Shown: positions 1-64,000 of the stretch, piece after piece | Layout of the letters: the number at the start of each line of letters is the position of its first letter | Position numbering within the stretch: position 1 is the stretch's first letter | From: Litoreibacter halocynthiae | GTDB lineage: Bacteria > Pseudomonadota > Alphaproteobacteria > Rhodobacterales > Rhodobacteraceae | Direction: 5' to 3' | DNA: 64,000 nt | Assembly: GCF_004365635.1 (NCBI RefSeq) | Contig: NZ_SOBH01000001.1 | Location: 434,001 to 498,000 of the forward strand | Program-made: the position numbers and the translations under genes | Notes under the pieces: generated by a model | The model's input: the letters and a program-made list of their open reading frames with translations, nothing else | Databases searched by the model: none | Told to the model about the DNA's origin: nothing

Positions 1-96
1 GGGCCGCCGCGGGAAGCGATGAAAGTGCCAGACTGCATATCAATAAAAGCTGTTTCATCCCCCGAATATGGGGGCAATCCCGCAACAATTCAAACC

Positions 97-1107
97 CTAG
101 AGATCAATGTCCAGCGTGACCGGAAAATGGTCCGAAGCGATAAGCAACGCTTCTCGCAGTTCTGGCGCGTTCCAGCATTCGGGATCATCAAACGGATGCC
201 AGATATGCCATTTTGGTGACTTGGCAGCCAAATCAGACGACACCATGATGTAGTCCAGCATGGCATTCAGATAGCGCTTCTCTGGCCGCACATAGAAGCG
301 CGACGTGGTTGGGCGCGCACCGAAAGGGTGGGTCATGATCTCCTGTGCGTGCGGGTCAAACAGCGTTTGCCTCGGGTCGTCGGATTGGCCCAATACAATC
401 TCCACACCCGAACGCCCAAACAGCTTCTCGTAGCCGTCCAATCCGGGGCCGTCGTTGAAGTCGCCCAGAACAATCACCGAGTCACCAGCCGTCAGATGCT
501 CGGTCACCCGCGCGCGCAACCATATACATTGCGCCAATTGCTTGCGCCGGTTCGCGATGGATATGCGCATGGCATCCGCTTCGTTTCGTGCCCCGTGCGG
601 CGCCTTTGACTTCAAATGCGCGCCGATCAACCGAAGCTCGGCGCCACTCTTGGTGGTAAACGCGACTTCCAGTGGAGGCTTGGAGAACACCACGTCATCC
701 ATTTTTGCATCAATATCGAGATCCATCCGGAACGTGTTGTCAAAATGCGGAGCAGCCTCGCTTTGTCGCGGGTCATGGACCGCGCTTACGACGTTCGGAT
801 CATAGAGCAGGGCGATTTCCTGCTGGGTGTCGTTGTCGTAGCCGATTAGCGCTTTCGTGGTGCGCAGTCCAAAATGCTCAGCAAAGTTTTCCAGCGCAAC
901 GCGACCCGAACGGCTAGGCGACGTGTCGGGGGCCTCGATCACCATAATCGCGTCAGCGTCGATTGATTGAAACACAAGCCCTAGCGCCTGTGCTTGCATG
1001 GCTTTGGTGACGTTGTAGCGCGACGACCATGTGCCGTCCTGGATCAGGTTGTTTGCGTCGTCGAACAGATAGGTGAACCATTCGACGTTATAGGTTGCAA
1101 TCCTCAT
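97..1107 (-). CDS. Endonuclease/exonuclease/phosphatase family protein
   Basis: A 336-residue protein of the DNase I-like (EEP) superfamily. These enzymes use a metal ion to hydrolyse phosphodiester or phosphomonoester bonds in nucleic acids, phosphoinositides or sphingolipids. The sequence shows the expected signatures in order: YNVEWF at the N-terminus, a central VIEAPD glutamate, GAHLKSK, GDFND, LDYIMVS and the C-terminal SDHFPV. No signal peptide is visible, so it is probably cytoplasmic. I take the ATG at 1107 as the start because it overlaps the stop of the upstream gene by four bases (ATGA) and places YNVEWF at residues 5-10. A longer reading would add 12 residues from the neighbouring gene. 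It is the last gene of a leftward operon. The substrate cannot be read from the sequence. Confidence 0.85.
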   Translation of the reverse strand: MRIATYNVEWFTYLFDDANNLIQDGTWSSRYNVTKAMQAQALGLVFQSIDADAIMVIEAPDTSPSRSGRVALENFAEHFGLRTTKALIGYDNDTQQEIALLYDPNVVSAVHDPRQSEAAPHFDNTFRMDLDIDAKMDDVVFSKPPLEVAFTTKSGAELRLIGAHLKSKAPHGARNEADAMRISIANRRKQLAQCIWLRARVTEHLTAGDSVIVLGDFNDGPGLDGYEKLFGRSGVEIVLGQSDDPRQTLFDPHAQEIMTHPFGARPTTSRFYVRPEKRYLNAMLDYIMVSSDLAAKSPKWHIWHPFDDPECWNAPELREALLIASDHFPVTLDIDL

Positions 1108-1793
1108 GCAACAGGCTCGCGCTCTGCCAAAATTTCGGCCCACGCGGCGTTGATGCGGATAAGGCGTTTTTCCGCCATCTTAACCGCTTCATGGGGCACC
1201 CCTCGTGCGGCCATCACATCCGGGTGGGTGTCCTTGACCAGTTGCCGCCAGCGCTTGCGGACGTCCTCCAAGGCCATTTCCGGCGTCGCCTCCAGCACTG
1301 CGTAGGGGTCGGGCGTCGCATCAGCCACAAACCGCGCCCGTAGGCAGCGGAATTCCGGCTCGGTAATCTTGAATATGGCCGCCACACTCAGCAAAAACTC
1401 GTCTTCCAACGGGTGGTAGCTGCCATCCGCGACGGCGATGTGGAACAGACCTTCCATCAAATCATACAAGGTCGAGTGATTGTCCTCGAACATCGTCGCA
1501 ATCTTGCGGGCGTAATCGTCAAATCCCGCCACGTCCTGACGCGCCAGATTGAAAAGCTTGGCGGCCTGTGCCTCGTCCTCTGGTGCAATTGTGAACACTT
1601 CGCGAAAGGCTGCAACTTCGTCGCGTGTGACGCGACCGTCGGCCTTTGCCATTTTGGCCCCAAGTGCAATCACCGCAATGGTAAATCCCACGCGCCGTTC
1701 GGGCGGGGTTCGAAGATGCGCGAAAACATCCGAGAGGCTTTCACCAGCGGCTAGCGCCGAGAGCGCGTTTGATATGCGGGTCCAAACTGACAT
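1104..1793 (-). CDS. TerB-like and J-domain protein (DjlA type)
   Basis: A 229-residue protein with two parts. The first two-thirds is an all-helical TerB/tellurite-resistance-like domain, with repeated acidic stretches such as KADGRVTRDE and VADGSYHPLEDE. The C-terminus is a J-domain carrying the HPD tripeptide in KDTHPDVM. J-domains stimulate the ATPase of DnaK, so this is probably a co-chaperone of the DjlA class. It lacks an obvious N-terminal membrane anchor, unlike E. coli DjlA, so I expect it to be soluble. The start is the ATG at 1793; a TTG two codons upstream is possible but less likely. It lies 32 bp after the GNAT gene and is coupled to the downstream EEP gene by an ATGA overlap. 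Confidence 0.85.
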   Translation of the reverse strand: MSVWTRISNALSALAAGESLSDVFAHLRTPPERRVGFTIAVIALGAKMAKADGRVTRDEVAAFREVFTIAPEDEAQAAKLFNLARQDVAGFDDYARKIATMFEDNHSTLYDLMEGLFHIAVADGSYHPLEDEFLLSVAAIFKITEPEFRCLRARFVADATPDPYAVLEATPEMALEDVRKRWRQLVKDTHPDVMAARGVPHEAVKMAEKRLIRINAAWAEILAEREPVA

Positions 1794-1825
1794 GGGCAAT
1801 AGGCTAAACTATTCGGTTCAGCTTG

Positions 1826-2317
1826 TCAGACAAATTTCTGCATCAGCACAAGGTCGATGAAGCGCCCGAATTTATAGCCCGCCTGAGGGATCAGCCCCAC
1901 TTTCTCAAACCCCAACTTGCCATGAAATGCGATTGCCGGCGCGTTCTCTGCGGAGATGCCTGCGATCAGGCTGTGAATGTCAGCGCCACCTGCGTGATCG
2001 TGCAACGCGTTGAACAACCGCCGTCCAAGTCCTTGCCCGCGCACAGTCGGGGAGAGGTGGATCGTGAGCTCGGCTGTGCGCGCATACCCGTCGCCCGCGC
2101 GAAACGGGCCGTATTTTGCATAACCGGCAATAACCCCATCCATATCCGCCACAAGATAAGGATCAGTCCGTCGTTGATGATCAGCCAACGCAGCGCATAA
2201 TTCGGCTTCCGTCACTTGGGTGGGGGAGAACGTAATCGTGGTTTCAGAAATGATCGGATTGAGAACGGACAATATTCCCTTGGCATCCTCTGGCCGCGCC
2301 GCGCGGATCAAGGTCAT
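1826..2317 (-). CDS. GNAT family N-acetyltransferase
   Basis: A 163-residue acetyltransferase of the GNAT fold, closest in appearance to the phosphinothricin/methionine-sulfoximine acetyltransferase (Pat) branch. The evidence is the N-terminal RAARPEDAKGI, the ISETTITFSP stretch, and the acetyl-CoA-binding loop VRGQGLGRRL at about residues 103-112, followed by NAPAIAFHGKLGFEKVG. Such enzymes transfer an acetyl group from acetyl-CoA to a small amine. The start is the ATG at 2317, which overlaps the stop of the preceding VOC gene by four bases. The frame is open further upstream, but that part lies inside the VOC gene. The substrate is unknown. Confidence 0.88.
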   Translation of the reverse strand: MTLIRAARPEDAKGILSVLNPIISETTITFSPTQVTEAELCAALADHQRRTDPYLVADMDGVIAGYAKYGPFRAGDGYARTAELTIHLSPTVRGQGLGRRLFNALHDHAGGADIHSLIAGISAENAPAIAFHGKLGFEKVGLIPQAGYKFGRFIDLVLMQKFV

Positions 2318-2937
2318 GTCAAAACGCGCCGTCCCTGTGGCGTGTCGAAACTGGCAGAAAAGCTTGGTGTCTCCGCCTCTTGAAACAACAAGGTGTCGCG
2401 CGGCAATAGCGGGGCGAGAGTTTCCGCCATCTCCGCAGCCTGCGGATGATGTAACACGACCCCGCCCAATCTGATGCCCTGATCGGGCAACAATGGTGCC
2501 GGATGCAAATCGCCATGCCATTGGATCAGCGCAGGCCCCCAGCCACTCCACGGCAAGATGCCGTCGTCTGGCACAGCCATGGACCAGCGAAAATCCCCTC
2601 GTTGCAGCGAAATTGGTCGCCCGAACCCGTCTGGAAGCGCAGCCAAGGCCGCATCAAGGTCGTCGGTGGCCAATATCCAATTCGTCAGACGCGGCGGGCC
2701 TCGGAAATTATCAAGGTTGAACCACCTTGGCCGGTTCGGCGCTTCGGCATCCGGATTGATGGCGATCGCCTCGAAATAGATCTCTGGCCCGAGCGAGAGC
2801 AGATGGTTATGCGTTCCCATTTGCGGATGCTCTCCGCGTGTCGCGAGGTCAACGCCAAACGCTTCCTCGACATGCGTGCGGCCCGCATCCAAGGTTTCAG
2901 CCGCGAGGGCGAGGTGATCTAATCTTAAAAGGTTCAT
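2314..2937 (-). CDS. VOC family (glyoxalase-like domain) protein
   Basis: A 207-residue protein that begins LLRLDHLALAAETLDAG. This is the classic start of a vicinal-oxygen-chelate or glyoxalase-like domain in which the first histidine can bind metal. A second such half starts around the GIRLGGVVLHHPQ segment, giving the two-module layout of this family. It is probably a cytoplasmic metalloenzyme or a ligand-binding relative, with no reaction assignable. The start is the ATG at 2937. The open frame runs 64 codons further upstream but crosses the divergent promoter region and the start of the opposite gene, so I reject the longer version. It is the first gene of the leftward operon. Confidence 0.75.
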   Translation of the reverse strand: MNLLRLDHLALAAETLDAGRTHVEEAFGVDLATRGEHPQMGTHNHLLSLGPEIYFEAIAINPDAEAPNRPRWFNLDNFRGPPRLTNWILATDDLDAALAALPDGFGRPISLQRGDFRWSMAVPDDGILPWSGWGPALIQWHGDLHPAPLLPDQGIRLGGVVLHHPQAAEMAETLAPLLPRDTLLFQEAETPSFSASFDTPQGRRVLT

Positions 2938-3001
2938 GGCGGCACGATAGGCGTGTCGACAGGGACTTGCCAAGAGGGCAGCGTCAGGCAACAACAACCC
3001 T

Positions 3002-3589
3002 ATGGATGATCTTAGCCAAGCCAAAGCCACCGCGCGCCAAGCCGCCTTCGCACGTCGCAGCGCAGCAAAATCGCCGGAACGCGACGCCGCTGCGATAACC
3101 AACCTTCTGGAGACAATTTTGCCCCACAAGGGCAGCGCGCTGTCCGGCTATTTGCCGATCCGCACCGAAGTGGACCCTGTTCCGGTGATGGCGGCAATGG
3201 CTGCGTGGGGGCCGGTTTGTGTGCCTGTTATCAAGTCCAAAGGCCATCCGCTGGAATTTCACCGCTGGGAGCCGGGTTGCGATATGAAAGACGGCGGGTT
3301 TGGCACTTTCATTCCGACCACGGCGGAAGTCGTCGTGCCGCAAGTTCTGATTGTTCCGCTCGTCGCATTTAACCGCAACGGTGGGCGTTTGGGCTATGGT
3401 GGCGGGTTTTACGACCGGACCCTCGAAGGGCTGCGCGCCCGCGGCAAGGTTTTCGCCATCGGCTATGCGTTCGCGGCTCAGGAAGCCGACGACATTCCGC
3501 TGGAGCCGACCGATCAACCGCTGGACGCCATCGTGACGGACGAGGGTGTGTTGCACCTCGCAGGCAATGGCCCTAGGTCTCTCGCATGA
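3002..3589 (+). CDS. 5-formyltetrahydrofolate cyclo-ligase
   Basis: A 195-residue member of the 5-FCL (MTHFS) family. It converts 5-formyl-THF to 5,10-methenyl-THF with ATP and so returns this dead-end folate to the one-carbon pool. The sequence shows the N-terminal helix with QAAFARRS, the central LSGYLPIRTEVDP, and the family signature GRLGYGGGFYDRTL near residues 128-141. The length is normal. It starts 64 bp from the divergent VOC gene, so the two share a short promoter region. In many alphaproteobacteria 6S RNA sits next to this gene, but the gap here is too short to hold one. Its stop overlaps the next start (ATGA). Confidence 0.95.
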   Translation: MDDLSQAKATARQAAFARRSAAKSPERDAAAITNLLETILPHKGSALSGYLPIRTEVDPVPVMAAMAAWGPVCVPVIKSKGHPLEFHRWEPGCDMKDGGFGTFIPTTAEVVVPQVLIVPLVAFNRNGGRLGYGGGFYDRTLEGLRARGKVFAIGYAFAAQEADDIPLEPTDQPLDAIVTDEGVLHLAGNGPRSLA

Positions 3590-4401
3590 AAATTTTGTTT
3601 CTCGGGGATGTAATGGGGCGCGCTGGGCGCGCTGCCATCGTGGATAGGTTGCCCAAATTGCGGGCGGATTGGGCGTTGGATTTTGTCGTGGTCAACGGCG
3701 AAAACGCCAGTTCCGGCGCTGGGCTGACTGCGGCCCATGCCAAGATTTTGCTCGACGCAGGTGCAGATTGTCTGACCTTGGGCGACCACGCCTTTGACCA
3801 GCGCGATATGTTGCAGTTCATCGAAAAAGAGCCGCGCATCATTCGCCCGATCAATTTCGCCAAAGATGCTCCGGGGCGTGGGCATGGCATATTCGAAGCC
3901 GGTCGGGGCCGTAAAATTCTGGTGACGCAGGTTCTGGGGCAGGTGTTCATGAAGCGCCCGTTCGAGGATCCTTTCGGGAAGCTGGAACAAGTTCTCAAAA
4001 CCCATCCGCGCGGCGGGATGGTTCAGGCGTCACTCGTGGATATTCATTGCGAAGCCACATCCGAGAAAATGGCTATGGGTCATTGGTGCGACGGGCGGGC
4101 CAGTGTCTGCGTGGGAACGCATACCCATGTGCCGACCGCTGACGCCATGATCATGCCCGAAGGCTGTGCCTATCTGTCGGATGCCGGTATGTGTGGCGAT
4201 TATCGGTCGGTGATCGGAATGGAAAAAGCCGAGCCCATGCGACGCTTTGTGACCGGTATGGTGAAGGGGCGGTTTACCCCCGCAATGGAGGAGGCGACAC
4301 TCTCCGGCCTTTACGTGGAAACCGATGATCGTACCGGTGCCGCAACCCGTATCGAGATGGTGCGTCAAGGCGGACGACTGGCACAGGCCGGCCCCGCGTG
4401 A
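3586..4401 (+). CDS. YmdB-like metallophosphoesterase (TIGR00282 family)
   Basis: A 271-residue calcineurin-like phosphoesterase of the YmdB family. Bacillus YmdB hydrolyses 2',3'-cyclic nucleotides and influences biofilm and RNA turnover. The metal-binding motifs are visible in order: LFLGDVMGRAGR at the N-terminus, VVNGENASSG, LGDHAFDQRD, and VGTHTHVPTADA with the YLSDAGMCGD segment near the end. The length matches the family. It begins at the last bases of the cyclo-ligase gene and is almost certainly translated with it. The physiological substrate in alphaproteobacteria is not established, so the cyclic-nucleotide role is by family only. Confidence 0.9.
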   Translation: MKILFLGDVMGRAGRAAIVDRLPKLRADWALDFVVVNGENASSGAGLTAAHAKILLDAGADCLTLGDHAFDQRDMLQFIEKEPRIIRPINFAKDAPGRGHGIFEAGRGRKILVTQVLGQVFMKRPFEDPFGKLEQVLKTHPRGGMVQASLVDIHCEATSEKMAMGHWCDGRASVCVGTHTHVPTADAMIMPEGCAYLSDAGMCGDYRSVIGMEKAEPMRRFVTGMVKGRFTPAMEEATLSGLYVETDDRTGAATRIEMVRQGGRLAQAGPA

Positions 4402-4414
4402 GCACGCACCTCTG

Positions 4415-5323
4415 ATGAACGAGCGTAACAGCCTCTTTGGGGCGTTGATTGTCATGGGGGCAGGCTGGGGGCTCACGCAACCGCTGGGTAAGCTCGCCGT
4501 GGAAGGCGGGTATCGCCTGTTCGGTCTGGTATTCTGGCAGGCCGTAATCTCCGGTGCGATTTTGGGACTGCTGTGCTTGCTACGCGGCAAGCCGCTGCTC
4601 TTGAACAGGGCGCAGCTTTGGGCGTGCTTGGTGATTGCCTTGGTCGGTACCGTGCTGCCCGGTGCCGCGTCATACACTGCGCTGGTTTACTTGCCGTCAG
4701 GGTTGGTTTCGATTTTGCTGTCTCTAGTGCCAATGATGGCGTTTCCGGTCGCGGTTTTGTTGGGAAATGAAAACTTCGCGTGGTCTCGGCTGACGGGCTT
4801 GGCATTGGGGCTGTGTGGCGTGTTGTTGATCGTCTTGCCCGAGGCAAGTTTGCCCGACCGCGCAATGGTCGTCTACATCCCCATCGCCCTCATCGCGCCG
4901 CTGTTCTACGCGATGGAGGGCAATTACGTCGCCCGTTGGGGCATTGCGGGGCTGGACCCGTTGAAGCTTCTTTTCGGTGCGAGCGCGATTGCAGCGCTCA
5001 TCTCGGGGCCATTGGCCGTTTGGTATGGGCAGTTCATCGACCCGTTTGGACGCCCTTATGGCCTGGCAGAGTGGGCGCTGATCGGGTCCGCAGTGATCCA
5101 TGCGGGGGTCTATTCGTCTTATGTTTGGCTTGTCGGGCGCGCGGGTCCTGTTTTTGCGGTACAGGTCAGCTATCTGGTGACGGCTTTCGGTGTCGTTTGG
5201 GCCATGTGGCTCTTGGGCGAGCGGTATTCGCTTTGGGTCTGGGCTGCCTTCGCTATACTTCTCATTGGGCTGGCGCTGGTTCAACCACGCCCGCCCTTGG
5301 ATATTGAACCAACGGAGTCCTGA
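4415..5323 (+). CDS. DMT-superfamily (EamA) transporter
   Basis: A 302-residue integral membrane protein with about ten hydrophobic segments in two repeated EamA halves. The second half begins near residue 150 at FYAMEGNYVARWG. The drug/metabolite transporter family mostly exports small metabolites or amino acids by antiport. I chose the ATG at 4415 (MNERNSLFGALIVMGAGWG), 13 bp after the phosphoesterase stop. An upstream in-frame ATG at 4325 would start inside that gene and add 30 hydrophilic residues. The stop overlaps the start of the next permease (TGATG). The substrate is unknown. Confidence 0.88.
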   Translation: MNERNSLFGALIVMGAGWGLTQPLGKLAVEGGYRLFGLVFWQAVISGAILGLLCLLRGKPLLLNRAQLWACLVIALVGTVLPGAASYTALVYLPSGLVSILLSLVPMMAFPVAVLLGNENFAWSRLTGLALGLCGVLLIVLPEASLPDRAMVVYIPIALIAPLFYAMEGNYVARWGIAGLDPLKLLFGASAIAALISGPLAVWYGQFIDPFGRPYGLAEWALIGSAVIHAGVYSSYVWLVGRAGPVFAVQVSYLVTAFGVVWAMWLLGERYSLWVWAAFAILLIGLALVQPRPPLDIEPTES

Positions 5324-7101
5324 TGGAACTTCTAGATTTGTCCCAAAATGCGCGTGCCGTGCTGGCCTTGCTTGTCGTCGTCGGCATGTTTGCGCTGTTC
5401 GTGCGCGAAACATATCCGACGGAGGTTGTCGCCATCGGCGGAGCCTCTGTCCTGCTTGCGACGGGCGTGCTGCCGTATCAAGCGGCCCTGTCAGTTCTGT
5501 CAAACCCCGCGCCATGGACCATCGCTGCGATGTTTATCATCATGGGGTCGCTGGTGCGGACAGGGGCGCTCGACTGGTTCACACGGATCGCGGACCGTAA
5601 CGCCGCAAAGCGACCTGCCTTCGCTCTGGCGGGGATGTTTGCCTTTGTGGTGATTTCCTCTGCGATCGTATCGAATACGCCTGTTGTGGTCGTGATGATC
5701 CCAGTTTTTGTGCAACTGTCGCGCACCCTCGGGGTCTCTGCGTCCAAATTGCTGATCCCTTTGTCCTATGCCGCAATATTGGGTGGCACGCTTACGCTGA
5801 TCGGGACATCGACCAACCTTCTTGTGGATGGTGTAGCGCGGGCGAACGGCCTTGCCGCGTTCACGATTTTCGAAGTGACACCCCTTGGCATCGTGCTGGT
5901 GGCATGGGGGATGTTCTATCTGCGCTTCATCGCCCCACGGCTCTTGCCGGACCGTGACAGCATGGCGATGATGCTCTCTGATCGCTCCAAGATGAAGTTC
6001 TTCACCGAGGCTGCAATTCCACCAGAGAGCAACCTGCTCGGGCGCGAAGTTCTGGATGTCCAGCTGTTCAAACGCGAAGGTGTGCGGCTGGTCGACGTTG
6101 TGCGCGGTGACACCTCTTTGCGCCGCAACTTGAAAGACGTGACCTTGCAAACGGGTGACCGCGTGGTTCTGCGCACCGAAATGACAGAGCTGTTATCCCT
6201 GCAAAACAACAAAGAGCTGAAGCGCGTGGACCAACTGTCCGCGGTCGAAACCTCAACTGTCGAGGTGCTGATCACTCCGGGTTGCAAAATGGTCGGCCGG
6301 TCGCTCGGCTCCATGCGTTTGCGCCGTCGCTACGGGGTGTATCCGCTGGCCGTGCATCGCAGAAACCAGAACATCGGGCGTCAGTTGGATGATTTGATCG
6401 TCAGGGTCGGGGACACCCTACTTCTTGAGGGCGCGCAGGAAGACATATCGCGGCTTGCAAATGATATGGAGCTGGTTGACGTCTCTCACCCGTCCGCCCG
6501 TGCGTTCCGCCGCTCTCACGCGCCGATTGCCATTGTGGCGCTGCTGGCATTGGTGGCGCTGGCAGGTTTCGGCGTTGCCCCGATCTTCCTGTTGTCCATC
6601 CTCGCGGTCGCCATCGTCCTGCTAACACGCTGCATCGACGCGGATGAAGCCTTTTCCCATGTGGACGGGCGTCTGCTGGCGTTGATCTTTTCCATGCTCG
6701 CCATTGGTGCAGCTCTCGAGGCCTCGGGCGCGGTCACTTTGATCGTAGAGGCGCTCGCCCCGTGGATGATGAACCTGCCGCCTTTCTTTGTGGTGTGGGG
6801 GATATACCTTCTCACGTCTGTGCTGACCGAGCTGGTATCCAACAACGCCGTTGCCGTGGTCGTGACACCCATCGCAATCGGGTTGGCCACTGCGATGGGG
6901 CTGGACGCACGGCCTCTGGTTGTGGCGGTTATGGTTGCGGCATCGGCAAGTTTCGCCACGCCGATTGGATACCAGACCAACATGCTGGTTTACGGCCCCG
7001 GCGGGTACCGGTTCACAGATTTCATGCGGGTGGGTATTCCGCTCAACCTGTCAATCGGGTTGCTGGCATCATTTGTTATCCCGATGATCTGGCCGCTCTG
7101 A
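5323..7101 (+). CDS. SLC13-family permease with two TrkA-C domains
   Basis: A 592-residue secondary transporter of the DASS/SLC13 (CitT) superfamily, with paired TrkA-C (RCK-C) ligand-binding domains inserted between its two membrane halves. The SNT motif expected in the first half is at S117-N118-T119, and the matching SNN in the second half is at residues 506-508. These loops bind sodium and the anionic substrate in characterised relatives. The TrkA-C modules lie at roughly residues 210-380 (LLGREVLDVQLF; MVGRSLGSMRLR). Proteins of this layout carry sulfate, dicarboxylates or other anions, and the substrate here is open. The gene is translationally coupled to the DMT gene. A second member of the family lies about 0.5 kb downstream on the other strand. 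Confidence 0.9.
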   Translation: MELLDLSQNARAVLALLVVVGMFALFVRETYPTEVVAIGGASVLLATGVLPYQAALSVLSNPAPWTIAAMFIIMGSLVRTGALDWFTRIADRNAAKRPAFALAGMFAFVVISSAIVSNTPVVVVMIPVFVQLSRTLGVSASKLLIPLSYAAILGGTLTLIGTSTNLLVDGVARANGLAAFTIFEVTPLGIVLVAWGMFYLRFIAPRLLPDRDSMAMMLSDRSKMKFFTEAAIPPESNLLGREVLDVQLFKREGVRLVDVVRGDTSLRRNLKDVTLQTGDRVVLRTEMTELLSLQNNKELKRVDQLSAVETSTVEVLITPGCKMVGRSLGSMRLRRRYGVYPLAVHRRNQNIGRQLDDLIVRVGDTLLLEGAQEDISRLANDMELVDVSHPSARAFRRSHAPIAIVALLALVALAGFGVAPIFLLSILAVAIVLLTRCIDADEAFSHVDGRLLALIFSMLAIGAALEASGAVTLIVEALAPWMMNLPPFFVVWGIYLLTSVLTELVSNNAVAVVVTPIAIGLATAMGLDARPLVVAVMVAASASFATPIGYQTNMLVYGPGGYRFTDFMRVGIPLNLSIGLLASFVIPMIWPL

Positions 7102-7191
7102 GCTACTCAATTTGCCCAGCACCAGCTTTGGGCATTCCATGCCCATGGAGAGCAGTGTAAGCTGTGGATAAGTAACACTCGCGGAGGACCT

Positions 7192-7635
7192 ATGCGCGCC
7201 ACAACCTGTAGTCTGATTGCCGTTATGGCGTTCTCGGTGTCCGGATGCGAATTCCTGCGTGATATGTTCTTTGATCGCGGCCAACCTTTCGAAACCCCTG
7301 CACCTCAGCCCGAGCGTCAAACGCGGCCCGTGCTGGTCGCGCTGGAGGCGGATGCGGTGCTGGTTGGCATGGATGACACCACCCAATGTCTGGGGGCCGC
7401 GGGCGCTGCCGGTCGTGCCAATGGCTGGACGGGAACGCTCGCAGAATGCCCTTACCCATACACCTACGAAGTGGTGTTGGCAGCTGGCACATTGCCCGGA
7501 CGGGTCGTTCTGCAAGAAGTAATCGGCCCGACGATTATCGACGAGACAGTCGTGCCATTCAGACCTTTGGCGGTCGTCACTGTTACCGACGCGATTGGCC
7601 AATCCTATCGCTTCGAGAGCAGCGCTGGCTTCTAA
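7192..7635 (+). CDS. Small predicted lipoprotein, unknown function
   Basis: A 147-residue protein with a lipoprotein signal: a short hydrophobic stretch ending in the lipobox VSGC, with the acylated cysteine at residue 19. The mature part contains two more cysteines (TTQCLG and LAECPYP), which could form a disulfide bond, and a beta-rich C-terminus. I do not recognise a family. A good ribosome-binding site (GGAGG) precedes the ATG. It lies between two oppositely oriented SLC13 permease genes, with its own 90-bp upstream gap that includes a perfect DnaA-box-like TGTGGATAA at 7163-7171. A periplasm-facing membrane-bound location is inferred. Confidence 0.7.
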   Translation: MRATTCSLIAVMAFSVSGCEFLRDMFFDRGQPFETPAPQPERQTRPVLVALEADAVLVGMDDTTQCLGAAGAAGRANGWTGTLAECPYPYTYEVVLAAGTLPGRVVLQEVIGPTIIDETVVPFRPLAVVTVTDAIGQSYRFESSAGF

Positions 7636-7651
7636 AGCGCGGCCAGCGACT

Positions 7652-9433
7652 TTACAGCGGCCAAAACGTCAGGATTGCGGGGATCGACACCGCAACCACC
7701 AGAATCTCCAGTGGTAGCCCCATGCGCCAGTAATCCCCGAAGCTGTAGCCGCCCGGGCCCAGGATCAACGTGTTGTTCTTATGGCCAATCGGGGTCAGGA
7801 ACGCACAAGACGCGGCCACGGCCACGGCCATCAGGAAAGGGTCGGGATTGACACCCATGGTCTGCGCCATGGTGATACCGATGGGGGCGGCGACGATTGC
7901 GGTGGCGGTGTTATTCAGAACGTCCGATAGGGTCATTGTCACCACCATCAGGATCGTCAGAACGGCCCATGGGGGCATGCCGCCGGTCAGCTCAACAAGC
8001 GCCCCTGCGATAAGCTCCGTCCCGCCGGAGCTTTCCAACGCCGCGCCCAACGGGATCATTGACCCGAGCAGCACTACGACGGGCCATTCAATATGTGTGT
8101 AAAGCTCAGATAATGGCACGATGCGCGCCAGAACATAGGCCACCACAACTATACCTAAAGCCACGGGTAGGTAGATAATCCCGACTGATGCGGCGGCGAC
8201 TGCTGCCGCGAAAAGTCCAATTGCCAACCACGTCTTCTTGTCTTCGGTGACTGCCAACCCGCGCGCTGCAAGCGGCAGGCACCCAAGCCATTCGGTGACG
8301 TCATTGGCGTTATCTTGCGGAACAAGAATAAGGAGGATATCGCCGGTCTCTACCACCGTTTTGCGAACCTCTTTTTTGATGTTTTTGCCGCGGCGCGAAA
8401 TGCCCATCAGGACAGAGCGTTGCCGCCATGCCAAACCAATGCTTTGCGCGGTCTTGCCGTTGATGCGGCTTTGCTCGGTGACCACAACCTCGATGACTTT
8501 CAGACCGTCGCCATCCGCACGCAGATGCTCCTCGCGCTTGGCATCGGCGAAGTCGAGCGACAGGGCCGAGCGGAATTCGTCCAACGCATCGGGCGTGGCT
8601 TCCAGCACCAAGGCGTCGCCAGCCCGCAGGCCCGCGTTTTGCGCAGTGCCGTAACGCCGCTTCCCGTCGCGCACGAGGCCAAGGATCGCCACGTCCGCTT
8701 TCTCCGAATCCTCTAGCAGTTCGCCCAGTCGCTTGCCGATCAGTTTCGAGTCCTCGGGCACGGTCAATTCCGCGATATACGCCGCGTAGTCGTCCATCGG
8801 GTTGCCGCGCCGCCCTTCGTCTTCGCCTTGCGGGATTAACCGCCAACCGATCAACGCGACAAAAATCAGACCGGCAATCGCCGTCACGCTGCCAACTGGC
8901 GCGAAGTCGAACATCTTGAACGGCTCCCCCAACATGTCCTCGCGGATCGAGGCGATGATGATGTTGGGCGGGGTGCCAATCAGCGTCGCCATGCCGCCAA
9001 GGATGGTGGCAAAAGACAATGGCATCAAAGACAGCCCCGGACCGCGCCCTGCTTTGCGTGCGGTTTGTATGTCCACAGGCATCAGCAAGGCCAAGGCCGC
9101 CACGTTGTTCATAAAGGCTGAGAGCACCCCTCCGATCAGCCCCATCAGCGCGATATGTGCGCCGAGCGAGCGGGCGCTATCTACCAAGGTACGAGTGATC
9201 AGGAAGACCGCGCCGGATCGCACCAAACCAGCCGAGACGACCAGCACCAGCGCGACCACCAGTGTCGCCGGATGGCCGAACCCGTCGAAGGCGTTCTTGG
9301 TCTCGACGACACCTAGCACGACGCCCGCCATCAGGGCAGAGAACGCAATCACGTCGTAACGCCAGCGGCCCCAGAGAAGCAGCGCGAAAACAAGTCCGAA
9401 GAGGGCGAAAAGCGTAATTTGATCCTGTGTCAT
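7652..9433 (-). CDS. SLC13-family permease with TrkA-C domains (paralogue)
   Basis: A 593-residue transporter of the same architecture as the permease at 5323-7101: an N-terminal membrane half, two TrkA-C domains in the middle (LIGKRLGELLED; KTAQSIGLAWRQ), and a C-terminal membrane half. The SNT-type loops are diverged here to MNN (SAFMNNVAALALLMPV) and LNN (SDVLNNTATAIVAAPI), suggesting a different substrate or ion coupling from its neighbour. The length is normal. It is convergent with the small lipoprotein gene, separated by only 16 bp. The transported anion cannot be assigned. Confidence 0.9.
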   Translation of the reverse strand: MTQDQITLFALFGLVFALLLWGRWRYDVIAFSALMAGVVLGVVETKNAFDGFGHPATLVVALVLVVSAGLVRSGAVFLITRTLVDSARSLGAHIALMGLIGGVLSAFMNNVAALALLMPVDIQTARKAGRGPGLSLMPLSFATILGGMATLIGTPPNIIIASIREDMLGEPFKMFDFAPVGSVTAIAGLIFVALIGWRLIPQGEDEGRRGNPMDDYAAYIAELTVPEDSKLIGKRLGELLEDSEKADVAILGLVRDGKRRYGTAQNAGLRAGDALVLEATPDALDEFRSALSLDFADAKREEHLRADGDGLKVIEVVVTEQSRINGKTAQSIGLAWRQRSVLMGISRRGKNIKKEVRKTVVETGDILLILVPQDNANDVTEWLGCLPLAARGLAVTEDKKTWLAIGLFAAAVAAASVGIIYLPVALGIVVVAYVLARIVPLSELYTHIEWPVVVLLGSMIPLGAALESSGGTELIAGALVELTGGMPPWAVLTILMVVTMTLSDVLNNTATAIVAAPIGITMAQTMGVNPDPFLMAVAVAASCAFLTPIGHKNNTLILGPGGYSFGDYWRMGLPLEILVVAVSIPAILTFWPL

Positions 9434-9550
9434 TGGACCATGTTATCGGCCTTTCACGCGGGCCGGAAGCGGGAATGGGCGGCGACATCTTGCAGATTGC
9501 AGGCCGCTTGCATAAAAGCAGCCCGATACCGCATGTAAGGGGAGAGACCC

Positions 9551-10291
9551 ATGGCCGGCCACTCAAAATGGGCAAACATCCAGCACCGCAAAGGGCGTCA
9601 GGATAAGTTGCGCTCGAAGCTGTTCTCGAAACTCGCCAAGGAAATTACCGTGGCAGCCAAGATGGGCGATCCCGACCCCGACAAAAATCCGCGCCTGCGT
9701 CTGGCGGTGAAAGAGGCCAAGTCGCAATCTGTCCCCAAGGACGTGATCGACCGCGCGATCAAGAAGTCGCAGGGCGGCGACGCTGAAAACTATGACGAAA
9801 TCCGCTACGAGGGCTACGGCCCCGGTGGCGTGGCTGTCATCGTCGAGACGATGACAGATAACAAAAACCGCACCGCGTCGACCGTGCGCTCGACCTTTAC
9901 CAAGAACGGTGGAAATCTGGGCGAGACGGGCTCCGTGGGCTTCATGTTCGACCGCAAGGGGCAGGTGATCTATCCGGCCTCCGTGGGTGACGCCGATACA
10001 GTGATGATGGCTGCGATCGAGGCCGGTGCCGAGGATGTCGATTCCTCCGAAGACGGTCACGTGATTATCTGTGCGGATACGGATCTGAACACGGTATCCA
10101 CGGCGCTGGAGGCCGAGTTGGGCGAAAGCGACTCGACCAAGCTGATCTGGCAGCCGACCACCACCACCGAGCTGGATCTGGAAGGCATGACCAAGCTGAT
10201 GAAGCTGATCGACGCGCTTGAGGATGACGACGACATCCAGAACGTCACGGCCAATTTCGAAGCCAGCGACGAAGTCATGTCGCAGCTTTGA
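9551..10291 (+). CDS. YebC/PmpR family regulator
   Basis: A 246-residue protein of the YebC/TACO1 family. It begins [17 protein letters not shown], which is nearly invariant in the family, and continues with the acidic middle and C-terminal domains of standard length. Members have been described as transcriptional regulators and as translation factors that relieve ribosome stalling at proline-rich stretches; the short alphaproteobacterial type is mainly annotated as a DNA-binding regulator. In many bacteria it sits next to ruvC, but not here. GGGGAGAG just upstream serves as ribosome-binding site. A strong intrinsic terminator follows. Confidence 0.95.
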
Positions 10292-10331
10292 CCTAACGGA
10301 CGCGCCTGCGGCGCGGCACGGTTACTGACTG

Positions 10332-10359
10332 GGGCGTGGCCAATGGCTGCGCCCTTTTT
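10332..10359 (+). terminator. Intrinsic terminator after the yebC-type gene
   Basis: A hairpin with GGGCG pairing to CGCCC, a symmetrical TG/TG internal loop, and an inner GCC-AAT-GGC stem is followed immediately by five T residues. It lies 40 bp after the YebC stop and 7 bp before the end of the convergent argP-like gene, so it closes the rightward transcript. Confidence 0.8.
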
Positions 10360-10365
10360 CGTGGG

Positions 10366-11241
10366 TCAGGTTTGGATCAGCGCTTGCCGTGCGTGCCGCA
10401 TCACGGAGCGGCTGAGCAGGCGCAATGGTTCCGCCGTCAATCGGGATACCTGCCAGAAGAGCGGGACGTCCATAGGTGCGTTTGGTGCCACCTCCACAAG
10501 CGTTCCAGCGTCCAGTTGAGAGCGGCTCAGACTATCGGGGTTCATCCCCCAGCCCAAGCCCAGACAGGCGGCGACGACAAACCCGTGCGACGAGGCAAGA
10601 CGGTGTTTTGGCAAGATTACTGTGCGTCCGGCGATGATGTTCGCCCAATCTGATTGGAGTCGGTCCTTGTCATTGAAGGTCATCGCCGGTGCGCGCTCCA
10701 AGGCCTCAGCGGTTGGTCCATCGGGCATGTGGCGGGCCATATAATCCGGCGAGGCCGTCGCAAAATAGCGCATCGCACCAAGGGCATGGCTGTCGCACCC
10801 TTGCACGGGGCCAGGATGGCCGGTGACTGCTGCTGCGACCTCGCCCGCGCGCAACCAGTCCGCGCTGTGATCTTGGTCATCGACGATCAAGTCGAAAAGG
10901 TAGTCGTCATGCTCCGCCAAGGCCGGCAGCAACCATGTTGCAAGGCTGTCGGCGTTTACCGCGATGCGCAGCGGGGTCCGCGTCTCGGACGACGGCAATC
11001 CGAACTCCAGCGCTTTTTCCATAAGCCGCACCTGATCGGTGTGGGTCGCCAGCTGCCTGCCCGCATTCGTCCCTGTGCACGGCTGTCCGCGCTTCACCAG
11101 AACGGTTCCGACCCGTTCCTCCAGCTGTTTGATGCGTTGCGAAACCGCAGATTGCGTCACGCCAAGCTGCGCAGCGGCGGCGTCAAAGCTGCCGGTTCTG
11201 ATGACGGCACATAAGGCTTCAAGTTGATTATAGTCGTGCAT
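10366..11241 (-). CDS. argP: LysR-family regulator, ArgP type
   Basis: A 291-residue LysR-type transcriptional regulator resembling ArgP/IciA/LysG. The N-terminal winged helix-turn-helix (residues 1-60) contains AAAQLGVTQSAVSQRIKQLE, followed by the linker helix and a periplasmic-binding-like effector domain. In the ArgP/LysG group, basic amino acids such as arginine or lysine are co-inducers and the main target is a neighbouring LysE/ArgO exporter. Such an exporter is exactly the divergent neighbour here. The 93-bp gap between the two starts carries two overlapping dyads of LysR type. The length and start are typical. Confidence 0.88.
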   Translation of the reverse strand: MHDYNQLEALCAVIRTGSFDAAAAQLGVTQSAVSQRIKQLEERVGTVLVKRGQPCTGTNAGRQLATHTDQVRLMEKALEFGLPSSETRTPLRIAVNADSLATWLLPALAEHDDYLFDLIVDDQDHSADWLRAGEVAAAVTGHPGPVQGCDSHALGAMRYFATASPDYMARHMPDGPTAEALERAPAMTFNDKDRLQSDWANIIAGRTVILPKHRLASSHGFVVAACLGLGWGMNPDSLSRSQLDAGTLVEVAPNAPMDVPLFWQVSRLTAEPLRLLSRSVMRHARQALIQT

Positions 11242-11273
11242 TAGAAATTCTAATCAGTCTTTAGGAAGATTAG
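11241..11273. promoter_or_regulatory. Candidate ArgP operator between argP and argO
   Basis: Two dyads lie between the divergent starts. The first is TTAGAA-A-TTCTAA at 11241-11253. The second is CTAATC and GATTAG separated by 12 bp at 11250-11273. LysR regulators bind T-N11-A dyads in such positions. The first dyad overlaps the argP start codon, which would fit autorepression. Assignment to ArgP is inference from position. Confidence 0.45.
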
Positions 11274-11334
11274 CTAGTTTCTTTTTGGAGTTGTCGTTAA
11301 GCAGAGCGCGCAGTCAATTCGCAAGGTCTTGAAT

Positions 11335-11937
11335 ATGAGCATCTTTTTATCCGGTCTCCTCCTTAGCTTTTCGCTGATTATGGCAATCGGTGCACAAAAC
11401 GCGTTTGTTCTGCGCCAAGGCTTGCGACGCGAGCATGTCGCCCTGTGTGTCTTCATTTGTGCAACGTCGGACGCGCTGCTCATTGCCATCGGGGTGACCA
11501 GCTTCGGCGTCCTGAATGCGCAAATGCCGTGGCTTGGCCCGATCATGCGATATGGCGGGGCCTTGTTTTTGCTGGCCTACGGCGCGATGGCGTTCCGGTC
11601 CGCTCTCACCAGCACAGAGGCTCTCAACGTAGAGGGCCGCGCCCGCAGCGACTGGCGCAAGGTGGCCGCAACCTTGTTGGCGCTGACATGGCTCAACCCG
11701 CATGTCTATCTTGATACGGTGATCCTGCTCGGCTCCATTGCTGCGCAATACGGCGAGCAGCGCACGGTGTTCGGGGCAGGGGCAATAGCCGGGTCCTTCG
11801 TGTTCTTTATTTTGCTGGGCTTCGGGGCACGCCTGCTTGCGCCGCTCTTCGCCCGTCCCAAGGCGTGGCGGGTACTCGACGGGCTGGTCGGGGCTACCAT
11901 GTGGACGATTGCGATCAGCCTGATCTTCAACGGATAG
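11335..11937 (+). CDS. argO: LysE/ArgO-type amino-acid exporter
   Basis: A 200-residue inner-membrane protein of the LysE/ArgO family with about six hydrophobic segments. The N-terminal IMAIGAQNAFVLRQGLRREH and the later LTWLNPHVYLDTVILLG are diagnostic of the LysE/ArgO branch rather than RhtB. It exports arginine or lysine, and possibly toxic analogues such as canavanine, using the membrane potential. I start it at the ATG at 11335; a TTG two codons upstream is less likely. The divergent argP-like regulator supports the assignment. Confidence 0.9.
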   Translation: MSIFLSGLLLSFSLIMAIGAQNAFVLRQGLRREHVALCVFICATSDALLIAIGVTSFGVLNAQMPWLGPIMRYGGALFLLAYGAMAFRSALTSTEALNVEGRARSDWRKVAATLLALTWLNPHVYLDTVILLGSIAAQYGEQRTVFGAGAIAGSFVFFILLGFGARLLAPLFARPKAWRVLDGLVGATMWTIAISLIFNG

Positions 11938-11975
11938 GGCTTGCACTCGCCTGCGCACAGGTTTCAGGTGGCGCA

Positions 11976-12875
11976 ATGGCACAAACTCAAAACAGGCCCG
12001 TTGCGGGCGTTATCTGGATGCTGGTCACGGGCGTGATGTTCGTGGCGGTGACGGCGATCGTGAAATTCGTGGGCTCCGATCTTCCTGCGGCTGAGGCGGC
12101 GTTCCTTCGGTATCTTCTAGGGCTGGTCTTCCTGATCCCGATGATTGGCCCGATCCGCAGGGCGAAACTGACCCCGCGTGCGTTAAAACTGTTCGGCTTT
12201 CGCGGGGTGGTGCACACGCTTGGCGTAACTTTGTGGTTCTACGCGATGACCCAAATCTCTATCGCCGAAGTGACCGCGATGAACTACTTGGCACCTGTTT
12301 ATGTCACCATCGGTGCAGCATTTTTCTTGGGTGAAAAGCTGGCCTTGCGCCGGATACTGGCGGTCGTCGCGGCGCTTGTTGGTGCCATGGTCATCCTGCG
12401 TCCGGGTTTTCGGGAGTTGTCTCCCGGCCACTTCGCAATGCTCATAACCGCGGTGATGTTTGCGGGCTCCTACCTATCGGCCAAGGTTATGGCCGATGAG
12501 GTCAGCCCTGCAGTCGTCGTCGGTATGCTTTCAATCACCGTAACCATCGGCTTGGCCCCGTTGGCCGCAATGGTCTGGGTGACCCCGACATTGGAGCAAC
12601 TGGGCTGGATGTTCTTGCTGGCCTGCTTTGCCACAGCCGGACATTACACGATGACATTGGCGTTTCAGGCCGCTCCGGTAACGGTGACGCAACCGGTGAC
12701 ATTCCTACAGCTGTTTTGGGCGGTCTTGCTTGGAGCGCTTGTGTTCGATGAGGCAATTGACGGCTGGGTCATTTTCGGCGGGCTTATCATCCTTGCCGCG
12801 GTCAGTTTCATAACTTGGCGAGAGGCCATGCTGAAACGCGCAACCACGCCGCCTGTTCCGGCGACGAAGGTCTAG
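11976..12875 (+). CDS. DMT-superfamily (EamA) transporter
   Basis: A 299-residue membrane protein with ten predicted transmembrane segments and the two EamA repeats. MTQISIAEVTAMNYLAPVYV in the first half is typical of the riboflavin/S-adenosylmethionine/solute exporter branch of the DMT superfamily. The ATG at 11976 fits the start of the first membrane segment; the longer open frame upstream overlaps argO. It lies 39 bp after argO, so it may be co-transcribed with it. The gap to the betI operator is short. The substrate is unknown. Confidence 0.87.
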   Translation: MAQTQNRPVAGVIWMLVTGVMFVAVTAIVKFVGSDLPAAEAAFLRYLLGLVFLIPMIGPIRRAKLTPRALKLFGFRGVVHTLGVTLWFYAMTQISIAEVTAMNYLAPVYVTIGAAFFLGEKLALRRILAVVAALVGAMVILRPGFRELSPGHFAMLITAVMFAGSYLSAKVMADEVSPAVVVGMLSITVTIGLAPLAAMVWVTPTLEQLGWMFLLACFATAGHYTMTLAFQAAPVTVTQPVTFLQLFWAVLLGALVFDEAIDGWVIFGGLIILAAVSFITWREAMLKRATTPPVPATKV

Positions 12876-12896
12876 TCCTGATATGCGAAATTTTTA

Positions 12897-12916
12897 TTGA
12901 TTGACGAGTCAATTAA
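12897..12916. promoter_or_regulatory. Candidate BetI operator
   Basis: A 20-bp imperfect palindrome whose core TTGAC-GA-GTCAA is perfect, with matching AT-rich ends. It lies 20 bp before the betI start. BetI represses its own operon by binding a dyad in this position and is released by choline. The site and position are seen; binding by BetI is inferred from the family. Confidence 0.6.
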
Positions 12917-12936
12917 AAACCAGCAAGCGTGGATGT

Positions 12937-13509
12937 ATGCCCAAGCTTGGAATGGAACCTATACGCCGCGAGGCTCTTGTTACCGCCGCGATTGCCGAAA
13001 TCGGGGCGGCAGGATCGCTTGACGTAACTGTCAGTGCAATCTCGAAGCGGGCGGGAATGTCGTCGGCTTTGGCGCATCATTACTTCGGCAACAAGGACCA
13101 GATATTTCTTGCCGCCATGCGCCATATCCTTGCGGGCTTTGCTGTTGAAGTGCACAGCCGTCTGAGTTTGGCCAACACGCCGCGCGACCGTCTCAAGGCG
13201 CTGGTCGAAGCGAGTTTCGCGCGGTCCTGTTTTGATCCCGAAGTCATCAGTGCTTGGCTCAACTTCTACGTCAAAGCCCATAGCAGTCCTGATGCGATGC
13301 GTCTCTTGCGGGTGTACCAGCGCCGTCTGCGCTCCAACCTGATCCATGCTTTGCGCCCGATTGCCCGCCAACCGGAAGAACTTGCCGACGCTATCGCGGC
13401 CCTGATCGACGGGCTCTATATTCGCGCGGCCCTTGGCGCGCCCATCTCTCGCGACCCCGCCGCCACGATCCTTGCGTTCACCGCCCCCCATCTTGAGGAC
13501 GAGCAATGA
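12937..13509 (+). CDS. betI: Choline-responsive TetR repressor BetI
   Basis: A 190-residue TetR-family repressor. It begins MPKLGMEPIRREAL, nearly identical to the N-terminus conserved in BetI proteins, and continues with the helix-turn-helix AISKRAGMSSALAHHYFGNK. The C-terminal ligand domain contains SAWLNFYVKAHSSP, typical of BetI. It represses the choline-to-glycine-betaine operon and responds to choline. The ATG at 12937 is preferred over a TTG at 12901 because the latter would read through the operator palindrome. The stop overlaps the betC start (ATGA), giving the betICBA order known from Sinorhizobium. Confidence 0.95.
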   Translation: MPKLGMEPIRREALVTAAIAEIGAAGSLDVTVSAISKRAGMSSALAHHYFGNKDQIFLAAMRHILAGFAVEVHSRLSLANTPRDRLKALVEASFARSCFDPEVISAWLNFYVKAHSSPDAMRLLRVYQRRLRSNLIHALRPIARQPEELADAIAALIDGLYIRAALGAPISRDPAATILAFTAPHLEDEQ

Positions 13510-15014
13510 CCCAGCCCAATTTCCTGATCTTCATGGTTGATCAACTTAACGGTACTTTCTTTCCCGACGGCCCTGCCGATTGGCTGCACGCGCCGAACCT
13601 CAAGAAGTTGGCTGCCAAATCCACCCGTTTCAAAAGCGCCTATACAGCATCGCCATTGTGCGCGCCGGGGCGGGCAAGCTTTATGTCCGGCCAGTTGCCG
13701 TCTCGCACGGGGGTCTATGACAACGCGGCGGAGTTCTCCTCAGCCATTCCGACCTTCGCGCACCACCTGCGTCGCGCGGGCTATCAGACATGCCTGTCGG
13801 GCAAGATGCACTTCGTCGGCCCTGACCAGTTGCACGGGTTCGAGGAACGCCTGACCACCGATATCTACCCCGCCGATTTTGGCTGGACGCCGGACTACCG
13901 CAAACCCGGTGAGCGGATAGAGTGGTGGTATCACAACATGGGCTCTGTCACGGGGGCTGGCGTTGCGGAAATTTCCAACCAGATGGAATACGATGACGAG
14001 GTTGCCTACCACGCGACCCGCAAAATTTACGATCTGGCGCGCGGTAAGGACGCACGTCCTTGGTGCCTGATGGCCAGCTTCACCCACCCGCATGACCCTT
14101 ACGTGGCCCGCAAGAAATACTGGGACCTCTACGAGGATTGCGAGCATTTGATGCCCGACGTCGGCCCGATCCCCTACGAGGAGCAGGACGCCCATTCCAA
14201 GCGCATCCTCGACGCCAATGATCGCGATAACTTCAACATCACAGAAGACCACATTCGTCGCGCCCGCCGTGCGTATTTTGCCAACATCTCCTATCTCGAC
14301 GACAAAATCGGCGAGGTGATGGAGGCGCTGGAAGCCACACATCAGGAGGCAACGATCCTCTTCGTCTCGGACCATGGCGATATGCTGGGAGAGCGTGGGT
14401 TGTGGTTCAAGATGAGCTTCTATGAAGGCTCGTCGCGCGTGCCGTTCATGGTGTCATCGCCGGAAATGAAGGCGGGCCTGGTGACCGACCCTGTCTCCAA
14501 TATCGATTTTTGCCCGACGCTATGCGACCTCGCGGGGGTCGATATGTCCGAGGTCATGCCGTGGACCGACGGCCAGTCCATAGCTCCCTTGGGCAAGGGT
14601 GAGGGGCGCGACGCCCCCGTCGCCATGGAATATGCCGCCGAGGCCAGCTACGCGCCGCTGGTGTCGTTGAGATACGGCAAATGGAAATACAATCGCTGCG
14701 CTTTGGACCCCGACCAGTTGTTCGACCTTGAGGCGGACCCGCAAGAGTTAACCGACCTTGCCGCTGATCCGGCACATGCTGGCACGCTCGCGTCCCTGCA
14801 AGCCAAGGCCGAGGCCCGCTGGGATCTGGATGCCTATGACGCCGCCGTGCGCCACAGCCAAGCGGGCCGCTGGGTGGTTTACGAGGCGCTGCGCAAAGGC
14901 GGCTACTACCCATGGGATTACCAACCCCTGCAAAAAGCGTCCGAGCGCTATATGCGCAACCACATGGACCTCAACATTCTCGAGGAAAGCCAGCGCTTTC
15001 CCCGGGGCGAATAA
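13506..15014 (+). CDS. betC: Choline-sulfatase
   Basis: A 502-residue type I sulfatase that hydrolyses choline-O-sulfate to choline and sulfate, supplying substrate to BetA. The sulfatase signature C-x-P-x-R is at residues 52-56 ([12 protein letters not shown]), so Cys52 would be converted to formylglycine. FMVDQLNG at the N-terminus and [14 protein letters not shown] later supply metal and sulfate ligands. The C-terminal extension, with [18 protein letters not shown], matches the choline-sulfatase subfamily, which ends in this conserved tail. There is no signal peptide, as expected for the cytoplasmic enzyme. A formylglycine-generating enzyme is not encoded in this window. Confidence 0.96.
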
Positions 15015-15052
15015 ACCCATTTCAAAGATCACTCTGCAGGAGCCCTGACCCC

Positions 15053-16507
15053 ATGCAAAACGCACAACCCACTGCCAGCCACTTCATCAACGGCGCTTAT
15101 GTCGAAGACACCGAAGGTGCGGCAATCGAATGCATCTATCCCGCAACGGGGAAGGTAATCGCAACCCTGCACGAGGCGACGCCCGCGATCATCGATCAAG
15201 CGCTGAGTGCTGCGCATGCAGGCCAGAAAATCTGGGCGGCAATGACCGGAACCGAACGGGGCCGCATCCTGCGCCGTGCCGCCGACATCATCCGCGACCG
15301 CAACCGCGAACTGTCCATTCTGGAAACCCTCGATACGGGCAAACCCCTGCAAGAAACGCTGGTCGCTGATGCAACTTCCGGTGCGGATGCGCTGGAATAT
15401 TTCGGCGGTTTGGCCGCAACCTTGACCGGGGAGCATATCCAACTGGGTCAAGATTGGGTTTACACCATCCGCGAGCCTTTGGGCGTATGTGTGGGCATCG
15501 GGGCATGGAATTACCCCACGCAAATCGCCTGCTGGAAGGGTGCGCCTGCATTGGCCTGCGGCAACTCCATGGTGTTTAAACCGTCCGAGACGACCCCGTT
15601 ATGTGCTTTGAAAGTCGCTGAAATCCTGCACGAAGCGGGCTTGCCCGCAGGCGTCTACAACGTCGTTCAAGGTCGTGGAGCCGTCGGGGCGTCGCTGGTC
15701 ACCGACCCGCGGGTCGCCAAGGTGTCGCTGACGGGCTCCGTCCCGACAGGCCGCAAAGTCTATGCCGCAGCCGCAGAACGGATGAAGCATGTCACGATGG
15801 AATTAGGCGGCAAGTCTCCCCTGATCGTGTTCGAGGATGCTGACATCGACAACGCGGTGTCCGGCGCGATCCTCGGCAACTTCTATTCGTCAGGGCAGGT
15901 CTGCTCCAACGGCACTCGCGTGTTCGTTCAAAAGGATATCAAGGCGGCTTTTCTGAAACGTCTCAAAGAACGGCTGCAAGGGGCGGTGATGGGCGACCCG
16001 CTGGACGAGGCCACGAATTTCGGCCCGATGGTATCCGCCGACCAGATGAATATTGTGTTGGGTTACATCAACAAGGGCACAGATGAAGGCGCAACCCTGG
16101 TGGCGGGCGGCAAGATGGCTGAACGTGACGGCTTCTTCATCGAACCAACCGTCTTTGCAGATGTCACCGACGATATGACCATCGCGCGCGAAGAAATCTT
16201 CGGTCCGGTCATGGCAGTGTTCGATTTTGATACCGAGGAGGAGGTCATGGCGCGCGCCAATGACACCGAGTTCGGTCTCGCAGCGGGCGTTTTCACCAAC
16301 GATTTGACCCGCGCGCACCGCGTGGTTGCTGGCTTCGAGGCGGGCACCTGCTACATCAACACCTACAACCTTGCACCCGTGGAGGCCCCGTTCGGGGGCT
16401 CCAAGGCATCGGGCGTTGGACGGGAAAACTCCAAAGAGGCAATCAATCACTATACGGAAGTCAAAACCGTCTATGTCGCCATGACTCCGGTCGAGGCGCA
16501 GTTCTAA
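15053..16507 (+). CDS. betB: Betaine-aldehyde dehydrogenase
   Basis: A 484-residue NAD(P)-dependent aldehyde dehydrogenase that oxidises betaine aldehyde to glycine betaine, the osmoprotectant. The catalytic cysteine is C284 in [12 protein letters not shown] and the general-base glutamate is E250 in MELGGKSP. The GSVPTGRKV and [14 protein letters not shown] segments are typical of BetB. The ATG at 15053 gives the normal length; an earlier in-frame start would lie inside betC. It lies 38 bp after betC. Its stop shares a base with the betA start. Confidence 0.96.
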
Positions 16508-18165
16508 TGCAAGCGGATTACGTCATCGTCGGCGCCGGCTCTGCGGGATGTGCCATGGCTTACCGTTTGGCGGAAGCAGGGAAGTCTGTGCTGGTGATCG
16601 AGCATGGCGGCACCGACTGGGGGCCGTTCATCCAGATGCCCGGCGCGCTCAGCTACCCGATGAACATGTCGCGCTATGATTGGGGCTACCATTCCGAACC
16701 CGAACCGCATCTCAACAACCGCGAGTTGGTAACACCACGCGGCAAGGTCGTTGGCGGGTCGTCTTCAATCAACGGTATGGTTTACGTGCGCGGCCACGCG
16801 GGCGATTTCGACCACTGGGCAGAGCAGGGGGCGGACGGTTGGTCCTATGCCCATGTGCTGCCCTACTACAAACGTATGGAAAACTGGTCGGATGGTGGAC
16901 GCGGCGGTGACCACGACTGGCGCGGCAAGACCGGCCCGTTGAATGTGACACGCGGGCCGGGCAAGAACCCGCTAACGAAAGCATTTATTAAAGCAGGCAA
17001 GCAGGCCGGATACCAAGTCACGCCTGATTACAACGGCAAGCAGCAAGAGGGCGTCGGGCCGTTTGATGCCACAATCAAGAACGGGCGGCGTTGGTCGGCG
17101 GCGAACGCTTATTTGCGACCCGCTCTGAAGCGTGAAAATTGCACACTTGTTCAGGCCTTGGCCCAAAAAGTGATCATCGAGGGTGGCCGCGCGACGGGCG
17201 TCGAGGTCCTTCGTGGTGGCAAAGCGGAAATCATATCCGCAGGCAAAGAGGTCATCCTTGCCGCGTCATCCATCAACAGCCCGAAACTGCTCATGTTGTC
17301 CGGTATCGGCCCCGCGCAACACTTGCGTGACCACGGGATCGAGGTCGTCGCGGATCGTCCGGGCGTTGGCCAAAACCTGCAAGACCATCTGGAAATCTAC
17401 CTGCAAATGGCGGCCTCCAAGCCGGTTAGCTTGTATCGCTATTGGAACATTCCCGGCAAAGGCTGGGTCGGTACACAATGGCTGTTGGCAAAGCTGGGCC
17501 TCGGGGCCTCCAACCAGTTCGAATCTGGCGGCTTTATTCGCTCCAAGGCGGGCGTGCGTTATCCTGACATCCAGTTCCACTTCCTGCCCATCGCCGTGCG
17601 CTATGACGGGCAGGCGGCGGCAGAAGGGCATGGCTATCAGGCCCATGTCGGCCCCATGAGGTCCAAGTCGCGCGGGCAAGTGACGCTGCGCTCTGCCGAT
17701 CCGGCGGAAGCGCCGAAAATCGAATTCAACTACATGTCCCATCCCGATGACTGGGAGGACTTCCGCACCTGCATACGTCTGACGCGTGAGATTTTCGGGC
17801 AAGACGCATTCGCCGAGTTCACCCGTCATGAAATCCAGCCCGGTGAGGGTGTCCGGACAGACGCGCAAATCGACGCCTTCATCGCGGAGCATGCCGAAAG
17901 CGCGTATCACCCTTGTGGCACCGCCCGCATGGGCCGCAGCAATGACGCGATGGCGGTGGTCGATCCGGACTGTCGGGTAATTGGTGTCGACGGTTTGCGC
18001 CTCGCAGACAGCTCAATCTTCCCGCGGATCACCAATGGCAATCTGAACGCGCCGTCGATCATGGTGGGGGAAAAGGCCGCCGATCACATCCTTGGTCGTG
18101 ACCCACTTCCAGCAGACAATTCCGAGCCGTGGATTCACCCGAACTGGCGCACGGAGCAACGTTAG
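16507..18165 (+). CDS. betA: Choline dehydrogenase
   Basis: A 552-residue GMC-family FAD enzyme that oxidises choline to betaine aldehyde at the membrane. It begins with the FAD-binding [20 protein letters not shown], shows the GMC signatures [18 protein letters not shown] and [17 protein letters not shown], and ends with the active-site region [12 protein letters not shown] and [18 protein letters not shown]. The length is standard. It is the last gene of the bet operon; the next gene is convergent and starts immediately after its stop. No choline transporter gene is adjacent, so uptake must be encoded elsewhere. Confidence 0.96.
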
Positions 18166-19044
18166 CTACGCACGTGGCATCCGACGATAGGCTCCGGGCG
18201 AGGCGCCAACCTCGCGCCGAAACGCGCGGTTAAATGCGTTGGTGTCGGCATAGCCGGAATTATACGCGACCTCGCCCACCGACAAGAACGTATCTTGCAG
18301 CATCTTGCACGCTTGCCTGATGCGACATTGTCTTACGTAGTTGATCGGCGAATGCCCCGTTGCGAACTTGAAATGCGCTGCGAAGGCGGTGCGTGACTGC
18401 CCGTAAACTTTCGCAAGGCTCTCTACCGACCAAGCCGCCGCCGGTTCGGAATGGATGCAATCGATGACCTTTTTGATGCGTGGGTTGGCCAAAGCCTGCA
18501 AAGCCTCGTCATGGGTGATGGTCTGCTGCATCCATTTATGCATCGCTTGAAGACACAAAACCTCCGTTAGACGGCTCAACGTGCCTGGCAGCGGGTCTGA
18601 AGGCCTGCCGAGTTCCACGTTGATGAGTTGCACCAACAGGTCGAGCTTTTGCGCACGGTGCCCGTCGCTGCTGCGTTCGACCAGAATGTTTGGAAGGCGC
18701 GAAATGATCGCAGGGGGCGTTATGTCGGAAAACTGGAAATGACCGCTGAATATATGCGCATCCCTATGCGGCACGTCTCCGCCATTGAAATCGTGTTCCG
18801 GCATGTCGGAATAGATATGGGCGTCCCCGCGCGGGAGTATCGCAATGTCCCCCGCAAAGAGCTGAATGTCCTTCTTCACACCTTCAACGTTGAGCCTGCT
18901 GCGCCCTTCTAAAACCAGCAAAAAACGCGCCGTGTCGGCGCCTTGGTCCATGCGGACGCTCCAAGGAAAAGTCAGATGCTCACCAACACAGGCGGTGCTC
19001 CGAACACGCATCAGATCAAGGAGTTCTGGGGATTCTTGGCTCAT
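18166..19044 (-). CDS. AraC-family regulator with cupin-type sensor domain
   Basis: A 292-residue transcriptional activator. The N-terminal half is a cupin-like effector domain, with FLLVLEGRSRLNVEG and FAGDIAILPRGDAH. The C-terminal 100 residues form the double helix-turn-helix of AraC/XylS proteins (SVESLAKVYGQSRTAFAAHF; SVGEVAYNSGYADTNAFNRA). The ATG at 19044 has a good AAGGGAG ribosome-binding site; a longer open frame upstream lacks one and I reject it. It is not of the GbdR type that controls betaine catabolism, so its closeness to bet may be accidental. A phased repeat array lies just upstream and may be its own binding region. The inducer is unknown. Confidence 0.88.
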   Translation of the reverse strand: MSQESPELLDLMRVRSTACVGEHLTFPWSVRMDQGADTARFLLVLEGRSRLNVEGVKKDIQLFAGDIAILPRGDAHIYSDMPEHDFNGGDVPHRDAHIFSGHFQFSDITPPAIISRLPNILVERSSDGHRAQKLDLLVQLINVELGRPSDPLPGTLSRLTEVLCLQAMHKWMQQTITHDEALQALANPRIKKVIDCIHSEPAAAWSVESLAKVYGQSRTAFAAHFKFATGHSPINYVRQCRIRQACKMLQDTFLSVGEVAYNSGYADTNAFNRAFRREVGASPGAYRRMPRA

Positions 19045-19080
19045 ACTCCCTTGATCTCGAAGAAGTTGATCACGCGCTAT

Positions 19081-19167
19081 ACACGTCGGTGCGACCTGCA
19101 ACACGTTGGCGCGACGGAAAAAAGCCCCTCAAACACGTTGGCGTCAAACCCTACACGTTTGCGCGAC
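19081..19167. promoter_or_regulatory. Four phased direct repeats, candidate AraC-type operator
   Basis: Four copies of a 15-bp sequence close to ACACGTTGGCGCGAC start at 19081, 19101, 19133 and 19153, with intervals of 20, 32 and 20 bp. These are near two, three and two helical turns, so all copies face the same side of the DNA. Direct repeats about 21 bp apart are the usual target of AraC-family regulators. The array lies 37 bp upstream of the divergent AraC gene and 182 bp before the small exported-protein gene. In the rest of the 304-bp gap I see only a CCAGAC-CGG-GTCTGG hairpin near 19300. Confidence 0.6.
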
Positions 19168-19348
19168 GATGCGCGTCGCTTTGGACGATCTGCAAGTAAA
19201 TCAGGACGGGCGGCCCTATCGCGCAAGCCGGGTGTGCCTAGGATTTAAAGGGTGGAACTCTAGGACACAGAAACGATGAACACCTGAGCCTCCGCGGATG
19301 TCCAGACCGGGTCTGGGCCAAACCCTGCATAATTCGGAGATAACGATC

Positions 19349-19666
19349 ATGAAACTCTTTCTCACAGCCGCCGCCGCGACATTGGCCATGGCAGCCCCAT
19401 CCCTTGCCGATACCTCGGCCGCTGAATTGTTCGCAATGAGCAACGCCTCCGCTGCCGAAACAATCGTCCGCGAAACCTCCATGGGTGACACGACAGCCGC
19501 CCGTGTGCGTCTAGCGCTGGGGAATATGAGCGCTGCAGAACGCCAGACGTTCTTTGATTCCGACACGGTTACTCGCCAACGCATTCTGAAGAACATCCAG
19601 CTGTTCGGCGATAGCAACAGCGCGGCAGAAATGTCCGCCGAAATTGAAGCGTCCGCGGGAAACTAA
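19349..19666 (+). CDS. Small exported protein with repeated SAAE motif
   Basis: A 105-residue protein with a clear Sec signal peptide (KLFLTAAAATLAMAAPSLA, cleavage probably after ADA-like residues near 20). The mature part has a short motif SAAE four times: TSAAELF, ASAAETI, MSAAERQ and NSAAEMSAE. It is probably helical and periplasmic or secreted. I do not recognise a family. The ATG at 19349 is chosen because it places the signal peptide at the N-terminus and has GGAG nine bases upstream. It is divergent from the AraC gene across the repeat array, and 116 bp before a Tat-type MsrB gene. Function unknown. Confidence 0.7.
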   Translation: MKLFLTAAAATLAMAAPSLADTSAAELFAMSNASAAETIVRETSMGDTTAARVRLALGNMSAAERQTFFDSDTVTRQRILKNIQLFGDSNSAAEMSAEIEASAGN

Positions 19667-19782
19667 CTCCGCATAACGCGATGACCATTTCGGGCGGGCT
19701 TCGGAGACGTCACCCGCCCGAAATCATTCTGAGGCAACGCCAAAACGCGCATGTACCGCAGACAACCCCGAAAGGCTTCCCC

Positions 19783-20319
19783 ATGACACAACACGCAGCT
19801 CATAACCTTACCCGCCGCGGTTTTTTCGCCAGCACCGGTGCCGCGGCATTCACTGTAGCAAACTCACCCGCATCGGCCAGCGTCGCAGCAGGAAGTGCGT
19901 CGGACTTCAAGTACGAGGTCGTGCGGACCATCGACGAATGGTATACCCGACTGGGGGAGCAGAGCTACGCCGTGATGCGCGAAGGCTTCACCGAGGCCCG
20001 AAAATCCAGCCCGTTATGGGAGGAAACACGCGCAGGCACATATCACTGCAAAGGCTGCGATCTGCACAACTATGACGCTAGCTTCAAGGTGATCCTGGAC
20101 AAAGGCTGGGTCTTCTTTGAACACTCGCAGTCGGATTCAGTTCTCACCGCGATCGATGGACCAGTGCCGGAATATGGCGCCATGGCCGAAGACGCCGCAT
20201 TTACTGAGGTACATTGCCGCCGTTGTGGCAGCCATCTGGGGCACTTGCTCATCATTGAGGGCGCAATGCTGCATTGTATCAATGGCGCGTCTTTGGACTT
20301 TAAGCCCGAAGCAGCTTGA
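19783..20319 (+). CDS. msrB: Exported MsrB-like methionine-R-sulfoxide reductase
   Basis: A 178-residue MsrB-domain protein with a twin-arginine signal: NLTRRGFFAST has R11-R12, followed by a hydrophobic alanine-rich stretch. It would therefore be folded in the cytoplasm and exported to repair oxidised methionines in the periplasm. The zinc-binding pairs are C89/C92 (CKGC) and C145/C148 (CRRC), and the catalytic cysteine is C165 in LHCINGASLDF. The usual GWPSF motif reads GWVFF and the stretch between the zinc pairs is diverged, so activity is likely but not certain. The ATG at 19783 follows a GAAAGG ribosome-binding region; the longer frame upstream would bury the Tat signal. Confidence 0.82.
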   Translation: MTQHAAHNLTRRGFFASTGAAAFTVANSPASASVAAGSASDFKYEVVRTIDEWYTRLGEQSYAVMREGFTEARKSSPLWEETRAGTYHCKGCDLHNYDASFKVILDKGWVFFEHSQSDSVLTAIDGPVPEYGAMAEDAAFTEVHCRRCGSHLGHLLIIEGAMLHCINGASLDFKPEAA

Positions 20320-20404
20320 GCCGTCACAGGTGCTTTCAACAAAACGCAGAACGAAATAAGAACACCTCTTTCCCTATAGTTGGGTTCGCGCTATCTTGCG
20401 CGCC

Positions 20405-22792
20405 ATGAGCAGTTTTAACGACGAAGATGCCTTCGAGGCCGCCAGCTTGCCCCTGTCCCAACGCGCGATGGGGGCTGCGATGGGTGCACGTGCGGCTCCA
20501 TATCTGGATGGGTTGAACCCCGCGCAACGCGAAGCGGTCGAGACGCTGGACGGCCCCGTCCTGATGCTTGCAGGCGCTGGCACGGGCAAAACCAAGGCCC
20601 TGACCGCGCGCATCGCGCATCTGTTAACGACAGGCTCTGCGCGGCCCAACGAAGTGCTGGCGGTGACCTTCACTAACAAAGCCGCGCGGGAGATGAAGAT
20701 CCGCGTTGGTGCGTTGCTGGGCGAAGCGGTAGAAGGTGTGCCATGGCTTGGCACCTTCCACTCGATCTGCGTGAAGCAACTGCGCCGCCATGCCGAACTG
20801 GTCGGACTGAAATCAAACTTCACCATCCTCGATACCGATGACCAAATCAGATTGCTCAAGCAGTTGATTGTTGCCGAAGGCGTCGATGACAAACGCTGGC
20901 CCGCACGGATGCTGGCAGGGCTGATCGACAGCTGGAAAAACCGTGCGTGGACACCGGATGCATTGCCCGCATCGGAGGCAGGGGCCTACAACAATCTGGG
21001 CGGCAAGATCTACGCCCAGTATCAGGAGCGCCTGCGCACGCTGAACGCCTGCGATTTCGGCGACCTGCTGCTTCACATGGTGACGATCTTTCAAAAGCAC
21101 CCTGATGTGCTTGATCAATACCAACGCTGGTTCCGCTATATACTGGTGGACGAATATCAGGATACTAACGTCGCCCAATACATGTGGCTGCGTTTGCTGG
21201 CCGCATCGCACAAGAATATCTGCTGTGTGGGCGACGACGACCAGTCAATCTACGGCTGGCGCGGGGCCGAGGTGGGCAACATTTTGCGCTTCGAAAAGGA
21301 CTTCGAGGGCGCAAAAATTGTCAAACTCGAACAAAACTATCGCTCGACCGAGCATATCCTTGGTGCCGCTTCCGGTATCATCGCTGGCAACAAGGGGCGG
21401 CTGGGCAAGACCCTGTTTACCGAGGCCAAGGGCGGCGAAAAGGTCCGCCTGATCGGCCATTGGGACGGCGAGGAAGAGGCCCGCTGGATCGGTGACGAGA
21501 TTGAGGCCATGCAAAGCGGCACCCGTGGAATGAAGCCCATCGGCCTCAACCAAATGGCGATCCTCGTGCGCGCTTCGCACCAGATGCGCAGCTTTGAGGA
21601 CCGGTTCCTGACGATCGGTCTGCCGTACCGCGTCATCGGCGGACCACGCTTTTACGAGCGTTTGGAAGTCCGCGATGCCATGGCTTATTTCCGGCTGATC
21701 ACCAGCCCTGCAGACGACCTCGCGTTCGAGCGGATCGTGAACACGCCCAAACGCGGTCTTGGCGACAAAGCCGTGCAGAAAATCCAAGTGATGGCGCGCA
21801 GCAACGGCGTGTCCTTGCTCGACGGCGCACGTCTGCTGCTTGAAGCCAAGGGCCTCGGCGGCAAAGGCGCGGTTGAGCTGGCCAAGCTGGTCGACGGGCT
21901 GGACCGCTGGGGCGCAGCGGCGCGGATCGGGGACATGTCCCATATCGAGATCGCCGAAATGGCGCTTGAGGAATCCGGCTACACCGAGATGTGGCAAAAC
22001 GACAAAACCCCCGAAGCCCCCGGTCGCCTCGACAACCTTAAGGAACTGGTCAAGGCATTGGAGCAGTTCGAGAACCTTCAAGGCTTCTTGGAACACATCG
22101 CGCTGGTCATGGACAATGACAGCGAAGACGCGACCGAGAAGGTCTCGATCATGACCTTGCACGCCGCCAAAGGCTTGGAATTCCCCGCCGTGTTTCTGCC
22201 GGGCTGGGAGGACGGGCTGTTCCCGTCACAACGCTCCATGGACGAATCCGGCCTCAAAGGCTTGGAGGAGGAGCGCCGCCTTGCCTATGTCGGCATCACG
22301 CGGGCAGAAGAGCTGTGCACAATTTCCTTCGCAGGCAACCGCCGCGTCTATGGCCAATGGCAAAGTGCTTTGCCGTCCCGCTTCGTGGACGAGCTGCCCG
22401 AACGCCATGTTGAAATCCTAACGCCACCCGGTCTCTATGGTCATCAGGCAAGCACTGTTGGCGATATGATGGATGCGCTGGGTGGCAGTGACCTGCACGA
22501 GGCGGCCGCGAAGGCCAATGTCTACAACTCCCCCGGCTGGCGACGGTTGCAAGAACGCCAATCTAGTCGCGGCATGTCGCAGCCGCGCGAAAGCAAGAAC
22601 ATGGTGATTGATGCGCAAGCCGTGTCGTCCTTCATCGTGGGCGAGCGGGTGTTCCACCAGAAGTTCGGCTATGGCGAGATCATGGCCGTGGAAGGCGACA
22701 AGCTGGACGTTTCCTTCGACAAGGCTGGCGACAAGAAAGTGGTCGGCAAGTTCCTCGTTTCCGCTGACAGCGCGGGCGATGTGCCGTTCTAG
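20405..22792 (+). CDS. uvrD: UvrD/PcrA-type DNA helicase
   Basis: A 795-residue superfamily 1A helicase that unwinds DNA 3' to 5' in nucleotide-excision and mismatch repair. It shows LNPAQREAVE (Q motif), the Walker A AGAGTGKTKAL near residues 57-66, motif II VDEYQDTN with D249-E250, QSIYGWRGA (motif III), QNYRSTEHIL (motif IV), and LHAAKGLEFPAVFLPGWEDG and YVGITRAEE (motifs V and VI). The C-terminus carries a Tudor-like RNA-polymerase contact segment (GERVFHQKFGYGEIMAVEGD). The ATG at 20405 is preferred to a TTG three codons upstream. Its end overlaps the convergent LysE gene by four bases. Confidence 0.95.
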   Translation: MSSFNDEDAFEAASLPLSQRAMGAAMGARAAPYLDGLNPAQREAVETLDGPVLMLAGAGTGKTKALTARIAHLLTTGSARPNEVLAVTFTNKAAREMKIRVGALLGEAVEGVPWLGTFHSICVKQLRRHAELVGLKSNFTILDTDDQIRLLKQLIVAEGVDDKRWPARMLAGLIDSWKNRAWTPDALPASEAGAYNNLGGKIYAQYQERLRTLNACDFGDLLLHMVTIFQKHPDVLDQYQRWFRYILVDEYQDTNVAQYMWLRLLAASHKNICCVGDDDQSIYGWRGAEVGNILRFEKDFEGAKIVKLEQNYRSTEHILGAASGIIAGNKGRLGKTLFTEAKGGEKVRLIGHWDGEEEARWIGDEIEAMQSGTRGMKPIGLNQMAILVRASHQMRSFEDRFLTIGLPYRVIGGPRFYERLEVRDAMAYFRLITSPADDLAFERIVNTPKRGLGDKAVQKIQVMARSNGVSLLDGARLLLEAKGLGGKGAVELAKLVDGLDRWGAAARIGDMSHIEIAEMALEESGYTEMWQNDKTPEAPGRLDNLKELVKALEQFENLQGFLEHIALVMDNDSEDATEKVSIMTLHAAKGLEFPAVFLPGWEDGLFPSQRSMDESGLKGLEEERRLAYVGITRAEELCTISFAGNRRVYGQWQSALPSRFVDELPERHVEILTPPGLYGHQASTVGDMMDALGGSDLHEAAAKANVYNSPGWRRLQERQSSRGMSQPRESKNMVIDAQAVSSFIVGERVFHQKFGYGEIMAVEGDKLDVSFDKAGDKKVVGKFLVSADSAGDVPF

Positions 22793-23391
22793 ACGGCGGT
22801 TTGGCTCAGCAGCGGATAGAGCGACGCCATCAATAAGGCCGCCATCACCCAGTTGAAGACGCGTAATCGCATCGGGTTTGTCAAAATACGGCGCATTTGT
22901 TGCCCCATAACTGTCCATACCGACACCGACGGAGCGTTGACCGCGCCAAAGATTGCCGCAACCAGGGCGACCGCAGCCACCGATTGCGTAGGGGCGTAGA
23001 CCGTGACAGCCGTCAACGCCATCGCCCATGCTTTTGGATTCACCCACTGGAACGCAGCGGCCTGAAGAAATGTCATCGGCGTTCCTCCAGCCTCGCCCTG
23101 TTTTGGCGGCGCGGCGTTGGCGATTTTCCACGCAAGCCAAGACATATAGGCGACCGAGGCGACCTTCAGGATCGTGTGACTGAGCGGATAAAGGTCGAAC
23201 ACCTGCACCAACCCGATGCCGACCAGAAACACCATAAGCATGAATCCAACGCTGATCCCCAGCATGTGGGGAACACTCCGGCGAAAGCCGAAATTTGCGC
23301 CTGACGCCATCAGCATAAGGTTGTTCGGCCCCGGTGTGGCCGAGGAGACGAAGGCGAAAACGATCAGCGCGGTGAGAAGTTCATAAGTCAT
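22789..23391 (-). CDS. LysE/RhtB-family translocator
   Basis: A 200-residue inner-membrane exporter of the LysE/RhtB superfamily. The N-terminal ATPGPNNLMLMASGANFG and the middle QAAAFQWVNPKAWAMAL are diagnostic of the RhtB-like branch, with about six membrane segments. Such proteins export homoserine, threonine or other neutral amino acids; the substrate here is unknown. It is convergent with uvrD. Upstream (to the right) is the terminator of the DUF1127/sRNA transcript, so it must have its own promoter in 23392-23520. Confidence 0.9.
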   Translation of the reverse strand: MTYELLTALIVFAFVSSATPGPNNLMLMASGANFGFRRSVPHMLGISVGFMLMVFLVGIGLVQVFDLYPLSHTILKVASVAYMSWLAWKIANAAPPKQGEAGGTPMTFLQAAAFQWVNPKAWAMALTAVTVYAPTQSVAAVALVAAIFGAVNAPSVSVWTVMGQQMRRILTNPMRLRVFNWVMAALLMASLYPLLSQTAV

Positions 23392-23522
23392 GGCGGATAA
23401 TCTTGGAGCAGTCGGCCCAGCGGTAAGGTCAATTCAGACGCTTTGTGGGCCATGATTTCAAGAATGGCGAGCGAATTTAGGTTGCCGAGAAGGTCTTGCC
23501 CTCAAAACACCACCACCGCAGA

Positions 23523-23562
23523 CACAAAAAAAACGGTGATGCAGGGAGGATGCATCACCGTT
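23523..23562 (-). terminator. Intrinsic terminator with CCUCCC loop ending the sRNA array
   Basis: Read on the minus strand, a perfect 12-bp stem (AACGGTGATGCA with its complement, 23532-23543 and 23551-23562) closes a 7-nt loop TCCTCCC and runs into a T-tract of six further residues. It ends the transcript that comes from the DUF1127 gene through the four CCUCCUCCC hairpins. The loop keeps six bases of the same motif, so the terminator is itself a diverged member of the array. Confidence 0.9.
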
Positions 23563-23570
23563 CTTATGTG

Positions 23571-23723
23571 CGGCTCCGATCAGGGAGGAGGAAGATCATC
23601 GCCGTATTTCGGGCAACCTCGGGAGGAGGTGAAGTTGCTCCGATCTGGTTAGTAGCGGCACCTAAGGGAGGAGGAAGGTGCCGCCACTAAAGCGAATCCG
23701 GCTTAAGGGAGGAGGAAAGCCGG
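23571..23723 (-). ncRNA. CcsR/cuckoo-like sRNA array: four CCUCCUCCC-loop hairpins
   Basis: Four consecutive hairpins on the minus strand, each with a 12-nt loop containing CCUCCUCCC. In order of transcription they are 23698-23723 (7-bp stem), 23651-23688 (13 bp with one G-U), 23613-23638 (7 bp with one G-U) and 23571-23604 (4 bp, a G-U, tandem G-A mismatches, 4 bp). Spacers are 8-12 nt. Stem sequences differ while loops are conserved, so selection appears to act on the loop. CCUCCU is anti-Shine-Dalgarno. This is the architecture of the stress-induced CcsR RNAs of Rhodobacter sphaeroides, which carry two such hairpins each and are processed from a transcript with a DUF1127 gene. By that measure there are two CcsR units here. 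Processing sites and units are inferred. Confidence 0.85.
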
Positions 23724-23733
23724 GAACGCAAAC

Positions 23734-23946
23734 TCAATTCTTGAAAGCCGCGTCGTGTGCGATTGCTTTCAGGTTACCGCGGCACAGGCCCAAATCAGCC
23801 AATTCGCGATTGCTCAGCGCTTGCAACTCATCCAGAGTTTGGCGGTACAGGCGGTGTTTCGTGTGGCGTTCTGCCAAATCGTTTTTGAATGCGACCAGAC
23901 GTTCAATCAGGGTCGGCGCGGTGCGGATGCTCGTTGTGTAAGCCAT
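23734..23946 (-). CDS. ccaF1: DUF1127 small protein, CcaF1-like
   Basis: A 70-residue basic protein with a C-terminal DUF1127 motif (YRQTLDELQALSNRELADLG, then LCRGNLKAIAHDAA). In Rhodobacter sphaeroides the DUF1127 protein CcaF1 is an RNA-binding factor co-transcribed with CcsR sRNAs that influences their maturation and that of UpsM. Small DUF1127 proteins in other alphaproteobacteria affect phosphate, carbon and RNA metabolism. The stop lies 10 nt before the first CCUCCUCCC hairpin, so gene and array form one transcript. I prefer the ATG at 23946 because AAAGG is 9-10 nt upstream; an ATG at 23952 would add two residues but crowd the ribosome site. The link to CcaF1 is by family and context. 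Confidence 0.85.
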   Translation of the reverse strand: MAYTTSIRTAPTLIERLVAFKNDLAERHTKHRLYRQTLDELQALSNRELADLGLCRGNLKAIAHDAAFKN

Positions 23947-23952
23947 TTTCAT

Positions 23953-24284
23953 CTACCTTTCAGTCCAGGGTTTCTCTGTCAGCGATCTGACGCCCTCGTC
24001 TCTGTTGACCTCAATCTAGTGAATTGCTGCGCTGCAACAATAGATAGATTTACAATGCCGCTATGCAGCGAACGCATGGCTTAACGCATTGTTTTTGTTA
24101 CCTTACGTCAGTCAAATTATGACGTTTTTGTGAAGCCTGTTACCGCTGTCATCGCTTTCATCGGGATGCTCTACAAATGGGCGGGCTGAAAACATTTGCG
24201 ACGGATTGGCGTGCGGGGTTGCCCTTCGCGGCATGTGCGCTCACTTAGACAGGGACGAAATTTGATCGAAGACAGGAAGCCTCC
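23953..24284. other. Intergenic region between DUF1127 and mrp genes
   Basis: A 332-bp divergent gap. On the minus strand a possible promoter TTGTTG, 16 bp, TAGATT (roughly 24017-24044) could drive the DUF1127/sRNA transcript. It overlaps a dyad TTGC-T-GCGC-T-GCAA at 24024-24037, a plausible operator of the CTGC/GCAG kind, but the cognate protein is unknown. I see no clear RpoH-type promoter, although stress control would be expected from the Rhodobacter model. The remaining right-hand part, AT-rich near 24090-24130, should hold the mrp promoter; I see no gene in it. Confidence 0.4.
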
Positions 24285-25343
24285 ATGACCGTGACCCGCG
24301 ACTCAATTCTTGACGCCCTCCGTGTGTTGAAGCTTCCGGACGGCGAAGACGTCGTCGCCAAAGATATGATCCGGGCTTTGGCGGTCGACAATGGCACTGT
24401 GCGTTTCGTGATCGAGGCCGCACCTGAGGTGGCCAAACACTTGGAGCCTTTGCGCGCCGCGGCCCAACAGATCGTGGAGCGTATGGACGGTGTCCAAGGC
24501 GCATCGGTCCTGCTCACCGCGCACTCTGACAAGAAACCACCGTCGTTGAAGGTCGGCAAACATCCCGAACCACAAGCCGGCCCGACCAAGCCCAAAGGTG
24601 TGGCGCGCATTCTTGCGGTCGCCTCCGGTAAGGGCGGCGTGGGCAAATCCACCTTGTCCTCGAACCTCGCCGTGGCACTGGCCAAACAAGGCCGCAAAGT
24701 GGGCCTGTTGGATGCCGACATATACGGCCCCTCCCAGCCGCGCATGATGGGCGTCAGCAAACGCCCCGCGTCCCCCGACGGTAAAACCATCATTCCCCTG
24801 AAAGCCCACGGGGTCACCATGATGTCCATTGGCCTGATGATGGACCCTGACAAAGCCATCGTTTGGCGCGGTCCCATGTTGATGGGCGCGTTGCAGCAGA
24901 TGCTGGGTCAGGTGGAGTGGGGCGAGTTGGACGTGCTCATCGTCGACCTTCCCCCCGGCACCGGCGACGTGCAGCTAACGCTCTGCACCAAGTCGGAGCT
25001 GACCGGCGCTATCGTCGTCTCCACCCCGCAGGATGTCGCGCTGCTGGATGCGAAGAAAGCCATTGATATGTTTAACACGCTCAAAACCCCGGTGCTGGGG
25101 CTCGTGGAAAACATGTCTATGTATATATGTCCCACCTGCGGGACAGAGGCGCATATCTTTGGCCATGGCGGCGTGAGGGCCGAGGCCGAGAAGATGGGCC
25201 TGCCGTTTCTTGGTGAAATCCCCCTTGATATAGACGTGCGCCTGTCCGGCGACAGCGGCACGCCAATTGCCGCAGGTGACGGTCCCGTGGCGCAAGCCTA
25301 CGCCAAATTGGCCGAGGGGTTGGTCAAAGGCGGCATGGCTTGA
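24285..25343 (+). CDS. mrp: Mrp/ApbC-type iron-sulfur cluster carrier ATPase
   Basis: A 352-residue P-loop protein of the Mrp/Nbp35 family that binds and transfers Fe-S clusters. An N-terminal MIP18/DUF59-like domain (residues 1-80) is joined by a linker to the ATPase domain. The deviant Walker A SGKGGVGKS lies at about residues 114-122, followed by LLDADIYGPSQPRMMG and DVLIVDLPPGTGDVQ. The cluster-ligand pair CPTC is at C282 and C285. The length and layout match alphaproteobacterial Mrp. It is a single-gene unit after the divergent DUF1127 promoter region. Confidence 0.94.
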   Translation: MTVTRDSILDALRVLKLPDGEDVVAKDMIRALAVDNGTVRFVIEAAPEVAKHLEPLRAAAQQIVERMDGVQGASVLLTAHSDKKPPSLKVGKHPEPQAGPTKPKGVARILAVASGKGGVGKSTLSSNLAVALAKQGRKVGLLDADIYGPSQPRMMGVSKRPASPDGKTIIPLKAHGVTMMSIGLMMDPDKAIVWRGPMLMGALQQMLGQVEWGELDVLIVDLPPGTGDVQLTLCTKSELTGAIVVSTPQDVALLDAKKAIDMFNTLKTPVLGLVENMSMYICPTCGTEAHIFGHGGVRAEAEKMGLPFLGEIPLDIDVRLSGDSGTPIAAGDGPVAQAYAKLAEGLVKGGMA

Positions 25344-25521
25344 CCAAGGCGGGCAGGGCGGCGTAGGAAGCGGCAGGGCAGCAGGATGCCCGCCGCCCGC
25401 AAGGCTTGGCCTTTGGTGAAATCCTGTACCGACCAAGATCACATCTGCAACTGACGCGCAGGGTGATGGCAATGCGGGCTCCATCAAGCCGAAACCGCGT
25501 CATCTTGTATAAGGTGATCTC

Positions 25522-25962
25522 ATGACCACTCCTGACCCAATGCCCTCGGTCGAAGACCTGAAGGCCCAAGCCAAGCGCTTACGAACGCAAATGGCCGTTT
25601 TGAATACTCCCGTCTCTCACTCCCAGTCGCTGGAGCTTTTGGCTCAGCAAATGGGATTGCGCGACTGGAACACCCTCCAAGCCCGCGCCTCGGCGCTCTC
25701 CAACCACCGCCCGCCTTGGGCTGTGGGCGATTTCGTGCGCGGGCGTTACTTGGACCAACCCTGCTCGGGGCGCATCCTGTCGCTGTCTGCCGTGACAGGC
25801 GGGCGCTACCGGATAACGCTGCATCTGGACGAGGCGGTGGATGTTGTCACGTTCGACAGCTTCTCGTCGTTTCGCCAACGGATAAACGCGACGGTCGACT
25901 CTCACGGGATAAGCACCGGCAAGCGGTCCGATGGTGTGCCGCATCTGGTGATAAAGCCCTAA
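25522..25962 (+). CDS. Glyoxalase-superfamily-associated small protein
   Basis: A 146-residue protein. Its N-terminal 55 residues (PSVEDLKAQAKRLRTQMAVL, SHSQSLELLAQQMGLRDWNT) match the helical domain found in proteins annotated 'glyoxalase superfamily protein', where it often precedes a VOC domain. Here it is followed by a basic beta-rich part (VGDFVRGRYLDQPCSGRILS and RYRITLHLDEAVDVVTFD) that looks more like a small barrel than a glyoxalase module. The function is unknown. An AAGG site precedes the ATG. A strong terminator follows, so it is monocistronic and separated from the dcw leader. Confidence 0.65.
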   Translation: MTTPDPMPSVEDLKAQAKRLRTQMAVLNTPVSHSQSLELLAQQMGLRDWNTLQARASALSNHRPPWAVGDFVRGRYLDQPCSGRILSLSAVTGGRYRITLHLDEAVDVVTFDSFSSFRQRINATVDSHGISTGKRSDGVPHLVIKP

Positions 25963-25986
25963 ACAGCCCGCTTTGAGGCCCTACAG

Positions 25987-26017
25987 ACCCGCGCGATGGC
26001 AATATCGCGCGGGTTTT
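25987..26017 (+). terminator. Intrinsic terminator before the dcw leader
   Basis: An 11-bp perfect stem (ACCCGCGCGAT with its complement) with a 6-nt loop is followed by four T residues. It closes the transcript of the preceding small gene and isolates the dcw promoter region that begins just after it. Confidence 0.85.
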
Positions 26018-26028
26018 CGCGCATCGCC

Positions 26029-26037
26029 TGTGGATAA
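26029..26037 (-). promoter_or_regulatory. Perfect DnaA-box sequence
   Basis: TGTGGATAA on the plus strand reads TTATCCACA on the minus strand, the consensus DnaA box. It lies about 45 bp before the first TGGGA box of the dcw leader. DnaA controls division and cell-cycle genes in Caulobacter, so a link is conceivable, but one 9-mer is weak evidence. Another copy is at 7163-7171. Confidence 0.3.
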
Positions 26038-26081
26038 CTTGCTTTGCGAATCAAAATCGGCTCAAAAGGCGGTGATTCGGA

Positions 26082-26146
26082 TGGGATTTCATGGGATCGG
26101 CATGGGAATTCGCCGAAAAATCACGGATTCATGGGAAATTGTGGGA
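26082..26146 (+). promoter_or_regulatory. TGGGA box array A, candidate MraZ operator
   Basis: Five TGGGA pentamers start at 26082, 26092, 26103, 26132 and 26142, so the first three and last two are spaced 10-11 bp apart and the groups stay roughly in helical phase. E. coli MraZ binds three TGGGN repeats with 5-nt spacers upstream of its own gene. The last box overlaps a possible -35 (TTGTGG, 26139-26144) that has TATGGC 18 bp downstream. Recognition by the MraZ encoded here is inferred. Confidence 0.6.
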
Positions 26147-26259
26147 AAAAGTTTCAAAAAAATATGGCACTACATCTAGTGGTGTCGATCGCCTCACTCA
26201 CCAGTGAAGCTAAAATTCGTGGAAAATCTACTGCTTGTGTGGATCGCGCCAACCTCTTT

Positions 26260-26304
26260 TCCCACCAGTTCCCGTAAAAACCCATTGATTACCATGTGGT
26301 CCCA
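26260..26304 (-). promoter_or_regulatory. TGGGN box array B (inverted), candidate MraZ operator
   Basis: On the minus strand five boxes lie at exactly 10-bp period, with left ends at 26260, 26270, 26280, 26290 and 26300. They read TGGGA, CGGGA, TGGGT, TGGTA and TGGGA. Three match TGGGN and two differ by one base. The exact period makes chance unlikely. A possible weak promoter (TTGATT at 26285-26290, 17 bp, CACAAA) lies in and just after this array, so MraZ bound here could block it. It would start a transcript near 26320. Confidence 0.6.
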
Positions 26305-26319
26305 TGGCACAAAGTTTCT

Positions 26320-26521
26320 ACGATAAAGACGGCAACTAAAAACAAGGGGCGACTAAGAACCCCAAGGCGACCAAATGGTTTCATACAGGCACCGACTTTA
26401 TCTAACTACGTTTGGCCCTGCGCGAGCAGACATCCCCCCAGGTGGCGCGGGTCAAACATCTCCCTAGACGGGAACGAGGGCGGCAGGTTGATCAGTGGCA
26501 GCAGATCAACTTGCCGTTTTC
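26320..26521 (+). ncRNA. upsM: UpsM-like leader RNA upstream of mraZ
   Basis: The mraZ leader contains no gene but ends in an intrinsic terminator placed before the mraZ start, so a short RNA should accumulate from it. In Rhodobacter sphaeroides the 206-nt sRNA UpsM is made in just this way from the dcw 5' untranslated region. If transcription begins near the weak promoter at 26285-26313, the RNA here would be about 200 nt. The 5' end is a guess, and another promoter near 26139-26168 would give about 350 nt. Sequence homology to UpsM cannot be tested here; the call rests on position and structure. Confidence 0.4.
26481..26520 (+). terminator. Intrinsic terminator inside the mraZ leader
   Basis: A 13-bp stem (left arm CGGCAGGTTGATC at 26481-26493, right arm 26504-26516, one G-U pair) with a 10-nt loop is followed by TTTTCCGTTT. 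It lies 40 nt before the mraZ start codon and must be read through for dcw expression, so it can act as an attenuator and as the 3' end of a leader sRNA. Confidence 0.85.
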
Positions 26522-26560
26522 CGTTTAAGGGCCCGAGTTTGTAAAAGGGTGGCGCGGACA

Positions 26561-27073
26561 GTGGCACAACGGTTCAGAGGTGAAGGCGTCCACAAGGTGG
26601 ACAGCAAGGGCAGGGTGTCTATCCCGGCCCTGTTTCGCCGTGTTCTGGAGGCCTCCGACCCCGACTGGACCGAAGGTTTAAGCCCCAACGTCGTCATCGT
26701 TTATGGTGGCAAATCTCAAAATTATCTTGAGGCCTATACGCAAGAGGCCATCAAAGAGGTCGACGAGAAGATCGCTCGCCTGCCACGTGGCTCCAAGCCC
26801 CGTCGCGCGCTGGAGCATCTGTTCAACGCACAATCCCTACCCACGCAAACCGACGACACAGGCCGCCTTGTGCTGCCCGCGAAACTGCGTGAGAAAATCG
26901 GCCTCAAGGGCGAAGCGAAGTTCGTCGCGATGGGCGATACCTTCCAGATCTGGGCACCAGATGCGTTTGAAGCGCGGAACTCCGACATCGAAGACTGGCT
27001 CGTCGAGCAGGGCGACGACTTTGATCCTCTAGAATTGTTGGAGATGGCTCCAGAGCCATCCGCTGCGGAGTAG
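26561..27073 (+). CDS. mraZ: Transcriptional regulator MraZ
   Basis: A 170-residue protein with two SpoVT/AbrB-like DNA-binding modules, seen as [18 protein letters not shown] and [18 protein letters not shown]. MraZ represses the dcw operon from repeated TGGGN boxes and is its first gene. I choose the GTG at 26561, giving [12 protein letters not shown], which fits the conserved N-terminus of Rhodobacterales MraZ. AAGGG lies 11 nt upstream. Longer readings from 26495 would run through the leader terminator. The C-terminal acidic tail ([14 protein letters not shown]) is typical of this group. Confidence 0.93.
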
Positions 27074-27077
27074 GCCC

Positions 27078-28067
27078 ATGTCTGCTAAAGTGCCGCGTGA
27101 GACCAACCCTGATGCGCCGCACCTGCCGGTCCTCATTGATGCTATCCTTGATAATGTGACCCCACAGGGTGTCTGGGTCGACGGCACCTTCGGCGCGGGC
27201 GGCTATACAAAAGCATTCCTCGACAAGGGGGCCAAAGTCATCGCAATCGACCGCGACCCGCTGGTCTTCGAGATGGCCGCCACATGGGCAGGCGGCTACC
27301 CCGACCTCATCCTCAAACGCGGCACATTCTCCGAACTCGACACCCTTGCGGGCGAGCTTGTCGATGGCGTGGTGCTGGACCTCGGCGTCTCCTCCATGCA
27401 GCTTGATCAAGCCGAGCGCGGCTTCTCTTTCTTGCGCGACGGGCCGCTGGATATGCGCATGGGCCAAGACGGCCTCAGCGCCGCTGATCTGGTCAACGAA
27501 GGCTCCGAAGCCCTGCTGGCGGACATCCTGTTCCAATACGGCGAAGAACGCGCCTCGCGTCGTATCGCCAAGGCGATTATCGCGGCACGGCCCATTACCA
27601 CAACCGCCAAACTGGTCGAGGTCATCGAAAGCGTTTTGCCCAAAGGCAACCCTAGTAAAAGTCATCCCGCGACCCGTAGCTTCCAAGCTATCCGCATCGC
27701 GGTGAACGATGAATTTGGTCAACTTATCAGCGGCTTGGAGGCCGCAGAGCGTGCGCTTAAGCCCGGTGGAGAACTAGCCGTCGTGACCTTCCACTCGCTC
27801 GAAGACCGCATCGTTAAAAAATACCTCCAAGCCCGCGCAGGTCGCACGGGCGGCGGGTCACGCCATGCCCCCGAGCAGCTGGCCGACGCCCCGACATTCG
27901 AGCTGATCACCCGCAAAGCGGTGACGGCTGACAAGGACGAGCTGGCGCGCAACCCGCGCTCGCGCTCGGCCAAGCTAAGAGTAGGGCGGCGCACAGACGC
28001 CCCCGCAGCAGATAAGGGGAGGGCGGGCTTGGGCCTGCCCAAACTGACAGGACAGGAGCTATTGTAA
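27078..28067 (+). CDS. rsmH: 16S rRNA (cytosine1402-N4)-methyltransferase
   Basis: A 329-residue RsmH (MraW) methyltransferase that methylates N4 of C1402 in 16S rRNA using S-adenosylmethionine. The SAM-binding part reads [20 protein letters not shown] followed by VIAIDRDP; later family motifs are [18 protein letters not shown] and [15 protein letters not shown]. The length is normal. It begins 4 bp after mraZ and its stop overlaps the ftsL start (TAATG). Confidence 0.96.
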
Positions 28068-28441
28068 TGCGTGGACTATTTTACACCGTATCGGCCCTCG
28101 CGGTCATGGGCCTTGGATATTGGGCTTACTACGAAAACTACGAAACGCAGGATGCGCTGCGCACGGCATCCGGCCTGCAACGCGAAATCGGCTCGTCTCG
28201 TGAAACGCTTTCGGTGCTGGCCGCCGAATGGGCCTATCTGAACCGCCCCGAACGCCTGCGCGATTTGGCAGACCTGAACTTCCCCGATCTCGAATTGCTG
28301 CCCATCACCCCAGATCAGTTCGGCGATGTGGCGCAGGTCACCTTCCCGGCCCCTGAAGTCGAGTTGGACATCAACGAGATCAACGGCGCTGTCGATGTGC
28401 GCGGCAACTATTTGGCCGAGGACGGAGAGCAGTACCCATGA
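28067..28441 (+). CDS. ftsL: Cell division protein FtsL
   Basis: A 124-residue bitopic membrane protein with one N-terminal transmembrane segment (FYTVSALAVMGLGYWAYY) and a periplasmic helical part containing EIGSSRETLSVLAAEWAYLN, which forms a coiled coil with FtsB. It ends with a short hydrophilic tail. FtsL/FtsB/FtsQ link the Z-ring to septal synthesis. Identification rests on position between rsmH and ftsI and on the layout, as FtsL sequences diverge strongly. It overlaps ftsI by four bases. Confidence 0.9.
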   Translation: MRGLFYTVSALAVMGLGYWAYYENYETQDALRTASGLQREIGSSRETLSVLAAEWAYLNRPERLRDLADLNFPDLELLPITPDQFGDVAQVTFPAPEVELDINEINGAVDVRGNYLAEDGEQYP

Positions 28442-30222
28442 TCCGCACCCCGCTGCGCCCTTTGGCGCGAATTCTGCAAGCAAGACAGAAGGGCGAAAAC
28501 CCCGACCGCATCGAGCGCGAGAATATCCGCCTGCGCCACGAGGAAATGCGCGACAAGATGCGCCAACGCGCCGAAAGCCGTCTGCTGTTCGTGGGCGTGT
28601 TCTTCGTTCTCGCCTTCACAATGGTCGGGGCACGGATGACCGTGCTGGCGTCGTCGGAGGCGGTTGAACCCCGCGCCTCCACGTCTGGCGCGAACATCGT
28701 CGCGCAACGCTCTGATATTGTAGATAGAAATGGCCGCGTACTGGCGACCAACCTGATCACCAATTCGCTCTACGCCCAACCACATCTGATGATCGAGCCG
28801 AAACGCGCCGCCAAAGAGCTGGTCGCGATTTTCCCCGATTTGAACTTGGAGCGGTTGAACAAGGATTTCAGCGGCAGCCGCAAGTTCCTGTGGATCAAGA
28901 AGAAACTCAGCCCCGAGCAAATGCAGGCCGTGCACGATATCGGTGACCCCGGCTTGTTGTTTGGCCCGCGCGAGATGCGTCTCTATCCAAACGGCAAACT
29001 CGCAGCACATGTGCTGGGTGGTGCAAGTTTCGGGCGCGAGGGTGTTCATTCCGCCGAAGTTATCGGCACCGCTGGCGTAGAAAAGGCGTTCGACAATTAT
29101 CTGCGCGACCCCGCCATGGATGGCGCGCCCCTGCGTTTGTCGCTCGATATGACCATTCAGGCCGCGTCACGTCAGGTGCTGGAAGGCGGCATGAAGCTGA
29201 TGAACGCCAAAGGCGCCACAAGCATCCTGATGGACGTCCACACTGGCGAGGTCATTTCGATGATTTCCCTGCCGGACTTCGACCCCAACACCCGCCCCAA
29301 TGGCCTGATCAAGGGCGATCCGTCCGACAGCCCGCTGTTCAACCGCGCGGTGCAAGGTGTGTATGAACTTGGCTCCACCTTTAAAATCTTCGCCGCAGCG
29401 CAGGCGCTGGATATTGGCTTGGTGAACCCGAACACCATGATCAATACCAAAGGTCCGATGCAAAAGGGCCGCTTCCGCATCCGCGACTTCCACAATTATG
29501 GCCCGCAACTCAGTGTGACCGACATCATCGTGAAGTCTTCGAATATCGGCACCGCACGCATGGCCCTCGACATTGGCGCGAAGCGTCAGAAAGAGTTCCT
29601 AAAGTCACTGGGCTTCTTTGATTCCACTCCTGTGGAGCTGGTCGAGGCAAATGGTGCAAAGCCGCTCTTGCCCAAGAAATGGGCAGATATTCACACGATG
29701 ACAGTGTCTTACGGGCACGGCATGGCTGCGAGCCCACTGCATCTGGCCGCTGCATATTCGACCATGGTCAACGGTGGCACCTTGGTGAAGCCAACGCTCC
29801 TCAAGCAGCAGACCGTCGAAAAAGGCCCGCGCGTGATCTCCGAACGCACTTCGGCCCAAGCCCGCACCATGCTGCGTGAAGTCGTGAAGCGCGGCACGGC
29901 CTCGTTTGCGCGCGTTCCGGGTTATGAGGTTGGCGGCAAAACCGGCACTGCGGACAAGCCCAAGCCAAAAGGCGGCTATTACAAAGACAAGGTCATCGCG
30001 ACATTCGCCTCCGCTTTCCCGATGAGCGACCCGAAATATGTGCTGATCGTCACCCTTGATGAGCCCTCTGAAAACTCCGGCAAAAAGCCGCGCCGCACGG
30101 CGGGTTGGACCGCTGTTCCAGTCGCCGCTGAAATGATCCGGCGTACTGCACCCCTTTTGGGCTTGCGGCCAGAGCTTGATCGCGGTGAATTGAGCAAAGT
30201 CGTAAACACGGCGTCCGAGTAG
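28438..30222 (+). CDS. ftsI: Penicillin-binding protein 3, septal transpeptidase FtsI
   Basis: A 594-residue class B penicillin-binding protein that cross-links septal peptidoglycan together with FtsW. After a cytoplasmic head there is one membrane anchor (LLFVGVFFVLAFTMVGARM, about residues 56-74), a dimerisation domain, and a transpeptidase domain. The catalytic triplets are S313-T-F-K316, S367-S-N369 and K501-T-G-T. The start at 28438 overlaps ftsL. The length is typical of the alphaproteobacterial protein. Confidence 0.96.
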   Translation: MIRTPLRPLARILQARQKGENPDRIERENIRLRHEEMRDKMRQRAESRLLFVGVFFVLAFTMVGARMTVLASSEAVEPRASTSGANIVAQRSDIVDRNGRVLATNLITNSLYAQPHLMIEPKRAAKELVAIFPDLNLERLNKDFSGSRKFLWIKKKLSPEQMQAVHDIGDPGLLFGPREMRLYPNGKLAAHVLGGASFGREGVHSAEVIGTAGVEKAFDNYLRDPAMDGAPLRLSLDMTIQAASRQVLEGGMKLMNAKGATSILMDVHTGEVISMISLPDFDPNTRPNGLIKGDPSDSPLFNRAVQGVYELGSTFKIFAAAQALDIGLVNPNTMINTKGPMQKGRFRIRDFHNYGPQLSVTDIIVKSSNIGTARMALDIGAKRQKEFLKSLGFFDSTPVELVEANGAKPLLPKKWADIHTMTVSYGHGMAASPLHLAAAYSTMVNGGTLVKPTLLKQQTVEKGPRVISERTSAQARTMLREVVKRGTASFARVPGYEVGGKTGTADKPKPKGGYYKDKVIATFASAFPMSDPKYVLIVTLDEPSENSGKKPRRTAGWTAVPVAAEMIRRTAPLLGLRPELDRGELSKVVNTASE

Positions 30223-30260
30223 CCCGAAGGCCGTACTGGGACGACAACCCGGGGGGCAGT

Positions 30261-31742
30261 ATGGCACGCACACGCGCAAGCCTGAATGAATTGGGGCTCA
30301 CAGCCCAAGGTGGGGCCGAGGCCGAAGTGACAGGCCTGTCGGTGGACAGTCGTCTGGTCAAGCCGGGTCATTTGTTCGCGGCCTTGCCCGGCTCCAACAT
30401 GCACGGCGCAGAGTTCATCCAATACGCCTTGCGCATGGACGCCGCCGCGATCCTGACCGATCCCGAAGGCGCTTCAATCGCCGAGGACGAGGTCGGTGCC
30501 TCGAACGCCGCCCTCATCGTCACCGAAGACCCCCGCCAAGCGCTCGCCTATGCCGCAGCGCTTTGGTTCGGCGCGCAACCCGGCACCATGGTCGCCGTGA
30601 CAGGCACCAATGGAAAAACCTCCGTCGCCAGCTTCACCCGCCAAATCTGGCTGGAACTGGGGCTGGAGGCCGTGAACTTCGGCACCGCTGGCGTAGAAGG
30701 CGTGTTCACAGCACCCATGACCCACACCACGCCGGAGCCGATTACACTGCACAAACTGCTGTCGGAAATGGCAGGTCAAGGCGTCACCCACGCCGCGATG
30801 GAAGCATCGTCCCACGGGTTGGAGCAGCGCCGCCTTGACGGGGTGCATCTGGTGGCTGCCGCATTTACGAACTTCACCCAAGATCACCTCGACTACCACG
30901 CCACCTTCCAAGACTATTTCAACGCCAAAGCGGGCCTGTTCCGCCGCGTTCTGGCGCAGGATGGCGTGGCGGTGATCAATATGGACGATCCCAAAGGTGC
31001 GGAAATGGCCGCCATCGCAAACGAACGCGGCCACCGTCTGCTGCGGGTCGGTGCGTCTGACAATTGCGATCTGCAACTCCTTGGTCAACGCTTCGATGCA
31101 ACAGGTCAGGACCTGCGCTTTTCTTTCGGCGGCGAGGTCCATCAGGCCCGCCTCGATCTGATCGGTGGCTTCCAAGCCTCCAACGTCATGGTTGCCGCTG
31201 GTTTGGCGATCGGGGCAGGGGCGAAACCTGCCGATGTGTTCCAAACCCTGCCGATGCTCACCACGGTCAGGGGCCGCATGCAAAAAGCCGCGACCCGCGC
31301 CAACGGGGCTGCGGTTTTCGTCGACTACGCCCACACACCCGACGCGCTTGCGACCGCGCTCAAGGCGATGCGCCCGCATGTCATGGGCCGTTTGGTGGTG
31401 GTCTTCGGCGCAGGCGGCGACCGCGACAAAAGCAAGCGCCCGCTGATGGGCGCCGCCGCGCGCGACAATGCCGACGTGGTGTTCGTCACCGACGATAACC
31501 CGCGCACCGAAGATCCGGCCTCGATCCGTGCGGCCATCATGGACGCCGTCCCAAGCGCCACCGAAGTGGGCGACCGCGCCGAGGCGATCCTGCGCGGCGT
31601 CGACGCGCTCGGGCCGGGCGATACGCTGCTCATCGCGGGCAAAGGCCACGAGACGGGCCAAACGGTGGGCGACGACGTGCTGCCCTTTGACGATGTGGAA
31701 CAAGCAAGCGTGGCCGTCGCCGCGTTGGAGGGGCAGCTATGA
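30261..31742 (+). CDS. murE: UDP-MurNAc-L-Ala-D-Glu:meso-DAP ligase
   Basis: A 493-residue Mur ligase that adds the third peptide residue of peptidoglycan. The ATP-binding loop GTNGKTSVASF lies near residue 115. The motif DDNPRTEDP near residue 411 is the specificity signature for meso-diaminopimelate rather than lysine. VDYAHTPDALATAL and AGKGHETGQ are further family marks. The ATG at 30261 has GGGGGGCA upstream. The gene overlaps murF by four bases, as usual in this cluster. Confidence 0.96.
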   Translation: MARTRASLNELGLTAQGGAEAEVTGLSVDSRLVKPGHLFAALPGSNMHGAEFIQYALRMDAAAILTDPEGASIAEDEVGASNAALIVTEDPRQALAYAAALWFGAQPGTMVAVTGTNGKTSVASFTRQIWLELGLEAVNFGTAGVEGVFTAPMTHTTPEPITLHKLLSEMAGQGVTHAAMEASSHGLEQRRLDGVHLVAAAFTNFTQDHLDYHATFQDYFNAKAGLFRRVLAQDGVAVINMDDPKGAEMAAIANERGHRLLRVGASDNCDLQLLGQRFDATGQDLRFSFGGEVHQARLDLIGGFQASNVMVAAGLAIGAGAKPADVFQTLPMLTTVRGRMQKAATRANGAAVFVDYAHTPDALATALKAMRPHVMGRLVVVFGAGGDRDKSKRPLMGAAARDNADVVFVTDDNPRTEDPASIRAAIMDAVPSATEVGDRAEAILRGVDALGPGDTLLIAGKGHETGQTVGDDVLPFDDVEQASVAVAALEGQL

Positions 31743-33145
31743 CGCTCTGGACGTCAGACGAAGCCATCGCGGCAACAGGCGGCACCTCCGCGACGCCTTG
31801 GAAAGCCACAGGCGTGTCCATCGACACGCGCACGCTGCAAGCCGGTGACATGTTCGTGGCCCTCAAGGATGTGCGCGACGGGCATGACTTTGTGGCGCAA
31901 GCCTTGGCGAACGGGGCCGCCTGCGCGCTGGTCTCCCGCATCCCCGACGGCCTGCCTGCGGACGCTCCCCTGCTCGTCGTTGACGATGTCTTAACCGGTC
32001 TCGAAGCCCTTGGCCGCGCCGCCCGCGCCCGCACCTCCGCACGCGTCATCGGCGTCACCGGCTCTGTCGGCAAGACCTCCACCAAGGAAATGCTGCGCAC
32101 CGCGTTGACCGGCCAAGGCCACGTGCATGCCGCCGAGAAAAGCTACAACAACCACTGGGGTGTGCCGCTGACCTTGGCGCGGATGCCGAAAGATACCGAC
32201 TTCGCTGTGATCGAAATCGGTATGAACCACGCAGGCGAAATCGCACCGCTGACCAAGATGGCCCGCCCGCATGTGGCAGTGATCACCATCGTCGCCCCCG
32301 CGCATCTTGAGGCCTTCGCCTCCGTCGAAGACATCGCCCGCGAGAAGGCCGCGATCTTCGAAGGCTTGGAAGACGGCGGCACCGCCATCATCAACGCGGA
32401 CCTGCCCACGACTGACCTGCTCCTCTCGCTTGCGCCTTCCAACTGCCAAACCTTCGGCGAAAGCAACGGCGCGGATTGGCACCTTCTCGAGGCGACCTCC
32501 GGCGATGCCTCCACCGTGTGCCGCGCCAGCAATAACGGTGATGCGTTGGTGTTCAAGCTGGGCGCCCCCGGTCGGCATTTTGCGATGAACGGACTGGCCT
32601 GTCTCGCAGCAACCTCGGCGGCGGGGGCCGATTTGGGGCGCGCGGCGGTGGCACTTGGGGACTGGGCCCCGCCCTCCGGTCGCGGTCAGCGCCGCTTCAT
32701 CCATCTGGATGCGCAAATGCCCGAGCAGGGGATTGACCTGTTCGATGACGCCTACAACGCCAATCCTGCGTCCGTGGGGGCTGCGCTCGACGTGCTGGCC
32801 GTCGCGATGCCGCCCGCGCCAGCTGGTCGCCGCGTTGCCATTCTGGGCGACATGAAAGAGCTTGGCCCGACCGAAAACGCGCTTCACGCGGGCTTCGCCT
32901 CCCACCCCGCGATGGAGGAAATACAGCAGGTTCATTGCATCGGACCGCTGATGAAGCATCTCTACGAGGCGCTGCCGACCTCAAAGCAAGGTCTGTGGGC
33001 CGCCACCAGCGCCGAGCTGGCCGACAGCCCGCTGGCCTTGGTGAAAGCAGGTGATGTAGTCATGGCAAAGGGATCTTTGTCGATGAAAATGGCACTGATC
33101 GTTGACGCCATCACAAATTTGGGCCAATCCGTAGCAGATAACTAA
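31739..33145 (+). CDS. murF: UDP-MurNAc-tripeptide--D-Ala-D-Ala ligase
   Basis: A 468-residue Mur ligase that completes the UDP-MurNAc-pentapeptide by adding D-Ala-D-Ala. The P-loop GSVGKTSTKEML is near residue 107. SYNNHWGVPLTLARMP and FAVIEIGMNHAGEIAPL are MurF signatures, and DDAYNANPASVGAALDVL and LGDMKELG mark the C-terminal domain. The length is normal. It overlaps murE and is followed by mraY after 15 bp. Confidence 0.96.
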   Translation: MTLWTSDEAIAATGGTSATPWKATGVSIDTRTLQAGDMFVALKDVRDGHDFVAQALANGAACALVSRIPDGLPADAPLLVVDDVLTGLEALGRAARARTSARVIGVTGSVGKTSTKEMLRTALTGQGHVHAAEKSYNNHWGVPLTLARMPKDTDFAVIEIGMNHAGEIAPLTKMARPHVAVITIVAPAHLEAFASVEDIAREKAAIFEGLEDGGTAIINADLPTTDLLLSLAPSNCQTFGESNGADWHLLEATSGDASTVCRASNNGDALVFKLGAPGRHFAMNGLACLAATSAAGADLGRAAVALGDWAPPSGRGQRRFIHLDAQMPEQGIDLFDDAYNANPASVGAALDVLAVAMPPAPAGRRVAILGDMKELGPTENALHAGFASHPAMEEIQQVHCIGPLMKHLYEALPTSKQGLWAATSAELADSPLALVKAGDVVMAKGSLSMKMALIVDAITNLGQSVADN

Positions 33146-33160
33146 GAGGGACACCGCTAC

Positions 33161-34246
33161 ATGTTGTATTGGCTCACCGCATTTTCAGATGGCGGCGATT
33201 TCTTTAACCTATTTCGCTACATCACTTTTCGTGCGGGTGGGGCGTTCTTCACAGCGCTGATATTCGGCTTCCTGTTTGGCCGTCCCCTGATCAATCTGCT
33301 CAAGCGCAAGCAGCGCAACGGCCAGCCAATCCGCGATGATGGCCCCGAAAGCCACATTCTGACCAAGCAAGGCACCCCCACCATGGGCGGGGTGCTGATC
33401 CTCGGTGCGTTGATCTTCTCGACGCTGCTCTGGGCGCGGCTCGACAACGGCTTCGTGTGGATCGTGCTTGCGGTGACCGTCGGCTTCGGCGCAATCGGTT
33501 TTGTCGATGACTACGCCAAGGTTACCTCCAATTCCCATGCAGGGCTGTCCGCGCGCATTCGCCTGTTAATCGGTTTCATCATTGCGGGCATCGCGGGCTA
33601 TTTCGCGACGATCATGCACCCTGACGCACTGGTCAACCAACTGGCGCTGCCTGTCTTCAAGGACACTCTGGTCAATTTAGGCTTCATGTTCATCCCCTTC
33701 GCGATGTTCGTGATCGTGGGGGCGGCCAATTCCGTCAACCTGACCGACGGCCTCGACGGCCTCGCCATCATGCCGGTGATGATCGCGGCTGCCACTTTGG
33801 GCGTTATCGCCTATGCTGTTGGCCGCGTCGACTTCACCGAATATCTGGGTCTGCACTACGTCCCTGGCACCGGCGAGTTGCTGATCTTCATGGCGGGCCT
33901 CATCGGCGGCGGTCTCGGTTTCCTGTGGTATAACGCCCCTCCGGCGGCGGTCTTCATGGGCGACACTGGCAGCCTCGCCTTGGGCGGCGCGCTTGGCACC
34001 ATCGCCGTTCTGACCAAGCACGAGCTGGTCATGGGCATCGTCGGCGGCCTCTTCGTGGTCGAAACCCTCTCGGTTATCATTCAGGTTCTCTACTTCAAGA
34101 AAACCGGCAAGCGGGTCTTCCTGATGGCCCCGATCCACCACCACTTCGAAAAGAAGGGCTGGGCCGAGCCGCAGATCGTCATCCGCTTCTGGATCATCTC
34201 GCTGATCCTCGCGATGATCGGCCTCGCGACCTTGAAAGTCCGGTGA
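33161..34246 (+). CDS. mraY: Phospho-MurNAc-pentapeptide translocase MraY
   Basis: A 361-residue integral membrane enzyme with ten transmembrane helices. It transfers phospho-MurNAc-pentapeptide to undecaprenyl phosphate to make lipid I. The diagnostic motifs are [22 protein letters not shown] with the Mg-binding aspartates, [13 protein letters not shown], and the C-terminal [14 protein letters not shown]. The length is standard. Its stop overlaps the GTG start of the SDR gene that follows, so in this genome mraY is coupled to a gene that is not a normal part of the cluster. Confidence 0.97.
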
Positions 34247-34899
34247 AGCGCGCGCTCGTCACCGGCGGGAACCGCGGTATCGGCAAGGCGATTGCCGCGG
34301 GCCTGCGCGATGCGGGGCTGCGCGTCATTATTGGCGCTCGCGATCCGGATCAGGGGCAAGCCGCTGCGGCGGAGCTTGGCGTTGAGTTCAAGCGTCTGGA
34401 CTTGGCTGATCCGACATCCATTAACGAGGCGCGTCCTTGGGTCAGCCATGTCGACGTGCTGGTGAACAATGCGGGTATCCTCGAAGATGTGCCGCTCTTC
34501 GACGATGGCACCAATTTCGAGCGGAGCATGCAAACCATGCTGCAAGCCCCCTACGAGCTGATCCGCACAGCGCTTCCCGGCATGAAGCTCCGCAGCTACG
34601 GGCGCATCGTTAACGTGTCTTCAGGCTGGGGCAGTTTTGCCGAAGGGCTCGGCGGTGGCGGGGCTTACGCGGTCGCCAAGGCAGGCCTCAACGCCCTGAC
34701 GATGCGCGCGGCACAAGACCTGCCCGCGACCGTCAAAATCAACGCCATGTGTCCCGGTTGGGTGAAAACCCGCATGGGTGGTGCCAGCGCGACCCGTTCG
34801 CCGGAGGAGGGGGCAGAGACCGCAATCTGGCTCGCCACCTTGCCGGACACCGGCCCCACAGGCGGCTTCTTCCGCGACCGCAAACAGATAGACTGGTAG
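34243..34899 (+). CDS. SDR-family oxidoreductase inserted in the dcw cluster
   Basis: A 218-residue short-chain dehydrogenase/reductase. The NAD(P)-binding [11 protein letters not shown] is at the N-terminus, NNAG follows near residue 74, and the catalytic set is present: Ser in [10 protein letters not shown] and the YAVAK Tyr-x-x-x-Lys. The start is a GTG overlapping the mraY stop (GTGA), so it is translated with the cell-wall genes. It is somewhat shorter than the usual 240-260 residues but contains all core motifs. Its substrate is unknown, and nothing in the sequence ties it to peptidoglycan synthesis. Confidence 0.88.
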
Positions 34900-34903
34900 C
34901 CCC

Positions 34904-35239
34904 ATGCCCCATGCCGAGATCAAATATTCCGCCGACATGACGCTCGACACGCAAGCCATGATGGCGTTGATCGAGGCCACGATTGCCAACCATGACAGCG
35001 GGGCAGGGGCGGTCAAATCCCGCGCCTTCCAAATCAGCGACTTCCTCCACACCCATGTGATCATCAACATCACGATGCTGCCCAAGGCGCATCGCGACCC
35101 GGATTTCATGACCGCATTGCTGGGGGATTTGTCGTCAGGGCTGAAAGCCATTGTTGACCAGCCTTGCGCCTTCTCGCTCGAATTGGCCTTCAACGGCCCC
35201 TATTATCACACTGACAACCTGCAAGGGGCTGCCACATGA
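34904..35239 (+). CDS. CHMI-family tautomerase-like protein
   Basis: A 111-residue protein resembling 5-carboxymethyl-2-hydroxymuconate isomerase (HpaF/HpcD) of the tautomerase superfamily. It starts M-P-H-A-E, so removal of Met would expose the catalytic N-terminal proline. The segments [21 protein letters not shown] and [20 protein letters not shown] align with the family. Known members act in homoprotocatechuate degradation, but no other genes of that pathway are here. It lies 4 bp after the SDR stop and overlaps the murD start, so it is co-translated with dcw genes. Its role in this place is unclear. Confidence 0.75.
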
Positions 35240-36639
35240 TCCCCGTTCAAGGATATTCCGGCGCAACTGTCGCCGTTCTGGGAATTGGCCGCTCCGGCCT
35301 GTCCGCCGCACGCGCCCTGCGCGCAGGCGGTGCAGAGGTGGCCGCATGGGACGACAATGAGAAGGCCCGCGACGCAGCGCAGGCGGAAGGCTTCACCATC
35401 CGCGACCTCTCCAAACAAGGCGCGTTTGAAGGCGTCGCCACACTCATCGTCTCCCCCGGCATCCCGCATCTTTATCCCGAACCCAACAAGGTCGTGCGCG
35501 CCGCGTGGGACGCGGGCGTCCCCGTCGACAACGACATCTCGCTGTTCTTCCGCTCCTTCGCCACCTCCGAGTGGGACAATTTCGAGCGTATCCCCAAAAT
35601 CATCGCCGTCACCGGCTCCAACGGGAAATCCACCACCTCCGCGTTGATCCACCACATCCTTGAACACGCCCAACGCCCCACCCAGCTTGCGGGCAATATC
35701 GGGCGCGGGGTGCTGGACATGGACCCCGCCATAGACGGCGAAGTCGTGGTGCTGGAGCTTTCCAGCTACCAAACCGACCTCGCCCGATCCCTGACGCCGG
35801 ACGTCGCGGTCTTCACCAACCTCTCCCCCGACCATCTGGACCGCCACCACGGCATGGGTGGCTACTTCGCCGCCAAACGCCGCCTGTTCTCCGAAGGTGG
35901 CCCCGACCGTTGCATCATCGGCGTGGACGAGGACGAGGGGCAATATCTCGCCAACCAGATGGCCGGAGGCGTTACCGACGACCGCGTGATCCGCGTCTCC
36001 AGCGGGCGCAAGCTGACCGGTGACGGCTGGAACGTCTTCGCCAAAAAGGGCTTCCTCGCCGAATGGCGCAAGGGCAAGCAAATGGCCTCCATCGACCTAC
36101 GCGCGGTGCCTGGATTGCCCGGCGCCCACAACCACCAAAACGCCTGCGCCGCCTACGCCGCCTGCCGCACCGTGGGCCTCGCCCCCCGCGTGATCGAGGC
36201 CGCGTTCCACAGCTTTGCAGGCCTGCCGCACCGCTCGCAACTGGTGGGCGAGAGGGACGGTGTGAAATTCGTCAACGACAGCAAAGCCACCAATGTCGAC
36301 AGCGCCGCCAAGGCGTTGCAGGCCTTCACCAACATCCGCTGGATCTGCGGCGGGTTGGAGAAAGAGGGCGGCTTGGGAGGTCTGTTGCCCCACTTGGGCG
36401 GCGTCACCAAGGCCTATGTGATCGGTCGCGAGGCCGCGAGTTTCGCCATGCAACTGGGCGATCTGCCCCACGAGGTCTGCACCGACATGGCCACCGCCGT
36501 CGCCCGCGCCGCCGCGGATGCAGTCAAGGGTGACACAGTCCTGCTGGCACCCGCCGCTGCCAGCTTCGACCAATACGACAGCTTCGAGCGCCGCGGCGAG
36601 GACTTCATCGCGCAGGTAGAGGTCGAGTTAACAACCTGA
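35236..36639 (+). CDS. murD: UDP-MurNAc-L-Ala:D-glutamate ligase
   Basis: A 467-residue Mur ligase that adds D-glutamate to UDP-MurNAc-L-Ala. The N-terminal Rossmann part reads [15 protein letters not shown], the P-loop [18 protein letters not shown] is near residue 126, and [27 protein letters not shown] and [17 protein letters not shown] follow. [20 protein letters not shown]-like residues close the protein, as in most MurD. It is the last gene of the first dcw block; the next gene is on the opposite strand. Confidence 0.96.
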
Positions 36640-36760
36640 GGTCAAAGCGCAGAATAAATGCTAGCTAAGGTCTGCTGTGTAGGACAAAGAAGTCATTGCC
36701 TTCGGACTTGCCAAGGTCGGCTTTCAATTTTTCCCGTTTCACGAAAAGCTAAGCTTCGCG

Positions 36761-37219
36761 TCAATCAACAATTGGAAATACGCCAGTTTTCTTGACCACC
36801 CCGTAAACAAAGCTGCTGTCGATTGATCCGATACTGCCAATAGGGTGCAAGCACTTACGCACGAATTTCTCGTAACCGGCGAGGTCCGCGACGACCACCC
36901 GCAATAGGTAATCGGACGTGCCGGTCATCACAAAACATTCAAGCACCTGATCCAAGCGGCTGACTTGTTTCTCAAACTGCTGAACGACTTTCTCGGTATG
37001 TCCTGTCAGGCTGACCCGCACGAAGACGGTCACGGGCAAACCATAGGCTTCGGCATCGATGTCAGCCGTGTACCCCATGAGTGCGCCGCTTTGCTCAAGC
37101 AGCTTCACACGACGCAGGCAGGGTGACGGCGACAGGTTTACCTCTGCGGCGAGATCTTGATTCGTCATCCGGCTGTTGCGTTGCAGTGCCCGGATGATTT
37201 GGCGATCTTTGGCGTCCAT
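36761..37219 (-). CDS. mdeR: Lrp/AsnC-family regulator (MdeR-like)
   Basis: A 152-residue Lrp/AsnC-type regulator: an N-terminal helix-turn-helix (NSRMTNQDLAAEVNLSPSPC, then LRRVKLLEQSG) and a C-terminal RAM ligand domain with VLECFVMTGTSDYLLRVVV. It is divergent from a methionine gamma-lyase gene, the same arrangement as mdeR/mdeA of Pseudomonas putida, where MdeR activates mdeAB in response to methionine. The 115-bp gap has long-spaced GCCTCA/TGAGGC arms around an AT-rich core. It faces murD tail to tail, so it breaks the dcw transcript. The symbol rests on context. Confidence 0.8.
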   Translation of the reverse strand: MDAKDRQIIRALQRNSRMTNQDLAAEVNLSPSPCLRRVKLLEQSGALMGYTADIDAEAYGLPVTVFVRVSLTGHTEKVVQQFEKQVSRLDQVLECFVMTGTSDYLLRVVVADLAGYEKFVRKCLHPIGSIGSIDSSFVYGVVKKTGVFPIVD

Positions 37220-37225
37220 TTTTGA

Positions 37226-37267
37226 GCCTCACTGGCATAATCTGCTAATTTTTTACCAATATGAGGC
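37226..37267. promoter_or_regulatory. Candidate MdeR operator
   Basis: Perfect 6-bp arms GCCTCA (37226-37231) and TGAGGC (37262-37267) enclose a 30-bp core that is rich in A and T. Lrp-family proteins bind such dyads with AT-rich, bendable centres. The site lies just upstream of the mdeR start and 68 bp before mdeA, suited to controlling both. Confidence 0.4.
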
Positions 37268-37334
37268 ATCAATAGCAATCCGCAAGCCGTGGATCTGTCC
37301 TAATTTACTCTGGAAACACTCGCGGAGACTCGAC

Positions 37335-38540
37335 ATGCGCAATCACCCAAACAGCTTTTCAACGATGGCAATCCATCATGGATATAACCCTATGAACAAC
37401 GAAGGGGCTTTGACGCCGCCGTTGCATCTGACATCGACCTTTGTTTTTGAAACGGCAGAAGCTGGTGGAAATATGTTCGCAGGGGAGCAAGCCGGGCACA
37501 TCTATTCGCGCATCTCGAACCCGACGAGCGATTTGCTTGAGCGTCGTATCGCAGTGCTTGAAGGGGCCGAGGCTGGGCTTGCATTGGCCTCGGGCATGGG
37601 GGCGATTACGGCGACCTTGTGGACGCTGCTCGCGCCGGGGGACGAAATAATCTTGGACAAGACGCTATATGGCTGCACGTTTTCATTCATGCACCACGGT
37701 TTGGCCAAGTTTGGGGTCACGGTCACTCATGTTGACTTGACGCAGGCAGAGAACCTTAAGGCGGCGATTTCCGACAAAACAAAAGTCGTTTATTTTGAAA
37801 CGCCCGCCAACCCAAACATGCGCTTGGTCGATATCGCCGCTGTTGCTGACATTGCCCATGCTGGCGGCGCACATGTGGTTGTCGATAACACATACGCCAC
37901 GCCATATCTGACCCAACCGATCAAACTTGGCGCCGACGTCGTTCTACATTCTGCAACGAAATATCTTGGCGGCCACGGCGATGTCGTGGCGGGCCTTCTG
38001 GTGGGGTCTGCGGAAATGGTCGAGGACATCCGACTTCAAGGGATGAAGGATATGACCGGTGCGGTGATTGCGCCGTTCAATGCGATGTTGATCTTGCGCG
38101 GCCTCAAAACGCTTGAGCTACGCATGGACCGTCACTGCAGCAGTGCAGCAACGGTCGCGCAGATGCTTGAAGCCTCCGCCGCCGTTCAAAAGGTATGGTA
38201 CCCGGGACTGGAGAGCTTTGAGCAACACGATCTGGCCCAACAGCAGATGTCCCAGTTTGGCGGTATGATTGCCTTTGAACTGACGGGCGGCAAACAGGCT
38301 GGCATTGACATGATGAACAGGCTGAACCTGATCTCGCGCGCGGTTTCGCTCGGCGACGCCGAGACTTTGGTCCAACATCCTGCAAGCATGACACATTCAA
38401 CCTATACGACTGAAGAACTGGCCGAACATGGCATCAGCGTAGGCCTTGTGCGTCTGTCGGTTGGCCTTGAAGGCGTGGATGACTTGCTTGCCGATCTTGC
38501 GCAAGCTTTGCCCAAGTCTTCGATCAAGACCGCAGCCTAA
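37335..38540 (+). CDS. mdeA: L-methionine gamma-lyase
   Basis: A 401-residue PLP enzyme of the Cys/Met-metabolism family that splits methionine into methanethiol, 2-oxobutyrate and ammonia. The PLP lysine is K209 in HSATKYLGGHGD. The diagnostic point is C114 in DKTLYGCTFSFMHHG: this cysteine is characteristic of true methionine gamma-lyases, whereas cystathionine lyases and synthases have other residues there. The ATG at 37335 gives the usual length; the frame is open further upstream across the divergent promoter. It sits 12 bp before an E1-type dehydrogenase gene that would consume its 2-oxobutyrate. Confidence 0.92.
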   Translation: MRNHPNSFSTMAIHHGYNPMNNEGALTPPLHLTSTFVFETAEAGGNMFAGEQAGHIYSRISNPTSDLLERRIAVLEGAEAGLALASGMGAITATLWTLLAPGDEIILDKTLYGCTFSFMHHGLAKFGVTVTHVDLTQAENLKAAISDKTKVVYFETPANPNMRLVDIAAVADIAHAGGAHVVVDNTYATPYLTQPIKLGADVVLHSATKYLGGHGDVVAGLLVGSAEMVEDIRLQGMKDMTGAVIAPFNAMLILRGLKTLELRMDRHCSSAATVAQMLEASAAVQKVWYPGLESFEQHDLAQQQMSQFGGMIAFELTGGKQAGIDMMNRLNLISRAVSLGDAETLVQHPASMTHSTYTTEELAEHGISVGLVRLSVGLEGVDDLLADLAQALPKSSIKTAA

Positions 38541-38552
38541 GGAAACGTCGAT

Positions 38553-40928
38553 ATGTCCACGCATCTCAAGACCATTGAACAACGTCTTTTGTGGCTGTCC
38601 CACTGGATGATCCACAATGCCAATCACATTCGCCCCAAGGCGGACGGTATCAAGGTCGGAGGGCATCAGGCATCATCTGCGTCGATGGTGTCGATCATGA
38701 CGGCACTCTATTTCCAAACCTTGCGGCCAGAAGACAGGGTCGCGGTCAAGCCGCATGCGTCCCCGATTTTCCACGCGATCCAGTATCTCATGGGCAATCA
38801 GACGCGCGAAAAAATGGAGAACTTTCGCGGCTATGGCGGCGTGCAGAGTTACCCATCGCGCACCAAAGATATCGACGACGTCGATTTTTCGACGGGCTCG
38901 GTTGGTCTGGGCGTTGCAGTCACCTCGTTTGCGTCAATTGTGCAGGACTACATCCAAGCCAAATCTTGGGGCTCTGATCGGGACTTGGGTCGCATGATTG
39001 CGCTGGTGGGCGACGCAGAACTGGACGAAGGCAACATCTACGAAGCCCTGCAAGAGGGCTGGAAGAACGACCTGCGCAACTGCTGGTGGATCATCGACTA
39101 CAACCGTCAATCACTTGATGGCGTTGTGCGCGAAGGCCTGTTCAAGCGGGTCGAGCAAATTTTTGACGCCTTCGGTTGGGATGTTGTCCGTGTCAAATAC
39201 GGCCATTTGCAACGTGCGGCCTTCGAGGAAACCGGCGGCGACAAACTGCGCCAATGGATTGATGACTGCCCGAACCAATTGTACTCCGCGCTGACGTTCA
39301 TGGGCGGTGCCGTTTGGCGCGCGCGCCTGATGGATGCGCTTGGTGATCAGGGCGATGTCACGGCATTGATTGAACGGCGCAGCGATGCAGAGCTTGCCGA
39401 ATTGATGGAAAATCTAGGCGGCAACTGTGTGCAAACGATGGCCGACACATTCGCGTCTATCGATCACGACCGCCCCGTTTGTTTTCTGGCTTATACCATC
39501 AAAGGTTGGGGCACGCCGATTGCAGGCCACAAGGACAACCACGGCGGCCTGATGAACAAGACCCAGATGGCTGAATGGCAGGATCACATGGGCGTGGCGC
39601 AGGGCCAGGAGTGGGACAAATTCGCAACAATTGCCGACCCTGCCGCGTTTCAAGCCAAGCTGGAAAAGACACCCTTCTTTGCCAAAGGCCCGCGTCGCTT
39701 TAAAGACGATGTCATTGACGTCCCAACGATCGAACTGACGTCAGATCGCGAAATCTCGACGCAAATGGCGTTTGGCAAGATCCTCGACGCCCTGTCCAAA
39801 GGCGACAGCACGCTCGCCGAACGCATCGTAACAACATCGCCTGACGTGACCGGCACAACCAACCTTGGCCCATGGGTGAACCGTCGCAAATTGTTTGCAC
39901 GTGACCATCAGGAGGACACGTTCAAAACAGAAAACATCCCGTCGACCGCGAAATGGGAGTTCACGCCAGAGGGCCAACACATCGAACTGGGCATCGCAGA
40001 GATGAACCTGTTCCTGCTTTTGGCGGCGGCTGGCCTGTCGCATTCGATGTTCGGCAAACGCCTTATTCCGATCGGCACCGTTTATGATCCCTTCGTGTCT
40101 CGCGGTTTGGACGCCCTGAATTACGCCTGCTACCAAGACGCACGATTTATGATTGTCGGCACGCCATCGGGCGTCACGTTGTCTTATGAAGGCGGCGCGC
40201 ACCAATCCATCGCATCCCCGTTGATCGGCATGTCCCAAGACGGCCTCGCCGCGTTCGAACCTGCCTTTGCGGACGAATTAGCCGTGATCATGGAATGGTC
40301 GTTCAACTATCTCCAAAAGGACGGCGAAAGTGACCCCGACGAGCGGACATGGCTGCGCGATGAAACAGGCGGGTCAGTTTATCTGCGCCTGACCACCAAC
40401 CCGATCGAACAGCCTGGCAAGCGCGTCGATGACGCGTTTCGACAAGGCGCAATCGACGGCGCATACTGGCTGCGCGAACCCGGTCCCAACTGCGAAGTTG
40501 TCATTGCATACCAAGGCGCTGTCGCCCCCGAAGCCATCAAAGCAGCGGGCCTGATCGGGGAAGGCCGCCGCGATGTCGGCGTCCTTGCTGTGACATCGGC
40601 TGACCGCTTGAACGCAGGTTGGACGGCGGCACAAAGGGCGCGGGCAAACGGCAACAAGGCCGCCACCTCGCACATTGAAACTGTGCTGCAAGGCTTACCA
40701 CGCAACTGCGTCCTGATCACTGTCATCGACGGCCATCCCGCGACGCTGTCATGGCTTGGCGGCGTGTGGGGGCATCAAACGATCTCGCACGGGGTCGAGC
40801 ATTTCGGGCAAACGGGCTCGATCGCTGACCTATATCGGCACTTTCGGATCGACGCCGACGCGTTGGTCAATTCCGCAAGCGAGCTGACTCATGGCCGGCA
40901 TATCTCACCTATCAAGGTCGTTGGATAG
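38553..40928 (+). CDS. mdeB: Homodimeric 2-oxoacid dehydrogenase E1 (MdeB-like)
   Basis: A 791-residue thiamine-diphosphate enzyme of the AceE/transketolase type. The cofactor motif is GDAELDEGNIYEAL (from about residue 153), and an AceE-like phosphate and pyrimidine domain is seen in LGIAEMNLFLLLAAAGLSHS. It is about 100 residues shorter than E. coli AceE. In Pseudomonas putida mdeB is such an E1 homologue behind mdeA, proposed to decarboxylate 2-oxobutyrate from methionine towards propionyl-CoA. No E2 or E3 gene is adjacent, so it must borrow those subunits or use another acceptor. Specificity for 2-oxobutyrate is inferred from context. Confidence 0.85.
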   Translation: MSTHLKTIEQRLLWLSHWMIHNANHIRPKADGIKVGGHQASSASMVSIMTALYFQTLRPEDRVAVKPHASPIFHAIQYLMGNQTREKMENFRGYGGVQSYPSRTKDIDDVDFSTGSVGLGVAVTSFASIVQDYIQAKSWGSDRDLGRMIALVGDAELDEGNIYEALQEGWKNDLRNCWWIIDYNRQSLDGVVREGLFKRVEQIFDAFGWDVVRVKYGHLQRAAFEETGGDKLRQWIDDCPNQLYSALTFMGGAVWRARLMDALGDQGDVTALIERRSDAELAELMENLGGNCVQTMADTFASIDHDRPVCFLAYTIKGWGTPIAGHKDNHGGLMNKTQMAEWQDHMGVAQGQEWDKFATIADPAAFQAKLEKTPFFAKGPRRFKDDVIDVPTIELTSDREISTQMAFGKILDALSKGDSTLAERIVTTSPDVTGTTNLGPWVNRRKLFARDHQEDTFKTENIPSTAKWEFTPEGQHIELGIAEMNLFLLLAAAGLSHSMFGKRLIPIGTVYDPFVSRGLDALNYACYQDARFMIVGTPSGVTLSYEGGAHQSIASPLIGMSQDGLAAFEPAFADELAVIMEWSFNYLQKDGESDPDERTWLRDETGGSVYLRLTTNPIEQPGKRVDDAFRQGAIDGAYWLREPGPNCEVVIAYQGAVAPEAIKAAGLIGEGRRDVGVLAVTSADRLNAGWTAAQRARANGNKAATSHIETVLQGLPRNCVLITVIDGHPATLSWLGGVWGHQTISHGVEHFGQTGSIADLYRHFRIDADALVNSASELTHGRHISPIKVVG

Positions 40929-41026
40929 CCATCTGCCGAAAGCGGTCGTTCATGTGTGATGCAGTAACCGGTACTTTGGGCTCAAAGCCGACCTTCTCTA
41001 CGAACGGATATATTCAAACGAGCACG

Positions 41027-41614
41027 TCAAATCACGTAAGCCTTCTCCCGCTCCGCCTCGCTCAACACATACGGCTTCACGATCGCCCGTCCGTCCTCGC
41101 CAAAGAACGGCGTCTTCTTCCAGCGCCCTGAAAGCCGCTCCGCTGCAATCGCGCGGACGGTGCGGGCGATGAAGCCGATCATGCTGCCGGACGGCTCAGA
41201 CACAGGCTCCAACGCATGCTCGGACTTGTAGCGGAACCGGATTGGCCCAAGCGCCTCCGGCTCGACAACATTGGCCACCAGAAACCCCGCAAAGCTGAAT
41301 TTCGGATTGCCCACCATGTTGCAAATGGGCGTGTTGCAGCACTTGGCGTACCAGCGATATAGCCCCTTCGGCGCAAGTTGCAGCAGCGCCAGTTGGTCCT
41401 TGCCCGCCAGAAATTCCACCCGTGCGGGCTGGGTCTGGTAAATCTCCGTCCCGCCCTTCGCATCGGTAGCCACGCCAAACTGACCAAGATGGCGCGCGAA
41501 GGCCTGACAGTCGGTACAATAGCACAACCCGTGGTTGCCATTCGTCGCATCTGCCCCGCGCAATCGCGCCTGAAACGCGCCGCATTGGCAGCTCACCATC
41601 ACATCATTGCTCAT
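41027..41614 (-). CDS. DUF6151/GFA-like zinc-binding protein
   Basis: A 195-residue protein with the cysteine pattern of GFA-like (glutathione-dependent formaldehyde-activating) folds: CQCGAF near the start, CYCTDCQAFARHLG, and KCCNTPICN. It matches my recollection of the DUF6151 family, which shares this zinc-binding core. The ATG at 41614 is chosen since the protein then begins at the first zinc motif; the longer frame runs into the ftsW promoter region. It is divergent from ftsW and convergent with mdeB. Function unknown. Formaldehyde can arise when methanethiol from the neighbouring mdeA pathway is oxidised, so a link is conceivable but unproven. Confidence 0.7.
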   Translation of the reverse strand: MSNDVMVSCQCGAFQARLRGADATNGNHGLCYCTDCQAFARHLGQFGVATDAKGGTEIYQTQPARVEFLAGKDQLALLQLAPKGLYRWYAKCCNTPICNMVGNPKFSFAGFLVANVVEPEALGPIRFRYKSEHALEPVSEPSGSMIGFIARTVRAIAAERLSGRWKKTPFFGEDGRAIVKPYVLSEAEREKAYVI

Positions 41615-41746
41615 TTCCCGCCCTCCAAGCCGATTTACGCCGAACATAGCACCAACTAGAGACTGGATTGCACGGCAATTTCCCGTTAGAGTCCGCGTAT
41701 AGACCCGAACAATCGGGCGATCGAGGTAGTTAAGGCGGTAATTCTC

Positions 41747-42916
41747 ATGACTGAGATGGTGTATGGCACCGCTCTGGTGCATCCAGGCGAGCCAATTTTA
41801 CCCAAATGGTGGCGGACTTTGGATCGCTGGTCGATGACCTGCGTTTTCGCGCTGTTTGGTATCGGACTTTTGTTGGGTCTCGCGGCGTCGCCGCCTTTGG
41901 CCGAAAAGAACGGGCTCGACCCGTTCCACTACGTATCCCGTCAGGCCTTCTTCGGCTGCGTGGCCATGTGTGTGATGATCGCGGTGTCGATGATGTCGAC
42001 CCATATGGTCCGCCGCCTCGCCACGCTGTTCTTCATGGTCACATTGGTCGCGCTGATGCTGTTGCCGGTCTTCGGCACCGATTTTGGCAAAGGCGCCACG
42101 CGCTGGTATTCGATGGGCTTCGGCTCTTTCCAGCCGTCAGAGTTCCTCAAACCGGTATTCATCGTCACCTCCGCATGGCTGATCGCCGGCAGTCAGGAAA
42201 TCAACGGCCCGCCCGGCAAGCTCTATTCCTTCATCCTGACGCTGGTGGTCGTGGGGTTCCTCGCCATGCAGCCCGATTTCGGGCAGGCCTGTCTGGTGCT
42301 GTTCGGCTGGGGCGTCGTCTATTTCGTGGCCGGTGCGCCCATGATCCTGCTGATCGGCATGGCCGGTCTTGTGACATTCGCGGGCGTAACCGCCTATTCC
42401 ATGTCGGAACACTTCGCCCGCCGCATTGACGGCTTCCTCAGCGCCGAAGTCGACCCCACCACCCAGCTTGGCTACGCCACCAACGCCATCCGCGAAGGCG
42501 GCTATTTCGGTGTGGGCGTGGGCGAGGGCTCGGTGAAATGGTCTCTGCCGGATGCGCATACCGACTTCATCATCGCCGTCGCCGCCGAGGAATACGGCCT
42601 CGTCATGGTGCTGGCGATCATCGCGCTCTATGCGATCTTCTCCGTGCGCTGCTTGCACCGTTTGATGAAAGAGCGTGATCCGTTCATCCGCCTCGCTGGC
42701 ACCGGCCTCGTCGCCATGTTCGCCATGCAGGCGGTGATCAACATGGGCGTCGCCGTGCGTTTGCTGCCTGCCAAGGGCATGACGCTGCCGTTCGTTTCCA
42801 ACGGTGGCTCGTCGCTGATTGCGGGGGGCATCGCCCTTGGAATGCTTCTGGCCTTCACGCGCCAGCGCCCGCAAGACGAGATGCGCGACATCCTTCTGCG
42901 CCGCAGGGGGCAATAA
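41747..42916 (+). CDS. ftsW: Septal peptidoglycan glycosyltransferase FtsW
   Basis: A 389-residue SEDS-family polymerase with about ten transmembrane segments that polymerises lipid II at the septum in complex with FtsI. Family marks include [20 protein letters not shown], the [20 protein letters not shown]-like loop, [17 protein letters not shown], and the C-terminal [19 protein letters not shown]. The length is normal. It starts a new dcw block because the upstream neighbour is on the other strand, so a promoter must lie in 41615-41746. Its stop shares a base with the murG start. Confidence 0.96.
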
Positions 42917-44013
42917 TGTCTGGCGCGCCACTTCTGGTCATCGCTGCGGGCGGCACGGGCGGGCATATGTTCCCGGCTCAGGCCTTGGCCGAGGCGATGC
43001 TGGCAAGAGGTTGGCGCGTGAAGCTGTCCACCGATGCGCGCGGTGCGCGCTACACGGGCGGCTTTCCTCACTCTGTCCAGATCGAGCAGGTCAAATCTGC
43101 CACCTTCGCACGTGGCGGCCTCGCCGGAAAACTCACCGCCCCGTTCAAGCTGGCCTCTGGTGTTCTCTCTGCGATGATGGGGTTCCGCCGCGACCGCCCC
43201 ACGGTCGTCATAGGCTTCGGCGGCTATCCCAGCTTTCCTGCCATTTCAGCCGCCTATCTCATGCGGTTGCCGCGTGCGATCCACGAACAAAACGGCGTGT
43301 TGGGCCGCGTCAATCAGGTGTTTGCCACCCGCGTCGACGCGGTGGCCTGTGGCACTTGGCCGACCGCACTGCCCGAAGGTGTCGACGGCATCTTCACCGG
43401 CAACCCCGTGCGCGGGGCGGTGCTGGACCGGGCCGAGGCCCCCTATATTTCCCCCGGTGACTACCCGATGAGCATCGTCGTCGTCGGCGGCTCCCAAGGC
43501 GCGCGCATCCTGTCGGATGTGGTGCCGACTGCCATCGCGCAGCTTCCCGACGGGCTCAAGGCCAACCTGCGCATCTCCCACCAAGCCCGCGACGAGGACG
43601 CCGCAACCGCACAGCAAACCTACGCCGAAGCCGGTATCGACGCTGATGTGCAACCCTTTTTCCAAGACGTCCCCGCCCGCTTCGCCGAGGCGCAGTTGGT
43701 GATCTCCCGCGCAGGTGCATCCTCTGTCGCCGATATCTCCGTCATCGGCCGTCCGTCCATCCTGATCCCCTTTGCCGCAGCAACCGCCGACCACCAAACC
43801 GCAAATGCGCGCGGGCTGGTCGACGCAGGCGCGGCGATCATGATCCCCGAAAGCAAGCTGACAGCCGACACCTTGGCCGCCAGCATCGAAACCGTCCTCA
43901 CCTATCCCGAAGGGGCGCTGCAAATGGTGCTCGCGGCATTGTCCGTCTCCCGCCCTGACGCAACGGAACGGCTGGTAGACATCGTAGAAACTCTCGCAAA
44001 GAAGAGCCCATGA
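42916..44013 (+). CDS. murG: UDP-GlcNAc:lipid I GlcNAc transferase MurG
   Basis: A 365-residue GT28 glycosyltransferase that converts lipid I to lipid II on the cytoplasmic face of the membrane. It has the glycine-rich N-terminal [61 protein letters not shown], and the C-terminal donor-binding [20 protein letters not shown]. The length is standard. It overlaps ftsW and murC at its ends. Confidence 0.97.
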
Positions 44014-45422
44014 ACGCAGCAGCTACAAAACTCCCCCTCGAGCTTGGGGCCATTCACTTCGTCGGCATCGGCGGCATCGGAATGTCCGGTATCGCCGAGG
44101 TGCTTCTGAACTTGGGCTATACGGTCCAAGGCTCCGACATGAAGACCTCCAAGATCACCGACCGGCTGGCAAAGCTGGGCGCCACGATCTTCGAAGGCCA
44201 AAGCGCCGAAAACCTTGAGAACGCCGACGTCGTCGTCATTTCCTCCGCCATTAAACCCGGCAATGCCGAGCTGGACGAAGCCCGCCTCAAAGGCCTGCCC
44301 GTCGTCCGCCGCGCCGAAATGCTGGCCGAGCTGATGCGCCTGAAATCCAACATCGCCGTCGCAGGCACCCACGGAAAGACCACGACGACCACCATGGTTG
44401 CGGCCCTGCTGGACGCAGGCGGCATCGACCCCACCGTCATCAACGGCGGCATCATCCACGCCTACGGCTCCAACGCCCGTGTAGGGCAGGGCGAGTGGAT
44501 GGTGGTCGAGGCCGACGAGAGCGACGGCACCTTCAACCGCCTCCCCGCCACCATCGGCATCGTCACCAATATCGACCCCGAGCATATGGAGCATTGGGGC
44601 GACTTCGACAAACTCCGCCAAGGCTTTCTCGACTTCGTCTCCAACATCCCGTTCTACGGCCTCGCCGTCTGCTGCACCGACCACCCCGAGGTGCAAACGC
44701 TGGTCGGCAAAATTACCGACCGCCGCGTCGTCACCTTCGGCTTCAACGCCCAAGCTGACGTCCGCGCGGTCAACCTGACCTACAAGGCAGGCGTCGCGCA
44801 TTTCGACATCGCGCTGCAAAACGACGGTATCGTGATCAAAGACTGCAGCTTGCCCATGCCCGGCGATCACAACGTCTCCAACGCGCTCTCCGCCGTGGCC
44901 GTCGCCCGCCACCTGGGCATGAAGGCCGACGAAATCAAAGAGGCGCTGGCCAGTTTCGGCGGCGTAAACCGCCGCTTCACCAAGGTGGGTGAGGTCGACG
45001 GCGTCACCATCATCGACGATTACGGCCACCACCCCGTGGAAATCGCCGCTGTCCTTAAGGCCGCCCGCCAGGCCACCGAAGGTCGCGTCATCGCCATCCA
45101 CCAGCCGCACCGCTACTCGCGGCTGCACTCGCTGTTCGATGACTTCTGTTCTTGCTTCAACGACGCCGACGTCGTCGGCATCGCCGATATCTTCGCCGCA
45201 GGCGAGGAGCCCATCGAGGGCGCCTCCCGCGACGATCTGGTCGCAGGCCTCCTGCGCCACGGCCACCGCCACGCCCGCGCCGTGATTGATGAAGACGACC
45301 TGTTGCGCCTCGTCCGCGAACAAGCCCGCGAAGGCGACATGGTGGTGCTTTTGGGCGCAGGCACGATCAGCGCTTGGGCCAACGCCCTTCCCGCGCGATT
45401 GGCTGGAAAAGGTGGGAAATGA
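44010..45422 (+). CDS. murC: UDP-MurNAc:L-alanine ligase
   Basis: A 470-residue Mur ligase that attaches the first amino acid of the stem peptide. [20 protein letters not shown] forms the N-terminal nucleotide-sugar domain, the P-loop [18 protein letters not shown] lies near residue 119, and [26 protein letters not shown] and [16 protein letters not shown] are diagnostic. The length is typical. It starts four bases before the end of murG and is followed by a small DUF2484 gene after 79 bp. Confidence 0.97.
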
Positions 45423-45501
45423 CTGACTTTCAACTTGAATGCCCTGGCGTCACTATAGGGCCAGTCGAGACGTGTTTTCTTAAAGGTTTGGCGGGGTTGG
45501 C

Positions 45502-45762
45502 ATGAACATTTCACTGGTAGCAGCCTTCATCTGGGTTATTGCGGCGAACGTGGCGGCAATGCTTCCCTCGAACGACAATCTGTGGCGCAGGGCTTACGCT
45601 CTGATCGCCATCGGCGTGCCATTGCTCGGCTGGGTCACATTTGAGAATGGCCCCCTGATCGGCTTGATCTGCCTTGCCGCAGGTGTCTCGCTCCTACGCT
45701 GGCCCGTCCGCTACCTCGGCCGCTGGATGCGCAGCAAAACAATCGGCGAACCTGCGGAGTAG
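45502..45762 (+). CDS. DUF2484 small membrane protein
   Basis: An 86-residue protein with two or three hydrophobic segments (LVAAFIWVIAANVAAMLP; YALIAIGVPLLGWVTF; IGLICLAAGVSLL) and a basic tail. A gene of this family commonly sits between murC and murB in Rhodobacterales, so it is a clade marker of the cluster and perhaps has a role in division or envelope growth. Nothing more specific is known to me. It is the last gene of the ftsW block, since the next gene is convergent. Confidence 0.8.
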   Translation: MNISLVAAFIWVIAANVAAMLPSNDNLWRRAYALIAIGVPLLGWVTFENGPLIGLICLAAGVSLLRWPVRYLGRWMRSKTIGEPAE

Positions 45763-45903
45763 GGCGGGGTTCACACCGCCGCGCGAGTCTGGGGTAGCTC
45801 AACTCTCCGTTTAGGAAATCTCTGCGTTCAAATGGCCCGCTTGAACCCGTCTTTACCGAAGCAGCACGCTGTTCAAGTTGTGGCTTTCTTTCCAACGAAA
45901 CGG

Positions 45904-46584
45904 CTATTTGAGTTCAACTGAGACTTCGTAAGTATCGGTGTTCCAACCACCGATTGCTCCGGTGACCTTCAAGAAAATCTTAGAGGTCGTTTGATCTTTC
46001 AACGGAAGATAAGCTACGCCAGAATTCGTCGAAATTCGACCAATCTCTTGCTCGCGCAAATCATATACCGTGACGGCGACACTGTTGCCGTTTACGTGCC
46101 GGAGTTTGATTTCATGTTGCGCAATATTGCCACTGTCAAAAGATACGCTGTACCAATCCACGTCGCGAGCTTGGTTCTTGAATCTTCCAGCCACAACTTG
46201 ACCAATTTGCAGCGGATCAGCATCACGAATGCCATCATTTGGCTCGGATTCTTCCAAGACCGCTATTTCAGATACCTGATTGGATTCCTCAGGCGCAACT
46301 GGCTCAGGCGCGTCCTTTGAGTCGCCTGCGACTGGCACAATGTCAACTTGGGTCGATACCGTTTGACGTTCTGGAACAAATAACGTGACTGACAAAAACG
46401 CCGCCCCAACCAAGAACACCAACAACCCTGCGGACGAGCTTTCGAATTTTAACCCAAACAGTTCAATTTTCGCCGCGCCCTCAGGTCTCGGACGCAGCAT
46501 CATATATAGCCCTGCAAACGCAAAAGCACCGCCAACCAACATCAGGGCGATCATTCTGGTCGCGCTTACAGCTTCAAATTCCAT
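45904..46584 (-). CDS. Membrane-anchored protein with PPC-like domain, antisense to dcw
   Basis: A 226-residue protein with two N-terminal hydrophobic segments (MIALMLVGGAFAFAGLYMML; SAGLLVFLVGAAFLSVTLFV), an acidic proline-containing linker, and a C-terminal beta domain. The domain begins ESEPNDGIRDADPLQIGQVV and continues AGRFKNQARDVDWYSVSF, the pattern of bacterial pre-peptidase C-terminal (PPC) domains. It is probably inner-membrane bound with the PPC-like part in the periplasm. The ATG at 46584 has an ideal AAGGAG site; an ATG eight codons earlier does not. It runs against the cluster between DUF2484 and murB. Function unknown. Confidence 0.72.
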   Translation of the reverse strand: MEFEAVSATRMIALMLVGGAFAFAGLYMMLRPRPEGAAKIELFGLKFESSSAGLLVFLVGAAFLSVTLFVPERQTVSTQVDIVPVAGDSKDAPEPVAPEESNQVSEIAVLEESEPNDGIRDADPLQIGQVVAGRFKNQARDVDWYSVSFDSGNIAQHEIKLRHVNGNSVAVTVYDLREQEIGRISTNSGVAYLPLKDQTTSKIFLKVTGAIGGWNTDTYEVSVELK

Positions 46585-46934
46585 GCCAAGCTCCTTCGCA
46601 GCCAGCATAACACGCCCGACACATCTGTCACCTTGGCGCGAATGAAGCCGCAGACTGACGGTGATTGAGTCGCGTCTTCATGCAAAAGGTGCAGTTGAAA
46701 AACGGCCCTTGGCTTGCGATAGGGGGCAGGCGACTTAGTCCCACATTACCATCCATCGGTTTAAATTCCCCATTGTCCCTACCGCGCATAGGCCACGCCC
46801 GAACTGTGCTTTAAGGACAAATCTGCGGTCGACCCGATGCCCGACATAAGTCCGACGCTTTGCCGACGCTTTGCAGACTGCCATTTTGGCCTTTCCTCTT
46901 GCCCATTTGCCGGCGTTTCCCTAGCACGGAATCC
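46585..46934. other. Divergent promoter region before murB
   Basis: A 350-bp gap between the antisense PPC-like gene and murB. It must hold the promoter for the murB-ddl-ftsQ-ftsA block because transcription from upstream would meet an opposing gene. I see one short tandem repeat, CCGACGCTTTG twice in a row at 46852-46873, and no convincing promoter, dyad or small gene. Confidence 0.4.
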
Positions 46935-47852
46935 ATGACCAATTTCCCCACCCCTCGCGGCACGCTGACGCCGGATCGCCCCCTCGCGGACCTCACATGG
47001 CTGCGCGTCGGCGGCCCCGCCATGGCGCTATTCCAGCCCGCAGACCACGACGATCTGGCCACCTTCCTGCGTGACCTAGACCCGTCCATTCCCGTCTTTC
47101 CCATGGGCGTCGGCTCCAACCTGATCGTGCGCGACGGCGGGCTTGACGCCGTGGTGATCCGCCTCGGGCGCGGCTTCAACGGCATCACATTCGACGGCAC
47201 GCGCGTGATCTGCGGCCCGGCCGCGCTGGACGCCCACGTTGCCCGCAAGGCCGCCGATCAGGGGCTTGATCTGACCTTCCTGCGCACCATTCCGGGCGCC
47301 ATCGGCGGCGCGGTCCGGATGAACGCAGGCTGCTATGGCTCTTATATTGCTGATGTTTTTGTCGAAGCGACCGCCATTACCCGCAACGGCGAAACGATCA
47401 CCCTGACAGCAGACGACCTCAACTTCGCCTACCGCTCCTCCGACCTGCCCGACGGTATGGTGATCACCGAGGTGACGCTGGAGGCCCCGAAAGGCGACTC
47501 CGACACATTGCACCAACGCATGACCGACCAGCTAGCCAAGCGCGACGCGACCCAACCCACCAAGGACCGCACCGCTGGCAGCACCTTTCGTAACCCCGCC
47601 GGATTTTCCTCGACAGGTCGCGACGACGACACCCACGAGCTCAAAGCATGGAAGGTCATAGACGAGGCGGGCCTGCGCGGCCAAACCCTTGGCGGCGCTC
47701 AGATGAGCGAGAAGCATCCCAACTTCCTGATCAACACAGGGGGCGCCACAGCAGCAGAGTTGGAAGATTTGGGCGAGCTGGTGCGGAAAAGGGTTCTCAA
47801 ACACAGTGGAATAGAGCTACAATGGGAGGTGCTTCGGGTAGGTAAACGCTAA
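46935..47852 (+). CDS. murB: UDP-N-acetylenolpyruvoylglucosamine reductase
   Basis: A 305-residue FAD enzyme that reduces the enolpyruvyl group to give UDP-MurNAc. FAD-binding segments are [15 protein letters not shown] and [19 protein letters not shown]. The catalytic serine lies in [11 protein letters not shown], and [20 protein letters not shown] matches the type I C-terminal region. The ATG at 46935 gives the conserved start at [20 protein letters not shown]; a longer frame adds 25 atypical residues and is rejected. Confidence 0.96.
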
Positions 47853-47935
47853 CCTGAGCAGGGACTAACCAAATATAGGGGTCACAAAGGCCCCATACAC
47901 AAAATAAGCCCCAAAAAGGGGCATTTGAGGCGGAT

Positions 47936-48850
47936 ATGTCGAGCAGGACAATTCGCAAAGTGGTGGTACTGATGGGCGGCCCCTCCGTAGAGCGGGAGGT
48001 TTCGCTGTCATCCGGGCGCGATTGCGCCACCGCGTTGCGCGAGGCGGGCTATGAGGTGACAGAGCTGGACGCAGGTCCGGATCTGGCTGCACGCCTGTCT
48101 GATCTCCAACCCGATGTGGTTTTCAATGCGCTCCACGGTCGCTGGGGCGAAGACGGTTGCGTCCAAGGCCTGCTCGAATGGATGCGTATTCCCTACACCC
48201 ATTCCGGCGTGCTGGCCTCGGCCACCGCCATGGACAAAGAGCGCACCAAGCAGATTTACCGCGAGGCAGGCTTACCCGTTGTCTATAGCGTGCTGGCCTC
48301 CAAGGCCGACGTGATGTCCGCGCATGTGTTGCCCGCGCCTTACGTGGTGAAGCCTTATAACGAAGGTTCCTCCGTTGGCGTCTATCTGGTCAAAGAGGGG
48401 GCCAACAGCCCGCCGAAACTCTCCGACGATATGCCCGACACCGTGATGGTCGAGGCCTTCGCGCCCGGTCGCGAATTGACAACCTCTGTGGTTGGTGGCC
48501 GCGCCTTGATCGTGACCGATATCCTGACGGATGGATGGTACGACTACGAAGCGAAATACGCCGAAGGCGGCTCGCGCCATGTGGTTCCCGCCAACATCCC
48601 CGAAGAAATCACCGCACTTTGCATGGACTATGCCTTGCGCGCCCACAACGTGCTGGGCTGCCGCGGCGTGAGCCGCACCGACTTTCGTTGGGACGAAAGC
48701 AAAGGGGTCGCCGGTCTGATCCTGCTGGAAACCAACACCCAGCCTGGTATGACGCCGACATCGCTGACGCCCGAACAGGCGCTGAAAACCGGAATGTCCA
48801 TGGCCGAGCTGTGCAAATGGATGGTGGAGGACGCCTCATGCGATCGTTGA
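47936..48850 (+). CDS. ddl: D-alanine--D-alanine ligase
   Basis: A 304-residue ATP-grasp enzyme that makes the D-Ala-D-Ala dipeptide used by MurF. LMGGPSVEREVSLSSG carries the catalytic glutamate, FNALHGRWGEDGCVQGLLE and YTHSGVLASATAMDKERTK follow, and VKPYNEGSSVGVYLV and LLETNTQPGMTPTSLTPEQA bind ATP, metal and substrate. The 83-bp gap after murB holds small GC hairpins (one at 47908-47922 with a five-A loop) but no convincing terminator. Its end overlaps ftsQ by 13 bases. Confidence 0.97.
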   Translation: MSSRTIRKVVVLMGGPSVEREVSLSSGRDCATALREAGYEVTELDAGPDLAARLSDLQPDVVFNALHGRWGEDGCVQGLLEWMRIPYTHSGVLASATAMDKERTKQIYREAGLPVVYSVLASKADVMSAHVLPAPYVVKPYNEGSSVGVYLVKEGANSPPKLSDDMPDTVMVEAFAPGRELTTSVVGGRALIVTDILTDGWYDYEAKYAEGGSRHVVPANIPEEITALCMDYALRAHNVLGCRGVSRTDFRWDESKGVAGLILLETNTQPGMTPTSLTPEQALKTGMSMAELCKWMVEDASCDR

Positions 48851-49725
48851 ACCCGCTGTCCAAAAAGCACGCGAACAGCGATCCGGCCCCAAGCCGCTGG
48901 TCCTATCGCATGGAACGCCTGTGGCTGACGCCGTCCTTCCGCAAAATCGTGCGCGTCGGAATGCCTTCGTTCTTGGTTGTGGCATCCCTTGGCCTCTATT
49001 TCTCTGATGCGAAGCGTCAGCAGGCGATCACCGACAAATACACTGAAATCCGTCGCTCCGTTGAGGAGCGTCCCGAGTTCATGGTCAAACTGATGGCCAT
49101 CGACGGCGCGTCGGCTGGTCTCAACAGCGCGATCCGCGAAGTCATGCCGGTGGACCTGCCGCTGTCCAGTTTTGATCTTGATCTTGAAGCCATGCGCAAA
49201 CAGGTCGAAAGCCTTGATGCCGTCAAGCGCGTAGATGTGCGCGTGCGGGCAGGGGGCCTGTTGCAGATCAATGTGGAAGAGCGCGTGCCAGCTGTCGTCT
49301 GGCGTGGGTCGGACGGGTTGGAACTGCTCGACATCGGTGGCCACCGCGTATCCGCGTTGCAAAGCCGCGCCGCGCGTCCTGACCTGCCATTGATTGCGGG
49401 CGAGGGCGCGAACACAGCCGTCGCCGAAGCGCTTGCCTTGCTCGAAACCGCCGCCCCGATCCGCGACCGTGTGATCGGTGTCGTGCGCATTTCCGAGCGT
49501 CGCTGGGATCTGGTCCTCGACCGTGCGCAGCGTATCATGCTGCCACCCAAGCAGCCCGAGCTTGCCCTTGATCGCGTGCTGGCGTTGAACGAGGCGCAAG
49601 ACCTGCTCAAGCGCGACGTGACCCATATCGACATCCGCAACCCCGACCGTCCGACACTGCGTATGACCTCTGACGCGCTTGCCTCCATGCGCGAAATGCA
49701 GGGCATCAAAGTGAACAACAACTGA
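48838..49725 (+). CDS. ftsQ: Cell division protein FtsQ
   Basis: A 295-residue bitopic division protein: a basic cytoplasmic head, one membrane segment (VGMPSFLVVASLGLYFSD, about residues 41-58), and a periplasmic POTRA plus beta domain (LDLEAMRKQVESLDAVKRVD; LLQINVEERVPAVVWRG). It connects FtsL/FtsB to the divisome. The ATG at 48838 overlaps the end of ddl in another frame. The longer open frame upstream is a shadow of ddl. Confidence 0.94.
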   Translation: MRSLNPLSKKHANSDPAPSRWSYRMERLWLTPSFRKIVRVGMPSFLVVASLGLYFSDAKRQQAITDKYTEIRRSVEERPEFMVKLMAIDGASAGLNSAIREVMPVDLPLSSFDLDLEAMRKQVESLDAVKRVDVRVRAGGLLQINVEERVPAVVWRGSDGLELLDIGGHRVSALQSRAARPDLPLIAGEGANTAVAEALALLETAAPIRDRVIGVVRISERRWDLVLDRAQRIMLPPKQPELALDRVLALNEAQDLLKRDVTHIDIRNPDRPTLRMTSDALASMREMQGIKVNNN

Positions 49726-49745
49726 TAACGAGAGACAAACGTCCC

Positions 49746-51080
49746 ATGACCGATCTTTATCAATCTCAACGCGCCATGAGAAACAAGCGTCAAGCTGCCA
49801 TGCAGCGGGGCGTGATCGCCGTGCTGGATGTGGGCTCCTCCAAGATCGCCTGTCTGGTTCTGCGTTTTGACGGCCCTGACAGTTTCCGCGACAGCGACGG
49901 CATCGGCTCCATGGCGGGGCAGTCCTCTTTCCGCGTCATCGGGGCGGCGACCACCCGGTCGCGGGGTGTGCGGTTTGGCGAAATCGATGCCATGCACGAA
50001 ACCGAACGCGCCATTCGCACCGCCGTGCAAGCAGCACAAAAGATGGCAGGCGTTCGGGTCGACCACGTCATCGCGTGTTTTGCAGGGGCCAAGCCCCGCT
50101 CTTACGGTCTGGCAGGTAGCGTTGATCTGCATGACGGCGCCGTCAGCGACAATTGTATCGCCCGCGTTCTGTCGTCCTGCGACATTCCCGATTACGGCGA
50201 GAACCGCGAAATCCTGCACGCCCAACCGGTGAACTTCGCCGTCGACCACCGGTCCGGCCTTGGTGATCCACGCGGGCAGGCGGGCAATGCGCTGTCCGTC
50301 GACATGCACATGCTGTCGGTCGATCGCGCCCCCATCGAAAATCTGCTCTATTGTATAAAGCGCTGCGATCTGGAACTGGCGGGCATCGCGTCTTCCAGCT
50401 ACGCCGCCGGTATTTCTTCGCTGGTCGAGGACGAGCAGGAACTTGGCGCGGCCTGTATCGATCTCGGCGGCGGCTCCACGGGGATTTCGATCTTCATCAA
50501 GAAGCACATGATCTACGCTGACACCGTGCGCATGGGTGGCGATCACGTAACCTCCGACATCTCCCAAGGTTTGCAGGTTCCCATGCCGACAGCCGAGCGG
50601 ATTAAGACGTTCTACGGCGGGGTGCAGGCCACTGGTATGGATGACCGCGACATGATCGACCTCAGCTCTGATACCGGAGATTGGGAGCATGACCGCCGCA
50701 CCGTCAGCCGCGCCGAGGTGATCGGCGTCATGCGTCCACGCATGGAGGAAATTCTGGAAGAGGTCCGCGTCCGTCTCGACGCCGCAGGGTTCGAGCATTT
50801 GCCAAGCCAGCGCATCGTGCTGACCGGCGGCGCGTCCCAGCTTCCGGGCCTCGACGGCTTGGCATCGCGCATCCTTGGCCAACAGGTTCGCCTTGGTCGC
50901 CCGCTTCGGGTTCAGGGGCTGCCCCAATCGGTCACTGGACCGGGATTTGCCTCCGCCGTTGGCACATGTCTCTTCGCAGCGCATCCGCAAGACGAATGGT
51001 GGGATTTCGACATTCCGGTGGAAGGCTATCCCGCCCGCTCGCTGAAGCGCGCGGTGAAGTGGTTCAAGGACAACTGGTAA
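49746..51080 (+). CDS. ftsA: Cell division protein FtsA
   Basis: A 444-residue actin-like ATPase that anchors the Z-ring to the membrane and recruits later division proteins. IAVLDVGSSKIACLVLRF is the phosphate-1 loop, GAACIDLGGGSTGISIFI the phosphate-2 loop, and IVLTGGASQLPGLDGLA the adenosine-binding part. The SHS2 (1C) domain lies between about residues 100 and 190. The protein ends in an amphipathic membrane-targeting helix (RSLKRAVKWFKDNW). The length is normal for this group. It is followed at once by a small secreted-protein gene. Confidence 0.96.
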   Translation: MTDLYQSQRAMRNKRQAAMQRGVIAVLDVGSSKIACLVLRFDGPDSFRDSDGIGSMAGQSSFRVIGAATTRSRGVRFGEIDAMHETERAIRTAVQAAQKMAGVRVDHVIACFAGAKPRSYGLAGSVDLHDGAVSDNCIARVLSSCDIPDYGENREILHAQPVNFAVDHRSGLGDPRGQAGNALSVDMHMLSVDRAPIENLLYCIKRCDLELAGIASSSYAAGISSLVEDEQELGAACIDLGGGSTGISIFIKKHMIYADTVRMGGDHVTSDISQGLQVPMPTAERIKTFYGGVQATGMDDRDMIDLSSDTGDWEHDRRTVSRAEVIGVMRPRMEEILEEVRVRLDAAGFEHLPSQRIVLTGGASQLPGLDGLASRILGQQVRLGRPLRVQGLPQSVTGPGFASAVGTCLFAAHPQDEWWDFDIPVEGYPARSLKRAVKWFKDNW

Positions 51081-51089
51081 TCCGTCGAG

Positions 51090-51389
51090 ATGCTCCGGCT
51101 CGCCGTCGCACTTATATTGTCAGGGACACCCGCATCAGCTGACGCGTGGGGCGATAAGAAGTGTGAGCTTTACCGCGCAGCGTTCGAAGATGCGCGGGTG
51201 ATGCTCGGCTCCGACGGGATAAGCGACAGCTTCACCGACGGGAACGCACGGTTCATCGCAAGTGGCTGCACCGAGCAAATTCGCCTTTGTCCGCAATCGG
51301 TCAAAGAATTGGAACTGGCCGATATGCTCACCGTCATGACCATGAGCGAGGGGATGGCCAGCACCTTCGTGCCTTTTGGTTGCCCGTAA
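51090..51389 (+). CDS. Small secreted four-cysteine protein between ftsA and ftsZ
   Basis: A 99-residue protein with a short signal peptide (LRLAVALILSGTPASADA) and a mature part of about 80 residues with four cysteines (KKCELY, SGCTEQ, RLCPQS, FGCP) that could make two disulfide bonds. It is probably periplasmic. I do not recognise the family. It starts 9 bp after the ftsA stop in the same direction, so it is likely on the ftsA transcript, though its ribosome-binding site is weak. A gene here is not part of the standard cluster. Coding status is likely but not certain. Confidence 0.6.
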   Translation: MLRLAVALILSGTPASADAWGDKKCELYRAAFEDARVMLGSDGISDSFTDGNARFIASGCTEQIRLCPQSVKELELADMLTVMTMSEGMASTFVPFGCP

Positions 51390-51774
51390 ATTCCGACAAG
51401 ACAGATCGCTTCTGCTGGTGACAGGCGCATCACGATTTGATAGCCTGAATGCAGTGCCCAATAGAGGCAGACCATAGGCCGAGCAGTTGGCCCCCAGAAC
51501 CCGAGACTGATTCCATGCAAATAGCTTGCGCATGGAGTGTTCTTGCTTTGTCTTGTGTCTGCGGTCTCGGTTTCCGCGAGATATAGCCAACTAAGCGAAA
51601 TGCTGCCGAAAATGGACCGGAAATTGCCATATTTTGTGGCAAAATTGCCTTTTTCACGTGACCTATGGTGAGAGTGTCGATAGGATTTGCCGAAACGGGG
51701 CATAACCATAAGGGCCGCAATGGCTCATTCGTGAAAAGTACATACACCTTTATTCTAAGCGGGCGGACCAGCAC
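51390..51774. promoter_or_regulatory. ftsZ upstream region with TTGCCA dyad
   Basis: A 385-bp gap that should hold the main ftsZ promoter. A perfect dyad TTGCCA, 7 bp, TGGCAA lies at 51624-51642, with a further TTGCC at 51645-51649 followed by five T, so one part can also fold as a weak hairpin. ATAACCAT at 51702-51709 matches seven of eight bases of a CtrA half-site (TTAACCAT), CtrA being a known regulator of division genes in this class. Neither assignment is tested. I see no gene here. Confidence 0.4.
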
Positions 51775-53361
51775 ATGACACTTAATCTTCGGATGCCAGA
51801 ACAAGCAGATCTCAAACCACGCATCACCGTATTCGGTGTCGGCGGGGCAGGCGGTAACGCCGTGAATAACATGATCGAGAAAGAGCTTGATGGTGTCGAG
51901 TTCGTGGTCGCCAACACCGACGCGCAAGCCCTGCAACAAGGCAAGGCCCCCGCGAAGATCCAGATGGGTGTGAAAGTTACTGAAGGTCTGGGCGCAGGCG
52001 CGCGCCCCTCGGTCGGTGCCGCCGCCGCCGAAGAGACCATCGAAGAAATCGTCGACCACCTTGCAGGCGCTCACATGTGCTTCATCACCGCCGGTATGGG
52101 CGGTGGCACGGGGACGGGCGCTGCGCCGATCATCGCACAAGCAGCCCGCGAGCTTGGCGTTCTGACCGTTGGCGTCGTCACCAAGCCGTTCCAGTTCGAG
52201 GGCGGCAAGCGCATGAAGCAAGCTGAAGAAGGCGTTGAAGCCCTTCAGAAAGTTGTCGACACGCTTATCATCATTCCAAACCAGAACCTGTTCCGTCTCG
52301 CCAACGAGAAAACGACCTTCACCGAGGCGTTCTCCATGGCCGATGACGTGCTGTACCAAGGTGTCAAAGGCGTCACCGATCTGATGGTGCGTCCTGGCCT
52401 GATCAACCTCGACTTCGCCGACGTGCGCGCCGTGATGGACGAGATGGGCAAAGCCATGATGGGCACCGGCGAGGCAGAGGGCGAAGATCGCGCCGTTCAA
52501 GCCGCCGAGAAAGCCATCGCCAACCCGCTGCTGGACGAAATATCGCTCCGCGGTGCCAAAGGTGTGCTGATCAACATCACCGGCGGTCACGACCTGACTT
52601 TGTTCGAACTGGACGAAGCCGCGAACCGTATCCGCGAGGAAGTGGACCCAGAGGCGAACATCATCGTCGGCTCCACGCTGGACACCACTATGGACGGCAA
52701 AATGCGCGTCTCCGTCGTGGCGACAGGTATCGAAGCCTCCGAAGAATTGCTGTCCCACCCAGTTGCGCGCCGCTCTTTGGCGGCACCGCTGACTTTGGAT
52801 CGCGCCGAACCTGCCCCGCAGCCAATGCCGGAAACTGAAGTTGCAGCGGCCCCTGCCGCACCATCCTATCAGCAGACCGCCACCGAAGCGCCAGAGCCTT
52901 CCTTGTTCGAAGAGATCGAGCAGGACGACACGGAAACCGAAGATGGTCTGCCTCAGCCGGTCTATACACCTGCACCGCAGCCAGCCTTCCAGCCCGTTGC
53001 CGAAGCAGAGCCAGCACAACCGGTGTTCCAATCGCGCCAACAGCCGGGCACACCAACACCGGAAGCAATGCAGCGTTTGCGCGCCGCCGTCGGTCGCAAC
53101 CCCGGTCACGACCATCAGCAGAACCAACAGCACCAGCCCGAAGTTGCAGAAACGCATGCGGAGAAGCCACGCTTCGGGATCAATTCGCTGATCGGTCGCA
53201 TGACGGGTGCTGCGGAAGGCGAAGGACACCACGGCTCCGCGCCACAGCGTCAGCAGCCACAATTGTCGCAAGCTCCGGCGTCTCAGCCGCAGCAAGCCAA
53301 GGCCGATCCAGAGCAGGAAAAGATCGAAATTCCTGCCTTCCTGCGCCGTCAGGCCAACTAA
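51775..53361 (+). CDS. ftsZ: Cell division GTPase FtsZ
   Basis: A 528-residue tubulin homologue that forms the Z-ring. The tubulin signature is [15 protein letters not shown], the N-terminal GTP site [15 protein letters not shown], and the T7 catalytic loop [15 protein letters not shown]. After the globular core (about residue 325) comes a long disordered linker of about 190 residues rich in Pro, Gln and Ala, ending in the conserved peptide [11 protein letters not shown] that binds FtsA. The long linker is typical of alphaproteobacteria. The region upstream and the terminator downstream suggest its own transcript. Confidence 0.98.
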
Positions 53362-53386
53362 AACAAACGTTGTAACGCAACGTCAA

Positions 53387-53419
53387 AAGGCCGGGCTCTG
53401 CCCGGCCTTCATTGTTTTT
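53387..53419 (+). terminator. Intrinsic terminator after ftsZ
   Basis: A perfect 10-bp stem (AAGGCCGGGC with its complement) with a three-base loop is followed by CATTGTTTTT. It lies 26 bp after the ftsZ stop and separates ftsZ from lpxC. Confidence 0.88.
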
Positions 53420-53609
53420 ACCTTTATATTTCAACACACTTGCCGCGTTGCAGCGAAATATGACAGTTATGTTGCAAACGGTCATAAAGAGTGAGTTGTG
53501 ACACGCCCTCCAACCCCATATTTTACACTCAACCCGGACAGACCAATGCGTCTTGATGGATTGAGCAGAAACAACGAAGCCCAAGTAACGGCTTTATCGG
53601 GGGCCTTGC

Positions 53610-54530
53610 GTGCAAGCCACTTTGACACAGACGATCAGCTTTGAGGGCGTGGGCCTTCATTCCGGCAAGCCGGTTCGCATGGATGTGCATCCTGCGGCTG
53701 CCCGTTTTGGCATCTGGTTCAAACGCACCGACGTGTCGGATGCAGACAACATGGTGCGTGCGATCTATTCCGCCGTGGGCGCTAAACCTCTTTGCAGCGA
53801 ATTGACCAATGATGATGGCGTGGGCGTATCCACCGTCGAACATATCATGGCAGCGCTGGCAGGCTGCGGCATCCACAACGCACTGATCGAGCTGGACGGT
53901 CCCGAAGTTCCAATCATGGACGGCTGCTCCGCTGATTTCGTTCGGGCCATCGTCGAAGTGGGCGCGCGCAAGCAAGCGGCGCGGCTTTATGCGATCGAAG
54001 TCCTCTCCCCTGTGATGGTTGAGGAAAACGGCGCTATGGCGATGTTGACCCCTGCGGGCGGTCTCGAAATCGACTTCCACATTGAATTCCCCGATGCTGC
54101 AATCGGTCGCCAGCACATGGCGTTGGATATGCGCAACGGTACATTCGTGCGCGAGCTGTCCGATAGCCGCACATTCTGCCGCAAAGCAGATATCGACATG
54201 ATGCATGACAACGGCTTGGCCCTTGGTGGCACATATCACAATGCCGTGGTTGTGGATGGAGACGACGTTCTCAGCCCGGGTGGCCTGCGCCACGTGGACG
54301 AGGCTGTTCGCCATAAAATGCTGGACGCTTTGGGCGATCTGGCCTTGGCCGGCGCGCCGATTTTGGGCCGTTATACAGGTGTGAGAGCGGGTCACGCGAT
54401 GACCAACAAACTGCTGCGCAAGCTGTTTGCCAACCCGTCATCCTACCGTTTTGTGCCTTGCACGCCCGAGCAGGCGGCACGTCTGCCCGGTGTTGGCGTA
54501 CGTAAGGCCGATCTGGCACTGGTTGCCTAA
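53610..54530 (+). CDS. lpxC: UDP-3-O-acyl-N-acetylglucosamine deacetylase
   Basis: A 306-residue zinc deacetylase that commits UDP-GlcNAc derivatives to lipid A synthesis. SFEGVGLHSGKPVRMDVHPA is the conserved N-terminus, VSTVEHIMAALAGCGIHNAL holds the first zinc histidine, and LRHVDEAVRHKMLDALGDLA holds the other zinc ligands (His and Asp). The start is a GTG at 53610, which matches the N-terminus of relatives. The length is normal. It is separated from ftsZ by a terminator and should have its own promoter in the 190-bp gap. Confidence 0.96.
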   Translation: MQATLTQTISFEGVGLHSGKPVRMDVHPAAARFGIWFKRTDVSDADNMVRAIYSAVGAKPLCSELTNDDGVGVSTVEHIMAALAGCGIHNALIELDGPEVPIMDGCSADFVRAIVEVGARKQAARLYAIEVLSPVMVEENGAMAMLTPAGGLEIDFHIEFPDAAIGRQHMALDMRNGTFVRELSDSRTFCRKADIDMMHDNGLALGGTYHNAVVVDGDDVLSPGGLRHVDEAVRHKMLDALGDLALAGAPILGRYTGVRAGHAMTNKLLRKLFANPSSYRFVPCTPEQAARLPGVGVRKADLALVA

Positions 54531-54632
54531 ACCATCATAAAGGCGTTTTGCCCTGCAAAGAGATGTGTTAGACCAGCCCAAAGAGGCCGTGAACCGGATA
54601 CCGGGACGGTCAAGCAATGAGGTTGGCGGTCA

Positions 54633-55508
54633 ATGACAGGGCGCAGCGGGATTATCCTAAGAACAGTCACAGCGCTCGCGCTGGCATCAAGCCTATCTGC
54701 ATGCGGTAATCGCGGCGGAGACGGATTTTTGGCTAACTTTTGGGGCTCCAAGGCAGAAGCGCCACTCGAGACCTTCGGACCCGAAGAAATCTACAAGCGC
54801 GCCGAATTCCAGCTGGAAGACGGCGATATTGACGAAGCCGTGCGCCTTTTTGGCGAGGTGGAGCGTTTGTACCCCTATTCCGAATGGGCCAAGCGCGCGC
54901 TGATCATGCAAGCCTTCTCGTACCACGCAGACCGTGACTACGAAAACTCCCGCGCCAGCGCCCAACGCTTTCTCGACTTTTATCCCGCCGACGAAGATGC
55001 CGCCTATGCGCAATATCTGCTGGCGATCAGCTATTACGACCAAATTGACCAAGTGGGCCGCGACCAAGGTTTGACGTTCCAAGCCTTGCAAGCCCTGCGC
55101 ACGGTGATCGAGCGCTACCCCGAAAGCGAATACGCCAAATCCTCGATTTTGAAGTTCGACCTGGCATTTGACCATCTGGCTTCCAAGGAAATGGAAATCG
55201 GGCGCTATTACCTCAAGCGCGGCCATTATGCGTCTGCCATCAACCGCTTCCGCGTGGTGGTCGAGGAGTTCCAAACCACAACCCACACCGCAGAGGCGCT
55301 GCACCGTCTGGTGGAATCCTACCTGTCGCTGGGTCTGACCGACGAAGCGCAAACCGCTGGGGCCATTCTGGGCCACAACTTCCAGTCCACGGGCTTCTAT
55401 CAGGACAGCTACAACCTGCTCCAAGGGCGTGGTCTGGAGCCGGAGGCGGCGGGCAAAGGCTGGTTGCAGGACATCTATCGTCAGGTAATCCGCGGCAAGT
55501 GGTTGTAA
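54633..55508 (+). CDS. bamD: Outer membrane assembly lipoprotein BamD
   Basis: A 291-residue lipoprotein of the Bam complex that inserts beta-barrel proteins into the outer membrane. The signal peptide ends in the lipobox LSAC, with Cys24 acylated. The mature part consists of TPR-like helical repeats (IYKRAEFQLEDGDIDEAVRL; ASAQRFLDFYPADEDAAYAQ; YYLKRGHYASAINRFRVVVE). It lies in the usual alphaproteobacterial order lpxC-bamD-recN. Confidence 0.94.
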   Translation: MTGRSGIILRTVTALALASSLSACGNRGGDGFLANFWGSKAEAPLETFGPEEIYKRAEFQLEDGDIDEAVRLFGEVERLYPYSEWAKRALIMQAFSYHADRDYENSRASAQRFLDFYPADEDAAYAQYLLAISYYDQIDQVGRDQGLTFQALQALRTVIERYPESEYAKSSILKFDLAFDHLASKEMEIGRYYLKRGHYASAINRFRVVVEEFQTTTHTAEALHRLVESYLSLGLTDEAQTAGAILGHNFQSTGFYQDSYNLLQGRGLEPEAAGKGWLQDIYRQVIRGKWL

Positions 55509-55546
55509 CGGGCGGCGGGGTCATCCTCGCCCCACAGGTGGTGTAG

Positions 55547-57190
55547 ATGCTGCGCACGCTTGAAATTCGCGACATGTTGATCATCGACCGGCTGGAGCTA
55601 GAGTTCCAGCCCGGTCTCAACGTGCTCACCGGCGAGACCGGTGCGGGTAAGTCTATCCTATTGGATTCACTCGGGTTTGTCCTTGGCTGGCGCGGTCGCG
55701 CGGAGCTGGTGCGGGCAGGGGCCGAGAAGGGCGAAGTGACTGCGCAGTTCGATTTGCCGTCGGGCCATGCCGCTTGGGTCGTGTTGGAAGACGCAGGGTT
55801 CGAGCATGACGGCGAATTGATTCTACGCCGCACCAACTATCCTGACGGGCGCAAGCAAGCCTATATCAACGACCGCCGGACATCTGGCGAATTGCTCCGC
55901 AGCTTGTCCGAAACGCTGGTCGAATTACACGGTCAGCACGACGACCGCGGTATCCTGAACCCCAAGGCCCACCGCGAAATGCTCGACAGTTTCGCGGGTC
56001 TGGACCTGTCCAAACTTGGCACACGCTGGCAGGCGCTCACCGCCGCCAAACGCGAGTTGAAGCGCGCCCAGAAAGCGCTGGACGAGATCCGCGCCGAGGA
56101 AGAATTCCTGCGCCACGCGGTGGCCGAGCTGGACGCCATTGACCCGCAGCCGGGCCAAGAGGCCGAACTTGACGTAAAACGCCGCCAGATGCAGGCGGGC
56201 GAGCGTATCCGCGACGATATTGCCAAGGCATTGCAAGGGCTTGGCCTAAACGGGGCGGAGGGACTGGTCAACGACGCCGCCCGCTGGCTCGACGGCGTAG
56301 CCGATCAGGCGGAAGGCCAACTGGACAGCGCGCTGTCTGCGTTGGAGCGCACGGTCAATGAGCTTAGCGACGCCCAGCAAGTGGTCGAAGCCGTGCTGGA
56401 GCGCTTGCAATTCGATCCGATGGAGTTGGAGCAGGTCGAGGAGCAGCTCTTCGCCCTGCGCGGCCTTGCCCGCAAACATGACGTGTTGGCCGATGATCTG
56501 GCAGAGTTCGCCGCAGGTCTGCGCATCCGCCTTGCCGCGCTCGACGGGGGCGCGGTGGAGCTGGCGGACCTGCGCAAAGCGCTAGACGATGCGACTGCGA
56601 CCTATCAGGAAGAAGCCGACCGCGTCACCAAAGCCCGCCAATCCGCCGCCGCCAAGCTGGACAAGGCGATGGGGGCGGAACTCGCCCCGCTAAAGATGGA
56701 GCGCGCGGTGTTCAAAACCGACGTCACCCCCGAAACTGCTGGGCCGGAAGGCCAAGACGATGTGTCCTTCACTGTCGCCACCAACCCCGGTGCACCCTCC
56801 GGCCCGCTTAACAAAATCGCCTCCGGCGGCGAGCTGTCGCGCTTCCTGCTGGCCCTTAAGGTCTGCCTGTCCGGCACCGCCGAAGGTGTCACCATGATTT
56901 TTGACGAGATTGACCGTGGCGTCGGTGGCGCGACGGCCGACGCCGTAGGCCGCCGCCTGAAATCGCTGGCAGATGGCGCACAAGTGCTGGTCGTCACCCA
57001 CTCACCGCAAGTGGCTGCATTGGGTGGGCATCACTGGCGCGTTGAAAAGCAGGTGCGCGACGAGCAGACTTTCTCCACCGTCATCCCGCTCGACGAGGCC
57101 GCCCGCATCAACGAGATTGCCCGCATGGTGTCGGGGGACACCGTGACCGATGCCGCCAAGGACGCCGCACGATCCTTGTTGAAAGTCTAG
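55547..57190 (+). CDS. recN: DNA repair protein RecN
   Basis: A 547-residue SMC-like ATPase of double-strand-break repair. The Walker A GETGAGKSILLDSLG is near residue 27, followed by a long coiled-coil middle (AKRELKRAQKALDEIRAEEE, VERTVNELSDAQQVV-like segments). The C-terminal ATPase lobe contains ASGGELSRFLLALKVCL, MIFDEIDRGVGGATADAVGR and VLVVTHSPQVAALG. The length is standard. It follows bamD by 38 bp and is the end of the conserved cluster. Confidence 0.96.
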   Translation: MLRTLEIRDMLIIDRLELEFQPGLNVLTGETGAGKSILLDSLGFVLGWRGRAELVRAGAEKGEVTAQFDLPSGHAAWVVLEDAGFEHDGELILRRTNYPDGRKQAYINDRRTSGELLRSLSETLVELHGQHDDRGILNPKAHREMLDSFAGLDLSKLGTRWQALTAAKRELKRAQKALDEIRAEEEFLRHAVAELDAIDPQPGQEAELDVKRRQMQAGERIRDDIAKALQGLGLNGAEGLVNDAARWLDGVADQAEGQLDSALSALERTVNELSDAQQVVEAVLERLQFDPMELEQVEEQLFALRGLARKHDVLADDLAEFAAGLRIRLAALDGGAVELADLRKALDDATATYQEEADRVTKARQSAAAKLDKAMGAELAPLKMERAVFKTDVTPETAGPEGQDDVSFTVATNPGAPSGPLNKIASGGELSRFLLALKVCLSGTAEGVTMIFDEIDRGVGGATADAVGRRLKSLADGAQVLVVTHSPQVAALGGHHWRVEKQVRDEQTFSTVIPLDEAARINEIARMVSGDTVTDAAKDAARSLLKV

Positions 57191-57256
57191 CGCCCTAGAC
57201 CCTCTCCATCCATTGTCCTAAGACGGAATGAACGCAGCGCGAGGCGTCGGGGATTT

Positions 57257-58963
57257 ATGGCCGAGCAACCACCACAAAACGACGAAGATCGCGGCTTTCT
57301 CCGCGACCAAGTCACGACCGGCCTCAGCGAGCTGCGCCGCGCATTCCATGTTCTGCGCCACAGAGGCCCTTCTCAGCTGCAATTCTGGTTCATCGCCCTG
57401 CTTGTCGGGATCGCGGCGGGCCTAGCTGCCCTGCTGTTTCGCAAGGGCATTTCGATCATCCAGGGCGTGGTTTACAACTCCAAAGACGTCCGCGCCTTGC
57501 AGGAATTCGTCACCGATGTGGATTGGTACTGGATCGTCCTGATCCCCATTCTGGGCGGGTTGTTGACGGGCTGGATACTGCATCTATTCACCGATGACGG
57601 GCGGGTTCGCACCGTGGCCGACGTGATCGAAGGATCGGCGCTCTATGACGGGCGGGTGGAAAAGCGCGCAGGGCTGGCCTCCGCCGCCGCGTCGATCATC
57701 ACGCTGAGTACGGGGGGCTCGACCGGTCGGGAGGGGCCGGTTGTCCACCTTGCCGCCGTTATTTCAAGCTGGGTCTGCGGGCTGATCAAGGCCAATGGCA
57801 TCACCGGCCGCGACTTGCTGGGCTGTGCCGTTGCCGCCGCCGTTTCCGCCTCGTTCAACGCGCCCATCGCGGGTGCGCTGTTTGCGCTAGAGGTGGTCTT
57901 GCGCCACTTCGCCGTGCACGCATTTGCGCCCATCGTTATCGCCTCGGTCGCGGGTACGGTGATCAATCGTCTGGCCTTTGGCGATGTGACCGAATTCATT
58001 CTTCCGGTGAACACCACCCTCGATTTCTATGTTGAGCTGCCCGCCTTCCTGATGCTGGGCCTTGTGTGTGGCCTTGTCGCCGTCGCACTGATGCGGGCGA
58101 TTTTCTGGGCCGAGGACGTGGGCAACCATGTCCAAACTCTCACCAAAATGCCCCGTTGGTTGCGCCCCGCCTGTGCCGGTGGGCTGTTGGGCGTGATGGC
58201 GATCTGGTTCCCGCATATCATCGGTGTGGGCTATGGCACCACCTCCGCCGCGCTCACCGGCGAGTTGCTGCTGTTCGAGGCGATCATCTTTACGATCCTC
58301 AAAGTGGCCGCCGTGGCTATCACCATGGCGGGCCGGATGGGGGGCGGGGTGTTCTCGCCGTCACTGATGGTCGGGGCGTTGACGGGGCTGGCATTCGGCG
58401 GGATCGCGACAAGCGTGTTCCCGAACGTGTCCGGCTCCGAGACGCTCTATGCGCTGGCCGGTATGGGCGCGGTCGCCGCGGCGGTGCTGGGTGCGCCGAT
58501 ATCGACAACTCTGATCGTATTCGAGCTGACGGGGGATTGGCAAACGGGCCTCGCCGTGATGGTCGCGGTATCATTGTCGACGGCCTTGGCCAGCCGTCTG
58601 GTCGATAGGTCGTTCTTCCTCACGCAGCTGGAGCGGCGCGATGTCCACTTGGCCGCAGGGCCTCAAGCTTACTTGCTGTCGATGTTTCGGGTGCGCAACG
58701 TCATGCGCGACGAGGATCATCTGCACGCAGCCGCCGAAGACGATATTTGGGCAATGATCGAGCAAGGCATCTACATCGACCCCAACGCGACGCTGGAAGA
58801 CGCCATGCCGCTTTTCGAGCGCAACAATGATGTCTTCATCCCCGTCGCCACGATGGGCGAAGAAGGCAAGCCGCCCACAATTCTGGGCGCTCTGTTTCAG
58901 ATGGATGCGTTAAAGCAATATAACCGCGCCTTGGCCGCCACATCGGCCGAGGAGCATTCCTGA
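57257..58963 (+). CDS. ClC-family chloride channel/antiporter with CBS region
   Basis: A 568-residue membrane protein of the ClC family. The selectivity-filter region reads GGSTGREGPVVHLAA, in which the gating glutamate of GREGP is present, and GRMGGGVFSPSLMVGALTG and GAPISTTLIVFELTGDW are further family marks. After the membrane part a C-terminal segment from about residue 470 (MFRVRNVMRDEDHLHAAAED) forms a CBS-like regulatory domain. Bacterial members are mostly H+/Cl- antiporters or fluoride exporters; the type here cannot be fixed. It is 66 bp downstream of recN and convergent with the DUF427 gene. Confidence 0.92.
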   Translation: MAEQPPQNDEDRGFLRDQVTTGLSELRRAFHVLRHRGPSQLQFWFIALLVGIAAGLAALLFRKGISIIQGVVYNSKDVRALQEFVTDVDWYWIVLIPILGGLLTGWILHLFTDDGRVRTVADVIEGSALYDGRVEKRAGLASAAASIITLSTGGSTGREGPVVHLAAVISSWVCGLIKANGITGRDLLGCAVAAAVSASFNAPIAGALFALEVVLRHFAVHAFAPIVIASVAGTVINRLAFGDVTEFILPVNTTLDFYVELPAFLMLGLVCGLVAVALMRAIFWAEDVGNHVQTLTKMPRWLRPACAGGLLGVMAIWFPHIIGVGYGTTSAALTGELLLFEAIIFTILKVAAVAITMAGRMGGGVFSPSLMVGALTGLAFGGIATSVFPNVSGSETLYALAGMGAVAAAVLGAPISTTLIVFELTGDWQTGLAVMVAVSLSTALASRLVDRSFFLTQLERRDVHLAAGPQAYLLSMFRVRNVMRDEDHLHAAAEDDIWAMIEQGIYIDPNATLEDAMPLFERNNDVFIPVATMGEEGKPPTILGALFQMDALKQYNRALAATSAEEHS

Positions 58964-59024
58964 CGCCGCCGCCAAATCCTCGCCGAGGATATGGGTCCAG
59001 ACTTTCCGCGAAAGTCCGGCGCGC

Positions 59025-59366
59025 CTAGACCTCTTCGACGGTGACCTTGTCTGTGTAGAACGCCAAATGCCCCGCGATGTCTTCAAGCCCTGCTTTCGGG
59101 GCCTCATAGGACCATGCCGCATCAGGGATCGGGCCGCTTTTGGCTTCCAGCGTATAATAGGTGGCGTCGCCCTTATGCGGGCAGTGGCTGCTGGTGTCTG
59201 TCTTGTCGAAAAACGCCATAGCCAGATCGGCACGCGGCACATAGAGGACCGGAGTCAGATCACCCTCTGACAGTTCAATCACATTGCTGCTTTCACCCAG
59301 CACGGCTCCTGCTGCGCGGATGGAGTATTTACCGGGTGCATTACGCAATTTGATCTGGTTGGCCAT
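59025..59366 (-). CDS. DUF427 domain protein
   Basis: A 113-residue single-domain protein of the DUF427 family, with YVPRADLAMAFFDKTDTSSH followed by CPHKGDATYYT, and a terminal AAWSYEAPKAGLEDIAGHLA that is typical of the family. The fold is a small beta barrel; no function is established. The ATG at 59366 follows a GAGGGG ribosome site; the longer frame upstream lacks support. Between it and the ClC gene is a GACTTTC-CGC-GAAAGTC hairpin (59000-59016) that may mark both transcript ends. Confidence 0.85.
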   Translation of the reverse strand: MANQIKLRNAPGKYSIRAAGAVLGESSNVIELSEGDLTPVLYVPRADLAMAFFDKTDTSSHCPHKGDATYYTLEAKSGPIPDAAWSYEAPKAGLEDIAGHLAFYTDKVTVEEV

Positions 59367-59447
59367 GTTGAAAGCCCCTCTGTGAACGGTCATTATCTGC
59401 TGATCGCGGAACATTGCATGTTCATGGCGCTTTGGAAAGCCGTGACG

Positions 59448-61232
59448 TTACAGCGGCTGTGTCGCAACCTCCAACCAGTCGCGGGCCTTGCCCTGAACGC
59501 TTAGTTTTTCAGCAATTGTCGCGTGATACCCGTCAATCCAATCCCGCTCGGGCGGTGACAGCATATCCACCGCGATCAGACGGCGATCCAGCGGCACCCA
59601 TGTCAGGGTCTCGAAGCTCAACTGGTCGCGCTTGTCGCCGATCTGGGGTGCCTCTTGCACGACGATCAGATTCTCGATGCGGATGCCAAAGGCTCCTTCG
59701 CGGTAATAGCCAGGCTCGTTCGACAGGATCATGCCGGGTTGAAGTGCGACATCCGAGAGGCGGCTGATGCGGGCCGGACCCTCATGGACGCTCAGATAAG
59801 AGCCGACGCCGTGGCCTGTGCCGTGGTCATAGTCCAACCCGTGCCGCCATAAGGGCGCGCGGGCCAGCGCGTCAATATCGCGCCCGGCCAACCCGCGCGG
59901 AAACCGTGCCATCGACAGGGCGATCATGCCTTGCAACACCAGCGTGTAGCACTCTTGTTGCTCCCGTGTTGGGCTGCCCATGACCACCGTGCGGGTGATG
60001 TCGGTGGTGCCGTCCACATATTGCCCGCCACTGTCGACCAGCAGAAGCTCTCCGTCTTGGAGCGCGCGGTTGGTGCTTTTGGTGCAGCGGTAATGCACAA
60101 TGGCCCCGTTCGGCCCAGCCCCGGCAATCGTCTCGAAGCTGATGTCGCGCAGCGCGTTGGTCTCGGCACGGAAACTTTCCAACGCGGTCACGACGTCGAT
60201 TTCCGTCAAGCCCGGCTGTTGCTCGTCCAGCCATGCCAGAAAATTCACCATCGCATGGGCGTCACGGATATGGGCGGTCCGAGCGCCTTCGATTTCCGTG
60301 GGGTTCTTGCAGGCCTTGGGCAGAATGCACGGGTCGTCTGCGTAAACGATTTCGATCTGCTCGCCCTCAGCCTCGAGAACCCATTTGACCGCCATGGGCG
60401 CTGTGGATTTGTCTACACGCACAGGACCTTCCAACGCGCCCAAAGCGTGTTCAAAGGCTTCCGGCGGATGTTGTGTGATGTGGGGGTCTGGCGGCAGGTG
60501 ATCAGTTTTGGCGGGGTCAACGAACAGATCCACCTTGCCAGTGTCATGTAGCAGCGCGAAGGCATGGACCACGGGATTGCGCGGGATGTCAGTGCCGCGA
60601 ATATTCAGCAGCCAGCAAATGGAATCTGGCAGGGTCAGAACGGCGGCTCTTTGCCCCTGCTCCTTCAAAACCTTGGCGATCCGTGCGCGTTTATCGCCGC
60701 ATTTTTCACCGGACAATTCAATCGGTTGGAATTCGATCTTGCCCTGCGGCGGGGCAGGTTGGTCGTGCCAAACCTCGTCAATTAGATTGTCGGTTGCGAC
60801 CAATGTGATGCCCGCTTTGGCCATAGTTGCGTCAAGCTGCTCGATGTCAGCTATGCTATGCAGCCACGGGTCGTATACCACTTGAGCATGCGCTTCTAGA
60901 TTGTCGGCCAACCATGGGCCAAGCTGATGTTCTGGCCAATCGACGGGGGTGAAAAGGGTCGTATCCACCTGATTTTTAACCTGAACGCGGTAGCGCCCGT
61001 CGACGAATATCCCGGCCTTGTCGCGCAGAACCACGCAGAAACCGGCGGAGCCGGTGAAGCCCGTGAGCCATGAGAGCCGCGCGTCGCGCTCGGAGACGTA
61101 TTCGCCCTGATGCACATCGACGCGGGGAACGATGAAAGCGTCATAGCCGTCCTTTTCCATGATTTCCCGCAAAGCTTTCAAGCGCGGAGGGCCTTGGTCG
61201 GGGGAGGTGGTATCGTCAAAGCGTTGGAACAT
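59448..61232 (-). CDS. Xaa-Pro aminopeptidase (aminopeptidase P, M24)
   Basis: A 594-residue metallopeptidase that removes an N-terminal residue before proline. It has the three-domain layout of the long aminopeptidase P type: two creatinase-like N-terminal domains (GYDAFIVPRVDVHQGEYVSE; GIFVDGRYRVQV) and a pita-bread catalytic domain. The metal ligands are seen in LLLVDSGGQYVDGTTDITRT, HGTGHGVGSYLSVHEGP and LSNEPGYYREGAFGIRIENL. The ATG at 61232 starts at FQRFDDTTSPDQGPPRL, as in relatives. The longer frame (33 more codons) is rejected. Confidence 0.94.
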   Translation of the reverse strand: MFQRFDDTTSPDQGPPRLKALREIMEKDGYDAFIVPRVDVHQGEYVSERDARLSWLTGFTGSAGFCVVLRDKAGIFVDGRYRVQVKNQVDTTLFTPVDWPEHQLGPWLADNLEAHAQVVYDPWLHSIADIEQLDATMAKAGITLVATDNLIDEVWHDQPAPPQGKIEFQPIELSGEKCGDKRARIAKVLKEQGQRAAVLTLPDSICWLLNIRGTDIPRNPVVHAFALLHDTGKVDLFVDPAKTDHLPPDPHITQHPPEAFEHALGALEGPVRVDKSTAPMAVKWVLEAEGEQIEIVYADDPCILPKACKNPTEIEGARTAHIRDAHAMVNFLAWLDEQQPGLTEIDVVTALESFRAETNALRDISFETIAGAGPNGAIVHYRCTKSTNRALQDGELLLVDSGGQYVDGTTDITRTVVMGSPTREQQECYTLVLQGMIALSMARFPRGLAGRDIDALARAPLWRHGLDYDHGTGHGVGSYLSVHEGPARISRLSDVALQPGMILSNEPGYYREGAFGIRIENLIVVQEAPQIGDKRDQLSFETLTWVPLDRRLIAVDMLSPPERDWIDGYHATIAEKLSVQGKARDWLEVATQPL

Positions 61233-61332
61233 GGGAAGCTTTCGATTTGGTTTGGAAAGAGGGTGTTGGGAAACGGGGCTTGGTGCAAGTGGAAAGCAAG
61301 GGTTTGCGCCGCGCCTTTGGCGCGTCGCCACG

Positions 61333-61375
61333 CCGGGGAGGCGCTGCCTCCCCGGACCCCTCCGAGGTATTTTTA
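61333..61375. repeat. GC hairpin with conserved ACCCCTCCGAGGTATTTTT tail
   Basis: A perfect 10-bp stem (CCGGGGAGGC with its complement) around a GCT loop is followed by a conserved-looking tail ending in TATTTTT. From memory, similar hairpin-plus-tail sequences recur between genes in Rhodobacteraceae genomes. Only one copy is visible in this window. It lies between cobT and the aminopeptidase gene, both on the minus strand, and has no T-tract in that direction, so it is not their terminator. Confidence 0.45.
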
Positions 61376-61391
61376 AAGCAATGATAGGGGA

Positions 61392-63269
61392 TTAGCTGGC
61401 GCGTTTGATGCCCATGACACGTGCGCGGGCGCGCGGGTCGCTGTCAAACAGCGCAGCCAGCTGTTCGGTCATCGCACCAGCCAGTTGTTCGACATCGGTA
61501 ATCGTCACCGCGCGTTCATAATAGCGGGTCACGTCATGGCCGATACCGACCGCGATCAGCTCCACCGCTTTGCGTTTTTCCACCATGGCGATCACGTCGC
61601 GCAGGTGTTTTTCCAGATAATTCGCGGGGTTAACCGACAAAGTTGAATCGTCGACAGGCGCGCCGTCGGAGATCACCATCAGGATTTTGCGCGCCTCGGG
61701 GCGGCCGATCATGCGCTTATGCGCCCATTCCAGCGCCTCGCCGTCGATGTTCTCTTTCAGCAAGCCCTCTTTCATCATCAGGCCCAGATTGTCGCGCGAC
61801 CGGCGCCACGGGGCGTCGGCGGATTTGTAGATAATGTGGCGCAGATCGTTCAAGCGGCCCGGTTGCTGCGGGCGTCCATCGGCCAGCCAGCCTTCGCGGC
61901 TAAGGCCGCCTTTCCACGCGCGGGTGGTGAAGCCGAGGATTTCGGTCTTCACCTGGCAGCGCTCCAGCGTGCGGGCCAGCACGTCGGCGCAGATCGCCGC
62001 GATGGAGATCGGGCGGCCGCGCATCGAGCCGGAATTGTCAATGAGCAGGGTCACGCAGGTGTCACGGAACTCCATATCCTTTTCCTGCTTGAAGCTGAGC
62101 GGCGTCGTCGGGTTGGCGACCACACGGGCGAGGCGGCCTGCATCAAGGATGCCTTCCTCCAGATCGAACTCCCACGAGCGGTTTTGCTGCGCCTGCAAGC
62201 GGCGTTGCAGCTTGTTGGCGAGCCGCGACACTGCGCCTTTCAAAGGCTCCAGCTGCTGGTCGAGATAGGCGCGCAGGCGTTCCAGCTCGGCGGGTTCTGC
62301 CAGCTCCTCGGCGCGGATTTCCTCGTCATGTTCTGTGGCATAGACCGTGTAATTCGGGTCCGCGTCGGAATGCGGCGCGGGGGGCGGCGGGTCCATCGGG
62401 GCCTCGCCCTCGGGCAGTTCCGCCTCGTCGCCCATTTCGGCATCGGCCATGTCGTCAAGTTGCACCGTCGCCTGAGAGGCGTCGTCCTGCTGCTCTTGCG
62501 ACTGCTCGGCCGACGCGTCCTGATCCTCGGAGTTGTCCTCCTTATCGGGGTTCGCGTCGTCGTTCTCGTCCTGCTCCTGCTGGTCCTCGGAGGCTTCGTC
62601 TTCCTGATCCTCGTTGATGTCGTCAGGATCGTCGCCCAGCTGGTCGCCATAGCCCAGATCGTCGATGATCTGGCGTGCAAATTTGGCAAAACTGGTCTGA
62701 TCGGACAGAACGTCTTGCAGGTTTTCCAGCGTCCCGCCTGCGGCGCCTTCGATGAAGTCCTTCCACAGGTTCATCACGTTGGCGGCATCTGCTGGTAACT
62801 CGCGCCCTGTTGCCAAGTGGCGGATCAGATAGCCCGCCGCGACAGACAGCGGCGCCTGGCCGGCTTCGGTGATTTGCCCGTAGCCCTTGCGTTCCGCCTC
62901 TGCGCCGATTTTGGCGTCGATATTGCCTGCGGTGCCGGGCATGGTGCGTGCGCCCATCGCCTCGCAGCGGGCGGTTTCCATCGCGTCGTAAAGTTCCCGC
63001 GCCATGTTGCCTTGCGGCAGATAGCGGTTGGCTGTGGTGTCGTTGTGGAAGCGGCGGCGCAGCGCGAATGCATCCGCCGTGCCGCGCGCCAGCAGCACTT
63101 CGGCCTTCGTCATCCGCCGTGTGACCTGTGGCAGGCGCACCTGATCGTTGGTCATCCCCGGAGGGTCGACCGAAAAGGCCACACCCAGATCAGGATCGTT
63201 GGCGAGCGTCTTCGTCGCCTCAGCCAGCGCCTTCTTGAACGGGTCGGCGGGGTTGTCGTTGTTAGCCAA
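61392..63269 (-). CDS. cobT: Aerobic cobaltochelatase subunit CobT
   Basis: A 625-residue subunit of the ATP-dependent CobN-CobS-CobT chelatase that inserts cobalt into hydrogenobyrinic acid a,c-diamide in aerobic cobalamin synthesis. A folded N-terminal region ([20 protein letters not shown]) is followed by a very acidic D/E/Q-rich stretch at about residues 215-300. A C-terminal von Willebrand A domain has its metal site in [12 protein letters not shown] (D411, S413, S415). The start is a TTG at 63269, forced by a stop two codons upstream, and it overlaps the end of cobS by eight bases. CobN is not in the window. Confidence 0.95.
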
Positions 63270-64000
63270 GGCTCACACTCGCAGCGCTCTCCGGAAGCTC
63301 CTCGTCAAAGCAGCGCTGGTAGAACTCGGCCACGGTTTCGCGCTCCAGCTCGTCGCATTTGTTCAGGAAACTCAGGCGGAAGGCGTAGCCCACGTCGTTG
63401 AAGATCAACGCGTTTTGCGCCCATGCGATGACGGTCCGTGGCGACATCAGCGTCGACAGGTCGCCATTCATGAACGCGGTGCGGGTCAGGTCGGCCACGG
63501 TGACCATCTGGCCCACGATTTTGCGGCGTTCTTCGGTGTTGTAATACGGGTTCTTGGCCAGCACGATCGCGGCCTCCGCGTCATGGCTCAGGTAGTTCAG
63601 CGTGGTGACCAGCGACCAACGGTCCATCTGGCCTTGGTTAATCTGCTGGGTGCCGTGATACAGCCCCGTCGTGTCGCCCAGGCCGACCGTGTTGGCGGTG
63701 GCGAACAGGCGGAAATAGGGGTGCGGGTTGATCACTTTGTTCTGATCCAGCAGCGTCAGCTTGCCGTCCACTTCCAGCACGCGCTGGATCACAAACATCA
63801 CGTCAGCGCGGCCCGCGTCGTATTCGTCGAACACGATGGCGGTCGGGGTGCGCAGCGCCCAAGGCAGAATGCCTTCTTGGAATTCAGTCACTTGCACGCC
63901 GTCTTTCAGCTTGATCGCGTCCTTACCGATCAGGTCGATGCGCGAAATATGGCTGTCGAGGTTCACCCGCACACATGGCCAGTTCAGCCGCGAGGCGACT
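63262..64000 (-). CDS. cobS: Aerobic cobaltochelatase subunit CobS (partial)
   Basis: The C-terminal 245 residues or so of the AAA+ subunit CobS; the N-terminus with the Walker A motif lies beyond the right edge of the window. The visible part includes [17 protein letters not shown], the Walker B region [20 protein letters not shown], and [20 protein letters not shown] typical of the CobS/MoxR group. It forms a two-tiered ring with CobT and drives cobalt insertion with ATP. Gene order and overlap with cobT are as in other Rhodobacterales. Confidence 0.95.

Follow-up and report, generated by a model that had tools for sequence, protein, structure and literature searches.

The DNA analysed here is a 64-kb stretch of the Litoreibacter halocynthiae genome (hereafter the window), in which a short DUF1127 gene on the minus strand is preceded by a two-box promoter and followed by a tandem array of hairpins. 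Read along the minus strand, the features are as follows.

24053..24069, minus strand: Box 1, GCTGCATAGCGGCATTG, one base off CTGCNNNGCAG (from a 17-mer pattern across the family)
24038..24040, minus strand: likely -35 element, TTG, probably of RpoH type (from the offset to the -10-like element in relatives)
24025..24039, minus strand: Box 2, a PhaR-like palindrome, TGTTGCAGCGCAGCA, in the promoter spacer (position weight matrix, rank 1 of 63,980)
24014..24019, minus strand: likely -10 element, CTAGAT (CTANNT-like element at the same offset in 37 of 64 promoters)
23734..23952, minus strand: DUF1127 gene, 72 aa, CcaF1-like by domain and position (PF06568, 43.1 bits, cut-off 23.3)
23698..23723, minus strand: hairpin 1, CCUCCUCCC in a 12-nt loop (fold, motif positions)
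23649..23690, minus strand: hairpin 2, 15-bp stem, CCUCCUCCC in a 12-nt loop (fold, motif positions)
23609..23643, minus strand: hairpin 3, CCUCCUCCC in a 10-nt loop (fold; inside the Rfam ar14 match)
23571..23604, minus strand: hairpin 4, interrupted stem, CCUCCUCCC in a 12-nt loop (fold; inside the ar14 match)
23525..23565, minus strand: terminator hairpin, 15-bp stem, UCCUCCC loop and U-run (fold; ends the ar14 match)

The DUF1127 protein shares 85% identity with its Litoreibacter ascidiaceicola counterpart. A LysE-type gene follows the array, and a divergent Mrp/NBP35-like gene (PF10609) lies upstream. A short DUF1127 gene (PF06568) just upstream of the hairpins on the same strand, across a 10-nt gap, is the arrangement of the CIN1 locus, a term used for DUF1127 genes with CcsR-like RNAs (PMC10253847). 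Immediately ahead of the DUF1127 start, we observed a 5'-UTR hairpin, GTCAGATCGCTGAC, at 23978-23991. This GTCAG-N4-CTGAC element was dropped as a general promoter feature, being present in 6 of 65 promoters, all from Litoreibacter.

An earlier note on this DNA had described a minus-strand array of anti-Shine-Dalgarno (aSD) hairpins starting 10 nt past the DUF1127 stop, and this position was borne out. The motif CCTCCTCCC occurs four times in the window, on the minus strand only (23715, 23674, 23629 and 23591), and UCCUCCC of the terminator lies at 23550 on the same strand. The loops of hairpins 1-4 and the terminator measure 12, 12, 10, 12 and 7 nt; the four 12-nt motif loops previously described are therefore correct for hairpins 1, 2 and 4 but not for hairpin 3, and the terminator does carry the motif, although as the 7-nt UCCUCCC rather than CCUCCC. 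Every motif base had an unpaired probability of 0.99-1. The minimum free energy of the 207-nt array was -91.7 kcal/mol, compared with -50.6 (s.d. 4.2) for 200 dinucleotide shuffles, none of which was as good (0/200; z -9.76). Genome-wide enrichment of the bare 9-mer motif was rejected as support for the array, since no enrichment was found (18 copies against 27 for the backwards pattern used as control). It is the clustering that is unusual: TCCTCCC-N10-40-TCCTCCC occurs four times in the L. halocynthiae genome and its control not once.

Comparison of the inner hairpins with those of more distant relatives agreed with the previous view that the loops are kept while the stems vary. Substitutions affected 0 of 36 motif bases and 16 of 92 stem bases in G004, and 1 of 36 and 24 of 91, respectively, in G006. 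Exceptions were found in hairpin 1 of L. albidus (2 of 36) and of G013 (6 of 36, partly an alignment shift). The nearest relatives, L. ascidiaceicola and L. meonggei, had 0 and 1 changed stem bases, too few for a loop/stem comparison. We also aligned the window with seven relatives on the window's own fold, a choice that favours pairing, and 95.3% of cells paired. Pairing of the stems was retained through two-sided changes in 11 of 61 pairs, a value reached by none of 500 shuffles and compared with 0-4 in slid controls. The number of pair types in this alignment showed no excess, as 296 of the 500 shuffles reached the observed value.

The earlier note had proposed a covariance-model search of the locus, and across the entire window a single Rfam hit exceeded its cut-off: ar14 (RF02344) at 23527-23648, with 65.6 bits against 58.8. 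Both hairpin pairs matched CcsR1 (RF02791) at 34.0 and 33.7 bits, below its cut-off of 65.3. The structure is that of the cuckoo class (tandem hairpins, CCUCCUCCC unpaired in the loops, variable stems), membership being judged here from motif, fold and covariation. Thus, the previous description as a CcsR/cuckoo-type aSD array in a DUF1127 3' UTR was right as to the class, whereas the Rfam family is ar14 and the scores stay under the CcsR1 cut-off. When the loci of nine relatives were scanned, two reached the CcsR1 cut-off (G071 and G111), three matched ar14 and four matched neither; G071 and G111 bear promoter boxes of the same kind as the window. In Rhizobiales, RNAs have been described that carry CCUCCUCCC in the loops of three or four hairpins and vary more in the stems, and RS0680a of Rhodobacter sphaeroides has two (PMC3927594). 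The same anatomy has already been published, and the main points of the earlier note are therefore known for the class. We have high confidence that the array RNA is a further, ordinary member of the ar14/cuckoo/CcsR/NfeR1 class.

Matches to ar14 (E 0.001) were present in all 21 genomes of the genus and in 121 of 149 family genomes, and the paired motif TCCTCCC-N10-40-TCCTCCC, as a raw count, in 138 of the 149. Arrays contained 3-8 hairpins (median 4) in the 21 genus genomes and 2-17 (median 9) among 43 arrays from other genera; the latter comprise the 29 best ar14 scorers and 14 of 20 regions chosen largely for several ar14 hits, a choice that favours multiple hits and so biases the size range upward. 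With five hairpins, the array in the window is above the genus median and small beside those of other genera. Multiple loci of one genome were merged into its largest array. DUF1127 was found within 84 nt upstream of 21/21 genus arrays and 40/43 other main arrays, six loci without a DUF1127 hit having been labelled secondary and excluded from both sets (for G117, this was its sole locus).

Some of the secondary arrays deserve mention. In G156 (contig C4), a genome without a PhaR hit, a two-hairpin array in AT-rich sequence beside an mrp-like gene, with no DUF1127 between, looks like a free-standing form. Two secondary two-hairpin arrays of G114 (C1:1651500-1652500 and C2:345100-346000) lie on different contigs and share 371 identical nt including upstream sequence, as would follow from intragenomic copying of a small RNA cassette. 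G059 likewise has secondary arrays with paired motifs, at C16:6324, C17:202 and C62:106022, and two of these have identical matched letters.

With regard to array growth, repeats indicative of recent growth were looked for in two arrays, and both show a tandem two-hairpin unit (5.4 copies of 114 bp in G071, 4.8 copies of 103 bp in G108); no tandem repeat of such a unit is present in the window. The terminal motif was counted only where a T-run adjoins the last motif hairpin (56 of 68 arrays), because the final motif hairpin detected need not be the terminator (that of L. arenae was missed). It was the full CCTCCTCCC in 48 arrays and a short form in 8, including the window. In six of seven aligned relatives, L. 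arenae being the exception, the terminator motif is longer than in the window, whose motif therefore looks shortened. We thus rejected the previous suggestion that the array grew by duplication of a terminator-like hairpin: the full motif stands in the last motif hairpin, beside a T-run, in 48 of 56 arrays, the growth unit elsewhere is 103-114 bp with two hairpins, and the window has no such repeat.

Alignment of the upstream regions of four Litoreibacter relatives revealed an unusually conserved region that lies no more than about 150 nt ahead of the gene. Box 2 is one of two exact genome matches to TGYTGCRNYGCARCA. The 17-mer GCYGCATRGCRGCATTG has 69 occurrences spread over 64 of the 149 family genomes (none for the reversed control) and only one in the genome studied here, at Box 1; motif hairpins occurred no more than 900 nt downstream at 29 of 30 fetched places. 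The start-to-start spacing from Box 1 to Box 2 was 27-29 nt in 62 of 64 promoters. A CTANNT-like -10 element stands 21 nt after the first TTG of the Box 2 palindrome in 37 of the 64, and CCCAT-type elements were seen by eye elsewhere. The array promoter thus appears to have an RpoH-type layout. An RpoHI/RpoHII promoter has been reported for R. sphaeroides ccaF1 (PMC10253847), and for the homologous rsp_0557 the RpoHI/HII promoter elements have been given as -35 TTG and -12 TAT (PMC10673084). The promoter with two PhaR-like boxes is the new part of the locus.

PhaR was the sole regulator tried, prompted by its R. sphaeroides consensus. The reported binding sequence of PhaR in that species is CTGCNNNGCAG, and the palindromes bound by PhaR of S. 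meliloti, such as TTGTGCACTGCACAA, include one at the sRNA gene mmgR (PMC12542648). A matrix of ten S. meliloti sites, chosen among 14 described as efficient in EMSA, placed Box 2 first of the 63,980 window positions with 20.6 bits (next, 12.8). Box 2 was again first with a matrix of all 14 (22.2 against 14.6 bits) and with a sister-species matrix of 16 distal phaR-locus boxes that left out the genome under study (20.9 against 16.9). Permuted matrices ranked the promoter first in 1 of 200 (S. meliloti) and 3 of 200 (sister species) cases. Box 1 scored low, with 0.9 and 9.9 bits by the S. meliloti and sister-species matrices, respectively.

Across the family, a site of at least 12 bits in the N3 or N4 form was present in 60 of 65 DUF1127-array promoters and in 1 of 63 downstream controls; the 65 comprise every array for which a DUF1127 hit and a sufficient length of upstream sequence were available, and four lie on named contigs. 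Box 2 has N4 rather than N3 spacing in most other genera, and the N4 matrix was built after inspecting the sites; the unmodified N3 matrix alone reached 12 bits in 28 of 65 array promoters and 0 of 63 controls. The promoters below 12 bits were those of G016, G018, G019 and G096 (10.8-11.8) and N096 (8.0). Within the genus, at least 12 bits were reached by 3 of 20 DUF1127 promoters without an array and by only 7 of 10 with one. A box promoter also stands 46-135 nt before an array with no DUF1127 between in six genomes (G068, G082, G086, G114a, G133 and G160); boxes belonging to DUF1127 rather than to the array would be expected to be missing there. G161, which also has no DUF1127 hit, is not among the six, its box being 276 nt off. 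Among 14 loci picked by hand, in some cases because box and array lie close together, 11 reached 12 bits; G140 and the two secondary arrays of G114 have no 12-bit site.

PhaR (PF07879) was found in 144 of 149 family genomes, including the one studied here (95.5 bits, G000:C2:106367-106549). Its gene lies behind a Phasin_2-like gene (22.0 bits, under the cut-off of 24.9), upstream of which (G000:C2:107998) are two boxes 26 nt apart with 23.7 and 8.2 bits. Such pairs, 26-28 nt apart, were identified at 6 of 20 phaR loci of the genus. In other genera, boxes were present upstream of phaR in 18 of 20 loci (reversed control, 0 of 20), the two exceptions being G106 and G108, which have no box there although their array promoters have one, and in 5 of 20 there were N4-spaced sites no further than 80 nt from where the PhaR domain begins. 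Another PhaR-box-like site (16.5 bits) was seen at G000 C1:816447, before a 423-aa ORF that is RodZ-like by eye.

Of the five genomes that lack a PhaR hit, G023 alone is complete and also has a DUF1127-array operon; TTG and CATATGTT are retained in the promoter of this operon, and both boxes are missing (maximum, 8.8 bits). G118 has no PhaR hit yet bears a 22-bit box, in an assembly that is 84% complete. G156, with neither a PhaR nor a DUF1127 hit, has 10.8 bits upstream of its array, which is sub-threshold yet not low, and no array match was found in G053 and G110. The strict 17-mer is missing in all five of these genomes, as it is in 80 of the remaining 144; this co-absence is therefore uninformative alone and was dropped as support. 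A literature search returned nothing joining PhaR to DUF1127, CcsR, CcsR1 or CcaF1 in the parts of the publications that were accessible; PMC9230146 mentions PhaR and DUF1127 in unrelated passages. PhaR control of the array promoter is thus a prediction with good sequence support, which we consider somewhat more probable than its opposite.

At the level of sequence, the locus consists of the gene, five hairpins with exposed motifs, a terminator, stems with compensatory changes and a conserved two-box promoter. We consider it likely that it yields a multivalent aSD sRNA of the ar14/cuckoo class from the 3' UTR of the DUF1127 mRNA, under stress control and predicted PhaR control. Judging from the studied relatives, transcription would begin at the RpoH-type promoter in stress, RNase E, aided by the DUF1127 protein, would free the hairpins, and the loops would pair with purine-rich ribosome-binding sites and block the translation of several mRNAs. 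In R. sphaeroides, RNase E and CcaF1 are reported to release CcsR1-4 from the 3' UTR of ccaF1, whose promoter is of the RpoHI/RpoHII type (PMC8625941, PMC10253847), and C1 metabolism and pyruvate dehydrogenase are reported as processes on which the CcsR RNAs act (PMC8625941); the aSD loops of NfeR1 silence ntrB and other mRNAs (PMC10746234, PMC7143759), with loop pairing to the ribosome-binding site as the reported mode of repression. What we add is that PhaR, a sensor of stored polyhydroxybutyrate (PHB), may occupy Boxes 1 and 2 and repress the promoter. PHB granules would then titrate PhaR off, so that the RNA would be produced under stress in cells with plentiful carbon in store. In search of perfect-complement targets, we inspected the remaining 14 CCTCCTCCC sites in the genome for GGGAGGAGG ahead of a start codon; only one was convincing and no target is claimed. 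In this candidate, GGGAGGAGG at G000:C2:127990-127998 precedes the ATG of a Flavodoxin_5 gene by 5 nt.

The promoter could also be read without any role of PhaR, if another regulator binds the boxes or if these belong to an extended RpoH-type promoter. Box 2 opens with the likely -35 TTG and sits in the spacer, so that conservation of the overlapping RpoH promoter could explain part of it, and the operon of R. sphaeroides is reported to be under RpoHI/HII control (PMC10253847). The box of G118 without a PhaR hit and the array promoters under 12 bits point in the same direction, PhaR binding itself being a prediction. On the other hand, matrices made from PhaR-type sites alone rank Box 2 first in 64 kb, Box 1 lies upstream of the -35 element at near-constant spacing, G023 keeps -35 and -10-like elements but loses the boxes, and a similar two-box layout stands upstream of phaR/phaP. 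We therefore regard a promoter without PhaR as possible but doubtful, and retain PhaR control as the preferred reading.

Two further alternatives concern the array itself. It might be a decoy whose loops bind the DUF1127 protein or another factor, tuning its activity rather than silencing mRNAs. Six genomes combine boxes and array with no DUF1127 between, G156 has an array and no DUF1127 hit, and NfeR1 motifs are described as silencing target mRNAs directly; these observations make a decoy improbable, even though RNA binding by CcaF1 and an effect of this protein on CcsR levels have been reported (PMC10253847) and a hairpin number of 2-17 could vary as in a sponge. Least probable by far is that the hairpins merely stabilise the 3' end of the DUF1127 mRNA and terminate transcription, with an incidental loop motif. 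The stable stems and the terminator would suit such a role, but stems change while loops are kept, arrays occur without a DUF1127 mRNA, and the cuckoo relatives are described as working through the motif.

Returning to the multivalent aSD sRNA under stress and PhaR control, we lean slightly towards a broader view in which an RpoH-type promoter with two PhaR boxes drives an aSD RNA of 2-17 hairpins as a module of Rhodobacteraceae, with DUF1127 as a detachable passenger. If this is true, stored carbon (via PhaR) and stress would together set a broad dial on translation initiation. A PhaR operator would give CcsR-type RNAs a metabolic input, the inputs described for them in the available sources being stress sigma factors. 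The link between PhaR and the array would also parallel that between PhaR and MmgR in S. meliloti and help explain the conservation of the promoter.

MmgR belongs to another sRNA family, which is not known to have an aSD array. Its promoter is described as having the PhaR site CAATTGTGCACCGCAGCATTA, which is close to Box 2 (PMC12542648). For the cuckoo family and the CIN1 locus, papers citing Reinkensmeier and Giegerich (2015) describe the loop motif, variable stems and a DUF1127 neighbour, as found here. The ar14/NfeR1 RNA of Sinorhizobium has three hairpins with CCUCCUCCC loops and variable stems, and its model is matched by hairpins 3-5 of the window; NfeR1 is described with its own sigma-70 promoter, whereas the window has five hairpins behind a DUF1127 gene. 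The CcsR1-4/ccaF1 operon of R. sphaeroides, as described, is similar in its DUF1127 gene followed by aSD hairpins and a terminator and in its RpoH-type promoter; it contains four units, whereas the window holds the equivalent of two and scores below the RF02791 cut-off.
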